In this document: positions 1 through 64,000 of the stretch, in pieces
How positions within the stretch are numbered: the first letter of the stretch is position 1
Layout: each line of letters starts with the position of its first letter
NCBI GenBank assembly: GCA_963854735.1
Contig: OY978099.1
Span: 558,001 to 622,000 of the forward strand
Reading direction: 5' to 3'
Source of the DNA: Marvania coccoides
Taxonomy: Eukaryota > Chlorophyta > Trebouxiophyceae > Chlorellales > Chlorellaceae
DNA length: 64,000 bases
Made by a program: the position numbers and the translations under genes
The notes under the pieces: model-generated
What the model was told of the DNA's origin: nothing
Database searches by the model: none
Seen by the model: the letters and a program-made list of their open reading frames with translations, nothing else

Positions 1-1452
1 CAGCGTGGCCCAAGCAGAGGCGATGCGGGAGAAGCTGCGGCAGGAGCTGGGCATGGGCGAGGCAGAGGACATATCGATGGCAATGGTGGTAGCAGGCAGC
101 TCTATGCAGCACATGGTGCGCCGCAGCCGGCGACAAGCAGGTATTCACGCCGACTCTGACGCTGAAGTCGAGGTTGATGTTGAAGAGCTGGAGGCTCTGT
201 TGGAGAACTCAGTGGTGGCTGTCAAAGCCTTCAAGGATCTGCAGAAGAAGAGAGACTCTGAGCGCTCCGCCGAGCACGCCCTTTACGCAGCAGAACAGGA
301 AGCTGCAGAGCTCCGCCGCCGTCTCAACTTTGTGCACCAGCAGGGGCGTGCCGCCGCCCCGGCTGCCGCGGCAGGGGCGTCCTCTTCTGTTGACGCCGCC
401 GTTGTGGAACGGTCTTGCCCGATCTGCCTGGATGACATGGTAGACACCAACGTGTGCATGACCCGCTGCTCCCACGCGTTCTGCGGCGACTGCATCCGAG
501 AGGTGCTGCATGACTCCTCCCCCGTCTGCCCCATCTGCAGGCAAGTTTTGAACCGTGTTATTTTCGATTATTAGTCATGCCCTTTTCCTTTTTTACCGAC
601 AAATTTTTATTTTTTTATATTGCAGGAGCCCTCTGACCGAGAAAGACATTTTCGAGGCCATCTCCGAGCGGGAGGCCGCCATTCAGGCACGCGCCGCCAC
701 CGCCGAGGCCTCCGAGTACGGCGCCAAGGTGGGGGCGCTGCTGGAGGTGATTGCTGACATGCGAGCGATGGATCCGGGGTCTAAAGTGGTGGTGTTTTCT
801 ACTTGGGGCCGCGTGCTGCGGCTGGTGAGGGACGCGCTGGGCGCCAACCGCGTGCGCTGCGCCGAACTGTTTGGATCGACCTCTGAAAAGCGCACAGAGG
901 CGCTGCGGGCATTTGCCGCCGACGATGACTGCACCGTTCTGTTGGTGCTCATGGCTACTGGGGGCGGAGCCGCAGGGCTGACGCTCACCAACGCCACCAC
1001 AGCCATCGTGCTGGAGCCGTGCATCAACCCAGGGTGAGTTGGCTGATGAATTTTTAACCAATCGTCAATTCTTTTTGCTTTATTTTCAAAATTATTTCCC
1101 CCTTTCAACATTTTCGATTTTTGATTTGATTTTCATGTTCAGGCTGGAGGCACAGGCAGCTGCACGCATCTACCGGTTGGGCCAGACCAAGCCCACCAGG
1201 GTTCTGCGGCTGCTGGCTGATGACACCGTTGATGCAGCGATTGTGGAGCAGCAGCGCTGGAAGGCTGAGGCAGGAACCGGGGTGTGTGTGCAAGCAGACG
1301 AAATTGACCACGGCACGCTGGTGGCGCTCGCGGAGGAGCTGGGAAAGGCTTCAGCAGCGGCTGGCGGCGGCGGTGCAGGGCCGACCTCTGCGGTTGTGAT
1401 CAGGCCGCACAGCGACGGCGCAGGGCCCTCTCGAGCGCGTCGAGGAGGATGA
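1..1452 (+). CDS. RING finger / SNF2-family helicase C-terminal protein (RAD5/SHPRH-like), 5' partial
   Basis: This is the C-terminal part of a chromatin-remodelling-type ATPase fused to a RING E3 ligase; the start lies before the window. Exons are about 1-540, 626-1033 and 1143-1452. Exon 1 carries coiled-coil-like sequence and then a C3HC4 RING (CPICLDD, then C-x-H-AFCGDC, then CPICR). Exons 2-3 carry a helicase C-terminal domain: KVVVFSTW, the MATGGGAAGLTLTNA segment, and QAAARIYRLGQTKPTRVLR, which is motif VI of the SNF2 family. A RING placed directly before the helicase C domain is the layout of RAD5, HLTF and SHPRH, which polyubiquitinate PCNA in DNA-damage tolerance. The function is inferred from this layout, and which of the three it matches cannot be settled without the N terminus. 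The first intron starts with GC (GCAAGT), and the reading frame requires that border. Confidence 0.85.
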
Positions 1453-2329
1453 GAAGGAGAATGCATAGCGGTGATGATTATTTTGTACCAGAAAAACGAC
1501 AATAGAACGCTACGTATAGAGTTCAATTTTCTTTCTGACAAGTGTTATTAATATTTTTTAATCAACCCCACCTCATTTTGTAAGCGTGCTATTTATGCAA
1601 AATTGTGCATGTAGAGATCCTGGTGGGCAGCGGTCACTGTGTTGTACTGCCTGTGTAGATGCGGCCCAGCGGGCACATTGCAGACCTCGCGCAGCTATTT
1701 CACCTCCGCTGAAGGCGACCTTACAGAAGCAGGTGCAGAACACGCTGCGCGCGCCGCACCAGAATCTGCCTGAGCAAGAGACGTTGCGCATGAAATTTCT
1801 CGACCTTGTCTTATTCTGAGGGTGGTGCTCAAAGGGCGTCTTGGCAGCGAATGCACTGATTTTATGGCTTACAATAGACACATGTATGGTCACAATAAAG
1901 AAGGGAAGAAAACAATAGAAAAAACTTCACGAGATCGTAGATTATAAGAGGCGGCGATGGCGGCGGCTGTCAAAGTTTATTTTTATTCGTCAAAGTCGCT
2001 TTTCAATGGATATTAGGCGTAAATAACACATTAACACGAGGAATGATAGACAAATAGAATTTATTAAGAGGCGGCCATGGCCGTAAAATGGTGATGGAGG
2101 CAGGAGGAGTGGGGAAGATCGATTGATAGGACAAAAAGACGAGGTGGCGGGTAAAAGAAAGGGAAAGAAAGTGCTAATTTAGGTAAAGAAAGAATTGCGT
2201 ACATGAACAACGTACCTACGAAGTGGAATAATTATTTTCATAAACAAACGGGAGCACAAGACTAATCGGGACGGGAGTTCTAACAAACAGTGTAGTAGTG
2301 AAGATTCCAAGAAAGAAAAATAATTGGAA
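1453..2329. other. Intergenic, no gene recognised
   Basis: This spacer lies between the convergent ends of the helicase gene and the secreted-protein gene. About 1610-1850 is more GC-rich than its flanks but holds only short, uncharacteristic reading frames. I see no RNA gene or conserved motif in it. Confidence 0.5.
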
Positions 2330-4027
2330 CTACCGCAGCTTACGCAGCTTGAACACTGCTCCAGCGTCAGTGTCTCCTGTGAATTTCAGGCCGGCGCAAG
2401 ATTTGGACATGCCGAGGTACTTTGAAGCCGCAGAGCGTGCTGTGGCGTAAAGGTGAACCGAGTCGCAGCCGTTGCCGACGGGCATGATCTTAAACTTGAA
2501 GGCGGAGGCGGTGAGCTTGCCGGCACCGCCCGACAAGTACTTGACGGGGCAGTTGCGGTTGGCTTTGATCGGGGCCACGGTGGTTTCCATGCCGGAAGAG
2601 CTGAAAATGCTGTTCAGGACCCACTCCTTGCGCGCGCCCTTGGCTTGGCTTGCAGTGCGGGTGAAGACTTCGGGTACGCTGCAGACGCTGGAGGTCGAAA
2701 GCAGCTTGCCGGGGCACTGCTGTGACTCGATGGCATAAGTGCCCTTGTAGGTACACTTGACGGGTTCTGAGTCAGGGAGCACCGCCAAGCAGCCGCGCAT
2801 GCCGTAGGCGCCGTCTTCGCTCAGCGAGGTTGCGCTCCAGTAGCTGTCTGGGAAGTTGTAGTACTTGCTGGCGGGGTTGTTATCGCTGTTGAGGAACACC
2901 TGCAGAAAAAAAATAAAAAAATGAGTTAAGAGTTGGGAAATGGGTCTTTGATCCATTTTATTGTTTCAGTGACGCAGCATTGAGGTGTACTTTGATAAGA
3001 AAATCAAAAGAAGAAGTAAAAAAAGTATTTACCTGGCAGCTGGGGTTCTTGAAATCGGACGCTGTGGTAATGACGTTGAAATCCTCATCCAGAATGTCGT
3101 AATCATAGTAGCACGGGCACCCCATGCCACCAAAGTAGATGAAGGGTGGGGTGGGCACGAAGTTGGGGGAAGAGGGAAGGACGTCGGGGGGGGAGGGGTG
3201 GGGCGACCAATACGCCAGATCTTCCTCAAATGGATCCGTAGTCCACTCCTCATAGCCGTACATGAATGCAGCACAGTTCTCCAGAATAGAGACTTTGCCC
3301 TTCCAATCAATTGCTTTCTGGACGGCCGCCGCGAGGTCTGGCTGGTATGACAGCGCCGCCATGAGCTTTGTGCGGTTCCGCTCAGCGTAGCTATACCAGA
3401 CCTGGGAAATAATGATGATATACAATGTTATATGTATATAAACGGGTGTTTAATCATTATTATTATACATGATATAATTTGAAACATTAATATTGTTATT
3501 GTTTTCCCGCGGCTGATTACCTGTTGGTTGGGGAGCTGTGGGATGGCAAACTTGACCGAAAGGAAAACCACAGTAGAAGGGTCAGGGCCAGGGATAACGC
3601 CTGCCAGCAGCGCAGGGAGGGCGCTGCTGGCGCGGTAGCCGTACCGATAAACAAACTCGCACTTGGCGTATTTGTAGGCGGTCATTTCGCGAATGGCTTT
3701 GCAGACCGCATTGGACTCGTCCGCACCATAGTTGAAGTGAGAATATTGATGCAAAACGATAGCCAGCTCGAGCGCAGGGCAGCCGAAGCCGGCAAGGGGC
3801 GGAGGCGGGGGCGAAGGGGGTGCAAATGTGGGGAGAATCAGGCTTTCGGCCTTGCCGGCTGCACGAAAAAAATGATAATGAGTTCAATTAATCAATGAAT
3901 AGCTGCGAGTTTCACGGCCGTCGCGCGGCTGCAGGCTTGATTGATCAAGAGCGACACATTGAAACGCACCACAAAGAGCAGTCCCGAACAGGGACGCCAG
4001 CAGCACGCAGGCTATAGAGGACTTCAT
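2330..4027 (-). CDS. Secreted Cys-rich protein of unknown function, 4 exons
   Basis: Exons 4027-3970, 3858-3521, 3401-3033 and 2899-2330 join in phase to 444 residues. The N terminus MKSSIACVLLASLFGTALCG reads as a cleavable signal peptide. A Pro-rich linker (APPSPPPPPLAG) follows, then an extracellular-looking domain with many paired Cys (AVCKAI, KCEFVY, CPCYYDYD). A C-terminal Lys/Gly/Ser-rich domain includes KYLSGGAGK and KYLGMSKSCAG. The short Pro linker after a signal peptide resembles algal extracellular-matrix proteins, but I do not recognise a named family, so a cell-wall or lectin-like role is only a guess. All introns have GT-AG borders. Confidence 0.75.
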
Positions 4028-5317
4028 ATCAATGTGACATATGTATATTTACTTTCATAAAACAAGCTTTCAAAGGTATAGAGTCAAAAGTTTTGTTTTT
4101 TCCTGCCCCTTCCCGGAGGGGAACGAAACATTTGGGACAAAGGTCGACGCCAAACGAGCTTTGGTGCTGATTGGCTCTGTTGAAAAATACTTACTTTACC
4201 TCTGCAGCGACCCGAAACCCAACGATATGACTGCGTCTTGCTGTTCTTCATTACCTGTTAAAAAATTTGAATTTGCAACCCCACATTTTGCTCCCTTTTT
4301 GACGCCGGGGATTCTTGTGAGGTGGATTAAAAAGAGATGATTAAAATACCGCTCGATTGGGGCGTTTTTTCTGACACTGCAGCCTGATGTGACAAAAATG
4401 TAATCATCATCTTTCCGGAGGAGTGAATTCTTTTGTCTTCTTTCCCTTTTTCAACATCTGGTAAATCATAAAATTTCAATATTTCACGACTGAAATTTTA
4501 TTCACTGCGCTAGCTATTCTTTAATCCTATATATAAAAAACAAAAGTTGAGCGGGACAAGGTACCAGGTCCAGCATATATGGCGCGCGTATTATGGTTCC
4601 TGATGCCTTTGAGACCGGATTCCCGGCCCCAGCAGGGCGAGAAGTCGCACTTTTCTATATAGGATGTGTATAGTGTCATTTAATTTGTGACTAAAGATGT
4701 TTGCTTTTCAAGGCCCCTTTGCGCTGCCCAGCACCAGTTGCATTGTAATAGCAAGTTGCATGCACATATGTTCAAGTTCTTCATGCATCTGTACAGAAGA
4801 ATTGGAATCGGTCTTTGATTGTGGTACACTCGATAAGTGACTGGACGAGGGAAACCTTTTTTGAGTAGGAGCTGTGCACCTACTATAGGCGTCCTCCCCC
4901 TGGGGTCTCTTTAAATCTTATTTTTGTCGAGAAATAAGGCTGAGCTTAATTATCCTCGGTGCTTATTGGGCATATGAAAAAATCTGTACACAAGCCTTCT
5001 TTCCCCAGTTCTTTCCTATGGCTTGTTCGCCGCAATGTACTACCTATGCACATTGCGTGATTCCCTCGTTCCCGTCGTAGTGATCTGTAATGCCATAAAA
5101 ATAAAAAATTCACAGTGCCGATGAGTGCGAGCGCTCAGTCACCATTTTAATTTGAAAGGCACGCAGCACCCTCAATGCAATATAATAATAATTCTGATTC
5201 AAGAAATTGTCCAAGCCTCTCAGATACAAGTAAATGCATCATTCCACCATGCCGCCCGCCCAAACGAAACATACTCTATAAATTAAAGAATTAATTACGC
5301 GCCGCCGGTTCCTTCGC
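4028..5317. other. Intergenic, AT-rich; holds dispersed repeat copy A
   Basis: This is upstream DNA of the secreted-protein gene and downstream DNA of the coiled-coil gene. Apart from repeat copy A (4889-4980, listed separately) I see no coding potential or RNA gene. A 99-codon frame at 4041-4340 has no recognisable features and is AT-rich like the spacer. Confidence 0.5.
4889..4980 (+). repeat. Dispersed ~90-bp element, copy A
   Basis: This copy begins with GCGTCCTCCCCCTGGGG and ends with TTATTGGGCATATGAA. It matches copy B (minus strand, 11497-11586) at almost every position over about 90 bp. Both contain the inverted segment CTTATTT / AAATAAG, which can form a 7-bp stem. No clear target-site duplication is visible here. 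Confidence 0.8.
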
Positions 5318-6228
5318 TCAGCCCCGCCAAGCAGACTTGCGCCGGGTGCGCGTCCGCCGCGTGTGCGCCTCTCCCCCCGCAATAGACTGCGCCTGCGCGT
5401 CTCCCACCGCCTCCACAACTTCTTGAGCAGTGGCCCGACCCGATGCCACATGCTGTGAAAGAGAAGCAGCAGCAGCCATGAGCGCCTCCAGCTGCACCTC
5501 CACTAGCCCGAACCGGCCCTCCACCTCCGCCGCGCCCTCCGCCGCCTTGTTCAGCGCCTTCAAGGAAGCGTTCTCCGCCGCCGCCACCTGAAGGCTCTCA
5601 ACTTCAGCCTCCAGCGCACTGGCGCGCGTTTCAGCGGCCTCGCGCTTCTCTGTCTCCGTCTTGGCGTCCTCCTCGGCGTCCTCAGCCCTGGCCTCGGCGG
5701 CAGCGGCGGCCGCGCGGGCAGCAGCTGCCGCCGCGTCTGCAGCTTTTTTCAATGCGACAGCCTCGGCAGCGGCGGCCTCCGCCGCCTGCTTGGCAGCAGT
5801 GGCTTCCTCTAGCGCGGCACGCAGCCGCTCGAGCTCCGCAACGTGAGCTGGCGGCGAAGCAATACCGCCCTCCTGCTGCTTCTCCTGCTGCTGTCCGTGC
5901 ATTGCCGCCAGCAGCTTGGGCCCGCGCGCAGATACCCTCAGTAGCCGAGACGTGTCAATTGCCGCCGCAGCCGCAGCTGATGAGGCGTTAGTGGCGGTGG
6001 GTGGTGCCTGGGGAGCGGCAGTTGACACTTTTCCTGCAGCCTGTTGCTGCGGCTGATGCCCGGGGGAGGGCATGGGCGGATTCGCCATCTTTTGCGGCTT
6101 TTCATTCTCGATCACAACTATCGCCGCCGGCTTGGGCGACGGTGCAGCCCCCGCAGCAGCGTTGGCGTTGTTGGCGCCAGGGCGGGGCAGTCCCACAGCA
6201 ACAGGCGCCCGCTGCTGCTGAGATTGGG

Positions 6229-6259
<31 letters not shown>

Positions 6260-7679
6260 AGGTAGCGGCGGCAGCAGCGCCGCCGCAAAGTCTCCCGCTC
6301 TGCGCCGAGGCTTGGGAGGCGAAAGCATGCTCATGGCGGAGGAAGAGGAGGTCTCCTCCCTGCGCGCGCCTCGCGTGGGGGAGGGGGAAGAAGCTTTGCG
6401 GGGGGAGGGCGATGCCGCGGTACGTTGCTGGTGGTGGTGGGCCCTGGTCAACTCCGCCTCAATCTCCCCCTTCTCTGCAGCCCCGCCCGCCATCTGCATC
6501 AGCCGATCGTAATAGCTCTGCAGGCAGCATTGAAGGAGCAGTAAGATAAATAAGTAGCTGCTACTGTATACATTATACAATTATACATTTATAACTAGAA
6601 TTTATAGGAGAAGCTGAAATTGAAGAGGTTATGAAAAACTAGATCCTCACCCGTCCTTCCCAGGACTCCAGCAGCTTATCCCGCAGGGACTTGCCGTCGC
6701 TGTGGCGCGCCCCGCTGCGCGGCATCGCCGGGCTCTCCTCTATCAGTCCATCCAGCTTCTCGCACAGCCCGTCAGCAATGGCCCGCACCTGGTCGGCAAT
6801 GTCGCTACCTCTTGCCGCCGCCGCCGCCGCCGCAGGAGTTTTTTCCGCAGGTACCGCTGCAGCTGGCAGCGCCACGGCAGCAGCAGGAGGCGGCGTTGGC
6901 TCAACAGCCGCCTGCTGCTGCTGTTCCTGCGGGGGCTGAGGGTGCGGGAAGGTGGATTTGCGGCGGGCGGCGCGGTCTCGCTGCTCCCTCCGCCGCTGCT
7001 GCGCCCCCTCCTCGTCCTCTTGGGTCTCCCCTTCCTCATTCTCGTTGAACTTGTCCACCATGCGCTCCAGCTCGTCGTCGTCCCCGTCAAACCAGTCTCC
7101 GTAGCGCGTGGGGCGCTGGTACACTGACTTGCGACGGTTGCGCTTTGTGATGACGGGTTTCGCTGCCAGAGGGACGTCGTCCTCCTCCCCTGCCTCCAGG
7201 CGGATGCCCTCCGCCTCCGGCCGCCACCCAGGGGTAGCGCCTTCCGAAAGGCGCGGCTTGCGGGCGGCGGGGGCGGGCCCAGGCGTCTGCTGTTTGATGG
7301 CGGCTTTGAGGTGCGCAAGCTTGCTGGCTGCCTTGGCCAGGCTGTCGTCCGGGGAGTAGATCGGGTTGCCACGCATCTCCATGGAGGGGGCGGCCACGGG
7401 GGCGGCGGCAGGTCTAGGGGCGCGAGCAGGCGCAGCAGCTGGCGCAGCAGCGGACGACGAGGGCGCCGGAGGGGCTTCGTGGGCCGTGCGCAGCTTGGGA
7501 GCCTGCATTGCCTTGCGCATGAGCGCCCCAATGTCTGCGGGGGGTGAGGGAAACGAGGGATCGTGAGGTGGGAGTGGTCAGAGCGAGCATCAACTGCCAA
7601 ATCACAACTTGCCCACTGTGGAGTCGTCAATCTTGGTCCTGCGCCCCACCAGAGCAGCGCCGTTGGGGGGCGATTTCAT
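5318..7679 (-). CDS. Ala/Gln-rich coiled-coil protein of unknown function, 3 exons
   Basis: The start is ATG at 7679. A short first exon (ending GRRTKIDDSTV) joins the second at about 7537 through an intron beginning GCAAGT. The third exon starts SYYDRLMQMAGG near 6523 and ends at 5318. The middle holds an acidic/basic stretch (FDGDDDELERMVDKFNENEE). The last exon has a run of about ten Gln, then a long Ala/Glu heptad region (roughly 120 residues from AELERLRAALEE), and ends with a basic tail (RRTRTRRKSAWRG). It may be cytoskeletal or scaffolding, judged only by its coiled coil; no family is recognised. The poly-Gln and poly-Ala runs fit the codon-repeat habit of this genome. Confidence 0.7.
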
Positions 7680-8019
7680 GTTGAGAATATCTTTGAATTT
7701 GCTTTGCCGCGCCTGGCTCCCCATCGCGGCGTTGTTTTCTCGCGACTCCGGCTGTTGGATTAATGTCGTTGAAAAGGTTAGAATGAAGCAAGATGCGCCA
7801 CCACGACGGAGTGGCCGATGTTATCGTTGACGCTATTTTATTATTCTCAGGAAACAAAATATTGCGGAGGCGGATTTTTGCCGCAGCAGCAATGAAACGG
7901 TTGTTGCTGTTGAGGTCAGCAGACGCAGCACGGTCGAGAGAGGGAGCGTGATGTTGACATGACCCATACTCTCACAGCGACGGCAAAAGGTTCGCGATTC
8001 AGCATTTCAGAAGACGTGA
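7680..8019. other. Spacer upstream of the coiled-coil gene, no gene recognised
   Basis: This contains the promoter region of the minus-strand coiled-coil gene and then sequence running into the reverse-transcriptase remnant. Nothing else is supported. Confidence 0.4.
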
Positions 8020-8580
8020 TAAGCTGATGGGGTTGCACAATGTGTGGCGGCATCGTGACGTGCTCACCAAGGTGCAGATGTACCCAGCCATCGTGGAGTC
8101 GGTTGCTGTACGGTGCTAAATCCTGGGCCATCAAGAAGGAGCTACTGCATCTGCTGTATTCTCGGCGTCTCACGGCGGCATCACTTCGCAAATGAGGATC
8201 TCTTGGAGAAGTGCACGCTCCTCTCCATAGGAAAATCAGCATCGCCCAGCCAGCAGCTGCGCCACTACATCGACAGCTGGTGCCCAACACCGCTTACCAT
8301 GGAGACCTGCGTGCCGGCGCTGACGCAGTTCCGGCTGGGAGTGCGTGGATTCGTGTCCCAACACCGGGGGAGAATGGAGTTTGGCACACGCCTGCTCAGT
8401 GCCCACTGTGTGCGCAATAATGCCTCGTCCCCACCACGCACAACTTGCGTGCGTGCTCTGCCCTGCAACAAGAGCGAGCGCTGGCGGCCACGGCGCTGGA
8501 TGCTGCGCCGACTGCATTGGAACAAGAGCTGGTGGCGGCAGATCTCATCCTGGTGGCGGCATTGGAACAAGCTTTGCTAG
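8020..8580 (+). pseudogene. Decayed non-LTR retrotransposon reverse transcriptase fragment
   Basis: Three reading frames must be stitched together, so this is broken. Around 8020-8100 one frame reads WRHRDVLTKVQMYPAIVES. After a one-base shift near 8103 the next reads LLYGAKSWAIKKELLHLL. A further shift near 8140 gives CILGVSRRHHFANEDLLEKC and then QLRHYIDSW. These follow in order the known C-terminal signature of LINE-type reverse transcriptases (Y-x-x-V/I-x-x-x-L-L-Y-G-x-x-x-W, then I-L-G-V-S-x-R-x-x-x-x-N-x-x-L). The catalytic fingers/palm with YADD and any endonuclease are absent, so only the 3' end survives. Frameshifts and in-frame stops rule out activity. I do not reconstruct an intact protein. 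Confidence 0.75.
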
Positions 8581-8924
8581 TATTAATATTTACAGGATGG
8601 ATTATTAATAATAATTAAATTCCCCCAAAGGGGAAGGAGACGAGGTCTTGAATGCAAGGGGAAGGCACATTGTAACACGTACACGTGGAAAGTTGACTTT
8701 GACCAATGGAAAGACCTCGTGGGCTCCCCAAGCTTTTGCCGCGGGTGCTCAACGAGAATAGTTAAAATGGAAAGACAGCACAGCTAGTAATGCGATGGGA
8801 ATCAAGGGAAGACAAAGACATATTTGGAATGCTTATGGGAATCGATATTTTTTTTTTTTTTGCGCGTTATAGTAAAAGAATCGAGGATTGTAGCTGCTGC
8901 GACAGTTGCAGCCTTTGGAAATGC

Positions 8925-8929
8925 AAAAA
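8925..8929 (-). terminator. RNA polymerase III terminator (T5)
   Basis: Five T residues on the minus strand lie seven bases past the end of the tRNA-Tyr 5' half. They would end the precursor just beyond the last tRNA base, which supports the permuted order as the real transcription unit. Confidence 0.7.
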
Positions 8930-8936
8930 TAAACTG

Positions 8937-9017
8937 TTACAGTCTACCGCTCTACCAACTGAGCTACCGGGAGTTTTGGGTTCTCCCGACCCGGATTTGA
9001 ACGGGGGACCTATAGAT
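8937..9017 (-). tRNA. Circularly permuted tRNA-Tyr (GUA): 3' half precedes 5' half
   Basis: On the minus strand the 3' half (9017-8982, tRNA positions 38-73) comes first, then an 8-nt linker (ACCCAAAA, 8981-8974), then the 5' half (8973-8937, positions 1-37). Rejoined, they give a 73-nt cloverleaf. The acceptor arms CTCCCGG and TCGGGAG pair at all seven positions (one G-U). The D arm is GCTC-AGTTGGTA-GAGC. The anticodon stem is GTAGA/TCTAT around the loop CTGTAAA, and the variable loop is AGGTC. The T loop TTCAAAT sits on a stem with one C-C mismatch (52:62), and position 73 is A. C1-G72 and anticodon GUA are tyrosine identity features. The anticodon segment GTAAC (8940-8936) can pair with GTTAC in the leader (9026-9022), making a bulge-helix-bulge-like substrate for the splicing endonuclease. 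A T5 run follows. No conventional 3' half lies downstream of the 5' half. Confidence 0.9.
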
Positions 9018-9321
9018 ACATGTAACCTCGGTGTGAGCGAAGTTGACGATCACTTGTGACTTCTGAACGAAACATATAACCATCTTTTGATGGAAAGAAA
9101 AGAAATCTGTCCAATTATGAAAAATAAAGTCAAGGATTTTCTTTCAATGTCAGATTCGGAGTTTTCGGACTCAATTTTTAGTGCCCTCAAAACCCCGCAT
9201 TTTCGCTCCACGCCCACCTCGACGCAAAATCCGCATGCTTTCTTACCACAGGGCAGCTCCCTCAAACACGCCCCTGGATACAATATTTTTAATTCTCAAT
9301 ATTTATACGTACGCCGAGAAG

Positions 9322-9588
9322 ATGGGGGGCTGGCCGGCGATGCGGGCAAAGGCGGTGCTGGGGAAGAGTGACTACCACTCGCTCAACGTCCTGGTCGGGG
9401 CAGGCAACGCCTCCCTGAATAGTCCCCTGCGCGTGGTGGGGCCCGCCATTGTTGCACAGGGTCCGGCCGCGGTGGAGGAGCTGCGCCGCTTGGGGGTGCT
9501 GGGGGGGCCACAGATGGTGGACGTGCGTCAGATGTGGGCAATCAAGCGGGAGCCTACAGTAGGTCAACAGGCGCTCCCGATGATCTGA
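9322..9588 (+). CDS. Uncertain coding fragment, unassigned
   Basis: This open frame begins MGGWPAMRAKAVLGKSDYHS and stays GC-rich, with exon-like composition, for about 88 codons. It has a hydrophobic, regular middle (VVGPAIVAQGPAAVEELRRL). No splice partners or family are recognisable. It sits in a repeat-bearing region beside the reverse-transcriptase remnant, so it may be a gene relic or an isolated exon. Confidence 0.25.
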   Translation: MGGWPAMRAKAVLGKSDYHSLNVLVGAGNASLNSPLRVVGPAIVAQGPAAVEELRRLGVLGGPQMVDVRQMWAIKREPTVGQQALPMI

Positions 9589-9601
9589 GCTTCGATTGAT
9601 G

Positions 9602-9847
9602 TCAAAGATCTGCAGTAAAGGGAAACCGAGGACTCTGCTCTGCCTGTATTTCTGCGGTTAGAAAGGAACCCCGAGCGCGTTCAATCGCCTGAGCCGCCGC
9701 CGCTTTCCGAGCCTGGGCCGGAGGGGGCGTTTCCTCTCTGAGCACCACTTGGTAGAAGACCGGGGAAACCATGGGTCCGAAGCGGCGGCTGGAAATGAAG
9801 GTATCGTCTTGAGGCCACAGAAGAAGGCCCTCACCTCGGGAGGACAA
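9602..9847 (-). CDS. Uncertain small reading frame, unassigned
   Basis: An 81-codon frame runs from MSSRGEGLLLWPQDDTF, with an amphipathic, Ala-rich middle (ARKAAAAQAIERARGSF). Composition is exon-like, but there is no recognised domain and no supporting neighbour. It could be a single-exon small protein, an exon of a lost gene, or chance. Confidence 0.25.
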   Translation of the reverse strand: MSSRGEGLLLWPQDDTFISSRRFGPMVSPVFYQVVLREETPPPAQARKAAAAQAIERARGSFLTAEIQAEQSPRFPFTADL

Positions 9848-10314
9848 CGCTCCAGGGACGAGCGCGGTGTGTTCAGAGCAGTGTGATGTGACGGCCTTTG
9901 ATCAGTCGAGGATTTAAATGCTTACAGAACAAGCGTAACAACAAGAAAACAACTGAGGAATCAGCATGGATCAAATCTCGTATAGACGCTCTCTCTGTCT
10001 TTCAGTCTTTGGATAGATCATACCCTTTAAAAATTAAAATTAAAGGTTCGCATTTGTTGGACCTCTGCTGCAGGCGCCAAATTTAATTTTCCATGCGGCA
10101 TGCTGAGCAAGCTGGCAAGCCCGTCGGAAATAAATTAGCCTCAATCAATTTTATTACAATTTATTATTTTTTATAAAGAAATATTGAGGCTAATTCTGAA
10201 GGTGAGGGAGGCATTTAATGCCCTGCTCCGTTTTTATTTGTTCTGGCCAACTGCAACTGTTTATTCAGCCATTTCTGCTCCTTTCGCGCCTATAATAGAT
10301 TTATTTATGCTCTC
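9848..10314. other. Intergenic, AT-rich, no gene recognised
   Basis: This is the upstream region of the small secreted-protein gene. It contains a TATAATAGA-like stretch at about 10290-10300, roughly 20 bp before the start codon. I see nothing else in it. Confidence 0.4.
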
Positions 10315-11373
10315 ATGAATCCCTCTGCAGTTCCAATGCTTCATCGCAGCGCCAGAGCGGCGTTCTTGCTAGCCTTTTTTGCTTCAACTCTCATCGGTGG
10401 CTCCTACGCTCTCTCCTGGCCCCTCTGCGATGGCGGGGCCGTGTGGATCACCGAAAGCCCCAGAACCGTCGGACGCTTCCCTGGGGCCAACCTGATGTTT
10501 TTCTGCGAAGGTTTGCGGCAATGTTTTTACAAAATTCTGGCGCTGCCGCCAGTTTACTAGCGGCGTTAGTAGCCTTGAAACCCCCCTGCCTTGAATCGCT
10601 GCCTGCAGGGAATTTAAACATCGCTGGCTCTTCCGTTGCCGCGTGCATCCCTACTCAAAACGCCAGCTCGCTGTGCCAGCCTCAAGTTGCTGACGCCATC
10701 TGCCAGCTGCTGGGCTACGATGGATCCTATGCTGAAGACACCATGGTGGGGCCTGCCGCCCCCGACGAGAAGGTCGTCACCCTTAACGGAGACTACTGGT
10801 AAAGTTTTTTCAAATATCAGTCAGTTTTTAAAAAATGCCGAGGGTTTACAATTCGAGCCATTCGCACGCGAGACGGCAGGCTCCTGGATTCATTGCCAGG
10901 ACAAAAGCTGGCATCGCTGCTTTGTGGCCTCCGTTGCCGTCTCTGTTCAGAGTCTTACCTGATGAATGTCTTTCATTTCATTTTTTTCAGCCTGCGAAAG
11001 GACGTGTTCGCCAACAGTGTACCTGAAGACCTAGAATCGCTGCCTGGGGACCCATGCGACGTAATTCGCCGCCTCACGTGCATTAGGTCAGAAAGAATTT
11101 GAATTTGCCAGCTGGTTTTTACATTTGAGAATTCCCACGACCACCCCGCCCGCCGCTTTTACATTTGCATTACTAATGCGAAGCACGCGTTTCTTTTTTC
11201 TACTGCTTCCAAACAGGACCCTGGACACTATGGCAGCAAGTAACGCCCTGGTTCTTCAGACTCAGTTCCCTGTGATGAGCTCTGCTGCGGCTCCTGCTGC
11301 AGAGGTCTCCGTTCCGCCGATTGAAGCATTGGAGGCTCGCGAAGCGCAGCGCACAGTGCCCAGTGCCCCATAA
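10315..11373 (+). CDS. Small secreted Cys-containing protein, 4 exons
   Basis: Exons 10315-10510, 10609-10798, 10991-11086 and 11217-11373 join in phase to 212 residues. The N terminus carries a signal-peptide-like hydrophobic stretch (AAFLLAFFASTLIGGSYALS). Eight or so Cys follow in short motifs (PLCDGG, FFCEG, AACIPTQ, SSLCQP, AICQLLG, DPCDVIRRLTCIR), which suggests a disulfide-rich extracellular domain. The last exon is Ala/Pro-rich and low in complexity. No family is recognised. The third donor (GTCAGA) is weak, so the 3' part of the model is less sure. Confidence 0.65.
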
Positions 11374-11496
11374 GAAATCTAGGGAGAGGGGTGTATAGGT
11401 AATGAGCACATTTATTGTTTTTTGAGAGCGAGAGGCTTGAAATAGCTTTTGTAGAGATTTCTCCGCTAGCACACCGTGTGACTGACACAATGCATT

Positions 11497-11586
11497 TTCA
11501 AATGCCCGATAAGCACCGAGGATAATTAAGCTCAGTCTTATTTCTCAACAAAAATAAGATTTAAAGAGACCCCAGGGGGAGGACGC
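11497..11586 (-). mobile_element. Dispersed ~90-bp element, copy B, with 11-bp target-site duplication
   Basis: The element reads GCGTCCTCCCCCTGGGG at its start and CTTATCGGGCATTTGAA at its end on the minus strand. The 11-bp direct repeat CACAATGCATT flanks it exactly (11486-11496 and 11587-11597), as expected for an insertion. It matches copy A apart from a handful of substitutions. It is too short to encode anything and must be non-autonomous (SINE- or MITE-like, though no terminal inverted repeats or tRNA-type promoter boxes are evident). Confidence 0.75.
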
Positions 11587-11798
11587 CACAATGCATTCTG
11601 CAAGCTCTCTGCCAATTTTTCAACATTACACTAGTCATTGATTTACAGAAGAGTAGTATATGCATGCATAATGCAACAGCGCATGGCAATTTGTTCAATT
11701 ATGAATCTTTAAGAATACAATTAGAATGAGGCATACTCAATGGCCGGCCATGGGTTGTGGACGGTCAAAACAGCGAGTGGCGACGGCAACTACTGCTG

Positions 11799-11880
11799 GC
11801 GTCTTCCCCCTGGGGACTCTTTTCCCCACAGAGGCGAAAACGAGCTAAAGTACCCTCTGGATACACACTGGGATATGAAT
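11799..11880 (+). repeat. Dispersed ~90-bp element, copy C (diverged)
   Basis: The first block (GCGTCTTCCCCCTGGGGACT) and the last block (CACTGGGATATGAATAAA) match copies A and B. The middle is diverged but keeps GAGCTAAAG at the place of GAGCTTAAT. Confidence 0.65.
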
Positions 11881-12077
11881 AAAAAATCGGAGGAATGAAG
11901 AAAAATAACAATGGAAAATTTAATACAATCTCTCCTTTCTATATAGGTCTACAAATAAAAACCTTCACTATACATTCATTCAAAACATTCACTTGCATAT
12001 GAAAAAACTTGCAGAAACAATTAAAGTAGCGCAACGGTTTCAAGACACTGCATTTATACACAACCTCACTCCAACAA

Positions 12078-14726
12078 TCACTTGTAGTTGTTGAAATAGC
12101 GCATGGTAACGGGCACGTAGCTCAGCCCCACCTCCTCAAACAGCTCCGTCTCATTCTCCAGCGGCAGCGGCGGTCCCATGGGCCCGCTGTCGTGCCTGTC
12201 CCCGCTCCTGAACCTCTTGGCCCTGGGCACCATCTCCTGGTCTGATATTTTGTAGCCGGTGGCAGCGGGGTAGCCCCGCTTCTTCACCGCCTCCTTGGCC
12301 GCCTGCAAAGAGAAGAAGAAAACAAACGCTGCCGCTCAACGGCCTTGCATAAAACATAAAATAAGGCCGTCCTCCCCCTGGGAACTCTTCATCGAGCTTA
12401 AGCATCCGCAAGGGTACATTGGGCATATGCAATAAAATAAAATTTCTGTTTGTTCCGCTCCCCCGAGGCCCATTCACGCAAATCCAATTTTCTCCACTCA
12501 CTTTTGAGGTGTTGGCCCAGTGCCGCGTGGCCCTGCAGAAGGCCATGGAGTTGGCAAAGTAGTTGAGGGCGCACGCGGCGTGCTGCCAGCGGTACACCTT
12601 CAGATCAAAGCGGCGGTGAACAGACTTGCCAGGCAGCCGGCACAGCCCCATCCAGGACGCTTTGCTGTCGTGGTTGGGACCGCCCAGACGGTCGGGCGTG
12701 AACTCCTCGCTGGCGCCCATTTCGTCGGCCAGCAGCCCCCGGCGGCGCAGCAGATCGCTGCGCAGGCGGTGCAGAAACTCGCCGCAGTGCTGGTGGGCCA
12801 GGCTGGGGGGCAGCACCACCAGAATGTCAATGTCGGAGCTGGTGGGGGAGCCGCGGGAGTAGGAGCCTGCTGCGAATGCGTAGGTCCGTTCGGGGTCGGT
12901 GGCGCCCAGTCTTTCCACCACCTCAAAGATGGCTTCCCGCGCAATCGCCTCTGCCTGCGCGACCTCCTCGCGCGGGATGCGCTGCGCAAAGTCCTCCGCG
13001 TACCGAACGCCCACGTCCTGCAAATTTGAACGATGAAAAGGTGTGAGAGAGCGTCGCGACACGTCTGAAAGAAAAAATAAAATAAAATAACGAGCTTTAA
13101 ACTGTTCTTTCTTTCTCATTTTCTCCTTTTATAAACTGAGATTCATGCTCTCAATTTGAAATCGCCAGCTCACCTGCTGCGTGGAGAGCTGCAGCTCGCC
13201 GCTGGCGGCCTTGCGCCGCACGTCCTCCAACGAGCGGTTCCCCTTCTGCCACCACTCGTCCACCACGGTCGCCCCCGCCCCCCACACCCCCTGAAACACG
13301 GTTTTGGCTGCCACATCCTCCCTCTCAGAAACCGCCGCCAGCCGGGAAGAGTAGCCCTGCCGCAGCAGCTCCTTCACCTTCTCAGCCGACTTTTTCCCGA
13401 GCCTGGGCACTGCGTCCACATCTTCGTCGGTGTCCAGCGCGTGGGGGTAGTTGACGAGGGTGCGGACGGCCCGCTCAATAGCCTGCGTGGGCGGTCCAAA
13501 AAAAATTAGGAGAAAAAAATGTGTATTGCTAACACAGAAGAAGTACATATATATATATATATACCAAAAAATCATGCGACCTATGTGTCTCAGCAGCAGA
13601 AGCAGCAGAGCAGCAGCAGCCCAAAAAGAAAGAAAGAAACGGAGCTGCAAAGCGACATCATCAAACTTCTCTTCCATGGCTTTCAACCAACCACGCCAGC
13701 ATTTCAACCAAACGCACCTTGATCTTAAACTGGTCCCGCCCAGGCGTGTAGATTCCCTCCTTCACCTCCTCCAGCCCCTTTGCGAGGCAAAAGCTCCGCG
13801 CCGCGCACGCAGCGTGCTGGCACACCTCGTTGCTCACCTTTGCGGGGCCTTGTTTGCCGGGAGAGTCCGCCCCCGCCACCCCCGTTTTGAACCAATGGTT
13901 TGCCAGCCTGTTGACGGTGTCCCTCGCCTCATCCTCATCAAAGGGCTCTGCAAACACGCCAAAGGAGCCCCATGGGATGCCGGTGTGGCCGCCTGTGAAC
14001 GTCGGCTTGCGTCCGCTGCAGTAAAGACCGATGTTGAGTATGAGTGCATGGTGCATAAGCGAAAGTGTGAAGGGAAACTCGGTAATGAAATTCAAATACG
14101 CACCGCACTGCAACCCACTCGCTGCCCCGCCGTTCCACCTGGCAAGGCTCCGCATCGGCGCCTCGTTCCGCATCGCTTTCCTCCCTCTCCTCCTGAGAAG
14201 TAGCCCCGCCATTGCGGAGAACAGGCGGGGGGCTCTCTGCAGCAGCAGCAGGCAGCCTCGACACCCGGGAGTTCGGGTGCTTTGCAGCTGCAAACGGGGG
14301 CGTGCGGACGTCAGGTGGCACGCTGTTGGGTGTTTGCGTCTTAGGACGTTTTGACGGCGGCGAAACAGCTGCTGCTGCTGCTGGTGCAGCTGCTTCCTCC
14401 ACCTTGGGGCGGAACGCCGCAGGGTCCGCCAAGGCGCCTTTGATGATGCTGGAGACCACAAAGTCTTGGGTGACGAGGTGGAATCTGCTGAGTGGGAAAA
14501 CCGAAGGCACGGCCGCTGCAAGTTTAGCCATTGTAACGCTCTTGGGACACACGATGTGGGTGGTTGAGAGCTCCACGCTCTCTTGAATAGTACCCCCAAA
14601 CTCTTTGGCAATCTGATGCTTCATCCGCGAATGGTGTCGAAGTTCGGAAATAAAATAAAAACGCAAATTGTGAAATAGGAAGCCCAGGGGTTTCCCACCC
14701 CCGTTGGGGTCTGCTGTGCGGCTCAT
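12078..14726 (-). CDS. Family X DNA polymerase with BRCT domain (Pol lambda-like)
   Basis: Translation probably starts at 14726 (MSRTADPNGGG); an in-frame ATG also exists at 14816. Five exons encode, in order, an N-terminal BRCT-like domain (HIVCPKSVTMAKL) and an Ala/Pro/Ser-rich linker. The polymerase core follows, with the helix-hairpin-helix VPRLGKKSAEKVKELL, the GVWGAG-TV..W segment, and the palm motif GSYSRGSPTSSDIDILV, whose two Asp bind metal. The third Asp lies in RRFDLKVYRW. The tail VGLSYVPV matches the Pol lambda/beta C terminus. Family members fill gaps in base-excision repair and non-homologous end joining in the nucleus. Intron 4 (about 12303-12500) carries dispersed repeat copy D. 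All donors are GT. Confidence 0.88.
12366..12436 (+). repeat. Dispersed element, copy D, inside a DNA polymerase intron
   Basis: This shorter copy has the same end blocks (GTCCTCCCCCTGGGAACTCTT and ACATTGGGCATATGCAATAA) around GAGCTTAAGCATCC. Flanking ATAAAATAA sequences on both sides may be a remnant duplication, but the region is A-rich, so this is weak. The element is antisense to the host gene. Confidence 0.65.
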
Positions 14727-14961
14727 TTTGTGAACTATGAAATTAAAAAAATGCTTGTAGGATTGCAGGCTCGCAAAATAAAAAGAACTTGGCGACACAC
14801 ACTCAAATTTGCACACCCAAATTTGACCGACTTCGGCAAGGCCGATGCAAGCACTTTTTTTTTTTTTATAGTGCTAACCCAATTAATTTAGATTATTTAG
14901 AAATTTATGAGCACCAGAATAGCCCTGCATGCCTTGCTTTGAGACTTCATTTTTGAAATTT

Positions 14962-15237
14962 TCATTCAACCGTCAATCTCCACTCGCTGTTTGTATTAGT
15001 GGCAGTCTTTGAAATGCTGTCCTCACATGGAAGATCGTTTCCTTCTTCTCCAGCGCAAAATTCGGGTTGTTGTCCCCAAAGAGGCTGGTCCACTCCGCCT
15101 GCGCGGCGGCGACGGAGAACACTCGATGCCGTCGTCGTGGTCTCCCCCGCCAGCACAGCCTCGATGAAGCAGACGTAAAATGCCACAATCATCGCCAGAT
15201 TGGCTGCCGCGAAGTCAGCGGAGGGAGGGGCTCGAGC
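14962..15237 (-). CDS. Possible small gene or exon with a hydrophobic segment, unassigned
   Basis: After an acceptor-like TTCTTCAG near 15260, one frame reads ADFAAANLAMIVAFYVCFIEAV, a plausible membrane segment. A different frame downstream reads WTSLFGDNNPNFALEKKETIFH, which looks exon-like and ends at a GTGAGG donor. The two frames do not join without an undetected intron or indel. Start, end and product are all uncertain. Confidence 0.3.
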   Translation of the reverse strand, partial: ARAPPSADFAAANLAMIVAFYVCFIEAVLAGETTTTASSVLRRRRAGGVDQPLWGQQPEFCAGEEGNDLPCEDSISKTATNTNSEWRLTVE

Positions 15238-15857
15238 ATTAGGGTTTGCAGGGGGTGTCTGAAGAAAAGCGGGATGAGTGGGGCCGGGGTAGGTGGGGGA
15301 CAGGGGAAACGAAGGAGGCTGAAAATTGCTCGAGTTGTATTTATTTAATTTCGCCTCCGTTTGTTACGTTATGATGTCGCCGGCGGGATTTATTTTGCAG
15401 GCTGCTACGTAATTGCAAGACTGCCCTACTTGTGAAGAGACAGGGCGGCAGAGCACGACACGTTCGTCAATGTCAACTGAAGATTGCGATTTCCTGGGTG
15501 AGGGTGGTGATCACCCGCTGCAAGGCACGCCAAGGGTCCATTGCCATCGCCATTCTTGATCAGCCTGCGGCTGTTCAAATAGATTCTGTGGGCTCAGTAA
15601 AACACTTTGGACTTTTCCCTCCCATTTTTTTTACAGCTGTTTAAATCTGATTTGCAATAAAACCCAACTCGTAACATCTTGATTGGAGTGCGCTCACGCT
15701 CGCAAGGGGGGAAGATTTTGAAAATAAGATTAAGAATTAAATCAAATCAATTTTCGTCAATTTTGATCTGACTGTTGCTCTTGAGGGTTGCATTTATAAC
15801 CCTTAATCAGATACGCGCTCGCCCGTTGCTGAGGGCTGCTGCTCTCTTCCCCATAGA
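15238..15857. other. Intergenic, no gene recognised
   Basis: A spacer upstream of the IBA57 gene. A 70-codon frame at 15432-15644 has no recognisable features and is probably chance. Confidence 0.4.
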
Positions 15858-17119
15858 ATGTTGGCCGCCCGCTGGCTCTCCTCCGACGCCGCTGCCCTTG
15901 CAGCAGACAAGATTGCGTGCTTGCGCGACGTCAGGAGCGTCATCCGCCTCTCTGGCCCCACTCTCATACATTTTTTGCAGGTGAGAAGAAGGCAACTTCC
16001 ACCTGGTGACTCACATTAATTATTTTCTCTCGAAAGTTTTAATGAATTATTTCTGCTCATGAACGACTAGGGCCTTGTCACCAACGATGTCACCCCTTTA
16101 GAGGACCGCAACCCTCCGACCCTGTACGCCTGCATCCTCAACGCCCAGGGGCGCTACCTCCACGACCTTTTCATTCACCGCCAAGCCAACGGCTGCCACC
16201 CCACCGTTCTCATTGACGTGGACGCAGGCGCCTGCGACGACATGCTGCGCCTGCTCAAGCGCTACCGCTTGCGCCAGCCCATCGACATCGACGACGTGTC
16301 TGGGGAGGTCTCAGTGTGGGCAAAATTCGGCAAGAGTTCTCCCTTGGCGAGCGCTCGTGTAAAGGAAAGAACTACGGCTGATGATACCTGGCCTGAAGAC
16401 CCGAGGTTACCTGCGCTGGGCTGTCGCACGTTGCTGCCTGCGGACCAGCCTCCCAGCGGCGTAAATTCTGATCTTCTACGGCTCGTCGGATGGGAGAAGC
16501 ATCGGCAGTGGCGCCTCACGTTGGGGGTGGCTGAGGGCGATTCGGAGATCCCCAGCGGGGAGGCCATTGCGCTGGAGTACAACCTGGATGGTTTAAACGG
16601 CATTTCGTTCTCCAAAGGGTGCTATGTTGGGCAGGAGCTCATGGCAAGGACGCACTTCAAGGCGAGTTGCCGCATTTATAACTATTACTTTGATGAATCT
16701 TTCTAACGCGCTATTCTGTGCATTTCAAGAGTTTCTGAATGCTTCATGCCCTGTTAATCCACATTCATAATTAGAAAACCCACCCTAACTCAATGTTTTG
16801 CCCCCCACCCCCCCCACCCCCCCCCCCACCACCCCGCTCAATTTCAAATCCACAGGGCGTTGTGAGGAAGCGGGTTGTTCCCTTTCAGTTGATCGAAGGG
16901 TCTTCTTCGGTGTCCAGTGGCGACCAGATCACAGACCCAGACAGCGGCAAAGCGTTAGGGTCGGTTCGGGTGGTTGATGGGGCCGCAGGGCTGGCGCATC
17001 TCCGGCTGAAAGAGGGGCTGGCAGGAGGGGCCCAAAAAGTGCTGCAGACGAGCAGCGGGGCGGAGCTGCGGGCGTGGCGGCCAGAGTGGTGGCCAGAAGC
17101 GTGGGGAAGGGAAGGCTGA
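15858..17119 (+). CDS. IBA57: Mitochondrial iron-sulfur assembly factor IBA57-like (YgfZ/GcvT fold)
   Basis: Exons 15858-15980, 16071-16661 and 16856-17119 give 325 residues. The family hallmark KGCYVGQELMART is intact; its Cys is essential in bacterial YgfZ and conserved in IBA57. The N-terminal folate-binding-like domain has GLVTNDVTPL and YLHDLFIH. The start MLAARWLSSDAAAL is short, basic and hydroxylated, consistent with mitochondrial import. IBA57 works late in mitochondrial Fe-S assembly with ISCA proteins to supply 4Fe-4S clusters to aconitase and lipoate synthase. Intron 2 begins with GC (GCGAGT) and contains a long C-rich tract (about 16800-16835). The length is typical for the family. 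Confidence 0.9.
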
Positions 17120-17326
17120 TTATAATTGAAGCGTAGGCTGGGAGTTGCATTCAGCCGTTCACTCATTTTTTCGCCGTTGAATTTTGAACGTAGCTTGGCA
17201 GGCGTTGCTTAATCCGCCTCTAATAAAACGAATACCTCAAATTACCTCATTCTTTTATTCCTTTATTATATTTTTCCACCAATTTCGAATTTCACAACAT
17301 TTATTAAAACAAAGAATCAAATCTCA

Positions 17327-19203
17327 TCAGTCGAGCGCCCGCCCAGCCCACTCCCTGCCCCGCTTCTTGTGCTTCTGCTGCTGCCGGTTGAACTTAGCCT
17401 TGCCCGCCTCCAGCAGCGGATCAAGCACCACGTAATCATCAACCCCCTCTTTCCTCGCCATGTGGTCGTTCGCATCGCTCTTTTTTCCGCCAAAATTCAG
17501 CGTGTGGCCCCGCAGCGCGTCCAGCCCCAGGTCTTCATCGTCCTCGTCTCCACCCTCTAGGTACGTATCCACCCGCCACGCAGCGGGCATGTAGGTGCGG
17601 TGATCAATATCATCAGCAACCTTTCCATCGTACCCTGCCGCTGTTCCCTCCCCAGCTGCTGCTGCCCTCATCTCCCAGCCCGCCTCCTCCTCCACCACCT
17701 GCAACCCCCCTTCTTTCTTCGAGCTCATGCCGCTCAAGAACGACTGCAGTTTTGACATGGTGTCCTTCTCCCGAGCTCCTCCCACCCGCTTCCGCTCCTT
17801 GTAGCCCTGTCGCTTGCTCTCCCACTGGGTCAGCAGCCCGTCAGCCTCCGGGGCCTGCCGAGAGGGGGCCACCACCGCAGCGCTGGCCTTGCCGCCCCTA
17901 CCTGACCGCTGACGAAGCTCATCTAGGCGGCCGCGCTTGCAAGAACGCGCGCCTTCTTCGTCACCGCTGTACTCCTCCCCTTCTTCCTCTTCCTCCTCTT
18001 CTTCTCTGCTGCCAACCCGTAGCTCATCTTCCACCGCCGCTGCTCCTCCCTCCTCCCCACGCGCACCACCACCAGCAGCAGCACCAGCAGGCTCTGAAGC
18101 CGCGCGCTTTTTGGAAGCCACGCGGTCTCGAATCTTGGCAGCCCAGTCAGCGCCTTCTGCAGGCTCCCCTTCTCCCCCTTCCTCCGCTGCTGCTGTCTTG
18201 GCTGCACGCATGGCCTCCCGCACCCTGCAAAATTCATTTCAAATTTACTCAATTCGTTGGGAATATAGTTAAGCATTTTTAAGTATACAGCAGAGGAACA
18301 AATCAGCAATTTAAGGAAAACCTCCATTTGTTTCTCTCTAATAAAACTTATTCAATTAAACTCACTTTGCCAGGTCGACATCGACCGCGGCCTGCTTGGA
18401 CAGCCGCTCGTCGTCCAGCGCGTCGTGCGCCGACTTGATCTTCAATGCCGCCGCCGCCTCCTCCTCCGCCGCTGCCTCCTCCTCAGCCTCCTCCCCGAAC
18501 GATATCAGCTTGAAGTTCTTGGTGCCCTTGCGAGCCGTCTTCTTCTTCTCCTCCGCCTTCGCTGCCGCCTCCACCGCCTCTTTCGCCGCCCTGTCCACCC
18601 TAGGAACAATGTCATCAAAGGGACTCCACACCACCTCCGCCTTCACCACTCGGGGGGGGTCCACGGGGCGGTCCGCGTCGTCCGTTTCCAAGTCGTTGAA
18701 CCGCATCAAGTTGTACACCGTGTCACCCGTGATTTTGCCGAAGATCGTGGCTTTTCGAGTGAGGTGGTCCGCGCGGTCAAAAGTGATGAAAAACTGTGCG
18801 CTGTTGGTGTCGGGCGTGTTCTGATTGGCGCACGCGATTAGTCCGCGGTGGGAGAACTTGAGTCGGGAGTGGAACTCGTCGCGGAAGGGGCGGCCGTAGA
18901 TGGATTCGCCGCCATCGCCTGTGCCTGTAGGGTCCCCCCCCTGCACCAGGTAGTCTTTGATCTTGCGGTGGAACAGGGTGCCGTCGTAGGCGCCCTCCAT
19001 ACACAGCTGCACGAAGTTGCGCACCGCGCGGGGGGCCTCCTTGGGCCACAGCTCAACGTCCAGGTCGCCTAGCGTGGTGTGGAGCACCACCTGTGAGAAA
19101 ATGAGGGGGCGGGAGTGAGTTTAGAGGGCGCAGATGGAGTAAATGGGGTATCAAGACGTACTTTGCCCTGTGTGGGAGGCTCGAGGGTGTAGACTTGCGA
19201 CAT
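17327..19203 (-). CDS. CWC27: Spliceosome-associated cyclophilin CWC27-like
   Basis: Exons 19203-19162, 19090-18366 and 18224-17327 give 554 residues. It starts MSQVYTLEPPTQGKVVL, close to the CWC27 start, followed by a full cyclophilin domain (FHRKIKDYLVQGGDPTGTG, GESIYGRPFRDEFH, IFGKITGDTVYNLMR). As in CWC27, KGTKNFKLISFGEEAEEE follows the domain. A long charged tail includes LTQWESKRQGYKERK and ends VVLDPLLEAGKAKFNRQQQKHKKRGREW, resembling the conserved CWC27 C terminus. CWC27 sits on activated spliceosomes and recruits eIF4A3 through CWC22. It is divergent from the bL33m gene, with 275 bp between start codons that probably hold both promoters. Confidence 0.92.
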
Positions 19204-19478
19204 TTTAAATTATGAATTATGAAAAAGCATCGAGGACTCAGGTTCCTGGTGTCGTGATGAGTTGATCAGGATGTTATATGCCTGTTAAAATAAATTTGGT
19301 TGAAAATATAATTTGTATTTTCGTTTCCGAACGCTTGCAGAGTTGTTTTCCTTCACATGCAAATTTTCGTTTCAGCTCTTGCTATTTTATTATTATTTTT
19401 ATTTTCAAATTTAACCCGACAAAGGTTTACTCCGAAAGAATGCATTAAGGGAGGTGACGAAGGAGTAATAAATTTGAG

Positions 19479-19750
19479 ATGGCCAAGGGACCAAAGGCTG
19501 CCACCATCTTGGTGAAGCTTCTGAGCACAGCTGGGACTGGGTGGTTTTAGTGAGTGATTAGTGTCGAATGCAACACGCTCGGGGTCGATTTCCCCTCAAA
19601 ACACTCGATACTCACCAATCATTTGTTTTTTTGCCCTCTTGCAGCGTGAAAAAGAAGAACCCCAGGAAGCTTCCTACCAAATTGGAATTCCTCAAGTACG
19701 ACCCTCGTGTCAGGCGGCATGTGCTCTTCACAGAGACAAAGTTGAAGTAG
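19479..19750 (+). CDS. Mitochondrial-type ribosomal protein bL33
   Basis: Exons 19479-19549 and 19645-19750 give 58 residues, the usual length of bL33. The start [21 protein letters not shown] is followed by [18 protein letters not shown] and ends [12 protein letters not shown], all characteristic of the mitochondrial/bacterial large-subunit protein near the E site. It lacks the zinc-binding Cys pairs found in some bacterial forms, as mitochondrial versions do. There is no long presequence; the basic N terminus probably serves for import. Confidence 0.9.
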
Positions 19751-19937
19751 CAAACTCTTTTTTACAACACGCATTTCATGTCATATGTTTATTTACTTTT
19801 TTTACGTTTGTACTTGTTCTGACCCGTCATCTACACCCTACTGTAATTCTCTACCCGTCGGTCAAGCAGAGGGCGCCATTCCTCCCCCACAGCCCCTCTC
19901 CAGCAGTCTCCGTCACCAGTCATGCTTCTGTCATACT

Positions 19938-21289
19938 TCACAGTATCTTGGCAATCGCCGATATCGCCACCAGCTTTGAGTTGTCGCCCAGAAAAGACTC
20001 CTTGATGCTGACAGCCTGCAGAGTACAAATTATCAGGAAAACCCTCGAATCCACCAGAGAAATGTGAACTGTTCTGTTATAGTTGTAAATGCACCGTCAA
20101 CATCCCATACAATTTTTTCTTACCGGCGGCGCCACTTCACCCAGCCATTCCGCCCAGGCCTTGCCGAAGGGCCTGTACCCGATCTCCGCGTCCTTCAGCT
20201 TCACATCGACGGACACCAGGCTGCCCTTCCCAGCGCCCGCCCGCTCCAGCAGCTCCGCGAGCTCCGCCAGCACCACGACACTCTGCTCGCGGTAATACTG
20301 CGGCGGAGTGTTCACCTCTTCCTGGTCGAACAGCTTGGTGGCCCGCACAATGTCGGAAACGTACAGAAAGCCACCCGCCGCCACCGCACCCGAAGCCTTC
20401 ACCCTGTCTGTGGGAAAAGCCTTCACGTCGTCGGTGGACTCAGCGCGAGGGAAGCGCCGCAGGTCAGCACCACCCGCAGCCACGGGCGCGACAGCAGCGG
20501 GGCGGCGGATGCCGGGCTGTGCATCAGAAATGTCGATCTCCGGGGTCTCATCCCGGCCCCCCTGCGGGGGCTGGGTGGCGGCAGCAGCGGCAGCAGGGGA
20601 AGCGGGCGACTTCCCCGCGCCCTTGGCCTTGCCTCCCAGCAGTGCCGAGACTTGCGCACGGGCGCTGGCCACTGCGGCGGGTGAAGGCTGCGGCGACGGA
20701 GCAGAGGCCTTGGCAGCGGGGGTGCCAGCCTCCTCCTCGGCAAGCTCATCTTCCGCTGCCGCTTCCTCCTCCTCTCTTTCCATTGAAGGTGCAGCCGGGC
20801 GCTCCTCTTCGCGAGAGAGCTTGCGGCTCTTCTGCTGCCCACGCTTGCCGATCGGGGCGGCCACCTTCCGAGGCTTCTTCTCAGGCTTCTTCTCCTTCGC
20901 CACCTCCTTCTTGGCAGCGGCAGCGGGCGCCTTTCGCTTCTTGCCGGTGGCACCAGCAGCCTCGTCCACTAGCACCTTCAGCAGCTCCTTGCTGCCGATG
21001 TCCTCAGAGTCGCCGTCCTCGTATAAGATGCGGTGCAGCACGGCGCCATTGATCACCTTTGAAAATTTCACTACGCCTATATATTTTCTGGAACCATAGC
21101 CTGCGTCATTAAAGGGAGAGGGGTGATCGGTATACATTCAGCACTATTCCTATAATTTTGCAAGGGTTGCGGGCGAAATAACGGCAGCCAGGGAAAGAGA
21201 TCTCGTTTTTGAACTTCATTCGAAAAAGAGGGCTCACCAGGAAACTCCTTGGCTACTTTCCGCCCGACGAATTTCTCCACTGCGGACAT
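19938..21289 (-). CDS. Tudor-like domain fused to a RidA-like (YjgF/YER057c) domain
   Basis: Three exons (start at 21289, stop at 19938) encode an N-terminal domain VEKFVGRKVAKEFPG, then GVVKFSK and ILYEDGDSEDIGSKEL. This is a compact module resembling Tudor-type folds seen in plant and algal nuclear proteins. About 150 residues of basic Lys/Ala/Pro-rich linker follow, suggesting nuclear localisation. A C-terminal domain of about 120 residues (AVAAGGFLYVSDIV, VVLAELAELLERAG, SLVSVDVKLKD, LVAISAIAKIL) has the spacing of the RidA family of imine/enamine deaminases. Where canonical RidA has P-A-R before the last strands, this protein has APPAVS, so the catalytic Arg appears absent. It may be a ligand-binding or structural derivative. 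No single named family covers the whole protein. Confidence 0.7.
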
Positions 21290-21811
21290 TTCTTAAATAT
21301 CAAACGATGAGCTATGCCGAGAACGGATTTCCCGGTGTCTCTCTTGGAATCAAAGAAAAATTTCCTCCATTTTTTCGTTAACAAACCAAAAATTGGTCCA
21401 CCAAAATTTTGAGCTGTGTGCGACGGCAAACCGCAGAAATCTTATCTCTGTGCTGCCCAATACTCGATTCTTCCAGATGGCAGCACCTTTAAGGGCCAGA
21501 GCGAAGGGCTTTCCCGCCCACGCCTGCGGCTGCCAAAGTATTTAAGCAAGGGAAAATACATAAAAATGGGGTTATCATTGGTTAAATGTAAGTAAGAGGA
21601 AAGCTTTATCATTACACACTTATACCGTTGTTATTCCAGTCACACAAAAAATTAAATAAATTCGAGGTCGTTTCGATAGGCCGGTCGACATTTTCTTCTT
21701 CTTTTTTAGGTCAGTCACTAGTCAAAAGGTTAAAGGGCAAAGGCAATTCTTCAGCGCATTCTCTCGCCGTCAAGTCAGGTCAAGTCACTACTGGTAAAAC
21801 ACCGTACTTTC
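21290..21811. other. Intergenic, AT-rich, no gene recognised
   Basis: A spacer between two minus-strand genes, holding the promoter of the Tudor/RidA-like gene. A 71-codon frame at 21628-21843 is AT-rich and featureless. Confidence 0.4.
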
Positions 21812-24151
21812 TTATTGCTTGCCATGCAGCTTGGGAACCTTGAAGGTGTTGCCAAACAGCAGTGACGCCGGCAAGGCATCGCCGCCCAGCCCCAGCCCCC
21901 CGCCGCCAGACACCCCCAGCAGCCGCCTCTTGCCGCCGCCAGCGGCTCCGCCGCTGATCCCCAGCAGCGGCCGAGCCGCCGCCGGCTTCAGTAGGGGCGG
22001 CGCTGCCCCCGCTGCAGCAGCGCTGCGCGCCTGGATGGAAGCTGCCGCCACCGTGCCGCGGTTCAGCGCCTCCAGCGGTCGCTGCTGCAGCTTCTTGCCA
22101 GGCAGCGGTGATGCGACTGCACCGCCATTCTCCTTCTCTACGTCCACCATATCCTCTACTGCTCCAGCAGCAGCAGCGGCATTGACAGCCTCATCTACAT
22201 TCCACACCGGCCGCAGATCCAAGTTGCTGACGTCCGCTGCCGCCGCCGCCGCCTTTTTCGCCTTTTTGCTGGCCTTCTTCTCCACCTCCTCGCTCTCCTG
22301 CTTGCGCTTGGCGGCGGCGCGCGCGGTGCGGGCAGCCACTGCAGCGCTCATGGTGGCAGCGCCCGTTCTTTCTTCCTCCTCCTCATCAACGTCGTACCTC
22401 ACCACAACAGTCTGTCGGCCCCGCCGGCTGCCACCCCCCTTCTGCTTGGGCAGGCTCTCCTCGGTGTTCTTCTCCTCGCCGCCGTCATTGGCGGCAGGCT
22501 CCTCGAAGTCAGGTTCCGCCGCAGCACCTTCTTTCTCCTTGCGTCGGCCGCCCCTTTTCACTGTACCCTCAGAAGCAGCAGCCTCCTTCTCCTGCTCATC
22601 ATCACCACCGTTCTCCTCAGTCGCAGCAGCAGCAGCAGCCCCCTTCTTCGCGGGCTTCTCCTTGGCCTCACGCTCCGGCTTCTTCTTCTGCTTAGCCCGG
22701 CTCTTCTCCACAGCAGCCACAGCAGCAGCGGCCTCCGCCTCCATCACCTCAACTTCATCTCTTTCTTCTTCCACGCTCGGCAGAAGCTCCCCAATCTTCT
22801 TCCTGCGGCTCGTCCCCGCCGCCTTCTCCCGCCGAGAAGCAGGCGCCTGCTGCAGCGGCAGCGGCGCCACCGCAGGCGTGGCCGCTGCGCCGCCATTCGG
22901 CCGCCGCCGCGGCAGAGCGCTGTCAGGGCTGCCACCCAGCTGGCTCACGAAGCCTCCCACCGCGTTCAACGCCGCGTCCACCGCGGTGCGGCCCCCCACC
23001 GCGGGCGTAGCGGCCTCCCGTTGCCGCAGCGATTCTTCCAGGCCCGCCACTCGTTTCTCTTTGGCCTCCAGCTGCCGCTCCAGCCGAGCTACCTCCTTCT
23101 CCAGCTGCGAGGCGCGCGCCTCCGAGGCCGCCGCCCGGCTGTCCGCCGCGGCGCGCGTGCGGCGCTCCTCCGCCAGCGATGCTTGGGCGTCGGCTATGGC
23201 CGCCTGGAGGTTGGAGTTGGCTGCGCTGCCCGACTCCAGCGCCATTTTAGCGAGATCTTGAGAGTATAGCTGCATGTCTGCCTGCATTTTGGCGCGCTCG
23301 CTGGCCAGCGCCTCCCGCTGCTTCAGCGTCTGCTCCGCGAGGGCCGCACGCTCCGCCGCCGCCTCCGTCGCTCGCCCTGCTGCCGCCAGCTCCTCCCGCA
23401 GCTGCGCGGCCTGGGCGCGGGCCTCCTCCATCGCGCTCTCACTTTGAGCAGCCTCCTCCGCCAGCTGGGCCCGCAGCTGCACAACCTGCGCCTCGCGCTG
23501 CGCCACCGCCGCCACCAACGCTTCCCGCGATTCTTTCGCCTGCTGCCGCCCCGCTTGCAGCCGGGACTGCAGCTCCGTAACCTTAGAGCGCAGCGATGCG
23601 TTTTGAGAGGCCAGCCCGCGCGCCAGGTTGGCCTCCAGGATCAGCTGGTGGCCCAACACTTGGTCGGTTGTTTTGCCGCTCGCAACGTCGATCTCAGTGG
23701 CACTCAGCTTGAGCTGCAGCACCATCGCCTCCTGGCGCAACGAAAACGAGTCCACCTTGGTCTGGCACAGGGCGTGCTCGTACTCTGAGGCCTGGATCTC
23801 GCTCAGAGTCTTTATCTGTTGAAGAGCAATCGATGGATGAGAGTTTTTTCCCATTTTTTATTGGGAGCTAGTTAAATATTCCCCAGTTGATTCTATTACC
23901 TTGATAGCGTCCTTGGTGATGTCTTGGACCACAGCCCGGCCCTCTGCGGCCACGCATTCGACCTTGCAGCGCAGGGATTGTGCGACACGGGCATCCAGGG
24001 TGCAGCAGGCCTGCTTGATGCCCACGTCGCAGTTTAATTCGTCCACGACACGCTCCAAATCAGGAGGGGGCAGGGTGGGGCCCGGCAGCCCGGCTATCTC
24101 CATTTTTTCCAGCAGGTAGTTGGCAAAAGATTTTTTTCCGTTGACACACAA
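21812..24151 (-). CDS. Long coiled-coil protein with basic/acidic low-complexity C-terminal half, unknown
   Basis: Two exons, about 760 residues. Exon 1 starts at 24151 (MCVNGKKSFANYL) or at the in-frame ATG 24103 (MEIAGLPGPTLPPPDLERVV) and ends TKDAIK. Exon 2 continues IKTLSEIQASEYEHALCQTK and then about 230 residues of heptad-patterned coiled coil (EANLARGLASQNASLRSK; VARLERQLEAKEKRVAGLEE). The second half has Lys/Glu/Ala clusters (KKASKKAKKAAAAAAD) and conserved-looking islands (NLDLRPVWNVDEAV and, at the end, LFGNTFKVPKLHGK). The basic clusters suggest a nuclear or chromosomal structural protein, but I do not recognise it. The length and the single intron are secure. Confidence 0.7.
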
Positions 24152-24382
24152 GGCGGGCGCACCAGCTCCGCTGCACTGTCAGCTATTTTTACGAATTTAA
24201 TTTTTACGAATTAAAATCTCTTCTGCGAAAAACGATGCACAACCAAAAAAATTCCGCTTTCCACCTCGTTCGATTTGCGCTTCAAACAGCGAACGCGGCC
24301 ACTCTAAAGCGATCGAAATACTTAGTTATCTTCTAAAGATCGCTGCTTTTCATCTGCGGAGGTAACACGGCGTTGCCCTCGC

Positions 24383-26182
24383 ATGGTGAAACTATCACTT
24401 GCCTCCTGGCTGCTGCTTGCAGCGGCCAGCTTGGCGTGTGTGCGCGCCCAAGAGTTTAATTATCCACGATACTCGCCGTGCGCCCCAGCAACAGGGATAA
24501 ACAGGGTACGCGGTCTCAAGAATTAAATCTCGGCAATTATTTTGAATCACAAAACTTCCTCTCATTCTCCTCCCGTTTCGCTGCTTTCAGAACGACCCAT
24601 TTGTGATCGGAATTGCGTACTGGCCCGGCGGTCTGGTGGACGAGTGGTGAGTAAAAGTAGCAGCGTTCCCACCGCCGCCCCATTTTGTTTCTTGCTCTTT
24701 CCAACCTCCTCCCCTCTCTTTCGCCACACCACTCGCAGGGGTAACGCAAACAACAACACCAGAGAAGACAGCGACACCGACATTCCTGGCCTCAATCCCT
24801 GCATCGGCGACGTCAGCGTCAATGGCAGCATCGTAAATTATCAAGACACCCTGGTGAGTTGATCAATCAAATTATCAAAATTTGCTCCTCTCTCGCTGCA
24901 TTAATATACTTACCCTATAATTTTGACCCTTTCCACTCTCTAATCCGGTCTTTTTTCCTCCTAATATTGCAGAACTCAGAAGGCGTTCTTTTCAGCACGT
25001 TCTCGGTGAAGACCGACACCATGACGGCGCTGCGCACGACCCGGTGGGAGGAGGACCTCATGTGGACCAAGGCCAAGGCGAGCCCAGAGCAGGTCATCAG
25101 CGTGGTGGCGTTCAGGAACAACATTCGATCTGAGGCCCAATACATGCGCAGCTCGTCGCCGCTGACAGGGGGGCAGGGAGTGGTGGAGCGGCTGGGCCTC
25201 ATCGCCACCTTGGGTGAGAGAGAGGCGCAGCACTACTTGCAGTAATTGAATTTGCATTGTGAAGGGCGCATTTTATTAGATATGTCTATTAATGTCTTGG
25301 TTGCTGTTGCAGATCGGGGTGAGCTGGTCCAGCTGGAGTGGTACAATTTCAACGGGTGCACCCCCTGCGGCGGCACAGGCAGCGGAACGTGCATCACGTC
25401 AACCGACCAAGAGTCGTGCGCAAGTGAGTCGTGCAGGAGAAATAACAATAAGAAACTAACTGATATATATATATATATATATATATAATACACGCAAGAG
25501 CGCTCATCATGTTCTAATCTTCTCAGCAAACCCCTTTTTTTTCTTCTAATTCCCTTTCTTCTTTCTTTCCATCACAAAAACAGCTTCTCTGGCGGAGCCC
25601 GAGTGCAAGGCGTGCACCTCCCTCGACTGCGGAGTTACAAACTGCTCCACCACCACCCTCATGGCCTTCCGCGGCAGCTCCAAGTCGGGCCAGGCGCTGC
25701 AGAGCTCCTTCCAGCTCACCCAGGCCTTCCGCTACTCCATCTCAGATGTCATCGGCGGGCTCATCACCGACGCCGACGACCTTGCCCAGGTCGACACCAG
25801 CGGCAGCGGTCTCGACGGTGGCGGCTCCCCGCCCGAGCCCACCACCCCGCCCGCCCCTGACTACGTCTACAACCCACCTGATGACCCTGCAGTAATCACC
25901 CCTGTTCCAGACCCCGCATCCACCTCCCCGCCCGCGCCAGAATACGTCTACAATCCGCCAGAGGAAACCCCGCCAGTGGAGCCGGTGCCGACACCCACCC
26001 CTGTACCTGCGGTGCCCACTCCAGACCCTGCTGCCCCCGTTACAGACCCGACGACACCGCCTGCGCCAGACTATGTGTACACTCCGTACGTGCCTGATCC
26101 TGCTGCAGACCCTGCGCTCACAGAGCCCGTCCTGCCGCCGTATGATTATGTGGCACAGGGAGGGCCGCCTGCACCTCCGTAA
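24383..26182 (+). CDS. Secreted Pro/Tyr-rich (cell-wall-type) protein, 6 exons
   Basis: Exons 24383-24505, 24591-24646, 24739-24853, 24973-25213, 25313-25423 and 25584-26182 join in phase. The signal peptide is MVKLSLASWLLLAASLACVRA. A mid domain has paired Cys (CTPCGGTGSGTC; ECKACTSLDCGVTNC). The tail of about 120 residues repeats a PPAPDYVYNPP-type unit four times (PPAPDYVYNPP, PPAPEYVYNPP, PPAPDYVYTPY, PPYDYVAQGG) between Pro/Thr spacers. Pro-rich tails with spaced Tyr are typical of hydroxyproline-rich wall glycoproteins that can be cross-linked through Tyr; the function here is inferred from that. An intron carries a (TA)n microsatellite (about 25461-25486). Confidence 0.75.
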
Positions 26183-26346
26183 CCAATTTTGTGGTGCAGC
26201 AGCGATTCATTATTTTTCCTTTCTTTTTGCTTTTTGTTTTTTCCATTCTGTTTCTGGTTGCAACACAATGTAGTTTAAATTATTAAATCGTTAGTAATAT
26301 TAATGTAAAAAAATATACAAATTCGTAAATATTGAAATACAAGTTG

Positions 26347-28324
26347 CTAGGCTGCTTTGGCATGCCCCGCTGCTGCTGCTGTTTTCATAGTCTCGTCTTC
26401 CTCTTCTGAGTAAGGCCGCAGGTGCACCAGCACGCGAGGTAAGCTCTGCACCACTCGCGCCCCAAAAAACACCGCTAATGCCCACCACACACCACCCAGA
26501 CCCTCAAAAATAGCCTCGCCGTACCCATTGCTATTCCTCCAAAGGAACATAGCAAGCGCAGCAAACGAGATGATCATGCTGCGGGCCACGTAGGCAGTGT
26601 CTTTGCACGCCAGTAGCACCCCTGTGCTGCTGACGTCCATGCCACACGCGATCAACGCCAGCGCTCCTGGCACCCACACCGCTTTGGATTGCATAATGGG
26701 CCACAGCCGGGGGTCTGCAGTGAGGAGGCCGGGGGCGACGGCTGGCACGCCGTGCGCCACCAGCGCGCAAATGAAACCGAACGTGGCGCCGATGGAAACG
26801 AGGAGGAGGATGAGCTCGCGGCGGTCGCGGTGGGTGCGAGCGGAGGGGATGAAGGCCAGCGCTGCCTGCTCTAGCGGCCTGGAATAAAGAAAGGGTCGGT
26901 AGGAAAAATAGAAAGTGAAAATAATCTCAAAATAATCTTCTTTTGGGGGGTGGGGGTTGGGTGGGGGTGAGAACTTACGTGTTGGTAAATGAGGTCAGCC
27001 CCCAAATTTGCCACACAGGCTGGTGGGCGGCCAGCAGCAGAACTGGCAGCTTGGTTGCGGTGGCTTGAAGGAAGAGGTAGGATGACGTCTTGGCTACGTA
27101 AAACACTCCCAAAGCGCTGGCGGTCTGCAATAGCGCCTTCAATGCGTCGGCGCCTGTAGAAGCCATGCCCTTCAGCGACGGCACCACTCTGCTCTTTTGC
27201 AATGATAGTAGGAGGAGGCCAGCCGACGTGAACTGCGCTGCGACCGTGCTCCACGCTGCGCCTGCAACGCCCAAACCCAGGCCGCCTATGAGCACTACGT
27301 CTCCAAGCAGGCTGAGAGCCACGGAAGCGAGGACGATTTTGTAGGGGGTGCGGCTGTTTCGCTGGCCCAACAGCCCTGATTGAGCTACCTGAAATCCATT
27401 ATAAATGTAAGAAGGGGGGGGGGGGGGGGGGTTGACTGCGGGAAAAATAAAGCAGGCGAGAGTTGAAAAATTACAGAAATATCAACGAAGAGATAGGTTT
27501 GCCGGGCATTCAAAAAACAAGGGGGAGGATTATCACGCAATAAAACCAACCTGCGTCGTGATGGCTGCAGGAGCTGCCAGAGCTCGGATCTGCAGGTACT
27601 CCCAGCTGATGGGGAGCAGCGCAGGGTCGCAGCCAGTCATTTTCAATAGCTGCGGCCCCCGGAAGAGCAGCAGCGCCGAAATTGCAACGCCGCCGATGGC
27701 CCCAATGCACAGCGCGGTGGTCAGAATCTGGGCCGCAGATTGTTCGCCGCCCTCAGCCCACGCCAGCCGCTCAGCGATGAGGGAGACGGTGGCCACTGAA
27801 AGAGCTGAGAAACTGTAGAAGCAAAAGTTGAAGAGGAGGGAGCAGGGGCCCAGGGCGGCGAGCTGCATGGAGCTGGCCAGCTGCCCCAACGCCACGGTGT
27901 CGATGAGCGACATGAGGGGGTCTGCCAGAGGGACGAGGAGCGCTGGAAGACCGAAACTTGCGACCTGGCGCAAGAGGGCCTGCATTCGCCCCCAGAACGC
28001 TTCCGATTCAGTGACTGTCAAGGTAGCGGCAAGGGGGTTTCCCCCTTGAGACGTGGTAGTAGCTGCGGGCGCTTCTGAGTCGTTTTCGTTTATTGAATCG
28101 GCAGCGGGGGCAGCCGTGGGGGAGTCTGAGGCAGCTGCAGCAGCGATAGAGGAGCGCCTGCAATGCAGGCTGCTACCGCTGCATTGTCGTGCGGCATTCA
28201 ACAAGGGGTGTTGCGTGGCAGGGTGGGCAATGTGCGTTCGTGAAAAACAAGCCACAGGTGACCTTGAATGAAAAATGTGAAAGGTGGGGCGGCAGGCCGA
28301 GGGGGTCGCTATGAGTGAACCCAT
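26347..28324 (-). CDS. MATE-family efflux transporter with plastid-type transit peptide
   Basis: Three exons encode about 560 residues with the MATE pattern of 12 membrane segments. Readable blocks include LVPLADPLMSLIDTVALGQ in the first helices, SWEYLQIRALAAPAAITTQ, and AQSGLLGQRNSRTPYKIVL at the second exon start. The roughly 110-residue N-terminal extension is rich in Ser/Ala/Arg with few acids (RPTFHIFHSRSP), as in chloroplast-targeted DTX/EDS5-type carriers of plants. These exchange organic anions or secondary metabolites for H+ or Na+; the substrate cannot be told from sequence. The intron at about 27411-27432 contains a G homopolymer of about 17. Confidence 0.85.
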
Positions 28325-28511
28325 TTAGCCCTTGAATATATCTTATTTTTTTCAAATTATTAATACTGCCCTCAGGAAGGAGTTAATAGTTTGCTGGCTT
28401 CAAATTTTGGCCCTTCCTCTTCTTTTTTTTACACTTTTAAAACTGTGAAAACTATTTGACGCTTGATTCTGTACCAAGCCCAGCCTGCAACGATACTACG
28501 ACCGAGGGACG

Positions 28512-31120
28512 ATGAAGGAGCGCTTTGTATACTCCGAAGAGACCGCGATCGCTCACGGGCTCGCTGGCGAGTCGACGGACGCCAAGCTGAAGTCGCTGCG
28601 TCAAATTAAGAACCAAACGATCGGAAACAAGCGCGAGAAAACGAAACATCTGCTGTACTTGCCCACAATACTGGAAATTCTGTCTACCGACAGCGATGCT
28701 GGTGTCCTGGTGCAAGCAGCGCAAGCAATCGGCTCCTTCGCCAGCGCTCCCGACGGCGCCAAGCTGGTGGCAGAGCACGACGGGGTCCAAAAGCTGCTGC
28801 ACGCTATGCAGAGCAGCGAGGAACGCGTCGTTGAAGCGGCCGTCCGAGCCTTAAAGCTGCTCTTCAAGGTCAGTAGCAGCCCCACGTTGCCTTATTTAAT
28901 GCCCAGTATCCTTTTTCGCATGACCTTCTCTTTATATAGAATTTACTCAACTTCTCACCGCCTCCTTTTCCGTCCACTTCCACTCTTTCTTTTTCCCTCT
29001 GTGGTATTCACGAACTCTGCAGAATTCGTCGGTTTCTGCGGAGGTCGTGCTCTCCACCCCAGGAGCCCTCGCCCGCCTGGTGTCGCTGCTCCCGCAGAAC
29101 CCTCCCGCACTGGGGGAGAGCGCCGCCAACGTCTTGGCACGCTGCTGCCCATCAAAACCCGCGCAAGACGCCGTGCTGGCAGCCAATGCTCTCCCGGCGC
29201 TGGTAGCACTGCTTCCAAGCGCGGCGCAGCGCGCGCGGCAGGCGGCGGCGCTGCTGGCGCTGGCTGCGCTCACCGCTGACCATCCTGCCGCCTGCTGCGC
29301 CCTGCTGCGCGAAAACGAACACGACACCCTCCCGCTGCTACTGACGCTGGCGAAGACCTCGCAGCAGCCGCGGGTGCGGTTCACCGCCTGTCTGTGCCTC
29401 ACGCAGCTTTGCCAGCACGTCACCGCCGCCGCCCCCCCTGCAGCAGCGGCAGAAGAAGGCAGCTCGAGTTCCTCCTTCCCTTTCCCCATCCCTTCCTCTT
29501 TCTCATCTCCCTCCAGAAGCGAGGTGGAACATGCGGTCCTCCCAGCGCTGCTGCGCCTCCTCAGCGAGCCGGAAGTTGCTCAAGAAGTGCCGTCCGCGCT
29601 GGCAGCGCTGTTCCGCGGCAACCCCTCGCTGTGCGCGTCTGCTGCAGCGGCAGACATCATTTCCAATCTAGCGGGGCTGGTGCAGGACCCCCAAGCGGAG
29701 AACTCGGGGCGTTCTAGCGCGCTGCAGGCGCTGGGGATGCTGTGCTCGGAAGGTGAAGACCATCGAAAGCAGCTGGTGGATTGTGGCGCGGTGCCGGCCA
29801 TCACGGCGGCGCTGACTGACCCCTGTCCGGCGGTGCGCAGCGGCGCATGCGCGTGCATTCGCAGCCTGTCCCGCAGCACCCGGCTGCTTCGGTGCTGCCT
29901 GGGCTCGCTGGAGGCGGTGGCCGCCCCCCTGCTGGAGCTCTCCCGCAGCGACGACGTGGGGTTGGCGGCGGAGGCGGCGGGCGCTCTGGCCAACATGGCG
30001 GCAGAGTACTCTGCGTTGAAGGACCAGCTGCTGCTTATGGACGGTATTGGGCGGTTTGCTTCGCTGGCTGCAAGCATGCACAGCATGCTGCGGTTGCATG
30101 GGGTATGGGGCCTGTCTTCCGTGGCCTACATGGCGTCGGCGGAGATCAAGGCGGCGGTGATGCGGACGCTGCCCTGGGCCACAGCAGCTGCTCTGCTTCG
30201 GGATGAAGACTTCCAAGTCAGGGTGAGTTTTTTTTAAATTGATGGATCTTGGATAGTTCATTCACTCTTTTTTAATTCCTTTGCCTTTACACAACAAAGG
30301 CAGCTTAATTTGCCCCTTAATTTGTTAAACCCTAAAGCCCCTTAATTTGCTATTTTGCGTGCAGATAAAGACTCTGCTGCTGCTGCGCAATCTGGTGCAC
30401 AAGGGCGGCGCAGACGCCAACAGCGTGCTGGCATGGAGCGGCGGTCAAGCCCTGGACGCTGTGCTGGAAGCCATGGAGAGCCGCCCGCCGGCTGCCTCCT
30501 CCTCCCCTTCCGCCGCCGTCGCATACCCCTCCTCCCACCTCACCCAGCACGCGCTGTACACCATAGTCAACATCTCAAGCGGGGGTCCCGCTCACAAGGA
30601 GGCTGTGATGGCCGCGGGCTGGGCGCCACAGCTGATGGCTGCTCTGGAGCACGAGAATGGGGGTGTGAGGGAGGCCGCAGTGTGGGCTGTGATCAATCTA
30701 ACGTGGGGGCTGGACGGCGACGCGGTGGCGGTGGAGCGGCGTCGGAGCGTGCTGAGGGAGCTGGGAGCGGTGGCCAAGCTGCAGGCGCTGTTGGAGGATC
30801 CCAACGACGACGTGCGGGAGCGCGCGGTGACGGCGCTGCGTCAGTTCCACGTGACGGCTGTGGCGAGGGGGGCGACGATGTTGCCGGGAGGGAACGAAGG
30901 CGGCGAGGAAGGAGGGGAGCAGGAGCAGCAGCAGCAGCAGCAGCAGCAGCTGCTGCGACAGGGGGGGGGCAATGTGGAGCAGCCGCAAGGGAATGTGATG
31001 GTGCTGGGGGGGCGGCATTTCGAGGCATTTTTGGAGGGGTTAGAGGACGAGATGGAGGAGAGTGGTGAAGATGAGGAGGAGGAGGACCCCGACGATGAAG
31101 ACATGCTGCGCGGGTGGTAG
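28512..31120 (+). CDS. ARMC8: Armadillo-repeat protein ARMC8 / Gid5-like (CTLH E3 ligase subunit)
   Basis: Exons 28512-28868, 29023-30222 and 30365-31120 give 770 residues. The order of armadillo repeats follows ARMC8. An N-terminal segment (KLKSLRQIKNQTIGNKREK) aligns with the family start. Central repeats include SSALQALGMLCSEGEDHRKQ and AVRSGACACIRSLSRSTRL. The late repeats MLRLHGVWGLSSVAYMASAE and VREAAVWAVINLTW match the most conserved part. ARMC8/Gid5 holds substrate receptors in the GID/CTLH ubiquitin ligase. Lineage features are a Gln run (about 30927-30950) and an acidic tail ending EDEEEEDPDDEDMLRGW. It is close to the end of the rubredoxin gene's upstream region but not obviously linked to it. 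Confidence 0.85.
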
Positions 31121-31623
31121 TGGGAAGGAAGGAAAATGCTGCAGTATTGTATTATAGTTGTATATCTCTGATTCTATGCGTCAACGAATGAGCACCTCGA
31201 CCGAAATGTTCTGTACTTTCGATTATTTTAGCAGAATGAATGACGTTTACCTTGCAACACTATAAACGCTTTTGCTTCCGGCTACAGTCTGTACACTGCT
31301 GCTGCTTTTCTTTATGCTTTGTAAAATTGCACGAACGATTGTATGAACGGAGTATTTGAGAGGAGTTGATGGGGGGTTTTGGGGCGGCATGCCGCCACAC
31401 TCCACTGGTTGCCATCTGCGCTGGTTCTGGCCTGAGGAAGGCCATCTGTGGCCCACTGCCCAGAATTCTATACCGTGCAGTGAAACTTGGAGACTGAAAC
31501 TTAAGTGGTCACTGACTGAAGAGTCAGCGCTTTCCAATTCAAATGGAGTGGATGACATATTTGTGTCGCTGACCCACTTCAGCCATGCATTTAGCGTGAT
31601 TTTTCAAGACAAAATTCATCAAG
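31121..31623. other. Spacer between ARMC8 and rubredoxin genes
   Basis: The 3' flank of ARMC8 and the promoter of the rubredoxin gene. The moderately GC-rich part, about 31360-31480, has several short inverted repeats (for example GGCGGCATGCCGCC). No gene or RNA family is recognised. Confidence 0.4.
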
Positions 31624-32251
31624 ATGGCGGCGGTTATGCAGGCAATGCCGGTGGCGGCAAGAATGGGAATGCCCGTTCGATTGAATAAACAAACCATCGC
31701 ACGGCCAGCGCCGCTCCTGAAGGCTCGTCTGCTATCGCATTGCCCATCTTAGACATGGAAATAACAATTTATTGATAAATAAACGTTCAAACCGTCTCAT
31801 TTTTTGCCATTTTGCAGGCCAGGCCCTCCCTCCGCCCCGCTGCCAGCCGTGGTCAGGCCGTGGTGACCATGGCCGCCTACATCTGTGTGGACTGTGGCTA
31901 CATCTACGATGAATCCACCCCCTTTGAAAAGCTCCCCAATAACTACAAGTACGATTAAATCCAACCCTTTTCCCCTTCCTTCCAAAGTCAACGTCATTTG
32001 TTTTTAATTATCTTGTTGCTTTTTGCAGGTGCCCCGTGTGCAACGCCCCCAAGCGCCGTTTCAAGGCTTACTCTAAATCTGGGCGCAATGACCCCAAGAG
32101 TATGAAGTCTCGCATGCAGGAGATCAAGTCTGGAGGCGGTGGCAGTGAGGCACCCAGCAGCGGTTCCTCTGTCTCCCCCGTTGCCATCGCTGCGGGCGGT
32201 GCGGTGTTGCTTGCGGCGCTGTACTTTGGCCTCAGCGGCTACTACAGTTAA
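31624..32251 (+). CDS. Membrane-anchored plastid-type rubredoxin (RBD1/ENH1-like)
   Basis: Exons 31624-31722, 31818-31948 and 32029-32251 give about 150 residues. Exon 1 (MAAVMQAMPVAARMGMPVRL) looks like a transit peptide. The rubredoxin domain has both Fe-binding pairs, CVDCGYIY and CPVCNAPKRRFK. A single C-terminal membrane helix (PVAIAAGGAVLLAALYFGLS) ends the protein. This layout is that of the thylakoid rubredoxins of plants and green algae, which are needed for photosystem II assembly; that role is inferred by family. The only phase-compatible donor for intron 1 is GCTCGT, a GC donor, so the exon 1 boundary is less certain than the rest. Confidence 0.88.
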
Positions 32252-32506
32252 TTTTGTTCATTATTGAAACCTGGGAAATTGAGAAAATTGTGGCAAGGGG
32301 ATAGGTCTGCCTTGAGGGGATAAATTATCCAAAAAAGGAGCTCTTTTATTTTTGTGGAGATTGCATTTGATATTTCTGTGGAATCATACACAATTTTTAA
32401 CATGTAAAAAAACAGAATAGCACAGTCATTCTACACAGTCATTCTATAAAGAAAGATAAAATAAAAATAAAAAAAATCATGCCACGCCAGCCAATTATAA
32501 AATGTT

Positions 32507-33977
32507 TTAAGCTGTCGCCTCTTCTGCGGCGTTGCCATCCTCGTTTTCTAGCTCGTCGGCATCTTCTTCTTCCTGCGTCACCTCCTTCAGGTACTCAAAC
32601 CTGAAAACGAAGCCCTTGCCCACCGCTGCCAGCAGGTGGCGGCAGTCGCAAGAAAGGGCGCACGCTCGCACAGGGGCGCTGACTTTAATGGCGCTGACGT
32701 GGGCCTCGCGCTTGCCGGTCTCGCTGTCGTACACGTAGCAGTCCCCAGAGGCGTTTCCCTATTGAAAACGAGAGGAAAAAAAGAGAGAGGGGGAAACGGG
32801 TTTTAGGCGAACCGCAGGGATGCGATACAGCAGAGTAGAGCAATAATAAACGTTTATCATCATGAGAATATTACTGGGGTGGTTAAATTGTGAATAACAC
32901 AATTTAACTTGTTTTTCTGTCTTTCTTCTTACCACTGCTATGTACTTGCCATCGCTGGTGGGCCCAAATTGGCACCGCGAGGAAAACCCGCCGGCCCCGT
33001 TGCACCCTGGCACCTTCCACGCGGCCTTCACCTCCCCGTTGGAGGCGTCCCACACGTGCATCCGCCCGTCTGAGGATTTGGTGACCAGCCGACCGCCGGG
33101 CAAAAATCGCTGCAAAAATAATAATAGTAAGTAAGAAAGAAAAAAGTGCAGGAAAATGCTAAAGAAAACAAAAATACGTTGAGAAACGAGAAATTGCGCC
33201 TATGCTGTCTCTCACCATGCAATCTACAGCCTCGGAGTGACCGTTGCCCTGCGTTTTGAATTCCTCCCTGCTGCTCTCCGCCAATGTCGCCCCCGCCGCT
33301 CCCGCATCACCGTGCTCCACGGTGTACCGATAAATTCTCCCCCTGGAGGTCCCCACCGCCACGCTGCCCCCGTCAGGCGCGAACGCCACGCTGGTTGCAT
33401 CGGCAGCAGTGATGGACGACAGACAAGTCTCTTCCGCCACGTCCCACAGCCTCAAATTGCCGTCCCTAGACAGCGACAACAGTAGGCGGGGGTGGGAGGC
33501 CGTGGCCGCCATCTCCACCACGTCTTTCGAGTGTCCCTTTAGGAGTTTTATAACCCGAGCCTCCACAACGCTGATGATAGAGATTGCGGGGTCCGCGCCA
33601 GCCACCGCGAGGCAGGCGTCGCCGTGGGGGTGCGGGGTCCACCCCTCACAGCTCATCCAGCACGCGGTCTGAAGCTCCCCGCCTGCAACGTGCTCTGTGG
33701 GTCGATTTAGAAAGTGCACCACCACGGCAACATGATCAGCCATGTGCTCATCGTCATACACGGTGGCCTGATCGGCGCCCACTGTAGCGAAGAGGTTGGA
33801 AGACTCAGGGGCGGCGTGGTTGAAGCAGAGGGCCTGCACCGTGGTGGCGTGGCTCTCTTTCACCACTGTCTTCAGCCGGAGGTGGTGCAGCGCCTGCAGG
33901 CGGTAGGCTGCCTCGCCGTCCAGCGCGTCGACCTCCTCTTGGCGCCGCATCAGCAGCTTTTTGGCCTCCCAGTTCAT
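32507..33977 (-). CDS. WD40-repeat protein, EED/LRWD1-like
   Basis: Three exons encode about 385 residues, nearly all a seven-bladed WD40 propeller. The N-terminal blade reads NLFATVGADQATVYDDEHMA, then DACLAVAGADPAISII, LLKGHSKDVVEMAA and LLLSLSRDGNLRLWDV. This order (ATVG, AVAG, then LLS-SRD-LRLW) resembles EED of Polycomb complex 2 and the related WD half of LRWD1/ORCA. No leucine-rich repeats are present, and the extra C terminus is acidic. A chromatin-associated role is a reasonable inference; EED versus LRWD1 needs a phylogeny. Confidence 0.7.
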
Positions 33978-34189
33978 CGCTATAATCGATTTGTTTAAAC
34001 TAAAAAAAGGCGACTGAAAATGATTTCAAAAAGAACAAAGAATAACAAATGATGGGCCTGGTTGCTGTGGCGATTGGCAAAGGAATCGTGGTGTTTACGA
34101 ATTAAAAAACCAGAATGATGAATTTGGCACAGATGCCCGAAAGCGGCTCGTCAGCAGGAACAAATTCAAAATTTCCTGGGCAGCTCAAC
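33978..34189. other. Intergenic, upstream of the WD40 gene
   Basis: The promoter region of the minus-strand WD40 gene. It is AT-rich and nothing else is seen. Confidence 0.35.
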
Positions 34190-34650
34190 TTGAGCTAAGT
34201 AGATGATGGAGGTGGGCGACCTGCCTGGCTGCGGAGAAGAAGGATATCAGGACATCATGGAACCTTTCAAAAGCCGGGAATGGGGCAGCTGGTTTTGAGA
34301 TAAAGTGGAAGAGCAGGGAAGAGTCTGAACGGGCCATCTACATCGGCACTGCTTCAGGACCCAATCAGCCTCTCCAAGCTATGCTTGGGCTCGCCTAGCT
34401 CATCCTATCAACGCGATACAGTCCAGGGGCATCACATCCGTCGGCAAGAGAAACTGCGGCTCAGACTCAATCTCCCGGCAGGCTCGGGGAAATAAGATTT
34501 CGTGGGGAAGATGTGCGTAGCCTAGCACGAGCAATAGGTTGTCCAGAGCTCGTGTGAGGATAATGGGACAGGGCCAAGAGACGGAGAAGAGAGCGAGCGT
34601 CGAGTCCCTGCATCACCATCGCCATCGTGTGACCCAACTCACTGCAACTT
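34190..34650. ncRNA. GC-rich non-coding block, candidate structured RNA (strand and family unknown)
   Basis: For about 460 bp composition rises to exon-like GC inside an AT-rich gene-free stretch, yet no reading frame of 60 codons or more exists in either strand. Local stems are visible, such as CCAAGC-TAT-GCTTGG at about 34374-34388 and AGCTCAACTTGAGCT at about 34182-34196. I looked for hallmarks of RNase P, SRP, U-snRNAs and telomerase template and did not find them. It may equally be a decayed exon block or a regulatory region. Confidence 0.25.
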
Positions 34651-35716
34651 GAGGATACCGCTGCAAGTAGTCGATTATTAAATAACTATTTACGAAATAA
34701 TACAAAATCTTAAAAAAAAAACTTGCCCAGGCATTTTTCTATCAGTACTATCCTGTGGTGACGGGTAAAATAACAACAAACAACAACAACAACAACGGCT
34801 TTAACAATCATCATCTTCAAAACATAAACAGCATATTCCGGTAAAAAGCCCACCATCTCCGCAGAAAAAACACTCAAAGCAGAAGCACCTGCAATCAAGA
34901 CAAATTTATGAAGACGGGGTAAGCCCAGTATATTTTAAAATATTTTTGGGGTGTTTCTGTTACTCACATGTATTTCGCAATACTGAAGAAATCTATAACT
35001 ATATTATCGTCTCGAGGGTCATAATCATAGTCTCTCCCCATCGTAATAAGCCGAATGCCTAATTCGATCCCCTAGCATATGCGAGAAAAAAACAAGGATT
35101 ACTACGGCCAGACTTCTTCTTTGCGAAAGGACAGATTCATTGATACACGCTGTCTTGCAGCAAGGCATTCTCCCAGTCTGGGATAATTGTAATCTGACAA
35201 AATCGCCTCCCCTATTTTTTCCCGAAATATTGTTTTTTGCTTACCGCTCTTCCGGCGAGGAAATGGGCAGATTGTTATTTACTTAATTTTTCACTTTGCG
35301 AAATGAGCGGCAATTGCAGGGCGTCGAAACACGAAATATTACGACGAAGCGTCCAAAATTTTGAAGCAGCAAGACCCCGAGAGCACTTTTCATATGCCCA
35401 GTGCACTCCGAGGATATTAAGCTCGTCTATTTTGAAGGAATACTGCATGTTTAATCGCACATATCGCGGTCAGCAAAGATGCATGTTGCACTTTTGATAG
35501 AAAACCCTGGAACCGGGACTTTGTAGGCCCTCCGGCGGGCAACGTAGCCTTCAAAAGAAGGCGGTGGGGTGGAAATTTTCGATCGAAACTCTGGCTTGGC
35601 GACGAGAACAGCCCCGAAAAAGCACTTTTCCATGTTGATGCCAGCTGCAGTACATGTAGTGTTTTATTAATTCATACGTGCAATCCCTGATCGGCACACC
35701 TATCACGTCAAACTAT
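34651..35716. other. Intergenic, AT-rich; holds partial dispersed repeat copy E
   Basis: There is no gene. Short AT-rich frames near 34710-34898 and 35237-35497 have no recognisable features. A CAA repeat (about 34776-34796) and repeat copy E (listed separately) are the only structures noted. Confidence 0.45.
35387..35424 (-). repeat. Dispersed element, partial copy E (3' part)
   Basis: On the minus strand this gives GAGCTTAATATCCTCGG, then GTGCACTGGGCATATGAAAA. It matches the last 38 bp of copy A, while the 5' block with CCCCCTGGGG is missing. Confidence 0.6.
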
Positions 35717-36789
35717 TTAGCTGTACGGCGCAACAGCAGCAGCAGATGGAGCGGGGAAGGGAGCTGCAGCATACGCTTGCGCGTTCAGTCGCTCTTGCAG
35801 CGCGTCCACGCGCGCTCTCATGGCATCCATGTATGCAAATTGCAGCTCGATTTCACGTTTCAGCGCCGCCAGCTCTCTCTGCAGCACAGCCCGCTCCTGA
35901 TCGTTTTGCACCGGCTGCGGCATATATTGCTGTTGTTGCGGGTTCTGCGGGGGTTGCGGCGCTCCTTGCCGCGAGTCAGGAGGTGACGGCGATGGCCACG
36001 TGTACTGCTGCTGCTGCTGCTGCTGCTGTGGTGGCGCCGCGTAGGATGGCGGCTGCATTCCTGGAGGGATCGACTGCGCTTGTTGCTGCTGCGGCGGTTG
36101 CTGATATGGCGGGTGCTGCTGTTGTTGCTGCTGTGGCAGCGGCTGAGACGACGACGGCCGCACTTCACGCGTTTCTCGCTGCCGCGGCGCATCCGGCGCG
36201 TCCCCCTCGGCCGAAAAGGCGTCCCGCTGGCGCTTCCTCTGCGCCTTTTCTTTGTCGTCGTTAATAGAAACATTGGAGCCCGCCAGAGACCGCTTCAGCC
36301 GCCAAATATCATCCTTCATATCGGCGGGGATGTCAACAACGACCACCCCTCGTGTCATCCTGCACCGGGGGCTGGGAGGGGTGGATGAAACGAAGCGGGG
36401 GAAACCATCGGGCGGGAGGATGAAGAGCTTCGTCTCTAGAAACCCTCGGACGGCGATCAGGGCGTCGTTTCTGCTATAGCTTGCAGGCTGCAGGCCCAGA
36501 AAGGACACCCGCTCCAGACCAGAGTCTGGAAGAGGGTATTGAGGTGCTGGTTGCATAGTGTGGGGCGGCTGCAGGGCCGGCATTGCTGCCGCGAAAGTGA
36601 ACTGCTGCTGCTGTGGGGGCGGCATGGAAGGAGGCGGCTGATGCTGCTGGTGTTGCAGGGGCACAAAGTCTTGGGGTTGGTGTGCGGGCTGCTGCTGATA
36701 GGCAGCGTCCCAGGGCTGAGCGCCAGCGGTGAAGGGGCGTAGCTGCTTGGTGGTGCTGAGTCCCTGGATCGGGGCAAACCATCTGGATT
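35717..36789 (-). CDS. Gln/Pro-rich protein with C-terminal coiled coil, unknown; first exon not found
   Basis: One long exon follows an acceptor at 36790-36791 (TATGTAG). It begins SRWFAPIQGLSTTKQLRPF. A folded-looking island of about 80 residues follows (ERVSFLGLQPASYSRNDALI; RGVVVVDIPADMKDDIWRLK), then an NLS-like KEKAQRKRQRD. About 100 residues of Gln/Pro repeats come next, and the C-terminal helix is RAVLQRELAALKREIELQF. No in-frame ATG precedes the island, so a short upstream coding exon must exist, and I cannot place it. The Gln/Pro content and basic cluster suggest a nuclear regulator or RNA-associated protein, but no family is recognised. Confidence 0.6.
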
Positions 36790-37825
36790 CTACATAGCGG
36801 CGACGTAGCGATTATTTTAACTAAGAGCAGAGCGAATATATTAATTAAAAAGAACTTTAACTGGATGCAAGTTTGGCAGGGCGCAAAATGCAAGTCTTTC
36901 AGCAGCGCGGAAGCATGTTAATGGCAAATTTATAGATCGGTGAATTTAAACTGTATTATAAGAGCAATCGAGGAGCGTGTAAAAGGTCTTATGGAAGACC
37001 AAAAAATATAGGGGAAAACTGCTGGCTGGTCTTTTGTCCTTTTGCGTCAAACGTTTTGAAGGGCACAATTCCGAATTGAATTCGTTGGAATAAATATAGT
37101 TGTCGGAAAATTTGAGATTGGCACGCAGCACGCTGGGGGATCAATAATTGCATAATTGGCCCAGAATGTTCCCCGCCGCCACCGGGCCAGCGCCCAATTT
37201 TTTTTCATCAATAAAAAAAGGTGAAACGCCGTCTCCTGAGAAGCTGTGTCCAGTCCAAAACGCGCTGCATGGCAGCAGTGCAGTCCCGATTGTGCGTCTG
37301 TCTCTGTTTTCGGCTGGCGCTCATTCCTCGATTCGCTCTCCAATTTATTGATAAATATAAACACTGTTTACATTGATTTAAACTAACAAAAGGGCGCCCA
37401 TGAGTTTTGATGACCGGTTGGGGCAGTCAGACATAGAAGGGCATCGCATCAATTCGCCACTTGAATCGACTGCTGTGCATCTCCAAAAATGAATAAGACA
37501 AGAGGGGGAATACGTTTCTTGTTGAGTTTATGGGGAATGCGTAAGAAAGTAGTTATGATGCCATTGGTTTGGAAAGAAAAAAGGGGGTGAAAGAAGAAAA
37601 ACTCAGAGACGCAAAAAGCGGCGGTTGTGCTTTGTCAATCCAGCACACCATCCGTCTAGCCTTGAAAACCGGAAACAAACTACCGAAGCTTTGATAGCGA
37701 GACTATGTATTGGGTATTATTAGTATTTGGGGGAGTTCAAAGAGGTGATGGAGAAGAAAACAGTTCCAAAGAAGATATCACGCATAGCCTTCTACCATGA
37801 GACCCAACGACAGCCAAGCTGCTGC
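36790..37825. other. Spacer between Gln/Pro-rich gene and phosphate transporter gene
   Basis: The 5' region of the Gln/Pro-rich gene (with its unplaced first exon) and the 3' UTR side of the transporter. No other feature is supported. Confidence 0.4.
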
Positions 37826-40593
37826 TTAAGACAGATTGATGCCGCTGATCTGGGGCATGATGGGCATGAAGGAGTTGACCATGACGCCCAGCTGGGTGGC
37901 ATTGCCCAGGTACCATGAGGCGTTTTGGAAGGTGTTGGAGAAGAAGAGGGGGTTGAGGTTGGTGTCGGCATCGGTGTCCCAGGTCTTCTTGGTGGCGTTG
38001 ATGATGGACTGGCCCCAGGACATGACGGTCATCTGGTCGGCCGTGGCGTTGGTGACGTTGCCAGCGGCGATCAGGGCCTTGCCAGCCTCGTAGTTGGTGG
38101 TGTTGTACGCCTTGTTGAGGGCATACCTGCGGATGGAGATGGTAAAAAACAATTTCATTGTTTTCACGTTTTGTGAGAAAAGTTAGGGAGAAAAAAAACG
38201 TAAAAAAGATGAATCAGTTGATTGCTGAAATGCTTAATGATTACGAAGCCGACGCAATAAATAAGGAATCGAATTGTGCGGCGAGATTTCTCCTTACCTG
38301 TAGTCCACAGCGGAGCGGGAGGGAGCATAGATGCCCTGGGCAGTGAAGGCAGCGGCGGTGAGGCCGGCCACAATCAGCGTAGCAACCCAGCCGCCGAAGA
38401 ACTTGAGGAGTAGCAGGAAGTTGAAGCGTTTGGAGGCGCCCTTCTCGCCCTTGATCTTGGCTTGGATGACCTCCAGCACGCCCACGCCGGTGATGGCACC
38501 GGTGATGACCTGGGTGGTGGACACGGGGAAGCCGTAGCGGGAGGCGATGATAACGACGATGGCGGCGGTGAGCTCGGCGCAGTAGCCGCGGGAGTTGGTG
38601 AGCTTGGTCATTTTCACACCCAGCGCACGCATGATCTTGTAGCCGTAGGTGGCCAGGCCGATGATGAGGCCGACGCCGCCCAGCACGAACATCCAGATGG
38701 GGACCTCGGACTTGGAGTTGGCGCAGGCGCACTGCCAGATGGCGTAGACAGCGGCCATGGAGCCAATGGCATTGGCAACGTCGTTGGCACCATGGGCAAA
38801 GGAGTTGGCGCAGGCGGTGAGCACCTGGAGGTACTTGAAGGACAGTTCAGTCTTGCGGTCGAACACCTCGGCCTCGTCGTGCATGGCCATGATGAACTTG
38901 TCGTCAGCCACCGACTCGTGGATGTCGTAGTTGGAGCCGTAGGCGAGGGTAGTCCAGATCTTGGACTTGCGCATGCTCTGGAGCATGGCAGGGGTGCGGT
39001 TGGGGACAGCATCAGCGGCAGTGACCTCCTCGCCGGTGACGTCAGCGGTGGCCTTGCCTTCTTTGGCGGCGCTGCCATTGCCGTTCTCCACGTGGCCGGC
39101 GGCGATGGCGGCGCGCTTCTCCTCGAACCGGGCCTCGGCTGCCTCGAGTTTGGACAGGTCGCGCTCCACAAGCTTGACCACCCACTTAAGGGCGACAATG
39201 CAGATGGCGGTGACGACGGCGGCAGTGACGGCGGAGATCCAGGCGTTGGTGGCGTCGGGGATGACGCAGCCGGTCAGACTGAAGGTGATGGAGGTCTTGT
39301 CGCTGGAGGTCTTGTTCTTGGCGGAGGAGGGCGCCTCACCACCGGCGGGGCAGGAAGGCTTGTCGTATGTGCCGTCGGCGGAGGGGAAGGCCTCGGAGGT
39401 GGTGTAGGTCTGCATGGTTTGAATTGGAGAACGAAGAGGGGCGATCAGTTTGTATAGTGAGAATATGAAAAAAGAAGGAAAAAACAAGGTGAAGCGGCAT
39501 TCTTCATGTTCATCAAGATCTGGCTGCAGCATACCTCAGACTTCATCCAACCGTTGACGCCCTTCTGGATGACAAAGTAGGTGACGACCCAGATCGTGAT
39601 AAAGGTGTAGAGAGGGAACAGCATGAGGGAGCGGCGGAAGGGGTTCTTCGCCTTGAGCACCACTAACTTGGTGAAGGTGAAGAGCAGGGCGGCCATGACA
39701 GCGGCCATAAGGGGGGTGATGAACCATGCCAGCACGATGGACACAAAGCCACCTGGGAAGGGGGATCCAGGCTTGGGGGCGGAGTACCAGATGACGGAAT
39801 CGGAACCGCTGGCGACCAAACTCATGCCGACGATTGCTCCCACGATGGAGTGGGTGGTGGACACGGGCAGCTCCAGGAAGGTGGCAAGCAGCAGCCACAG
39901 GCCGGCGGCGAACAGGGCGCACACCATGCCATACTGCACACGAGAAGAAAGAAAAGGGAGTTAGGAAACAATCAAAATTTAGAAAAAGCAAAATAGGCGA
40001 TTCCTTTATCGTCGGGTGATATCCGTCATACTAGGGGCAGCATCAACGTTGCTATTTGAACTTACCATCAGCAGCTCGGGCTCGTAGGTGTAGGCGGAAA
40101 CCTTGGCGATACCAGACTTGATGGTGTCTGTGACACCGGATCCGAGCAGCACAGCGCCGCCAAACTCGCAGAAGGAGGCCACGAGGATGGCCTGCTTCAT
40201 GGTGAGCGCCTTGGCGCCGACTGAAGTACCGAACGCATTGGCGACATCATTTGCTCCTGTTGAAAAGACCGGGGTATACAAATTTGAGTGAGGAGAGGAT
40301 TGATGGGCATTGGCTGACAACGAATACCACGAGTGGAAAGTCGATGTGGCAGAAAGGGGAGTGAAGTTGGGTTAGCTTTTCTTCTCTTACCGATGCCCCA
40401 CGCCATAAACAGCGCGAGGAAAATACTGACTACGAACAGCCTGCAGTAAGAGAAAGAGAAGGTGGGTGTGGGTGTCAAGCAAGTCACGTTTGAGTTCCCT
40501 GCATACATATATTCGTGGATTCTCTCTCCAAGCGTGATTAAGAGAAGAAGGTGTGTGTTAAGAAACATACCAGGTATATGTGGACCAAACCAT
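37826..40593 (-). CDS. PHO4/PTB-type sodium-dependent phosphate transporter, 6 exons
   Basis: It starts at 40593 (MVWSTYTW) and runs through six phase-consistent exons to about 630 residues. The two inverted halves each carry the family signature: ANDVANAFGTSVGAKALT near the N terminus and HGANDVANAIGSMAAVYA in the second half. Each is followed by a PVSTT motif (ELPVSTTHSIVGAI and GFPVSTTQVITGAI). A hydrophilic loop of about 180 residues between the halves contains VPNRTPAMLQSMRKSK. The C terminus has several N-glycosylation-like sites (NTTN, NVTN, NATK, NASW). PTB-type carriers import phosphate with Na+ at the plasma membrane of green algae. All introns are GT-AG. Confidence 0.93.
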
Positions 40594-41863
40594 TGCGATT
40601 GATGTGCTAGAGAGGACGGCGGCGTAGTTATTGGGCGAGGGATTTGGAAGATCTCCTCTGCATAAGTTGAAGAAGGCGGAAGAGACCCAGTGAGAATTAA
40701 GTTGCAATGGCACCTTTGAAAGACGGCTGGGTTAAGTAATAAAAAACGTGAGGTTGGACGAGCCAGGCGGCAGCAGAAAATGACGCGAAGTAGTCTGCAA
40801 CTCACGAAGATGCTTGAATTCAAGAGAATATCTGGATAGTCAGCTCTCAGAAATGACAGGATTGCCTCAACAAACTAATTTCGATGAAGAATAAAATGTA
40901 AAACAAAGTTTGCGGCGCCAAACTCTACTTTGGAATCTCTCTCTGCTAGAGGAATAATCGAAGTCATACTTTCTTTTCCATCTTCCACCCAACTCTGCGC
41001 GCCCTTCTTTACTTTTGGAATATTGCACCCACGTGGGAGTTCATAGTTTTCATATGTTCATAATTTTCATATGTTTTCTTCTATCTTGTTAATGCAAATG
41101 TAGCGACGGCCGCAATGAAATTGTTGGGTGCTTCCTAATTTTTTTCATTTTTTTAAATCAAATAGCATGGTAGCTCCAGTAGCGGCCCTCGCTGCTGCGA
41201 CTGCCATGCATGTGAAATTGTCTGGACAAAAAGATTTACGTTTGATAAATGTCAAAAAAGGCTTCAATTTTGAGCGCTATAAAAGTTTTGCAGGGGCCCA
41301 GCTCTGCTTAACTTGGAGGTAGTCGCCACTACGCGGTTTTCCTGACGAGATAGCAGCAGCATTGCGACTAACGAAGCTGGCGGGAGTGGGGGCGGAGGGG
41401 GGTGGGCTTGGACGAGAGGGTTTGAGTAGGAAGCAGCGGTGGCCATGAGGGGTAGGCTGCGGCATAATCGTCGCTGTAGCCTGGATAATAATACCCAAAT
41501 GGCCCCGACATGGCTGCTACCACTTGCAGGCCGGCCATCCCGGAAAACGACAGAGAACAGCTTTGTCGTGATGGAGACATTTGAAAATCAATTGAGTTAA
41601 TGCCTTTTCTAGCAGCATCCAAAGACAAGGAACAACCACAATCGTAGATTGAATCTATAACTAAATAAATCTAGAAGGAAAAAGCAGACACGTAAACAAA
41701 CGTTCGACTGTCGTCCAAGCTGATATTTGTATTCGCAAAGTACATTCTATTTTATAAAAATATATTCGTATTTTTGTCGCCATCGACCCATGAAATTGAA
41801 TTGAACTAGATTTCTCATTTTGCTATTTTTTTATTTTGTTTTTTTTCTCCCGAAGCTGTGGAC
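40594..41863. other. Intergenic between divergent transporter and sirtuin genes
   Basis: About 1.27 kb between start codons. Two short frames (41128-41322 plus; 41368-41628 minus, the latter containing GPFGYYYPGYSDDYAAAYP) are not supported by splice sites or homology. Two TTTTCATATG repeats occur at about 41048-41076. Confidence 0.4.
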
Positions 41864-43331
41864 ATGCGTTCATTTGGCTGTTCCACGGCCCGCCGCTGCC
41901 GTCCATACGCACAAACCCAGGCTGCTCGCTTCAATCGCACCAGCGTATTCGTAGAGGCTTCCTACCGCCCGCTGCTGCACGACCGCGTGGGCCCTGACGG
42001 AAACCTCCGTCCTGTAGCCGACGAAGCTGCCGGGCCTTTGAGCAGCAGCTACGTCATCGGCACCCCTTTGGCCCTCCCTCCCGCTCCTGCCGTCCCTCCG
42101 CCATCCCCCGCCCAACTTGACGCCCTGTCAGACTTCCTCTACTCCTCCAGGCGGGATGGGGGGACGCTGGTCATCACCGGGGCGGGGTGCAGCACTGAGT
42201 CTGACGTCCCTGATTACAGGGGCCCTGGAGGGGCCTACTCTACAGGATTTCGGCCCATGACGTGAGTGGCAGCTGTTAATTTCTAACACAACTACCTTCC
42301 AAATTGTACAACGACCTAAATTTAAGTTTTTTGTATATTTATATAAGCGATTTTTATATGTAGCAGTATGCGATCAATGTTTTGTTTTCCGTCCTATCCA
42401 TTCCTCCTCCCCTCACTCCCGCTCTGCTCTGCTCTGCTCTCCCTCTCTCTCCCCAGGCACCAGGCGTTCATGAAGAGCCCAGAGAATCGGTCGCGGTACT
42501 GGGCGCGCAGCTTCGCGGGCTGGTACAAATTCTCGAGGGTGCAGCCTAACGCCGCGCACCACGGCATCGCCACCCTGCAGCACGCTGGCCTGGTGAGCCA
42601 CGTCATCACTCAGAACGTCGACAGGCTGCACCACCGCGCCGGCAGCCCTGCGGTACTGGAGCTACACGGCACTACGCATGAGGTAATATGCATGACGTGT
42701 TCTTCGGTGACTCCTCGCGATGAGGTACAGCGGTGGCTGGCAAGGCTGAATCCAGAGGCGGCAGAAGCTGCGGCGAAGCTGGCGGGGGCTGGGGAGGAGG
42801 AGGGTGGGGGAGAGGATGAGCGGCATCGGATGCTGCGAGCGGGCACAGCTGAGCCGGTGAGGTCTGGTCTCAAGGTAATAGCATAAAATAAAACACTGGA
42901 AATGCCGGCGCTAGCCTTTTCCCTCCCCTAAAAACATGATTTCCCGCCACCAATTTCAGGAAAAGACCACCTTGCTGCAGCGTCCCGACGGCGACGTCGA
43001 GATTGACACAGCCCACGCTCAATTTGAGATTTCCTCTTGCCCTGCTTGCGGCGGCATTCTCAAGCCTGACGTTGTTTTCTTCGGAGACTCGCTACCGCCC
43101 ATCCGCGCCCAGACCGCCATAGACCTGGCAGCCAGAGCCCCTTCGGTGCTTGTTGTTGGCAGCAGCCTGGCTGTGTGGAGCGCCTTCAGGTTGATAAAGG
43201 CCAACGTTGGGAGGGCGAGGGTGGCGTTAGTGAACGTGGGGCCCACGCGAGCGGATGAGCTGGCAGAAATAAAGGTTGAGGCGAGGGCTGGGGATGTGAT
43301 GAGGGAGCTGAAGACTAGACTGGCAAGTTAA
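41864..43331 (+). CDS. Class II sirtuin (SIRT4-like NAD-dependent deacylase)
   Basis: Three exons starting at ATG 41864 encode about 400 residues. Core motifs are intact: NAD-binding GAGCSTESDVPDYRGPGG, then TQNVDRLHHRAG, and the catalytic His in VLELHGTTHEV. Zinc Cys pairs lie at CMTC and CPACGG, and the last NAD motif is VVGSSLAVWSAF. An insertion of about 65 residues with an acidic Glu/Gly stretch separates the two zinc pairs. The motif GAGxSTESxxPDYR and the insertion are typical of SIRT4 relatives, which in other eukaryotes act as lipoamidase or deacylase in mitochondria. The N-terminal 60 residues are basic and Ala/Arg-rich, consistent with organelle import. Confidence 0.92.
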
Positions 43332-43511
43332 TGGAGGGCGGGAAGAAAAAATATTTCAGATATGAAAATGAAGGGAAAACGAACCATTTATATATATTGA
43401 ATAAAATAAATGAACATCAGGATGCATGTAAGTCGACGAAACTCCTGGAAAATCGGATAAAACACATGTGATCACTTGATCTTTGATCTTGATTTATTTT
43501 TCAACAAAGCA

Positions 43512-44152
43512 ATGCCGCGATTCGCGCCAGAACAACACGGCAAAAATTGCGCTTGCTGTGTGCCTACCACCGCAGTGGAAAGTCTGGAGGAGGTAATTTG
43601 GAACAAATCAGCGTGCCAAGCCGCTGCGGTCGGCGACCTCGAGAGAGTGAAGCTGCTGGTGGCAAAGAACCCGCGGTGCGTTCACAATGACGGGAAGGGC
43701 GGTGACAGCGGCTATACCCCTCTTCATTACGCGGCCAGAGGCGGGCATGACGCAATTGCCAGTGTGCTGATCGCTGCCGGTAATTATTAACCTTTTTCGC
43801 CTCTTAAATAATATATAAAACCAGTTTAATTTTTACATTTTCTTAGCACTCATACATTGCTGCTTTTGCAGGCGCGCAGCTGGACGCGCAAACGAAAGCT
43901 GGAGGGGCCACGCCGCTGCATCGCGCTGCATTCGCTGGCCGCTGTTCCACCGTGGAGCTGCTGCTGACCGCGGGCGCAAACATCTTAATGCAGGACGCAG
44001 ACGGAGAGACGGCCCAGCACAAAGCGGCGCAGCAGCAGCACGCTGCTGTCGCTCGTTTGCTGGCGGAGCGCTGTCCAGAGCTGCTGGCAGTGGAAGACCG
44101 AAAGGGGAGGAGACCAGATGTCCCTCAAGAATGGCTACGCGTGCCACCGTAG
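43512..44152 (+). CDS. Ankyrin-repeat protein, ANKRD39-like
   Basis: Exons 43512-43779 and 43872-44152 give 182 residues, matching the size of ANKRD39. It begins with a Cys pair (CACCVP), as does the human protein (CCSHP), then a VIWNKSACQAAAVGDLERVK entry helix. Three ankyrin repeats follow (GYTPLHYAARGGHDAI; GGATPLHRAAFAGRCSTVEL; GETAQHKAAQQQHAAV). The ending ELLAVEDRKGRRP matches the ANKRD39 tail. Its molecular role is poorly known. It follows the sirtuin gene by 180 bp in the same direction, with no evidence of co-regulation. Confidence 0.82.
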
Positions 44153-44473
44153 CAGCAGAGCGCTGTATGTACATAGTACTCCCTTTTCAGTTCGGGAATG
44201 AGCCTGGACCATTTTCTTGGCCTTGAGAGCGGCAATGGAGAGATAGGCGGCAAGAGGCAAGAGGTTTCTCAGTCACCATCCGATGATGGCAATTGGCGCA
44301 TTGTACTAACACGCATTGTACTAATCCAGTTTTAGTTTTTAGTTTTTTAATAATCTGCGCGCGAGAGAAGGAGCTTCGCTTTCAGGAGGAGGAGCTTCCT
44401 TTCTACCCCTTTTTTTGTTGTTGTGCCAGGACGCAGTTTTTATGTTTATTTTAGTTAGAGTGCAAGAGGGATA
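44153..44473. other. Intergenic between ankyrin and glycosyltransferase genes
   Basis: About 320 bp holding the 3' flank of the ankyrin gene and the promoter of the next gene. Nothing else is seen. Confidence 0.35.
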
Positions 44474-47277
44474 ATGCAGGTATTCGGTTTGTTTCTGAGA
44501 GCTGCGAGAGGAGCGGTATTATTCAAATTCTTGGGCTTTCTCGTTAAATAAGGATTCAAATCAAATGTTTTTATGATCATAATTTTTTGGGTTCCTCTGC
44601 ACTGCTTCTACAGGGAGGAGTACGATGGAAATGGGCACTAATCGCTATTTTTGCCACGTCTATCCTTGTAATTTTCGGCAATACCGCCTCTCCACTCTCA
44701 ACAGGTAAGACGTTGGCGCCAGCCCCTTGTACGAAGCTCACATGATCACTAGCTGCGTCATATCGACATTTGCATTATGTTATATGGTTGCAGAGTATCG
44801 TAGAAGACCGGGGCTGCTTTTTCCTACCTTTCACAACGCTCAAGTTGTTGAGGAACCGAGTGACGGGCGAGGCAGCAGTCAGTCCCAAGTTGATCTAATA
44901 GCACTGATTGGCCGGTTCGGCCACTTCAACAGGGTGCGGTACCGGTTCTCCAACGTGCAGCTGAGCTCTGATGACACCCTCACTGTTTTCCTTGACCCCA
45001 AAATCCCGCTGCCCGTTGACAGTAACAAAACCTTCAGCGTCGATCTTCTCCATCCGGGGCGAGCCAAAGCGAAGCTGCCCACCGCGTTTGTGTACACCCA
45101 CAAAATTAAGTACGACAACCACACCCTGTTCGTGAAATATAAGCACGCAGCGGAAGGGGCAGCAACAGAGTGTCAGCGGTGGGAAGAACGTGCCGTGTAC
45201 CTGCTGCAAATACCGTTCTCTGACAATATGCGAGTACTCGGTGTTTTATAGCTTAAACCGTGATAATTTAATCAATGCTATTCGATTTTGGTTTTTTAAC
45301 CGAGTTCTCATTTTATTCTTCTTCTTATTTGCACTGCAGGTGGCACCAGTTCAACGACGGCTTGATGGGTGCTTTCTCAACGTTGCGGGAAGAGGGGCAG
45401 CTGCCGCTGGCTGAGATTGACGACGAGGGAAACATGCGGGAAATTACAGCAGACCTTGAGGCCACAGGCAACGCCTGCCCCTACGTGTTTGAACTGAGAA
45501 ATAAGGTGCCACGCCAGCTTGAAACGTGCACACGGCGCACAGCAGCGAATGAGACGCTCTGCGATGTCGAGCGGGACGCTTGGTGCACGAATGATGGTTT
45601 TGTGGTGGCGGGGCGCAAAGGTGGGCCCATCCTGCTGCGGGCGAAAGGAGTGCCGCCCTTTGGGAACAAGCTGAACCATTTCTACCAAGCCATCAGCTCA
45701 GATATCAGGTAGGAAATTTTGTTTTTTTATAAAGAGACTGTGCTGTGCATATTTTTTAGAGCCTGCCTGTATGCTTGCATCTTTCATAACGTCAACCGCA
45801 TTCTTTTCTGTTTATTAAAATTTAGGCCATGGGAGCAGATGGTGGGGACGTGTTTTCGAACGTTTTACGCCGGCAAAAGCAACACGCTGGATTTCTACAA
45901 CATATTCTACGAAGCGGAAATGCACGAGGGGATGGCAGCAGCAATCGCGTCGCGCGATCAGCGGTTGAAGGCGTTTCGCCGCCTCATGCTGCATGCAGAG
46001 CGCAGCCACCGCAGTGCGCTCAGGCACAAGGGGGCGCCGGCATGGAAGGGCTACGCTGATAAAGGGCTGGAGGTGTTGAGACGGGGGGTTGGGGTGGATA
46101 ACATAGATGTGCGTGCTGCTAATGTGTTGCTTGTTCCCTCATCCCCTAATTGAAATATCGTAGAATGCGCAACGCAAATGCACTTAATCAGTCCCTAACC
46201 GATGTCCTGCTTCCTGCTCTGTCACGTGTTGATGCAGGCGTTAGAAACGTTGCGGAAAAGGCGGCAAGAGGGGATATCTGAGATGGTTCAAAGGGCGGAC
46301 GACAGCGGAATGGCCGGCAGAGACGCAGCGCTTCTACGCAGCGCCTTGAGTGCGAGCCGGAAAAAGCTGGCTGGCATTGTGGCAGGGCTGAAGAAGGCCA
46401 GCGCTGGCGGCGCTTCTCCGCCTTCAGCGCCAGGAAGACAGCTGCGGCCAGTAGTGACCTTCATGTGGAGGAAAGAGCTCAGGCGGTGTATACTGAATGA
46501 GGCGGACTTGTTGGAGTACATTTTGCGGCGGTACAACGTATCTGTTAGAGTAACGACGTTTCTGGAGCCGATGCTGGAGACTATGCAGCTCATGGGAGAG
46601 ACTGACGTTCTGTTGGGAGTCCACGGGGCCGGCTGGGTCAATGGCATCTTTTTGAAAGAAAAGGGAGCGGCCATGCAAATGCGAGTAAAGTGTTAAGCTT
46701 TCTGGGCTTGAAATGTTAACCTTCCTGGTCCAGGTTTAAATTCGCTTTCTTCTTTGCTGCAGGTTTCCTTATGGCTGGGCTGCTAATGGGACTGCAAAAA
46801 ATTTGATTCGCGGGTGAGTTGTTCGCCTTCTTTTGTTAAGAAAGAACCGTTCCTTGCAACTTATAATAAGCTCCTTTGTCTCGCAGAGGGGCATACCAGG
46901 CTATTGTTCGAGCCAAAGGGGCATTGTACCGCCCATTTGTCAACCTCCGTCCAAATAATGCTTACTTTCGCGCATTAGACATTAAGAAAGAACAGAAACA
47001 CGGGTGAGGCAAAGAAGGGGCGAACGAGCTCTGTACACTCTACTTTGAAAAGTAAATATAATGTACATTATATATATTCAACCCTTTTTTCTTTCGAGTG
47101 TATTGCAGGAAGAGCTTCGAGTCTTCTCTCCACCCCAAGCCGGAGTGGCCGTGGCCAGCGAGCTTCAGTCCAGGGTCGCATTGGATCTACCAGAATACGG
47201 TGATAGATTTGGACGATTGGGTGCCTGTGTTGGACGATTTAATGACAGCTGCCGGGATCCCGGGCTATGACAGCTGA
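44474..47277 (+). CDS. GT61-family-like glycosyltransferase, type II membrane protein, 9 exons
   Basis: The two-codon first exon (ATG CAG, 44474-44479) splices to GGVRWKWALIAIFATSILVI, giving a short cytosolic tail and a signal anchor typical of Golgi/ER glycosyltransferases. The luminal domain contains WHQFNDGLMGAF, then GTCFRTFYAGKSN. The catalytic-domain block DVLLGVHGAGWVNGIFL follows, then FPYGWAANGTAKNLI; these are in the order seen in GT61 (DUF563) enzymes such as EOGT, POMGNT2 and plant xylosyl/arabinosyl transferases. The sugar and acceptor cannot be told. Two introns (donors at 45230 and 46681) begin GCGAGT, and the frame and the family motifs WHQF and MFPYG require them. Stop at 47275-47277. 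Confidence 0.85.
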
Positions 47278-47631
47278 CAGTTTGGTTTTTATATTTTTGT
47301 GAAAGAAAAATTAAAGCCTGATCTGCATGGTCACCATTCTGGCCGAGCTAAAGAAATGCATGGATTATTTGCACATATTCGGGGTTACTTAATTTTTTCT
47401 TTTCTTTCGCATTCAAGAGAGCACACACATTTTTTCCTTTCATATTCAAGTGAGCACCGCCCTTTGTCCTGAAACATATTTCATTTTATACACACGCACG
47501 TGCACACGTCCGAAAATATCACTGTAATCCTGAAACATCACGAACCTCCGCTTCTAATATACACACAATACAACGCATTGGAAGATTTCAGAAATATTAT
47601 CTCGCTCGCCTGGAAATTCTACATTCTTCTG
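47278..47631. other. Convergent 3' spacer
   Basis: About 350 bp between the ends of the glycosyltransferase and RabGAP genes. It is AT-rich with no feature recognised. Confidence 0.4.
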
Positions 47632-50515
47632 TTATTTCTCGCCTATTTTCACCGGCAACAAGCTAGGCAGCCCCGCCACAATGGCCGCCCCCGCCTCCCC
47701 CGCGCACTCTCGCAGCATCTCCGCGTCCGACAGCGCCACTTCAAGTTCGATCTTCCCCGCCAGGCCAACGCACAGCTCCAGTAGCCCATCGAAGTCCAAA
47801 TTGTTCTCCAGGATGCGCCGCCGCTCCCTGCTGAGCATTGCCACCGCCAGGTAGAGGTGCAGTTGGTCGGCGGGGCGCGCCCAGAGGGCCTCCCAAAGGC
47901 GAAGAACGTCGTCAAAAGCAAATTCCCGCTTGAAGAGGATGAGGACCCAGCGGTAGCAGAAGAACAGCGAGAGGGCGTCGTGGCGGGCGAGGTGGGCGTG
48001 CAGGGGGGCGTCCAAGAGGGCTAGGAGGCGGCGCAAGGCAGCTAGCTGAGCGTGCATGCCGCTGCAAAAAAAAACAATGGGAGGGGGAAAATTAGTTTAA
48101 AGTGAATTACGCAAAAATTGGGCAACCCAAACGGAAGAATTCTGCTGTTTTTGTTTTTGTTCTTACTTGCAGTCGGTGCTGAAGTTGTCCTGCAGACCCT
48201 CCATCACCGAGGCAAACATCCAAAAGGCCTCCGCCTCCACCGCGTTTTGCTCCTCAGCGGTGAGCTGCTGCCCCCGGGGCGTGGCAGCGGCGGAGCGCGC
48301 CACTACCAGAAGCGGCGACGCCACGTCGCTCATCCCTTGGCAGTAGCCTAGATCAAAGTTCCACATCACGTGCGTCAGCAGAATGCGGCGCAGGATGGTT
48401 TGGGAGGGGCCCCGCTCGCTTCGGAAGAAAGGGTGCTGGCTGTCTGCACAAAATAAACGAGACACACACAAAGTAATCGAATTGAAATGCCCTGCTGCTG
48501 CGGCATGCAGTTGATACACCAAAAAAAAACGATGAAATTTTCAAAAATAAAAAATCAATAAACCCAAAGGAAAGCGTATTAAATGTCTTTTCACTTGCCT
48601 GTTCTTCGCACGTCTTTGTCCACCAGCCCCCTTCGCTCCCGCCACATTGAGAACCGCGCAGCCTGCTCCGATGCTATCGTCTGCCACTGCCGCCGCAGCG
48701 ACAAATACTTCTTCAGCCGCACCGCCACCTCTTCCGCCCTCTCTTTCCTGCTGCTCCCGGGCGCATGCAGCCCCAACAGCATCTTCCAGGCTTCTGGCCG
48801 CGCCGAGGGCTCAATTCCGCCATAAAATGCCCTGTCCCGCATCTTTTCAACGTACAACAGCCTGCCTGTGGGGTCCGCCATCGCCTGCAGCTCCTCCAAG
48901 CTCAGTGGCGGGGGCCGAGGACGCGCCCAGCGGGGCGCGGTTTGAAACTCGCTGGAAACGGAGCGAACTATCAGCTCCCACCCCGCTGCAGCGGCAGACC
49001 TAGGGGAAGGAGGCGTCGATGAAGGAGAAGGCTGCGGCTTGTGTCCTATAGCTCTTCCCCCACCTTTCCCCTCCCCATTCTGACGATCAGCCGAACGTCG
49101 GCGGGACTCTCCTTCTTCAGCGTCGCTTTCTTTTTCTCCAGCAGCGACTGTGGGCGACGACAGGTCCCCGGTGTGCACTAGAGTGGGGCCCTGCAGCTGC
49201 GGCAGCGCGCCACTCGCCAGGAACGAAGAGGCGGCCTCTTTGGCGCCCTGCGTCAGTCTTCCTACCCGCTCTGCCAAGTCCCAAAAATGGCCCCTGGTGC
49301 TGGAAGACGCAGCCGTGGGGCTCCCCTCACCGTCTTCCGCCATGTCCTCCACCTGCCACTTGGCGAGCGGCCAGGAGAAGGCGTCCGTGCCGCCAAATCC
49401 GCCGGCGGCTTCTGGCGGTGGCGATGGCGGCAAAACGTTGGTCAGCTGCAGGGAGGTCAAGCTGCGGGTCAGCGGGTCGGCAAGATCGTTGATGAGGTAC
49501 GCACCCGGGTCTCTGGGGGAGGGCATGAGGTTGGCATGCTCTCTCAGGGCGGCCAGCAGCGCTTTGACGCCGCCGAGATTAAAGTAAAACGTGGGCAGGG
49601 TGGCGCCAGACTGTAGAACGAGCGTGACGGAGTGCTGACGCAACGGAGGGGTGTGGGGGTGGATTGCCCGCACGTCAGACAGCGGGATGGGGTAGCTGCA
49701 GGTCACATGGGAAAGGAATAAATATTAGATATAAACACTACTAAATATATAAATAAATATATAAATAAATATATAAATAAATATATAAATAAATATATAA
49801 ATAAATATATAAATAAATATATAAATAAATAAATTGCAAGGGCGATCAAAGAGAGGGGGGCGGGGTCAAAGGAAACTACTTGTTCATATATTTAAGGGTA
49901 AAAAATAGAATTAAAATTAAAACTGATTTGAACAAATCTTCAGACTCACACTGCATAGGACGAGGACGAGGAGGAGGCCGCAGCGGGAGAGGCGGCAGCG
50001 CCAGCAGCCACGCCCGCAACAGTTCCGTAAGGCTGCAAGCAAATTTGGATCAAAAGGTATCATTCAATTGGCACGTGTCCACCATTTCAACCGATTATAA
50101 TATTAAGAAGCGGCAAACAGAGGGGGCTATTCATTTCAAAGCTTACCAGCCACGTAACGAACAGCCCGTGGTGCTGTTTGACCAGCGACATGCGGCCATT
50201 GATGGAGCTGGTAGGTGTGGGCCTGATGGACACCCCCTCCCTCAGAAACACTACTGTGATGCCGGGGGAAGGCGGAGAGACGGGAGAGGGGGGCTCGTTT
50301 TCGTCCCTGCTCGGCGTCACTGGAAGGGAGAGCTCTGCAGCGGCAGCGCCATTCCCGCCTTCTGATTCCTCTGACACCCGGTCGATGGCGATGTCGGGTT
50401 GAGAGATTTTGCTGTAATTGTCGGAGCTGAGTTGACGGGGGCTGGCGAGAGGGTCCAAGGCGGGCGCAGTCAACACCCTTTGAGCAGACGCGCGCATGCC
50501 CGTGTCAGAACTCAT
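47632..50515 (-). CDS. TBC-domain Rab GTPase-activating protein (TBC1D15/17-like), 5 exons
   Basis: It starts MSSDTGMRASAQ at 50515. The N-terminal region (VVFLREGVSIRPTPTSSING; HSVTLVLQSGATLPTFYFNL) matches the DUF3548-like domain of TBC1D15-type proteins. A Ser/Pro-rich linker follows, then the TBC domain. The Arg finger lies in LVDKDVRRTD, formed across an exon junction, and the Gln finger in LGYCQGMSD. The late helix FKREFAFDDVLRLWEALWA is also standard. Such proteins accelerate GTP hydrolysis by Rab7-type GTPases on endosomes and vacuoles. The exon 3 donor is GCAAGT (near 48591), which is needed to make VRRTDSQHPFF. Intron 2 contains a 12-bp tandem repeat. Confidence 0.9.
49737..49832. 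repeat. 12-bp minisatellite in RabGAP intron
   Basis: The unit AATATATAAATA repeats about seven times with almost no variation, then decays to AATA. It lies fully inside an intron of the TBC gene. The uniformity suggests recent expansion and likely length polymorphism. Confidence 0.9.
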
Positions 50516-50872
50516 TTTGTTGGTTGGTTTCAGGTCTGGCTGCGACGCAAGCTCAGATTGCTGTCCCCAAAAAATAAAACATTGCCATTTTCTTGTGAGG
50601 TTTCGGTGTCATCAGCGCAGGGGTGATCTGATCGCATCAAGTCGGGAACATATTAATTATAATTTTTATTTAGCGAGAAAAGCAGGGGTTCACCCCCAAA
50701 AATAGGAAATAAGCGCGGAGTACTTACCTCCTTTCCTGGCCAACAGCATATTTTTAATTTCATTTAACTAATTTTGTGGCGTGCAGCACGGGGCTGGGAC
50801 CCCCATATGTGGAAACCAAGTGCATGATCAGTTGCATTTTTGAAAAATCACGAAGCAAATGTCGTAGAAAAT
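50516..50872. other. Divergent promoter region, RabGAP and DnaJ genes
   Basis: 357 bp between the start codons of two divergent genes, probably including both promoters. No RNA gene or motif is recognised. Confidence 0.4.
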
Positions 50873-51755
50873 ATGGATCCCTACAGCGTGCTCGGCGTTC
50901 ATCCGACAGCCTCCAAGGATGAGATCAAGGCTGCGTTCAGGAAGCACGCCCTACGCCATCACCCCGACCAGCACGTCCATTCTCCAGCTGCTGTCAAGGC
51001 TCAGTCGGAGGCCCAGTTCAAAGCCGTCAAGGCCGCGTACGACGTTCTCAACGAAGGTACAGCTTCATATGCTCTCTCAACCACTACTACATTCCAGGTT
51101 TCTCAATATGTATCCATTCTCTTTTTCTCCACCCACCTTTGGCAGCGAACTTTCGCCACCGCGACCGCAGCAGCAGGGCTTCTGGCTTCCGCCCCCACAC
51201 CGCCGCCGCTTCCTCCGCATCTTCTTCTTACGGTGCCTATGCTCGCAGCGCTGGGTACGACGGGCGGTCTTACTCAAACTACAATCAGTTCATGCGGAGA
51301 GCGGCATCAGGGGCGCGCTCCAACTGGCACGAATTCGTGAACAGCGGCAGTGCAGCCCTTACAGCAGGGTTGGCTGGATTGGCAAGTATTTTTCCGGCTT
51401 GTTCAAATAATAAAATTTCAAGTGAAATTGACACTTGTTTTCTTTCTTTCTTCTGCAGGTCATTGCTGGGCTCTTTTTTCTAGAGCCAATGTTTTCTTCG
51501 GCCTGGGAGACGCACAACAGCGGGAAGCTGTTCGATCAGATCGAGCAGGAGGTTGCGGAGCGGCGACAGGCAGCGGCGGCAGGGAAAAGAACGGCAGAAG
51601 AAGTGGCAGCGGCAAAGGCCGCAGCTTTGTTGCTGTCGAAAGTAGAGCAGCCAGAGGCGTCTGTAGCATTGGATTTTGCCAGCGGGGAGGCACAAGTTGT
51701 GCAGCCGCTCAGCGTGGGCGTTCAAGAGGAAGGCGGCGGCGCTCCCTCATCCTGA
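50873..51755 (+). CDS. J-domain protein with one membrane segment
   Basis: Exons 50873-51056, 51146-51381 and 51459-51755 give 238 residues. The J domain is at the N terminus: YSVLGVHPTASKDEIKAAFR, with the HPD tripeptide in RHHPDQHVH, which stimulates Hsp70 ATPase. A Ser/Tyr-rich stretch follows (SSYGAYARSAGYDGRSY). Then comes a likely membrane helix (GLAGLVIAGLFFLEPMF) and a charged C-terminal helix (FDQIEQEVAERRQAA). The organelle is not clear; there is no presequence before the J domain. The second intron begins GCAAGT, required to keep GLVIAGLFF in frame. Confidence 0.85.
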
Positions 51756-52478
51756 CTTTCTTTTCTTTGTACCTACCACAAAACTAATTCTTCCTTTCAT
51801 GATATGTTTTTAAACCGAATTAAATCAGACTATTTTTTTTTTTTCATATCATTTTTCACCGGCATATTTGATTCATGCAAATGCGAGCATTTTTTGTTAC
51901 AATTCATTTGAAAAAGAAGAGGAAGGTTGGCACGGCCTTCCATGAGAGGTGTGACGAACCAAAAACCAGCATCCCAATGCTGTTTTGCTATTTGCACATG
52001 TTTCGATGTCAACCTAGGACATGATACCTGAGAGGCTGCTAATGCTGCAACTGTGAATGGAGGGCTCAAGCCTTCATGAATCGGCGATTATTTGATAGTG
52101 CAGTACGCGGTTGGATGGTTTTCGATAGCAATATTTGTCATAATATATTTAAAAAAAAAAACTACAAACAGACGAGATAGCCCGGGAAAGGGGAGCCCAG
52201 TCGGCCCAACCAAATCAACGGTTGGTATATTAATTTTTAGAATAGCATTACATGTCGGCGGAAACCGGAATGCTAGCAAAAACCCCATCCGATGATCGAT
52301 AAATTTTTTCCATCTCGAGGAAACGGCGGGATATGCACAGAATCATTTATTAAGAATACAATTACAATCTAAAATCAATTCGGGAAGGAAAGGCACTGGC
52401 TTTCGCCCGGTTGTCGCTCCAACTCGAGATGTTTTGAGCATTTGAAATTGTATTATTAGAACGATAAAGAGAAAAGGC
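51756..52478. other. Intergenic, AT-rich, no gene recognised
   Basis: The spacer between the DnaJ and CDPK genes. A T run at 51833-51844 and an inverted repeat (CCAACC / GGTTGG, about 52206-52226) are the only structures seen. Confidence 0.4.
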
Positions 52479-54823
52479 ATGGTGAAGGACGCCTCGCCAC
52501 CGCCAGAAAACTTGGGGTACCATCGCGGTTTCACCGAAGCCTACACCCTGGGCAAAAAGCTGGGCCGCGGCGGCAGCGGCACCGTTTACGCCGCCGTGCG
52601 CCGAGCCGACGGCGAAGAGTTCGCGGTCAAGACCATCCCCAAAGTGCTCGATGACCCGCACGTCAGCGAGCGCAAGCGCGCCGCCCAGATACCCGCCATC
52701 CGCACTGAAGTCGAGGTTTTGTTGGCATTACGAGGAACTCTCAGCGTGGCAGCTGTGGAGGCTGTGTATGAAGATGACGACGCGGTGTACGTGGTGATGG
52801 AGCTCTGCAGGGGCGGGGAGGTGCTGGGGGGCAGCGCAGGTCCCGACAGGCACATGCGCTACGACGAGGCTGCCGTTGCCGAGTGCATCCGCTCTGTGTT
52901 GCGAACGGTGGCGCAATGTCACGCTCGCGGCATCCTGCACCGCGACGTCAAGCCTGAGAACTTTCTTCTAGCCTCCAGCGAGCCTGGCGCCCCCGTGAAG
53001 GCCATCGATTTCGGCCTGGCGTCGTTTTTTGCGGAGGACTCCCTCCCGGTCACTGCAGCCAACGTGGAGGGCACGCCGTGGTACCTGGCGCCAGAGTCGT
53101 GCCGTGCAAAGTGGTACCCTGCGTCGGACGTGTGGGCCGCCGGCGTCATGGCAGCGTAAGCCAGGGGGGAGGAAAAAACTATGCACTTTTTTAAAGGCTT
53201 TCCATGGGATATTTCCCCTGTTATTTTAATACTCAAAAGAACCATTGAAAAATAGTATAGTAAATACGGGTTCTCTCCTTTTCCCCTCCTTGCAGATACA
53301 TGCTCACAGGCACGTATCCTTTCATAGACAGAAAGACGCCAGGGATGCCCGATCTGGCCCGCACCCTCAAGGCAATCTGCTTCAGCGAGCTGGACCAAAG
53401 CGGCCCAGAGTGGAATGAGCTCAGCGCCGACGCGCGCGACTTTGTGGCCACGGTGCTGGTCAAAGACCCTGTGAAAAGGCCGGCGGCGGTGCAGGCACTG
53501 GCCCACCCGTTTCTGAGGGAGGAGGGGGAGGGGAGCGCCCGCCCCGACCGCCCACTGCATCACTCTGTGGTGCAGCGGTTGCAGCGGTTCTCTCAACATG
53601 GTGTGTTCAAGCGGCGAGTGCTGGAGCACATCGCTCGGGACTTGGTAAGTGTTTTTATTTTTATTAGGCTAAACCCCCAATTATCGTTTCAAACTATCAA
53701 TTATTCTCGTCCACTGTCGTGTCACCCTATCCAAATTCGCTTCTCTAACCACTTTTATTTCGTATGTGTGTTTCTTTCCAGGTAAAAATGCATTTTTCGA
53801 GAGACGGTGAGAGGTCCGCTCATGGCGGCGCAGTGTTTAAGGAACGCAGCGTGCGCGGAGCCCGCGCCTTCTTCGAGTCCAAAGAGGGCTCTCAGCACCG
53901 CCTGGCCACTCGCTCGGGCTCCGGCAGGTGGGGCACCGCCGGCTTCAGCGGCGGCGGCTCGCTCAGTGGCCGCAGCGGCCGCCGCAGCGACCCTGACCCC
54001 TCTGCCGCCTACCACCAGTACCTCGACAGGCATCCCTCTGGCGCGGAAGGCTCCATCCATGGGGGAGGCATGGTGCTGCCTGCTGGGGTGTACCTCCCTG
54101 TGGCAACTCCTTACTCACGCCGGCTGGCGGTGCTGCTGGATTCGCTGGGGACGGAGCGGGGGGACGGCAAGGTGAGCGGGGCGGACCTGGAGACGGCGCT
54201 GCGGAAGATGGGGTACAAGATTGACGGGCATGAGGTGGCTGAACTGTTCGCAGCAGTGGATGTGGCCCGGCAAGGGGCGGTGCCTAAAGACGAGCTCACG
54301 GCGAGCCTGGTGGACTGGAAGGCGCTGCAAGACACGTTCGCGGATAGGTGCGTGGCGTATTAGCCCATGAATTGCAGAAATTTTTAGTAGTTTTGGAGAG
54401 AGAGAATTCTAAGTAGTAATATTCGAATTTATACCCCGTGGCAATCATACCTGAATTTTTTATCCTGTCTTGGTTTATTATAGGTGGGTGGAGTCGGTGC
54501 GGCGGGTGTTTCAGGAGCTGGACCGCGATGGGGACGGCGCCCTGAACGCTGCTGAGATTGCTGCCGCGTTTTCGGGACACCTGGATGCGCATGAAGTCGA
54601 TGCAGCTGTGCATGCGGCGCTGGTGGAGGCAGCTGGAAAGGGGGGCGATGAGGAGCGCATCGACTTTGTGCACCTGCTGGATCTGCTGCAAAAGGGCGAC
54701 GTCGTGGAGGATTTGGAGCTTTTTGACGACCGTCTCGGCGGCAGCAGCGGGGCCCTGTCCAGGGCAGCGGCAAAGGTGAAGGCGCAGCAGCAGGGGGGTG
54801 GATGCTGCTGCAGCATGATGTGA
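52479..54823 (+). CDS. Calcium-dependent protein kinase (CDPK) with C-terminal CaaX motif
   Basis: Four exons encode about 590 residues. The kinase domain is complete: GRGGSGTVYAAV, the Lys in FAVKTIPK, HRDVKPENF, DFGLASFF and GTPWYLAPES. The segment VVQRLQRFSQHGVFKRRVLE matches the CDPK autoinhibitory junction. Unlike usual CDPKs, about 110 Gly/Ser/Arg-rich residues separate the junction from the EF-hand lobes. Of four EF-hand positions only the third loop (DRDGDGALNAAE) is canonical; the others lack Ca-binding side chains. The N terminus is MVKD, not the MGxxxS needed for myristoylation. Instead the protein ends GGGCCCSMM, where CSMM fits a farnesylation box with two further Cys for palmitoylation. 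Membrane attachment from the C terminus is therefore inferred. Such kinases relay Ca signals in plants and algae. Confidence 0.9.
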
Positions 54824-55313
54824 AGCCAAAATGGCAGTGCTCGCGACGTTTTCCTCTCCTCAAATGAATGCTCTCTTTTATTCCTTTTGATATATCTTTC
54901 TTTTACCCCCCCGTGAGCGCAGTGCTAATCACGTTGTTTAGTTCTATTAGCTAATGTATTTCTAAACTTTTACTTCCCTAAGATTGATTTAAATTTGTGT
55001 ATATCGAGCCGTTGTTAGTGACTATTTCAATACCGTGCGCATTCACAGGCCATACAGCGGTTGCGTGCCAAGGAAAGTGGGGTTGCTAAAGAAAAAAGCC
55101 ATCTGCAGCCTAACTGGACATAGTGGTTGTAGCTTGATTTACAAGTATAAGATTAAGTTCTTAGAGGCCTTTTTAAGGGGAAACCTTCTGCTGGCATTAC
55201 AAGAAAACAACTTCAGTTAACAATGTGGTGCTCAAGTTTATAAATGGTGTGGTGGTACTAAAAATGCATCAAATGAGTGGGAGAAAAAAAAAGCAGCGCT
55301 GCACTACGTAAAA
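54824..55313. other. Convergent 3' spacer
   Basis: About 490 bp between the CDPK and allophanate hydrolase 3' ends. It is AT-rich and I see nothing coding. Confidence 0.4.
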
Positions 55314-57035
55314 TCAACTTTTCTTAAATGGCGTCACGCCGTGGCCCAGCGGCCCGCCCTTCAGCCCCGTGGCATGTTCGTACGCCGCAGCCACCTCCGC
55401 CACGTACCCGTCCGTCCACGCCGGCGCCAGCATGGTGATGCCAAACGGCATCTCGATCGATGGCTTCCCGGTAGCTTCCAGGTGGGGCGCCCGCTCCGTT
55501 CCCTCCCCTGCAGCCTCGATCTTCATCACCGAGCTGGGGACCGATACCCCGCACATCTCCAGCAGGTTCACAAAGTTGGTGAACCTCCCCAGGTTGGCGT
55601 TTCTCGACAGCATGCGGATGTCGTTAAGGATATTTGGGTCCACGTCTTCCTCCTCCGTCCCGATTTCTGCCACGGTGTACACGTACGCGGTGGTGGGCAC
55701 CACCAGGATGTCGATCTTCGCGAGCTGCAGCCGCGCGGCCGCGCGCAGGTGGCCCAGCGACTGCAGCCCTTTGAACACGTCAGCAGCATTCCACTTTTTG
55801 GTGTTGGCGATGATCAGCCGGGTGACCTTCAGGATGCGCTCGTCGTTGGAGATGTCCGCCAGCTCCGGGGACTGAATGTCCGGGACGGCAGCTTCCAGGA
55901 AGCTGCGGATGCCGGAGTAGCGCTCGGCGATGAACGCACCGCCGTACAGCAGCACCGCCGTCTCTGCAAAGGGCGTGAAGTCGAATGAGGTCACCCGCTC
56001 CCCGCCAATCGTCTCCAGCCGCGCGATCGCGTCCGCCATCGCCAACTCCATCGCCATCTTCATTTTGTCGCCCCCCGGCCCCCCGCCGAACCCCCAAAAC
56101 TCAGCCCCCGGCACCGCGAATTTGAACTTCTCCCGCCAGCCGAGGGTCTTGGCCACCAGCTCCACCCGCGCGGGGCGCCAGGTGGGGTCCCCCACGTCCG
56201 TGGAGTTGTCCAGAATCGCCCTCACCACGATGCCGTCTTCAACCGACAGGACAAACACCGAAGGGCAGTCAAGGGTGGCGCAGGCGGGCACCACACCGAT
56301 GGTGGACCACCTTCCCACCGAGGGCTTGATCCCCACGATGCCGTTAAGCCCGGCAGGCACGCGCCCGGAGCCCGCGGTGTCAGTTCCAAGGGCGAAGGTG
56401 ACCATGCCTTCTGCCACGGCCACTGCTGAGCCGGAAGACGAGCCGCCAGGGGAGAAGCGGTGGTCGAAAGAGTTGGCGGGGGTGCCGTAGGGGGAGCGCG
56501 TGCCTACCAGACCCGCAGCAAACTGGTCCATGTTGGTTTTGCCCTGAAAAATCATAAAATATAAGAGCGGTTTTCATTATTAAAAAAATACAATTATAGT
56601 ACTGGATTTATACGATTTTTTCGCGGTCTGTTGAATTTGTAACATGAAATGCGTCTAAGTAATGTATATACGCGTTAAGCAGCTCACCAAGCAGACTCCT
56701 CCGGCCTTGATGATCTCAGCCACGATCAGTGCATGGCGGTCGGGGATGTAAGAAAATCCGGGGCAGGCGCAGGTGGTGGGGAACCCAGCGACGTCAATGT
56801 TGTCCTTCACGGCAAAAGGCACGCCCCAGAGGGGTCCACGCGCAAAGGGCGGCAGCTTTTCGAGCTCTGCGCAGCGCTGTATGATCTTGGCGGCGGCGGG
56901 CTTGGTGATGAACACGGCATCGGAAGCCTCGATCTTTTCGAGCAGGGCCGTGCACAGCGATGTGGGGGTGAATTTGCCGGAGGAGTAAGCCGCACGGAGG
57001 GCCGTGAGCGTCAAGTCCTCAGTGGTGACCTCCAT
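55314..57035 (-). CDS. Allophanate hydrolase, amidase domain only
   Basis: Exons 57035-56688 and 56543-55314 give 525 residues. Amidase-signature motifs are intact: the catalytic Lys in FAVKDNIDVAG, the Ser-rich loop in SPGGSSSGSAVAVAEG, and the nucleophile loop in GTDTAGSGRVPAG. LNGIVGIKPSVGRWST and the later NLGRFTNFVNLLEMCGVSVP are typical of allophanate hydrolase rather than of other amidases. The enzyme splits allophanate from urea carboxylase to ammonia and CO2. It stops just where the family's usual C-terminal domain (about 150 residues) would begin; that domain is encoded by the divergent gene 362 bp upstream. No organelle presequence is obvious. Confidence 0.92.
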
Positions 57036-57397
57036 ATTTTAACTTTAGGGCAACCTGCAGGGAGACGAGACACGCAGCACGGTTCAGCTATCGGTCAGAT
57101 CATCGACAAGGAATTTTTAATGCTTAAAACCATAAGATGGGTGTCTGCAGTCAGCAGTGACCAACCCCACCCTCGCCGGAAAACAATGTCATGAAGCAGA
57201 TTTAATTGTGCTGCCAGGCTTCCCCTCCCTGGTGCTCACCTTGAAAAAATAATCCACCAATGATTTGGCATGAAACCAGTTGAATTGAGCTTTAAATTCT
57301 CGCACGAAAACACGTGCATAGCACGAGTGAGTCGTCAAATGCGACTCCAACAGAGCACTCCACGGCTTATTTTTCATTTCTAAAATTTGTTTAATAC
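57036..57397. promoter_or_regulatory. Shared divergent promoter region of the split allophanate hydrolase genes
   Basis: 362 bp lie between the start codons of the amidase gene (minus) and the C-terminal-domain gene (plus). Both promoters must be here or overlap the first exons. The arrangement would allow joint regulation, for example by nitrogen source. I cannot identify a binding site with confidence. Confidence 0.5.
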
Positions 57398-57785
57398 ATG
57401 AAGAGGGCAATGTTTCGGCTGGCGGTGTGCGGCCTGCACCTGAAAGGATACCCTCTCAACTGGCAGCTCACCGATCTCTCTGCCACGTTTGTGCAAACCT
57501 GCAAGAGCGCTCCTGTTTACAAGTGAGTTTTGATCAACTATATTTTTTTTCTTGCTCAGCGCAGGAGTGCAGGACCTCAGGAAGGCTGACGCCGCTCACC
57601 GCTGCTCACTGCCTGCCGCAGGTTGATAGCTTTCACTGATGCGTCCGGCAAAACCAAGCCCGGAATGATTCGCCCCCTGAGCCCCGCCGGCTGCGGCGCC
57701 GTGGAGCTCGAGGTCTGGGAGCTTCCCATTGAAAATTTCGGCAAGTTCATGCTTCAGGTGAGACATGGTTTTGTGTCAATGATTT

Positions 57786-57818
<33 letters not shown>

Positions 57819-58029
57819 CTCTGCTTACCCTCAATTTCTATTCCAGGTTCCTGCCCCTCTGGGCATTGGTACTGTGGATCTGGAGGATGGAACTCAGGTC
57901 AAGGGCTTCATTTGCGAGGCGTGGGTGGCAGAAAAGGTTGCTGCCGGGAACGACAGCAACTACGAAGATATCACCGCTCTAGGGGGGTGGAAGGCATATA
58001 TTGAAAAGAAAAATGCTGCATCGACATGA
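57398..58029 (+). CDS. Stand-alone allophanate hydrolase C-terminal domain protein
   Basis: Exons 57398-57522, 57622-57757 and 57847-58029 give 147 residues. The sequence matches the C-terminal domain of bacterial and fungal allophanate hydrolase from end to end: FRLAVCGLHLKGYPLNWQLT, KLIAFTDASGKTKPGMIRP, VELEVWELPIENFGKFML, VPAPLGIGTVDLEDGTQVKG and EDITALGGWKAYIEK. In fused enzymes this domain processes N-carboxycarbamate, the product of the amidase step, releasing CO2. Here it is its own gene, divergent from the amidase gene and convergent with urea carboxylase. It probably acts with the amidase in trans. Intron 2 contains a T homopolymer of about 28 (57788-57815). All splice sites are GT-AG and in phase. 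Confidence 0.92.
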
Positions 58030-58465
58030 TATATATTTAAAGACGAAGAATTGCTATTTCATAATTAAATTAAAAAATTTGTCCCACTTGCAATCATTAC
58101 TTTATCCCCACACCAAGTAGAGTACAAAGATATTAGCGCTTTCCTGCTTTCTCTCTCAGGCGTGGCGGTTCGCTGCATATATTACATACACACTAGTGTT
58201 ATCTAAGTAATTATTAGTTCCCACTGTCACCTGCCACCGCCATTATTGGCCAGCCAGTTCAAGGCCAGCCTCTCATGCAATTGGGCAGTGAAGAATACGA
58301 TGGGCAATGGGGTAAAAGGGTTACGTACCAAGCCATTCAACGAATAGTTCAAATAGCAAATATATAATATCAGAATAAGAAAAAGCAGTACAGAAGAAGA
58401 AACTGAAAGTTCAAATCCATTTATCGCATGTTTTTCATGCAGCACGCGTCATTAGGCGACGCACG
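58030..58465. other. Convergent 3' spacer
   Basis: About 435 bp between the C-terminal-domain gene and urea carboxylase. A GTTCAAATCC at about 58408 resembles a tRNA B box, but no other tRNA parts accompany it. Confidence 0.4.
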
Positions 58466-61400
58466 CTAAACTGCTTCGACCAGGCACAGCGAGGCGCCCT
58501 GCTGCACCATGTCACCACTGGTCACTGCGATGTCTGCCACCCGTCCAGCCACAGTAGCCACCACGGCGTATTCCATCTTCATGGCCTCCAGCACCAGTAG
58601 AACATCACCCACCGACACCTCCTGGCCAACCTCAGCCCGCAGCTCCCACACGGTGCCGGTGACGGCGGCGCGAATCGCGGCCCCTTCCCGGCCCTCGTAC
58701 GGGTCGCTGCCGTCGCCCCCAGCCATGCTGCCCATGGAGGACGCCGGCGCCAGCGACGCCTTGGAGTCGATGCGCGCCAGCTGCTCCGCGTCGATCTTCT
58801 GCTGCTCCGCCATTGCAATCTTCTGCTTGGCCTTCATCACAGCCACCTCGTCGGCGCAGGCGGCGCACATCGCGTTGTACTCCGCCATATCCAGCGTCTC
58901 GTGGTCGATCTTGATCTCGAGCCGCCCGTTGCGGAAGTCGGTGCGCATGGCGTCGAGCTCGTCCTCGGTGACCTGGAAGTATCGAACTTGGTCAAAGTTG
59001 CGCAGCAGCCAAGGCTTGCCCTTCTCAAAGGGACCCGCACGGGTGAAGGAGTTCCAAATGGGGAGGGTGCGGCCGATGAGCTGGTATCCACCTGGGCTGT
59101 CCATGCCTGCAAGTGTTTTAATAATTAAAAAAACAGTTGGTCAAGTATAATTGCGTGTGTTTATTTTAATGAAGAGAATGAAGATTGAGCGACGCACCGT
59201 AGATGCACATGTAGCACCCGCCAATGCCCACCGCGCCCTCGGGGGTGTAGGTACGAGCAGGGTTGTACTTTGGCACGACCATTCTGTGGCGAGGGTCCAC
59301 CGGGACAGCGCAGGGGGCGCCCAGATAGACGTCGCCCAGGCCCATCACCATGTAGGAGGCCTCGAACACCACCTTGCGCACCTCGTCGGTGGGGTCTCCC
59401 TCCATGCCGTTGTTGGCGGCGATGAAGTCGATGTTGGAGGGCAGGTAGGGCGCCTCGGGGCGAACCTGTGCAGTTAGAAAGGAAAAACAATGTTAGGAAA
59501 TGAATGGATGGTACCATTATAATTTAATATTTAGAGTAAAATCATGTCCCCCAACACTGAAGAAACTCCCCGAAAATCTGCCAGCATTTCTGCAAATTAT
59601 GCCATAACCCCCTCTAATAAAATATCTCATTACTTACCGAGCGGGTGTACTTCTCGATGGCCTCGCGGTTCCACTTGTCGTTGAACGCCATGGGGAGGTG
59701 GACGATGCGGGTAGGCAGCTTCACCTCAGCAGCCGGCACCATCTCCGCCTCCGCCTTCTGGATCAGCTCAATCAGCGACGACAGCGGCAGCACGCGTTGG
59801 TCGTACTCAATCACCACAGAGCGCACGCCAGGGGAAGTTTCGATGAGGCCCGGCACCGCCGCGGCAGCCAGCCAAGCCTGCACCTGGCTCACGCGCACGC
59901 GCAGGTTGAGATCCAGCTCCATGGGGCCGTACTCCAAGAACACGTAGCGGTCTCCCGCCAGGCGGAGCTGCGCTCCAGGATGAGAATCAGAAGCAGGCAG
60001 CGTCCACAGCACGGCGTTGGTTTCAGGGCAGGGGGGCAGCTCGGGAGAGAATCCAGCCAGAGTGGCCTCCGTGGAATCGACAGTGGCCTCCCCTCGGGCC
60101 ATACCCTTCACCAGCTCGACCATTTTATCGACGGTGAGTCGGGCGGCAACAGCGGTTTCCACGGTGACCTTTCTGAACTGCACGCCGTCTCCAGGGCGCA
60201 GCTGCCCCATCTTCCACAGCTCGGTGGTGAGAATGGTCACGGGACACACAAACCCGCCCAGGGAAGGGCCATCCACCATCAACACCACTGGCATATCTCC
60301 GGTGAAGTTCACAGCGCCGATGGGGTATACGTGATCGTGGACATTGGAAGGGTGGGAGCCGCCCTCGCCACCGTCGGCGCGCGCAAACTGGGGGCGGGGA
60401 CCCTCCAGGCGGATGCCCAGCCTGTTGGAATTGTGGTGCACCTTGAAAGTAGTCTCGAAGAAAGTGGTGACGTCCTCAGGGGTGAAGTAGTCAGGGTCAG
60501 CCTGGGGGCCAGGCAGCACGCCCACCTGCCAGGGGGTGTCTGCGGGGGGTGGCGACGGGCGCCAGGCGGCGGGGAGCGACGCTCCCACCGCCAGCGCTGC
60601 CTGGTCAGACGGCCCCATGGGCAGCATGTCGCCGGCGCGCAGGGCGCGGCCCTGGTGGCCGCCCATGTTGCCGCCGGGGAAGGTGGACTTGGATCCGAGG
60701 TAGGAGGGGACGTCCAGACCGCCGGAGATGGCGATGTAGCCGCGAGCGCCGCCGGCAGTGGCACCAACTTGAACGACTTGGCCGGTTTCCACCTTGAAGG
60801 AGGTGAACTGGGGGATGGTGGCGCCATCCACGGTGACGGCAGCCTCCGCGCCGGTGACTGCCACGACGGCAGGGGCGAGGAATTTGAGGGTGGGGCCGTT
60901 GAGCGTGACCTCCAGCGCGGCTGCGTCATCGTCGTTGCCCACCAGCGCGTTGGCCAGGCGGTGGGAGAGGTCGTCCATGGGTCCAGAGGGAGGCACACCC
61001 ACGTTCCACCTGCGGTAGCATATGAAAAAAAGAAAGAGGTTTAAGAAAGGGGAGGGGAGTCAGCGCAAGAAAGAAAAAAAGTCAGCAGCTAGTACATTTT
61101 TTCTCCATCTAACCGATATTTATTTGAGGGTGAAATTTATTCAACAAGTTCAGAGCATTTCTTACATGGCAACGCGGCCGGGGTAGTCCTGCACAGTGGT
61201 CATCAGCCCTGGGTCCAGCACCTCGACGCTGTGGGCCACGTACTGGAAGCTCTCGAGGAACTTTGTGGTGGTGGCGCCCGCGGCATACCCAGGGTGCGCC
61301 ACGATCTCCTTGCACAGCTCCAGGTTGGTGACCACGCCGCGCAGCACGGTGCCCTCCAGCGCGGTCTGCATGGAGGCAGTGGCGGCAATGCGGTCAGCGC

Positions 61401-62863
61401 CGTGCACCATGACCTTGGCGATGAGGGAGTCGTAGAAAGCGGGGATTTCGGAGCCGGTTTCCACCCAGGTGTCCACGCGGGCCACGCTCTCAGGGGGCCA
61501 GGCCACTTCGCCCAGGATACCGGTGGCGGGGCGGTAGTTGTGGGCGGGGTCTTCAGCGCAGACTCGCACCTCAATGGCGTGGCCCTGAGGGTCAGGCGCG
61601 CAGGAGTCCAGATCAGTGGGGAGCAGAGTGCCGGGCTCTGCAAGGGAATGACATAAACATGGTTACAGAAATGACGAGGGGCGTGGGCGGCAGAAATTTC
61701 AAAACAAAGATTTGTTGCTTACTGCTGCCGGCAGAAGGGGGAGAGGCGCCCTGCAGCTGCAGCTGCCAACACACAAGGTCTACCCCGCTGACCATCTCTG
61801 CAAAAAACATAAGAAAAGATGTTGAGAATGGGGGTCATGGGTGATGAAGCAGCTCTGATTCTACTTACCCGTGATGCCGTGCTCCACCTGCAGGCGGGTG
61901 TTGACCTCCAGGAAGTAGAACTTGCCGGTATCATCGTCCAGGATGAACTCCACAGTGCCAGCAGAGCGGTACTTGATGGCTTTGCCCAGGCCGTGGGCTG
62001 CCTGGCGCAGAGCAGCACGCAATTCGGGGCGGGTGGCCACAAAGGGAGAGGGGGTCTCCTCCAGCACCTTTTGGTGGCGGCGCTGGATGGAGCACTCGCG
62101 CTCAGGGAAGGTGACCACGCCGCCCTCGCCGTCGCCGAATATTTGGATCTCAATGTGGCGGGCGTGCTGGAAAAATGTGGAAGGAAAAAAATTGTATACA
62201 TTTAATTAGCCTTATAAATGCTCGACGCATTAAAATTGAGTTTATTATTTAGCTCACCTCCACGTATTTCTCCACAAATACGCCGGAGTCGCCAAAGGCG
62301 GCGGCGCCCTGCCTGGAGGCGGAGACAAAGTTGCCTGCAACCTCCTCGATGGTGCGGCAGATGTGGATGCCGATGCCGCCACCACCGCCGGTGGCCTTGA
62401 GCAGCACCGGCAGCCCGATTTCGGTGGCCATGGCCACTGCCTCCTCTCCAGAGGTCAGCAGGCTGCTGCCGGGGAGCACCGGGACGCCGGCGTTCTCGGC
62501 AATCTCGCGCGCGGTGTGCTTCTGCGCGAACGAACGCATGGTCTCGGCGGTGGGGCCGATGAAGGCGATGCCCGACTTCTCGCAGCGCTCAGCGAAATCA
62601 GCGTTCTCTGAGAGGAACCCATAGCCGGGGAAGACGGCGTCGGCGCCCGTCTCCTTGCACACTTCGAGCAGGCGGTCGGCGTTCAGGTACTCCTTGGGGG
62701 AGGGTCCCAGGCAGACAGACTCTGACGCGTTGAGCACGTGCAGCGACATCGCATCGGGGGCGGTGTAAACGGCGACAACGGGGAGGCCCAGCTCGGCGCA
62801 GGCACGCTGCGCGCGGTTGGAGATCTCCCCGCGGTTGGCCACGAGGAGCTTTGTGATGGCCAT
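58466..62863 (-). CDS. Urea carboxylase (biotin-dependent), 7 exons
   Basis: It starts [20 protein letters not shown] at 62863, for roughly 1,200 residues. Domains run in the standard order. First is biotin carboxylase (ATP loop [49 protein letters not shown]). Then come the KipA/AHS2-like half ([40 protein letters not shown]) and the KipI/AHS1-like half ([34 protein letters not shown]), which together form the carboxyltransferase. Last is a C-terminal biotin-carrier domain with [14 protein letters not shown], whose Lys is biotinylated. The enzyme carboxylates urea to allophanate using ATP and bicarbonate, feeding the two genes downstream. All introns are GT-AG. Confidence 0.95.
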
Positions 62864-63530
62864 TGTGAGAGGGCTCTGTTCTTCTGCAGAAAAAAACTTA
62901 TATAATTGAGATCTGTGAAGGGCTTCTTCTTCTTGGCAAGGCTTATTTCGACGCTTAAGACACGACCCATTAAATATCATGCGCTGCCCTCATGTTTCCA
63001 GTGCAAGAGAGTCGAGGACCACTCCAATTCGCACCGCGGGTTGGCCTAGGGCTTGGTCTAAGACGATCGCAGCCCGCTGTGCTGTGTGGTATTTAATTTC
63101 AAGCTTATTTGAATAATAGATGTGATGTTTAGGTCTTATTACACACAGTAACTGTGCAAATTAATGTGTGTAATATGAATTGAATTTAACAAATGAAGCT
63201 GGTAATGAAAAATCTCCACGTGCGCATTGGTGAAAAGCAAAAAAAGTGTTGTATGTCCTGGATCAAACAGTGATTTCCCCCCCTTTTGGAATGATTTCTA
63301 CCTTGATAATTGAAATGCGCTGACATCAATAAAGTAGCACAATTGGTAGGTCATAAATAACTCAGAACGACTCGTAGTAGTAGTCGATATTTAGTTCATC
63401 AGCAAATAGAAAAAAACGCCAAAAAAGAGAAGAAAGAAAGAAAAAAAGGCTACTTCTGTCTAGGTACTCTCTTTCTCTCTACCATTATTATTTAAATTTT
63501 CTGGTTCTGCTTCACATAGAACCCATCAAG
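62864..63530. other. Divergent intergenic region, urea carboxylase and next gene
   Basis: 667 bp between start codons. It is AT-rich, with an A-rich segment (about 63410-63450), and no motif is identified. Confidence 0.4.
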
Positions 63531-64000
63531 ATGTCTCAGTGCCCCGGAGGAACGGTAAGACCATACTTTTGTTTTCCCTCCCCAAATCTGACAATGGCAA
63601 AACTTCTCTTGGTGGCCACAAACTCCCACGTGGGGTCCTTGTTGCATCCTTCATGCACTGATCTCCATGAATTTGCCCCAGCGCTGCAACAATTGGCTCA
63701 TTTTTTTTGTCGAAATTCGAAAGCCCTAGTTTGGGTCAGGCAAGGGCATTTTTCATCTTTTTCATTTCTGCTGCAGGGCCCGGAGAACCTGTTTGGCATC
63801 GAAAAGTATGACGGATGCACATCCTTCTTCGATGGTCAGCCCATCCTGTCGCAAGGTTCGTCTTGATTCCCAGATGTTTCACAATCCCCTAAATCTGTTC
63901 ATATAATTTCACACATGTATGCATAAATTTCGTCGTATTCGGCCTGGTACATGTTATAAACGCCAGATCTGCTGGCGTATTTCACGAACCGCTCCATCTA
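63531..64000 (+). CDS. Unknown gene, 3' partial (first two exons)
   Basis: Exon 1 (63531-63554) reads MSQCPGGT and splices with GTAAGA. Exon 2 (63777-63855) reads GPENLFGIEKYDGCTSFF, then DGQPILSQ, and ends at a GTTCGT donor. The rest lies beyond the window. Too little is visible to name a family; the frame and splice sites are consistent. Confidence 0.5.

What the first reader, a model, noticed from the sequence alone, without database searches (positions are those of the whole stretch)
8925..9030. Circularly permuted tRNA-Tyr(GUA) gene
On the minus strand the tRNA 3' half lies upstream of its 5' half, separated by 8 nt. All cloverleaf arms form after rejoining (acceptor 7/7 pairs, one T-stem mismatch), with Tyr identity features C1-G72 and GUA. 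The leader GTTAC pairs with the anticodon segment GTAAC to form a bulge-helix-bulge-like site at the join (37/38). A T5 Pol III terminator follows the 5' half directly. Permuted tRNA genes are known from the red alga Cyanidioschyzon and some green-algal lineages, so the class is known but rare. The precursor would have to be circularised by splicing, then cut at the linker by tRNase Z and RNase P.
Basis: partly seen in the sequence, partly recalled or inferred. Interest (0 to 1): 0.95.

Follow-up and report, generated by a model that had tools for sequence, protein, structure and literature searches.

The report
Circularly permuted tyrosine tRNA gene
A green alga carries a tyrosine tRNA gene back to front, with the second half before the first, and at least fourteen other tRNA genes found in its nucleus are scrambled the same way, so it probably has to make many of its tRNAs by way of small RNA circles.

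Summary
On the minus strand, 9017-8982 (tRNA positions 38-73), an 8-nt linker, then 8973-8937 (positions 1-37) rejoin into a tRNA-Tyr(GUA) that ARAGORN accepts; the unrearranged window yields no tRNA. Scaffold lengths identify the genome as Marvania coccoides CCAP 251/1B, a trebouxiophyte green alga. A DNA search of the assembly with the rejoined sequence finds only this locus, so it is probably the only cytosolic tRNA-Tyr gene.

It is not alone. All 86 nuclear matches of one B-box pattern were read: 14 are further clean permuted genes with the same junction, 10 are colinear. In all I found 15 permuted and 13 colinear nuclear genes; the census is incomplete. Leaders pair with the anticodon loop in the splice-site register (40 of 60 positions, shuffled mean 30.1), and 15 of 15 are followed by a T-run. 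Splicing endonuclease, RtcB, PRORP and tRNase Z genes are present.

The class is known; a 2014 table lists no eukaryotic permuted Tyr gene and at most 11 permuted genes per genome. No RNA evidence was available.

The parts
9018..9031 (-). Leader ending CCGAGGTTACATGT; its GTTACA pairs with U33-A37 plus the first trailer base (relaxed bulge-helix-bulge)
8982..9017 (-). 3' half of tRNA-Tyr: A38, anticodon-stem 3' strand, variable loop, T arm (B box CGTTCAAATCC), acceptor 3' strand, A73
8974..8981 (-). 8-nt linker ACCCAAAA between acceptor 3' and 5' strands
8937..8973 (-). 5' half of tRNA-Tyr: C1 to A37, with A box TAGCTCAGTTGG and anticodon GTA
8925..8936 (-). Trailer CAGTTTATTTTT with a T5 run (Pol III terminator-like) starting 7 nt after A37

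Best explanation
A functional nuclear circularly permuted tRNA-Tyr(GUA) gene of type II (junction 37/38) in Marvania coccoides, probably the only source of cytosolic tRNA-Tyr. Shown from sequence: the swapped halves, the complete cloverleaf after rejoining, the leader/anticodon-loop helix, the T-run, and the lack of another copy in the searches made. Inferred: Pol III transcribes leader-3'half-linker-5'half-trailer; the termini fold back on the anticodon stem as a relaxed bulge-helix-bulge; the TSEN endonuclease cuts after A37 and before A38; RtcB joins the ends into an 81-nt circle; PRORP and tRNase Z cut out the 8-nt linker; CCA is added. The same design recurs in 14 other genes of this nucleus, so the pathway is probably a main route of tRNA maturation here.
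For: Rejoined sequence called tRNA-Tyr(gta); no tRNA in the unrearranged window. Only these two halves match in the assembly. 14 further clean permuted genes with the same junction: Gly GCC, Leu CAG, Thr CGT, Thr TGT, Glu CTC, Arg TCG, Arg CCT, Arg CCG, Arg TCT, Ser GCT, Asn GTT, Phe GAA, Ala CGC, Ile AAT; ARAGORN accepts 15 of 15 once rejoined, with the expected anticodon. Pairing of positions 32-35 with leader -3 to -6: 40 of 60, shuffled-leader mean 30.1, sd 2.8, fraction reaching it 0.0004, best of 8 registers tried. T-run of 4 or more within 25 nt after position 37 in 15 of 15, background 11%. Machinery: two matches to the endonuclease catalytic domain, one Sen54 N-terminal domain, RtcB, PRORP, tRNase Z domain.
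Against: No RNA data. T stem has a C.C mismatch. Register 4 in this gene lacks the 32 pair (C.U); in the set, Ser GCT and Asn GTT make only 1 of 4 pairs and Arg TCG and Ile AAT 2 of 4. The junction could be cut one base later, leaving C38 instead of A38: ARAGORN accepts both. The Thr TGT gene has a T4 inside its linker, which might terminate transcription. One place on C13 with one mismatch to a Tyr-like 5'-half pattern could not be read (the reversed control pattern gave 7 hits).
Confidence: 0.88

Rival explanations
1. Same gene, different order: PRORP and tRNase Z cut the linker first, leaving two half-molecules held by the acceptor stem and junction helix, which the endonuclease and ligase then join; no circle accumulates.
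For: The acceptor/T domain is intact in the linear precursor (7/7 and 4/5 pairs), which is what both enzymes recognise according to the review (section read); the 8-nt linker is short.
Against: [quoted passage not shown]
Confidence: 0.15
2. A silent or decayed relic, tyrosine being decoded by another tRNA.
For: T-stem mismatch; no expression data.
Against: No other nuclear Tyr gene; no decay in the acceptor, D or anticodon arms; junction helix and T-run kept. The assembly is reported 98.3% BUSCO-complete at QV 66.5.
Confidence: 0.05
3. Chance or assembly artefact: unrelated tRNA halves brought together.
For: The scanner can build hits of up to 20 from neighbouring ordinary organelle genes.
Against: The two halves pair with each other in acceptor and anticodon stems; no shuffled window reaches 21; 15 separate loci share the design; HiFi coverage is reported as 1,105-fold.
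Confidence: 0.02

Closest known systems
[quoted passage not shown] 2010, recalled; seen through the table and passages of PMC3978253)
   Same: Green-algal nuclear genes, 3' half upstream, junction at 37/38, hBH-type motif; linkers listed for type II in these algae 11-64 bp
   Different: Those are Ser, Leu, Cys, iMet, Arg, Asn; 3 to 6 genes per genome. Here Tyr, linker 8, and 15 clean genes found
Permuted tRNA genes of Auxenochlorella UTEX 250-A (PMC12636532 / PMC12633428; passages only)
   Same: Also Trebouxiophyceae; authors report that tRNAscan-SE gave an incomplete set and that permuted genes filled it
   Different: Their list is in Supplementary Fig. S1, which I could not see; it may hold a Tyr gene and a similar number
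Cyanidioschyzon merolae permuted genes (PMC3978253 table and passages)
   Same: Many permuted genes in one nucleus (11), circular intermediate shown there
   Different: Junctions at several positions and atypical introns; here all 15 clean genes have 37/38. No Tyr among the 11
Thermofilum pendens permuted tRNA-Tyr(GTA) (PMC3978253 table)
   Same: Same anticodon, permuted
   Different: Archaeal, type IV junction 59/60, linker 1 nt, extra intron

Membership tests
Circularly permuted tRNA gene | 3' half lies upstream of 5' half on one strand with a short linker | tested here: met
Circularly permuted tRNA gene | Halves rejoin to a full cloverleaf | tested here: met
   T stem 4/5
Circularly permuted tRNA gene | Termini can form a bulge-helix-bulge or relaxed form at the junction | tested here: met
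   33-35 paired in register, continuing to the first trailer base; pair 32 absent. Group test 40 of 60 against 30.1
Circularly permuted tRNA gene | Transcribed; circular intermediate; mature CCA-tailed tRNA | not testable with these tools
   no RNA data at hand
Type II permuted (junction 37/38) | Cut between 37 and 38 | tested here: inconclusive
   register 33 to -4 enriched when 37/38 is assumed, but a cut one base later also gives an acceptable Tyr
Ordinary intron-containing tRNA-Tyr | 5' exon upstream of 3' exon | tested here: not met
   order reversed; each half found once in the genome search
Split (trans-spliced) tRNA | Halves at separate loci | tested here: not met
   halves 8 nt apart

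The most novel reading that the evidence does not exclude
In this alga permuted genes are the majority form of nuclear tRNA genes, so RNA circularisation is the default and essential way of making cytosolic tRNA, including the only tRNA for tyrosine, and the tRNA genes are transcribed with the B box ahead of the A box.
Probability: 0.55. Interest if true: 0.75.

Novelty: new member of a known kind. Interest (0 to 1): 0.6.

Why it matters
Permuted tRNA genes have been treated as rare oddities (34 listed in 2014). A small, chromosome-level green-algal genome with at least 15, tyrosine apparently dependent on one of them, makes open questions testable: whether the circular route is essential, how Pol III reads a gene whose internal boxes are in reverse order, whether RtcB (found here) does the circularisation, and how permutation arises, since one gene is partly duplicated in tandem and another has a second 5' half. 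It also shows why standard tRNA searches under-count in such genomes: RF00005 finds 9 nuclear genes here.

Tried and rejected
Considered and rejected: ordinary intron-containing gene, split gene, chance juxtaposition, relic (see rivals). PF08303 (fungal-type tRNA ligase kinase domain) gave no match, but no control genome rang, so it says nothing. Upstream 80 nt of the 15 genes were printed and looked at by eye; no promoter motif analysis was run. Two permuted-like loci, L043 and L087, have T arm, 7-pair acceptor and A-box-like 5' segment in swapped order but no clean anticodon arm that I could fit; they are not counted. Results against: the first B-box pattern is not enriched over its reversed control (132 against 212), and 59 of its 86 nuclear matches show no tRNA by my scans; the scanner yields hits of 17-20 on organelle and shuffled sequence.

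Full report
What is there. The minus strand reads leader, 3' half (9017-8982), 8-nt linker (8981-8974), 5' half (8973-8937), trailer with T5. Rejoined at 37/38 it is tRNA-Tyr(GUA) to ARAGORN, with C1-G72 (recalled as a eukaryotic/archaeal Tyr identity pair). The free energy fold of the rejoined 73-mer by ViennaRNA is not a cloverleaf (-25.8 kcal/mol, an alternative fold); that is common for unmodified tRNA sequences (recalled) but is a result against. ARAGORN finds no tRNA in the window as it stands and Rfam nothing at gathering score.

Whose genome. G000 has 22,462,713 bases in 15 contigs. C1 is 3,401,833, C5 1,767,042 and C11 998,802 bases, equal to the longest scaffold, N50 and N90 given for Marvania coccoides ucMarCocc1.1; C14 (49,038) and C15 (99,873) equal its mitochondrial and plastid lengths of 49.04 and 99.87 kb (part 1 of 4 of PMC11833223 read). 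Marvania is in Trebouxiophyceae, Chlorellales.

Is it the only Tyr gene? RF00005 over the genome: 62 matches, 53 on C14/C15 and 9 nuclear; the nine are Val TAC, Gln CTG, Met CAT, Gly TCC, Glu TTC, Asp GTC, and with introns Cys GCA, Lys CTT, Thr AGT. RF00005 misses some intron-bearing genes (four more turned up), so it alone cannot exclude another Tyr. The DNA search with the rejoined 73-mer returns only positions 1-37 and 38-73 of this locus (the tool warns that a missing match is no proof of rarity). A pattern for the D-stem/anticodon stretch, one mismatch allowed, gives three places: this locus, the plastid tRNA-Phe, and C13:370269, which I could not read (reversed control 7). The mitochondrion has its own Tyr gene with a long variable arm (L002). 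Of the plastid I fetched 50,000 of 99,873 bases.

How many more. The pattern GGTTCRANYCC has 132 matches (reversed control 212); the first 100 are listed, 86 of them on C1-C13, which is all nuclear ones because the list is in contig order. I read all 86. By my scanner, ARAGORN and eye: 14 clean permuted genes (L026, L031, L033, L036, L044, L045, L054, L065, L070, L077, L090, L098, L099, L102), 2 unresolved permuted-like (L043, L087), 4 colinear without intron (Val, Met, Glu, Asp), 6 colinear with intron (Cys, Lys, L057, L082 Arg ACG, L088, L092), 1 truncated Lys copy (L083) and 59 without a tRNA. ARAGORN labels L057 Thr(tgt), L088 Gly(ccc) and L092 Ser(tga); by eye the first two look like Ser with long variable arms, and I do not trust the labels. 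Adding Gln, Gly TCC and Thr AGT (other B box) gives 13 colinear; adding this Tyr (B box CGTTC) gives 15 permuted. A second pattern, RGRYCNNNNGTTCRANNC, has 51 places (control 61), 44 nuclear, 25 unread. So the census is incomplete both ways, and 'more permuted than colinear' rests on 14 against 10 in the fully read sample.

Are they real as a set? All 15 score 21 or more; 30 shuffled windows give none at 21 or more and organelle loci at most 20. All 15 rejoin into tRNAs with the stated anticodons in ARAGORN. T-runs of 4 or more within 25 nt after position 37: 15 of 15, background 11.2%. Within the body 14 of 15 have no T4; the Thr TGT linker has one. Pairing of 32-35 to leader -3 to -6 (the register expected for a bulge-helix-bulge at 37/38, recalled and worked out by hand): 40 of 60, shuffled mean 30.1, sd 2.82, fraction 0.0004; the next best of the 8 registers is one base along, 35 of 60, fraction 0.056. 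I had already seen registers 3-7. 11 of 15 genes have 3 or 4 of the 4 pairs; this gene has 3 and continues through A37 to the first trailer base.

Machinery. Endonuclease catalytic domain at two places, Sen54 N-terminal domain once, RtcB once in three exon-like pieces, PRORP once, tRNase Z domain once over the cut-off and once below. PF08303 none, uninformative. That RtcB rather than a plant-type ligase joins the ends is therefore inference.

Mechanism. As in the model for algal permuted genes (PMC3978253, sections 6 and 8 read): endonuclease cut at the junction, ligation to a circle (here 36 + 8 + 37 = 81 nt), removal of the linker, CCA addition. Every step is inferred for this gene.

Known and new. 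The 2014 table (passages) lists 34 genes, 11 at most in one genome, Tyr only in Thermofilum pendens with a 59/60 junction. Amorphochlora nucleomorph adds two Ser genes (passage). Permuted genes in Auxenochlorella, also Trebouxiophyceae, are stated in one sentence with a supplementary figure that I could not see (passages), so a Tyr gene there is possible. Searches for 'permuted tRNA' (45 papers, 40 listed), with 'Trebouxiophyceae', with 'Chlorella', with 'bulge-helix-bulge' and 'alga' from 2015, and for 'Marvania coccoides' (5 papers, listing) showed no report for Marvania; the library lacks most subscription journals. Linker of the Gly GCC gene, 85 nt, is longer than the 74 given as the longest in 2014.

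Origin. Leu CAG (L031) is followed by a truncated 3' half and a second identical 5' half; Ala CGC (L077) has a second identical 5' half 61 bp downstream, each with its own T-run. The review mentions an extra 5' half after the Cys gene of O. lucimarinus (passage). This fits origin through tandem duplication but does not prove it.

Noticed in passing
L031 1530-1673: Permuted tRNA-Leu(CAG) is followed by a partial tandem copy: a truncated 3' half (1606-1626) and a second, identical 5' half (1637-1673) with its own T-run.
   Followed up: partly
L077 667-763: Permuted tRNA-Ala(CGC) has a second identical 5' half 61 bp downstream, also followed by a T-run.
   Followed up: partly
L033 481-457, minus strand: A lone 5'-half-like stretch with anticodon CGT and a T-run, about 1 kb from the permuted Thr(CGT) gene; no matching 3' half seen in the 300 bases printed.
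   Followed up: no
L043 around 1440-1600; L087 minus strand around 634: T arm, 7-pair acceptor and A-box-like 5' segment in swapped order, but no clean anticodon arm; may have an extra intron, another junction, or be decayed.
   Followed up: partly
L083 compared with L023: A 5'-truncated second copy of the intron-containing Lys(CTT) gene, about 5 kb away on C8 in opposite orientation, with intron and 3' exon nearly identical.
   Followed up: no
window 12151-13119 minus: ORF with a DNA polymerase beta palm domain (Pol X family) about 3 kb from the tRNA gene.
   Followed up: no
window 55314-61002 minus: Amidase and carboxyltransferase domains in one region, as in a urea amidolyase (reading recalled).
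   Followed up: no
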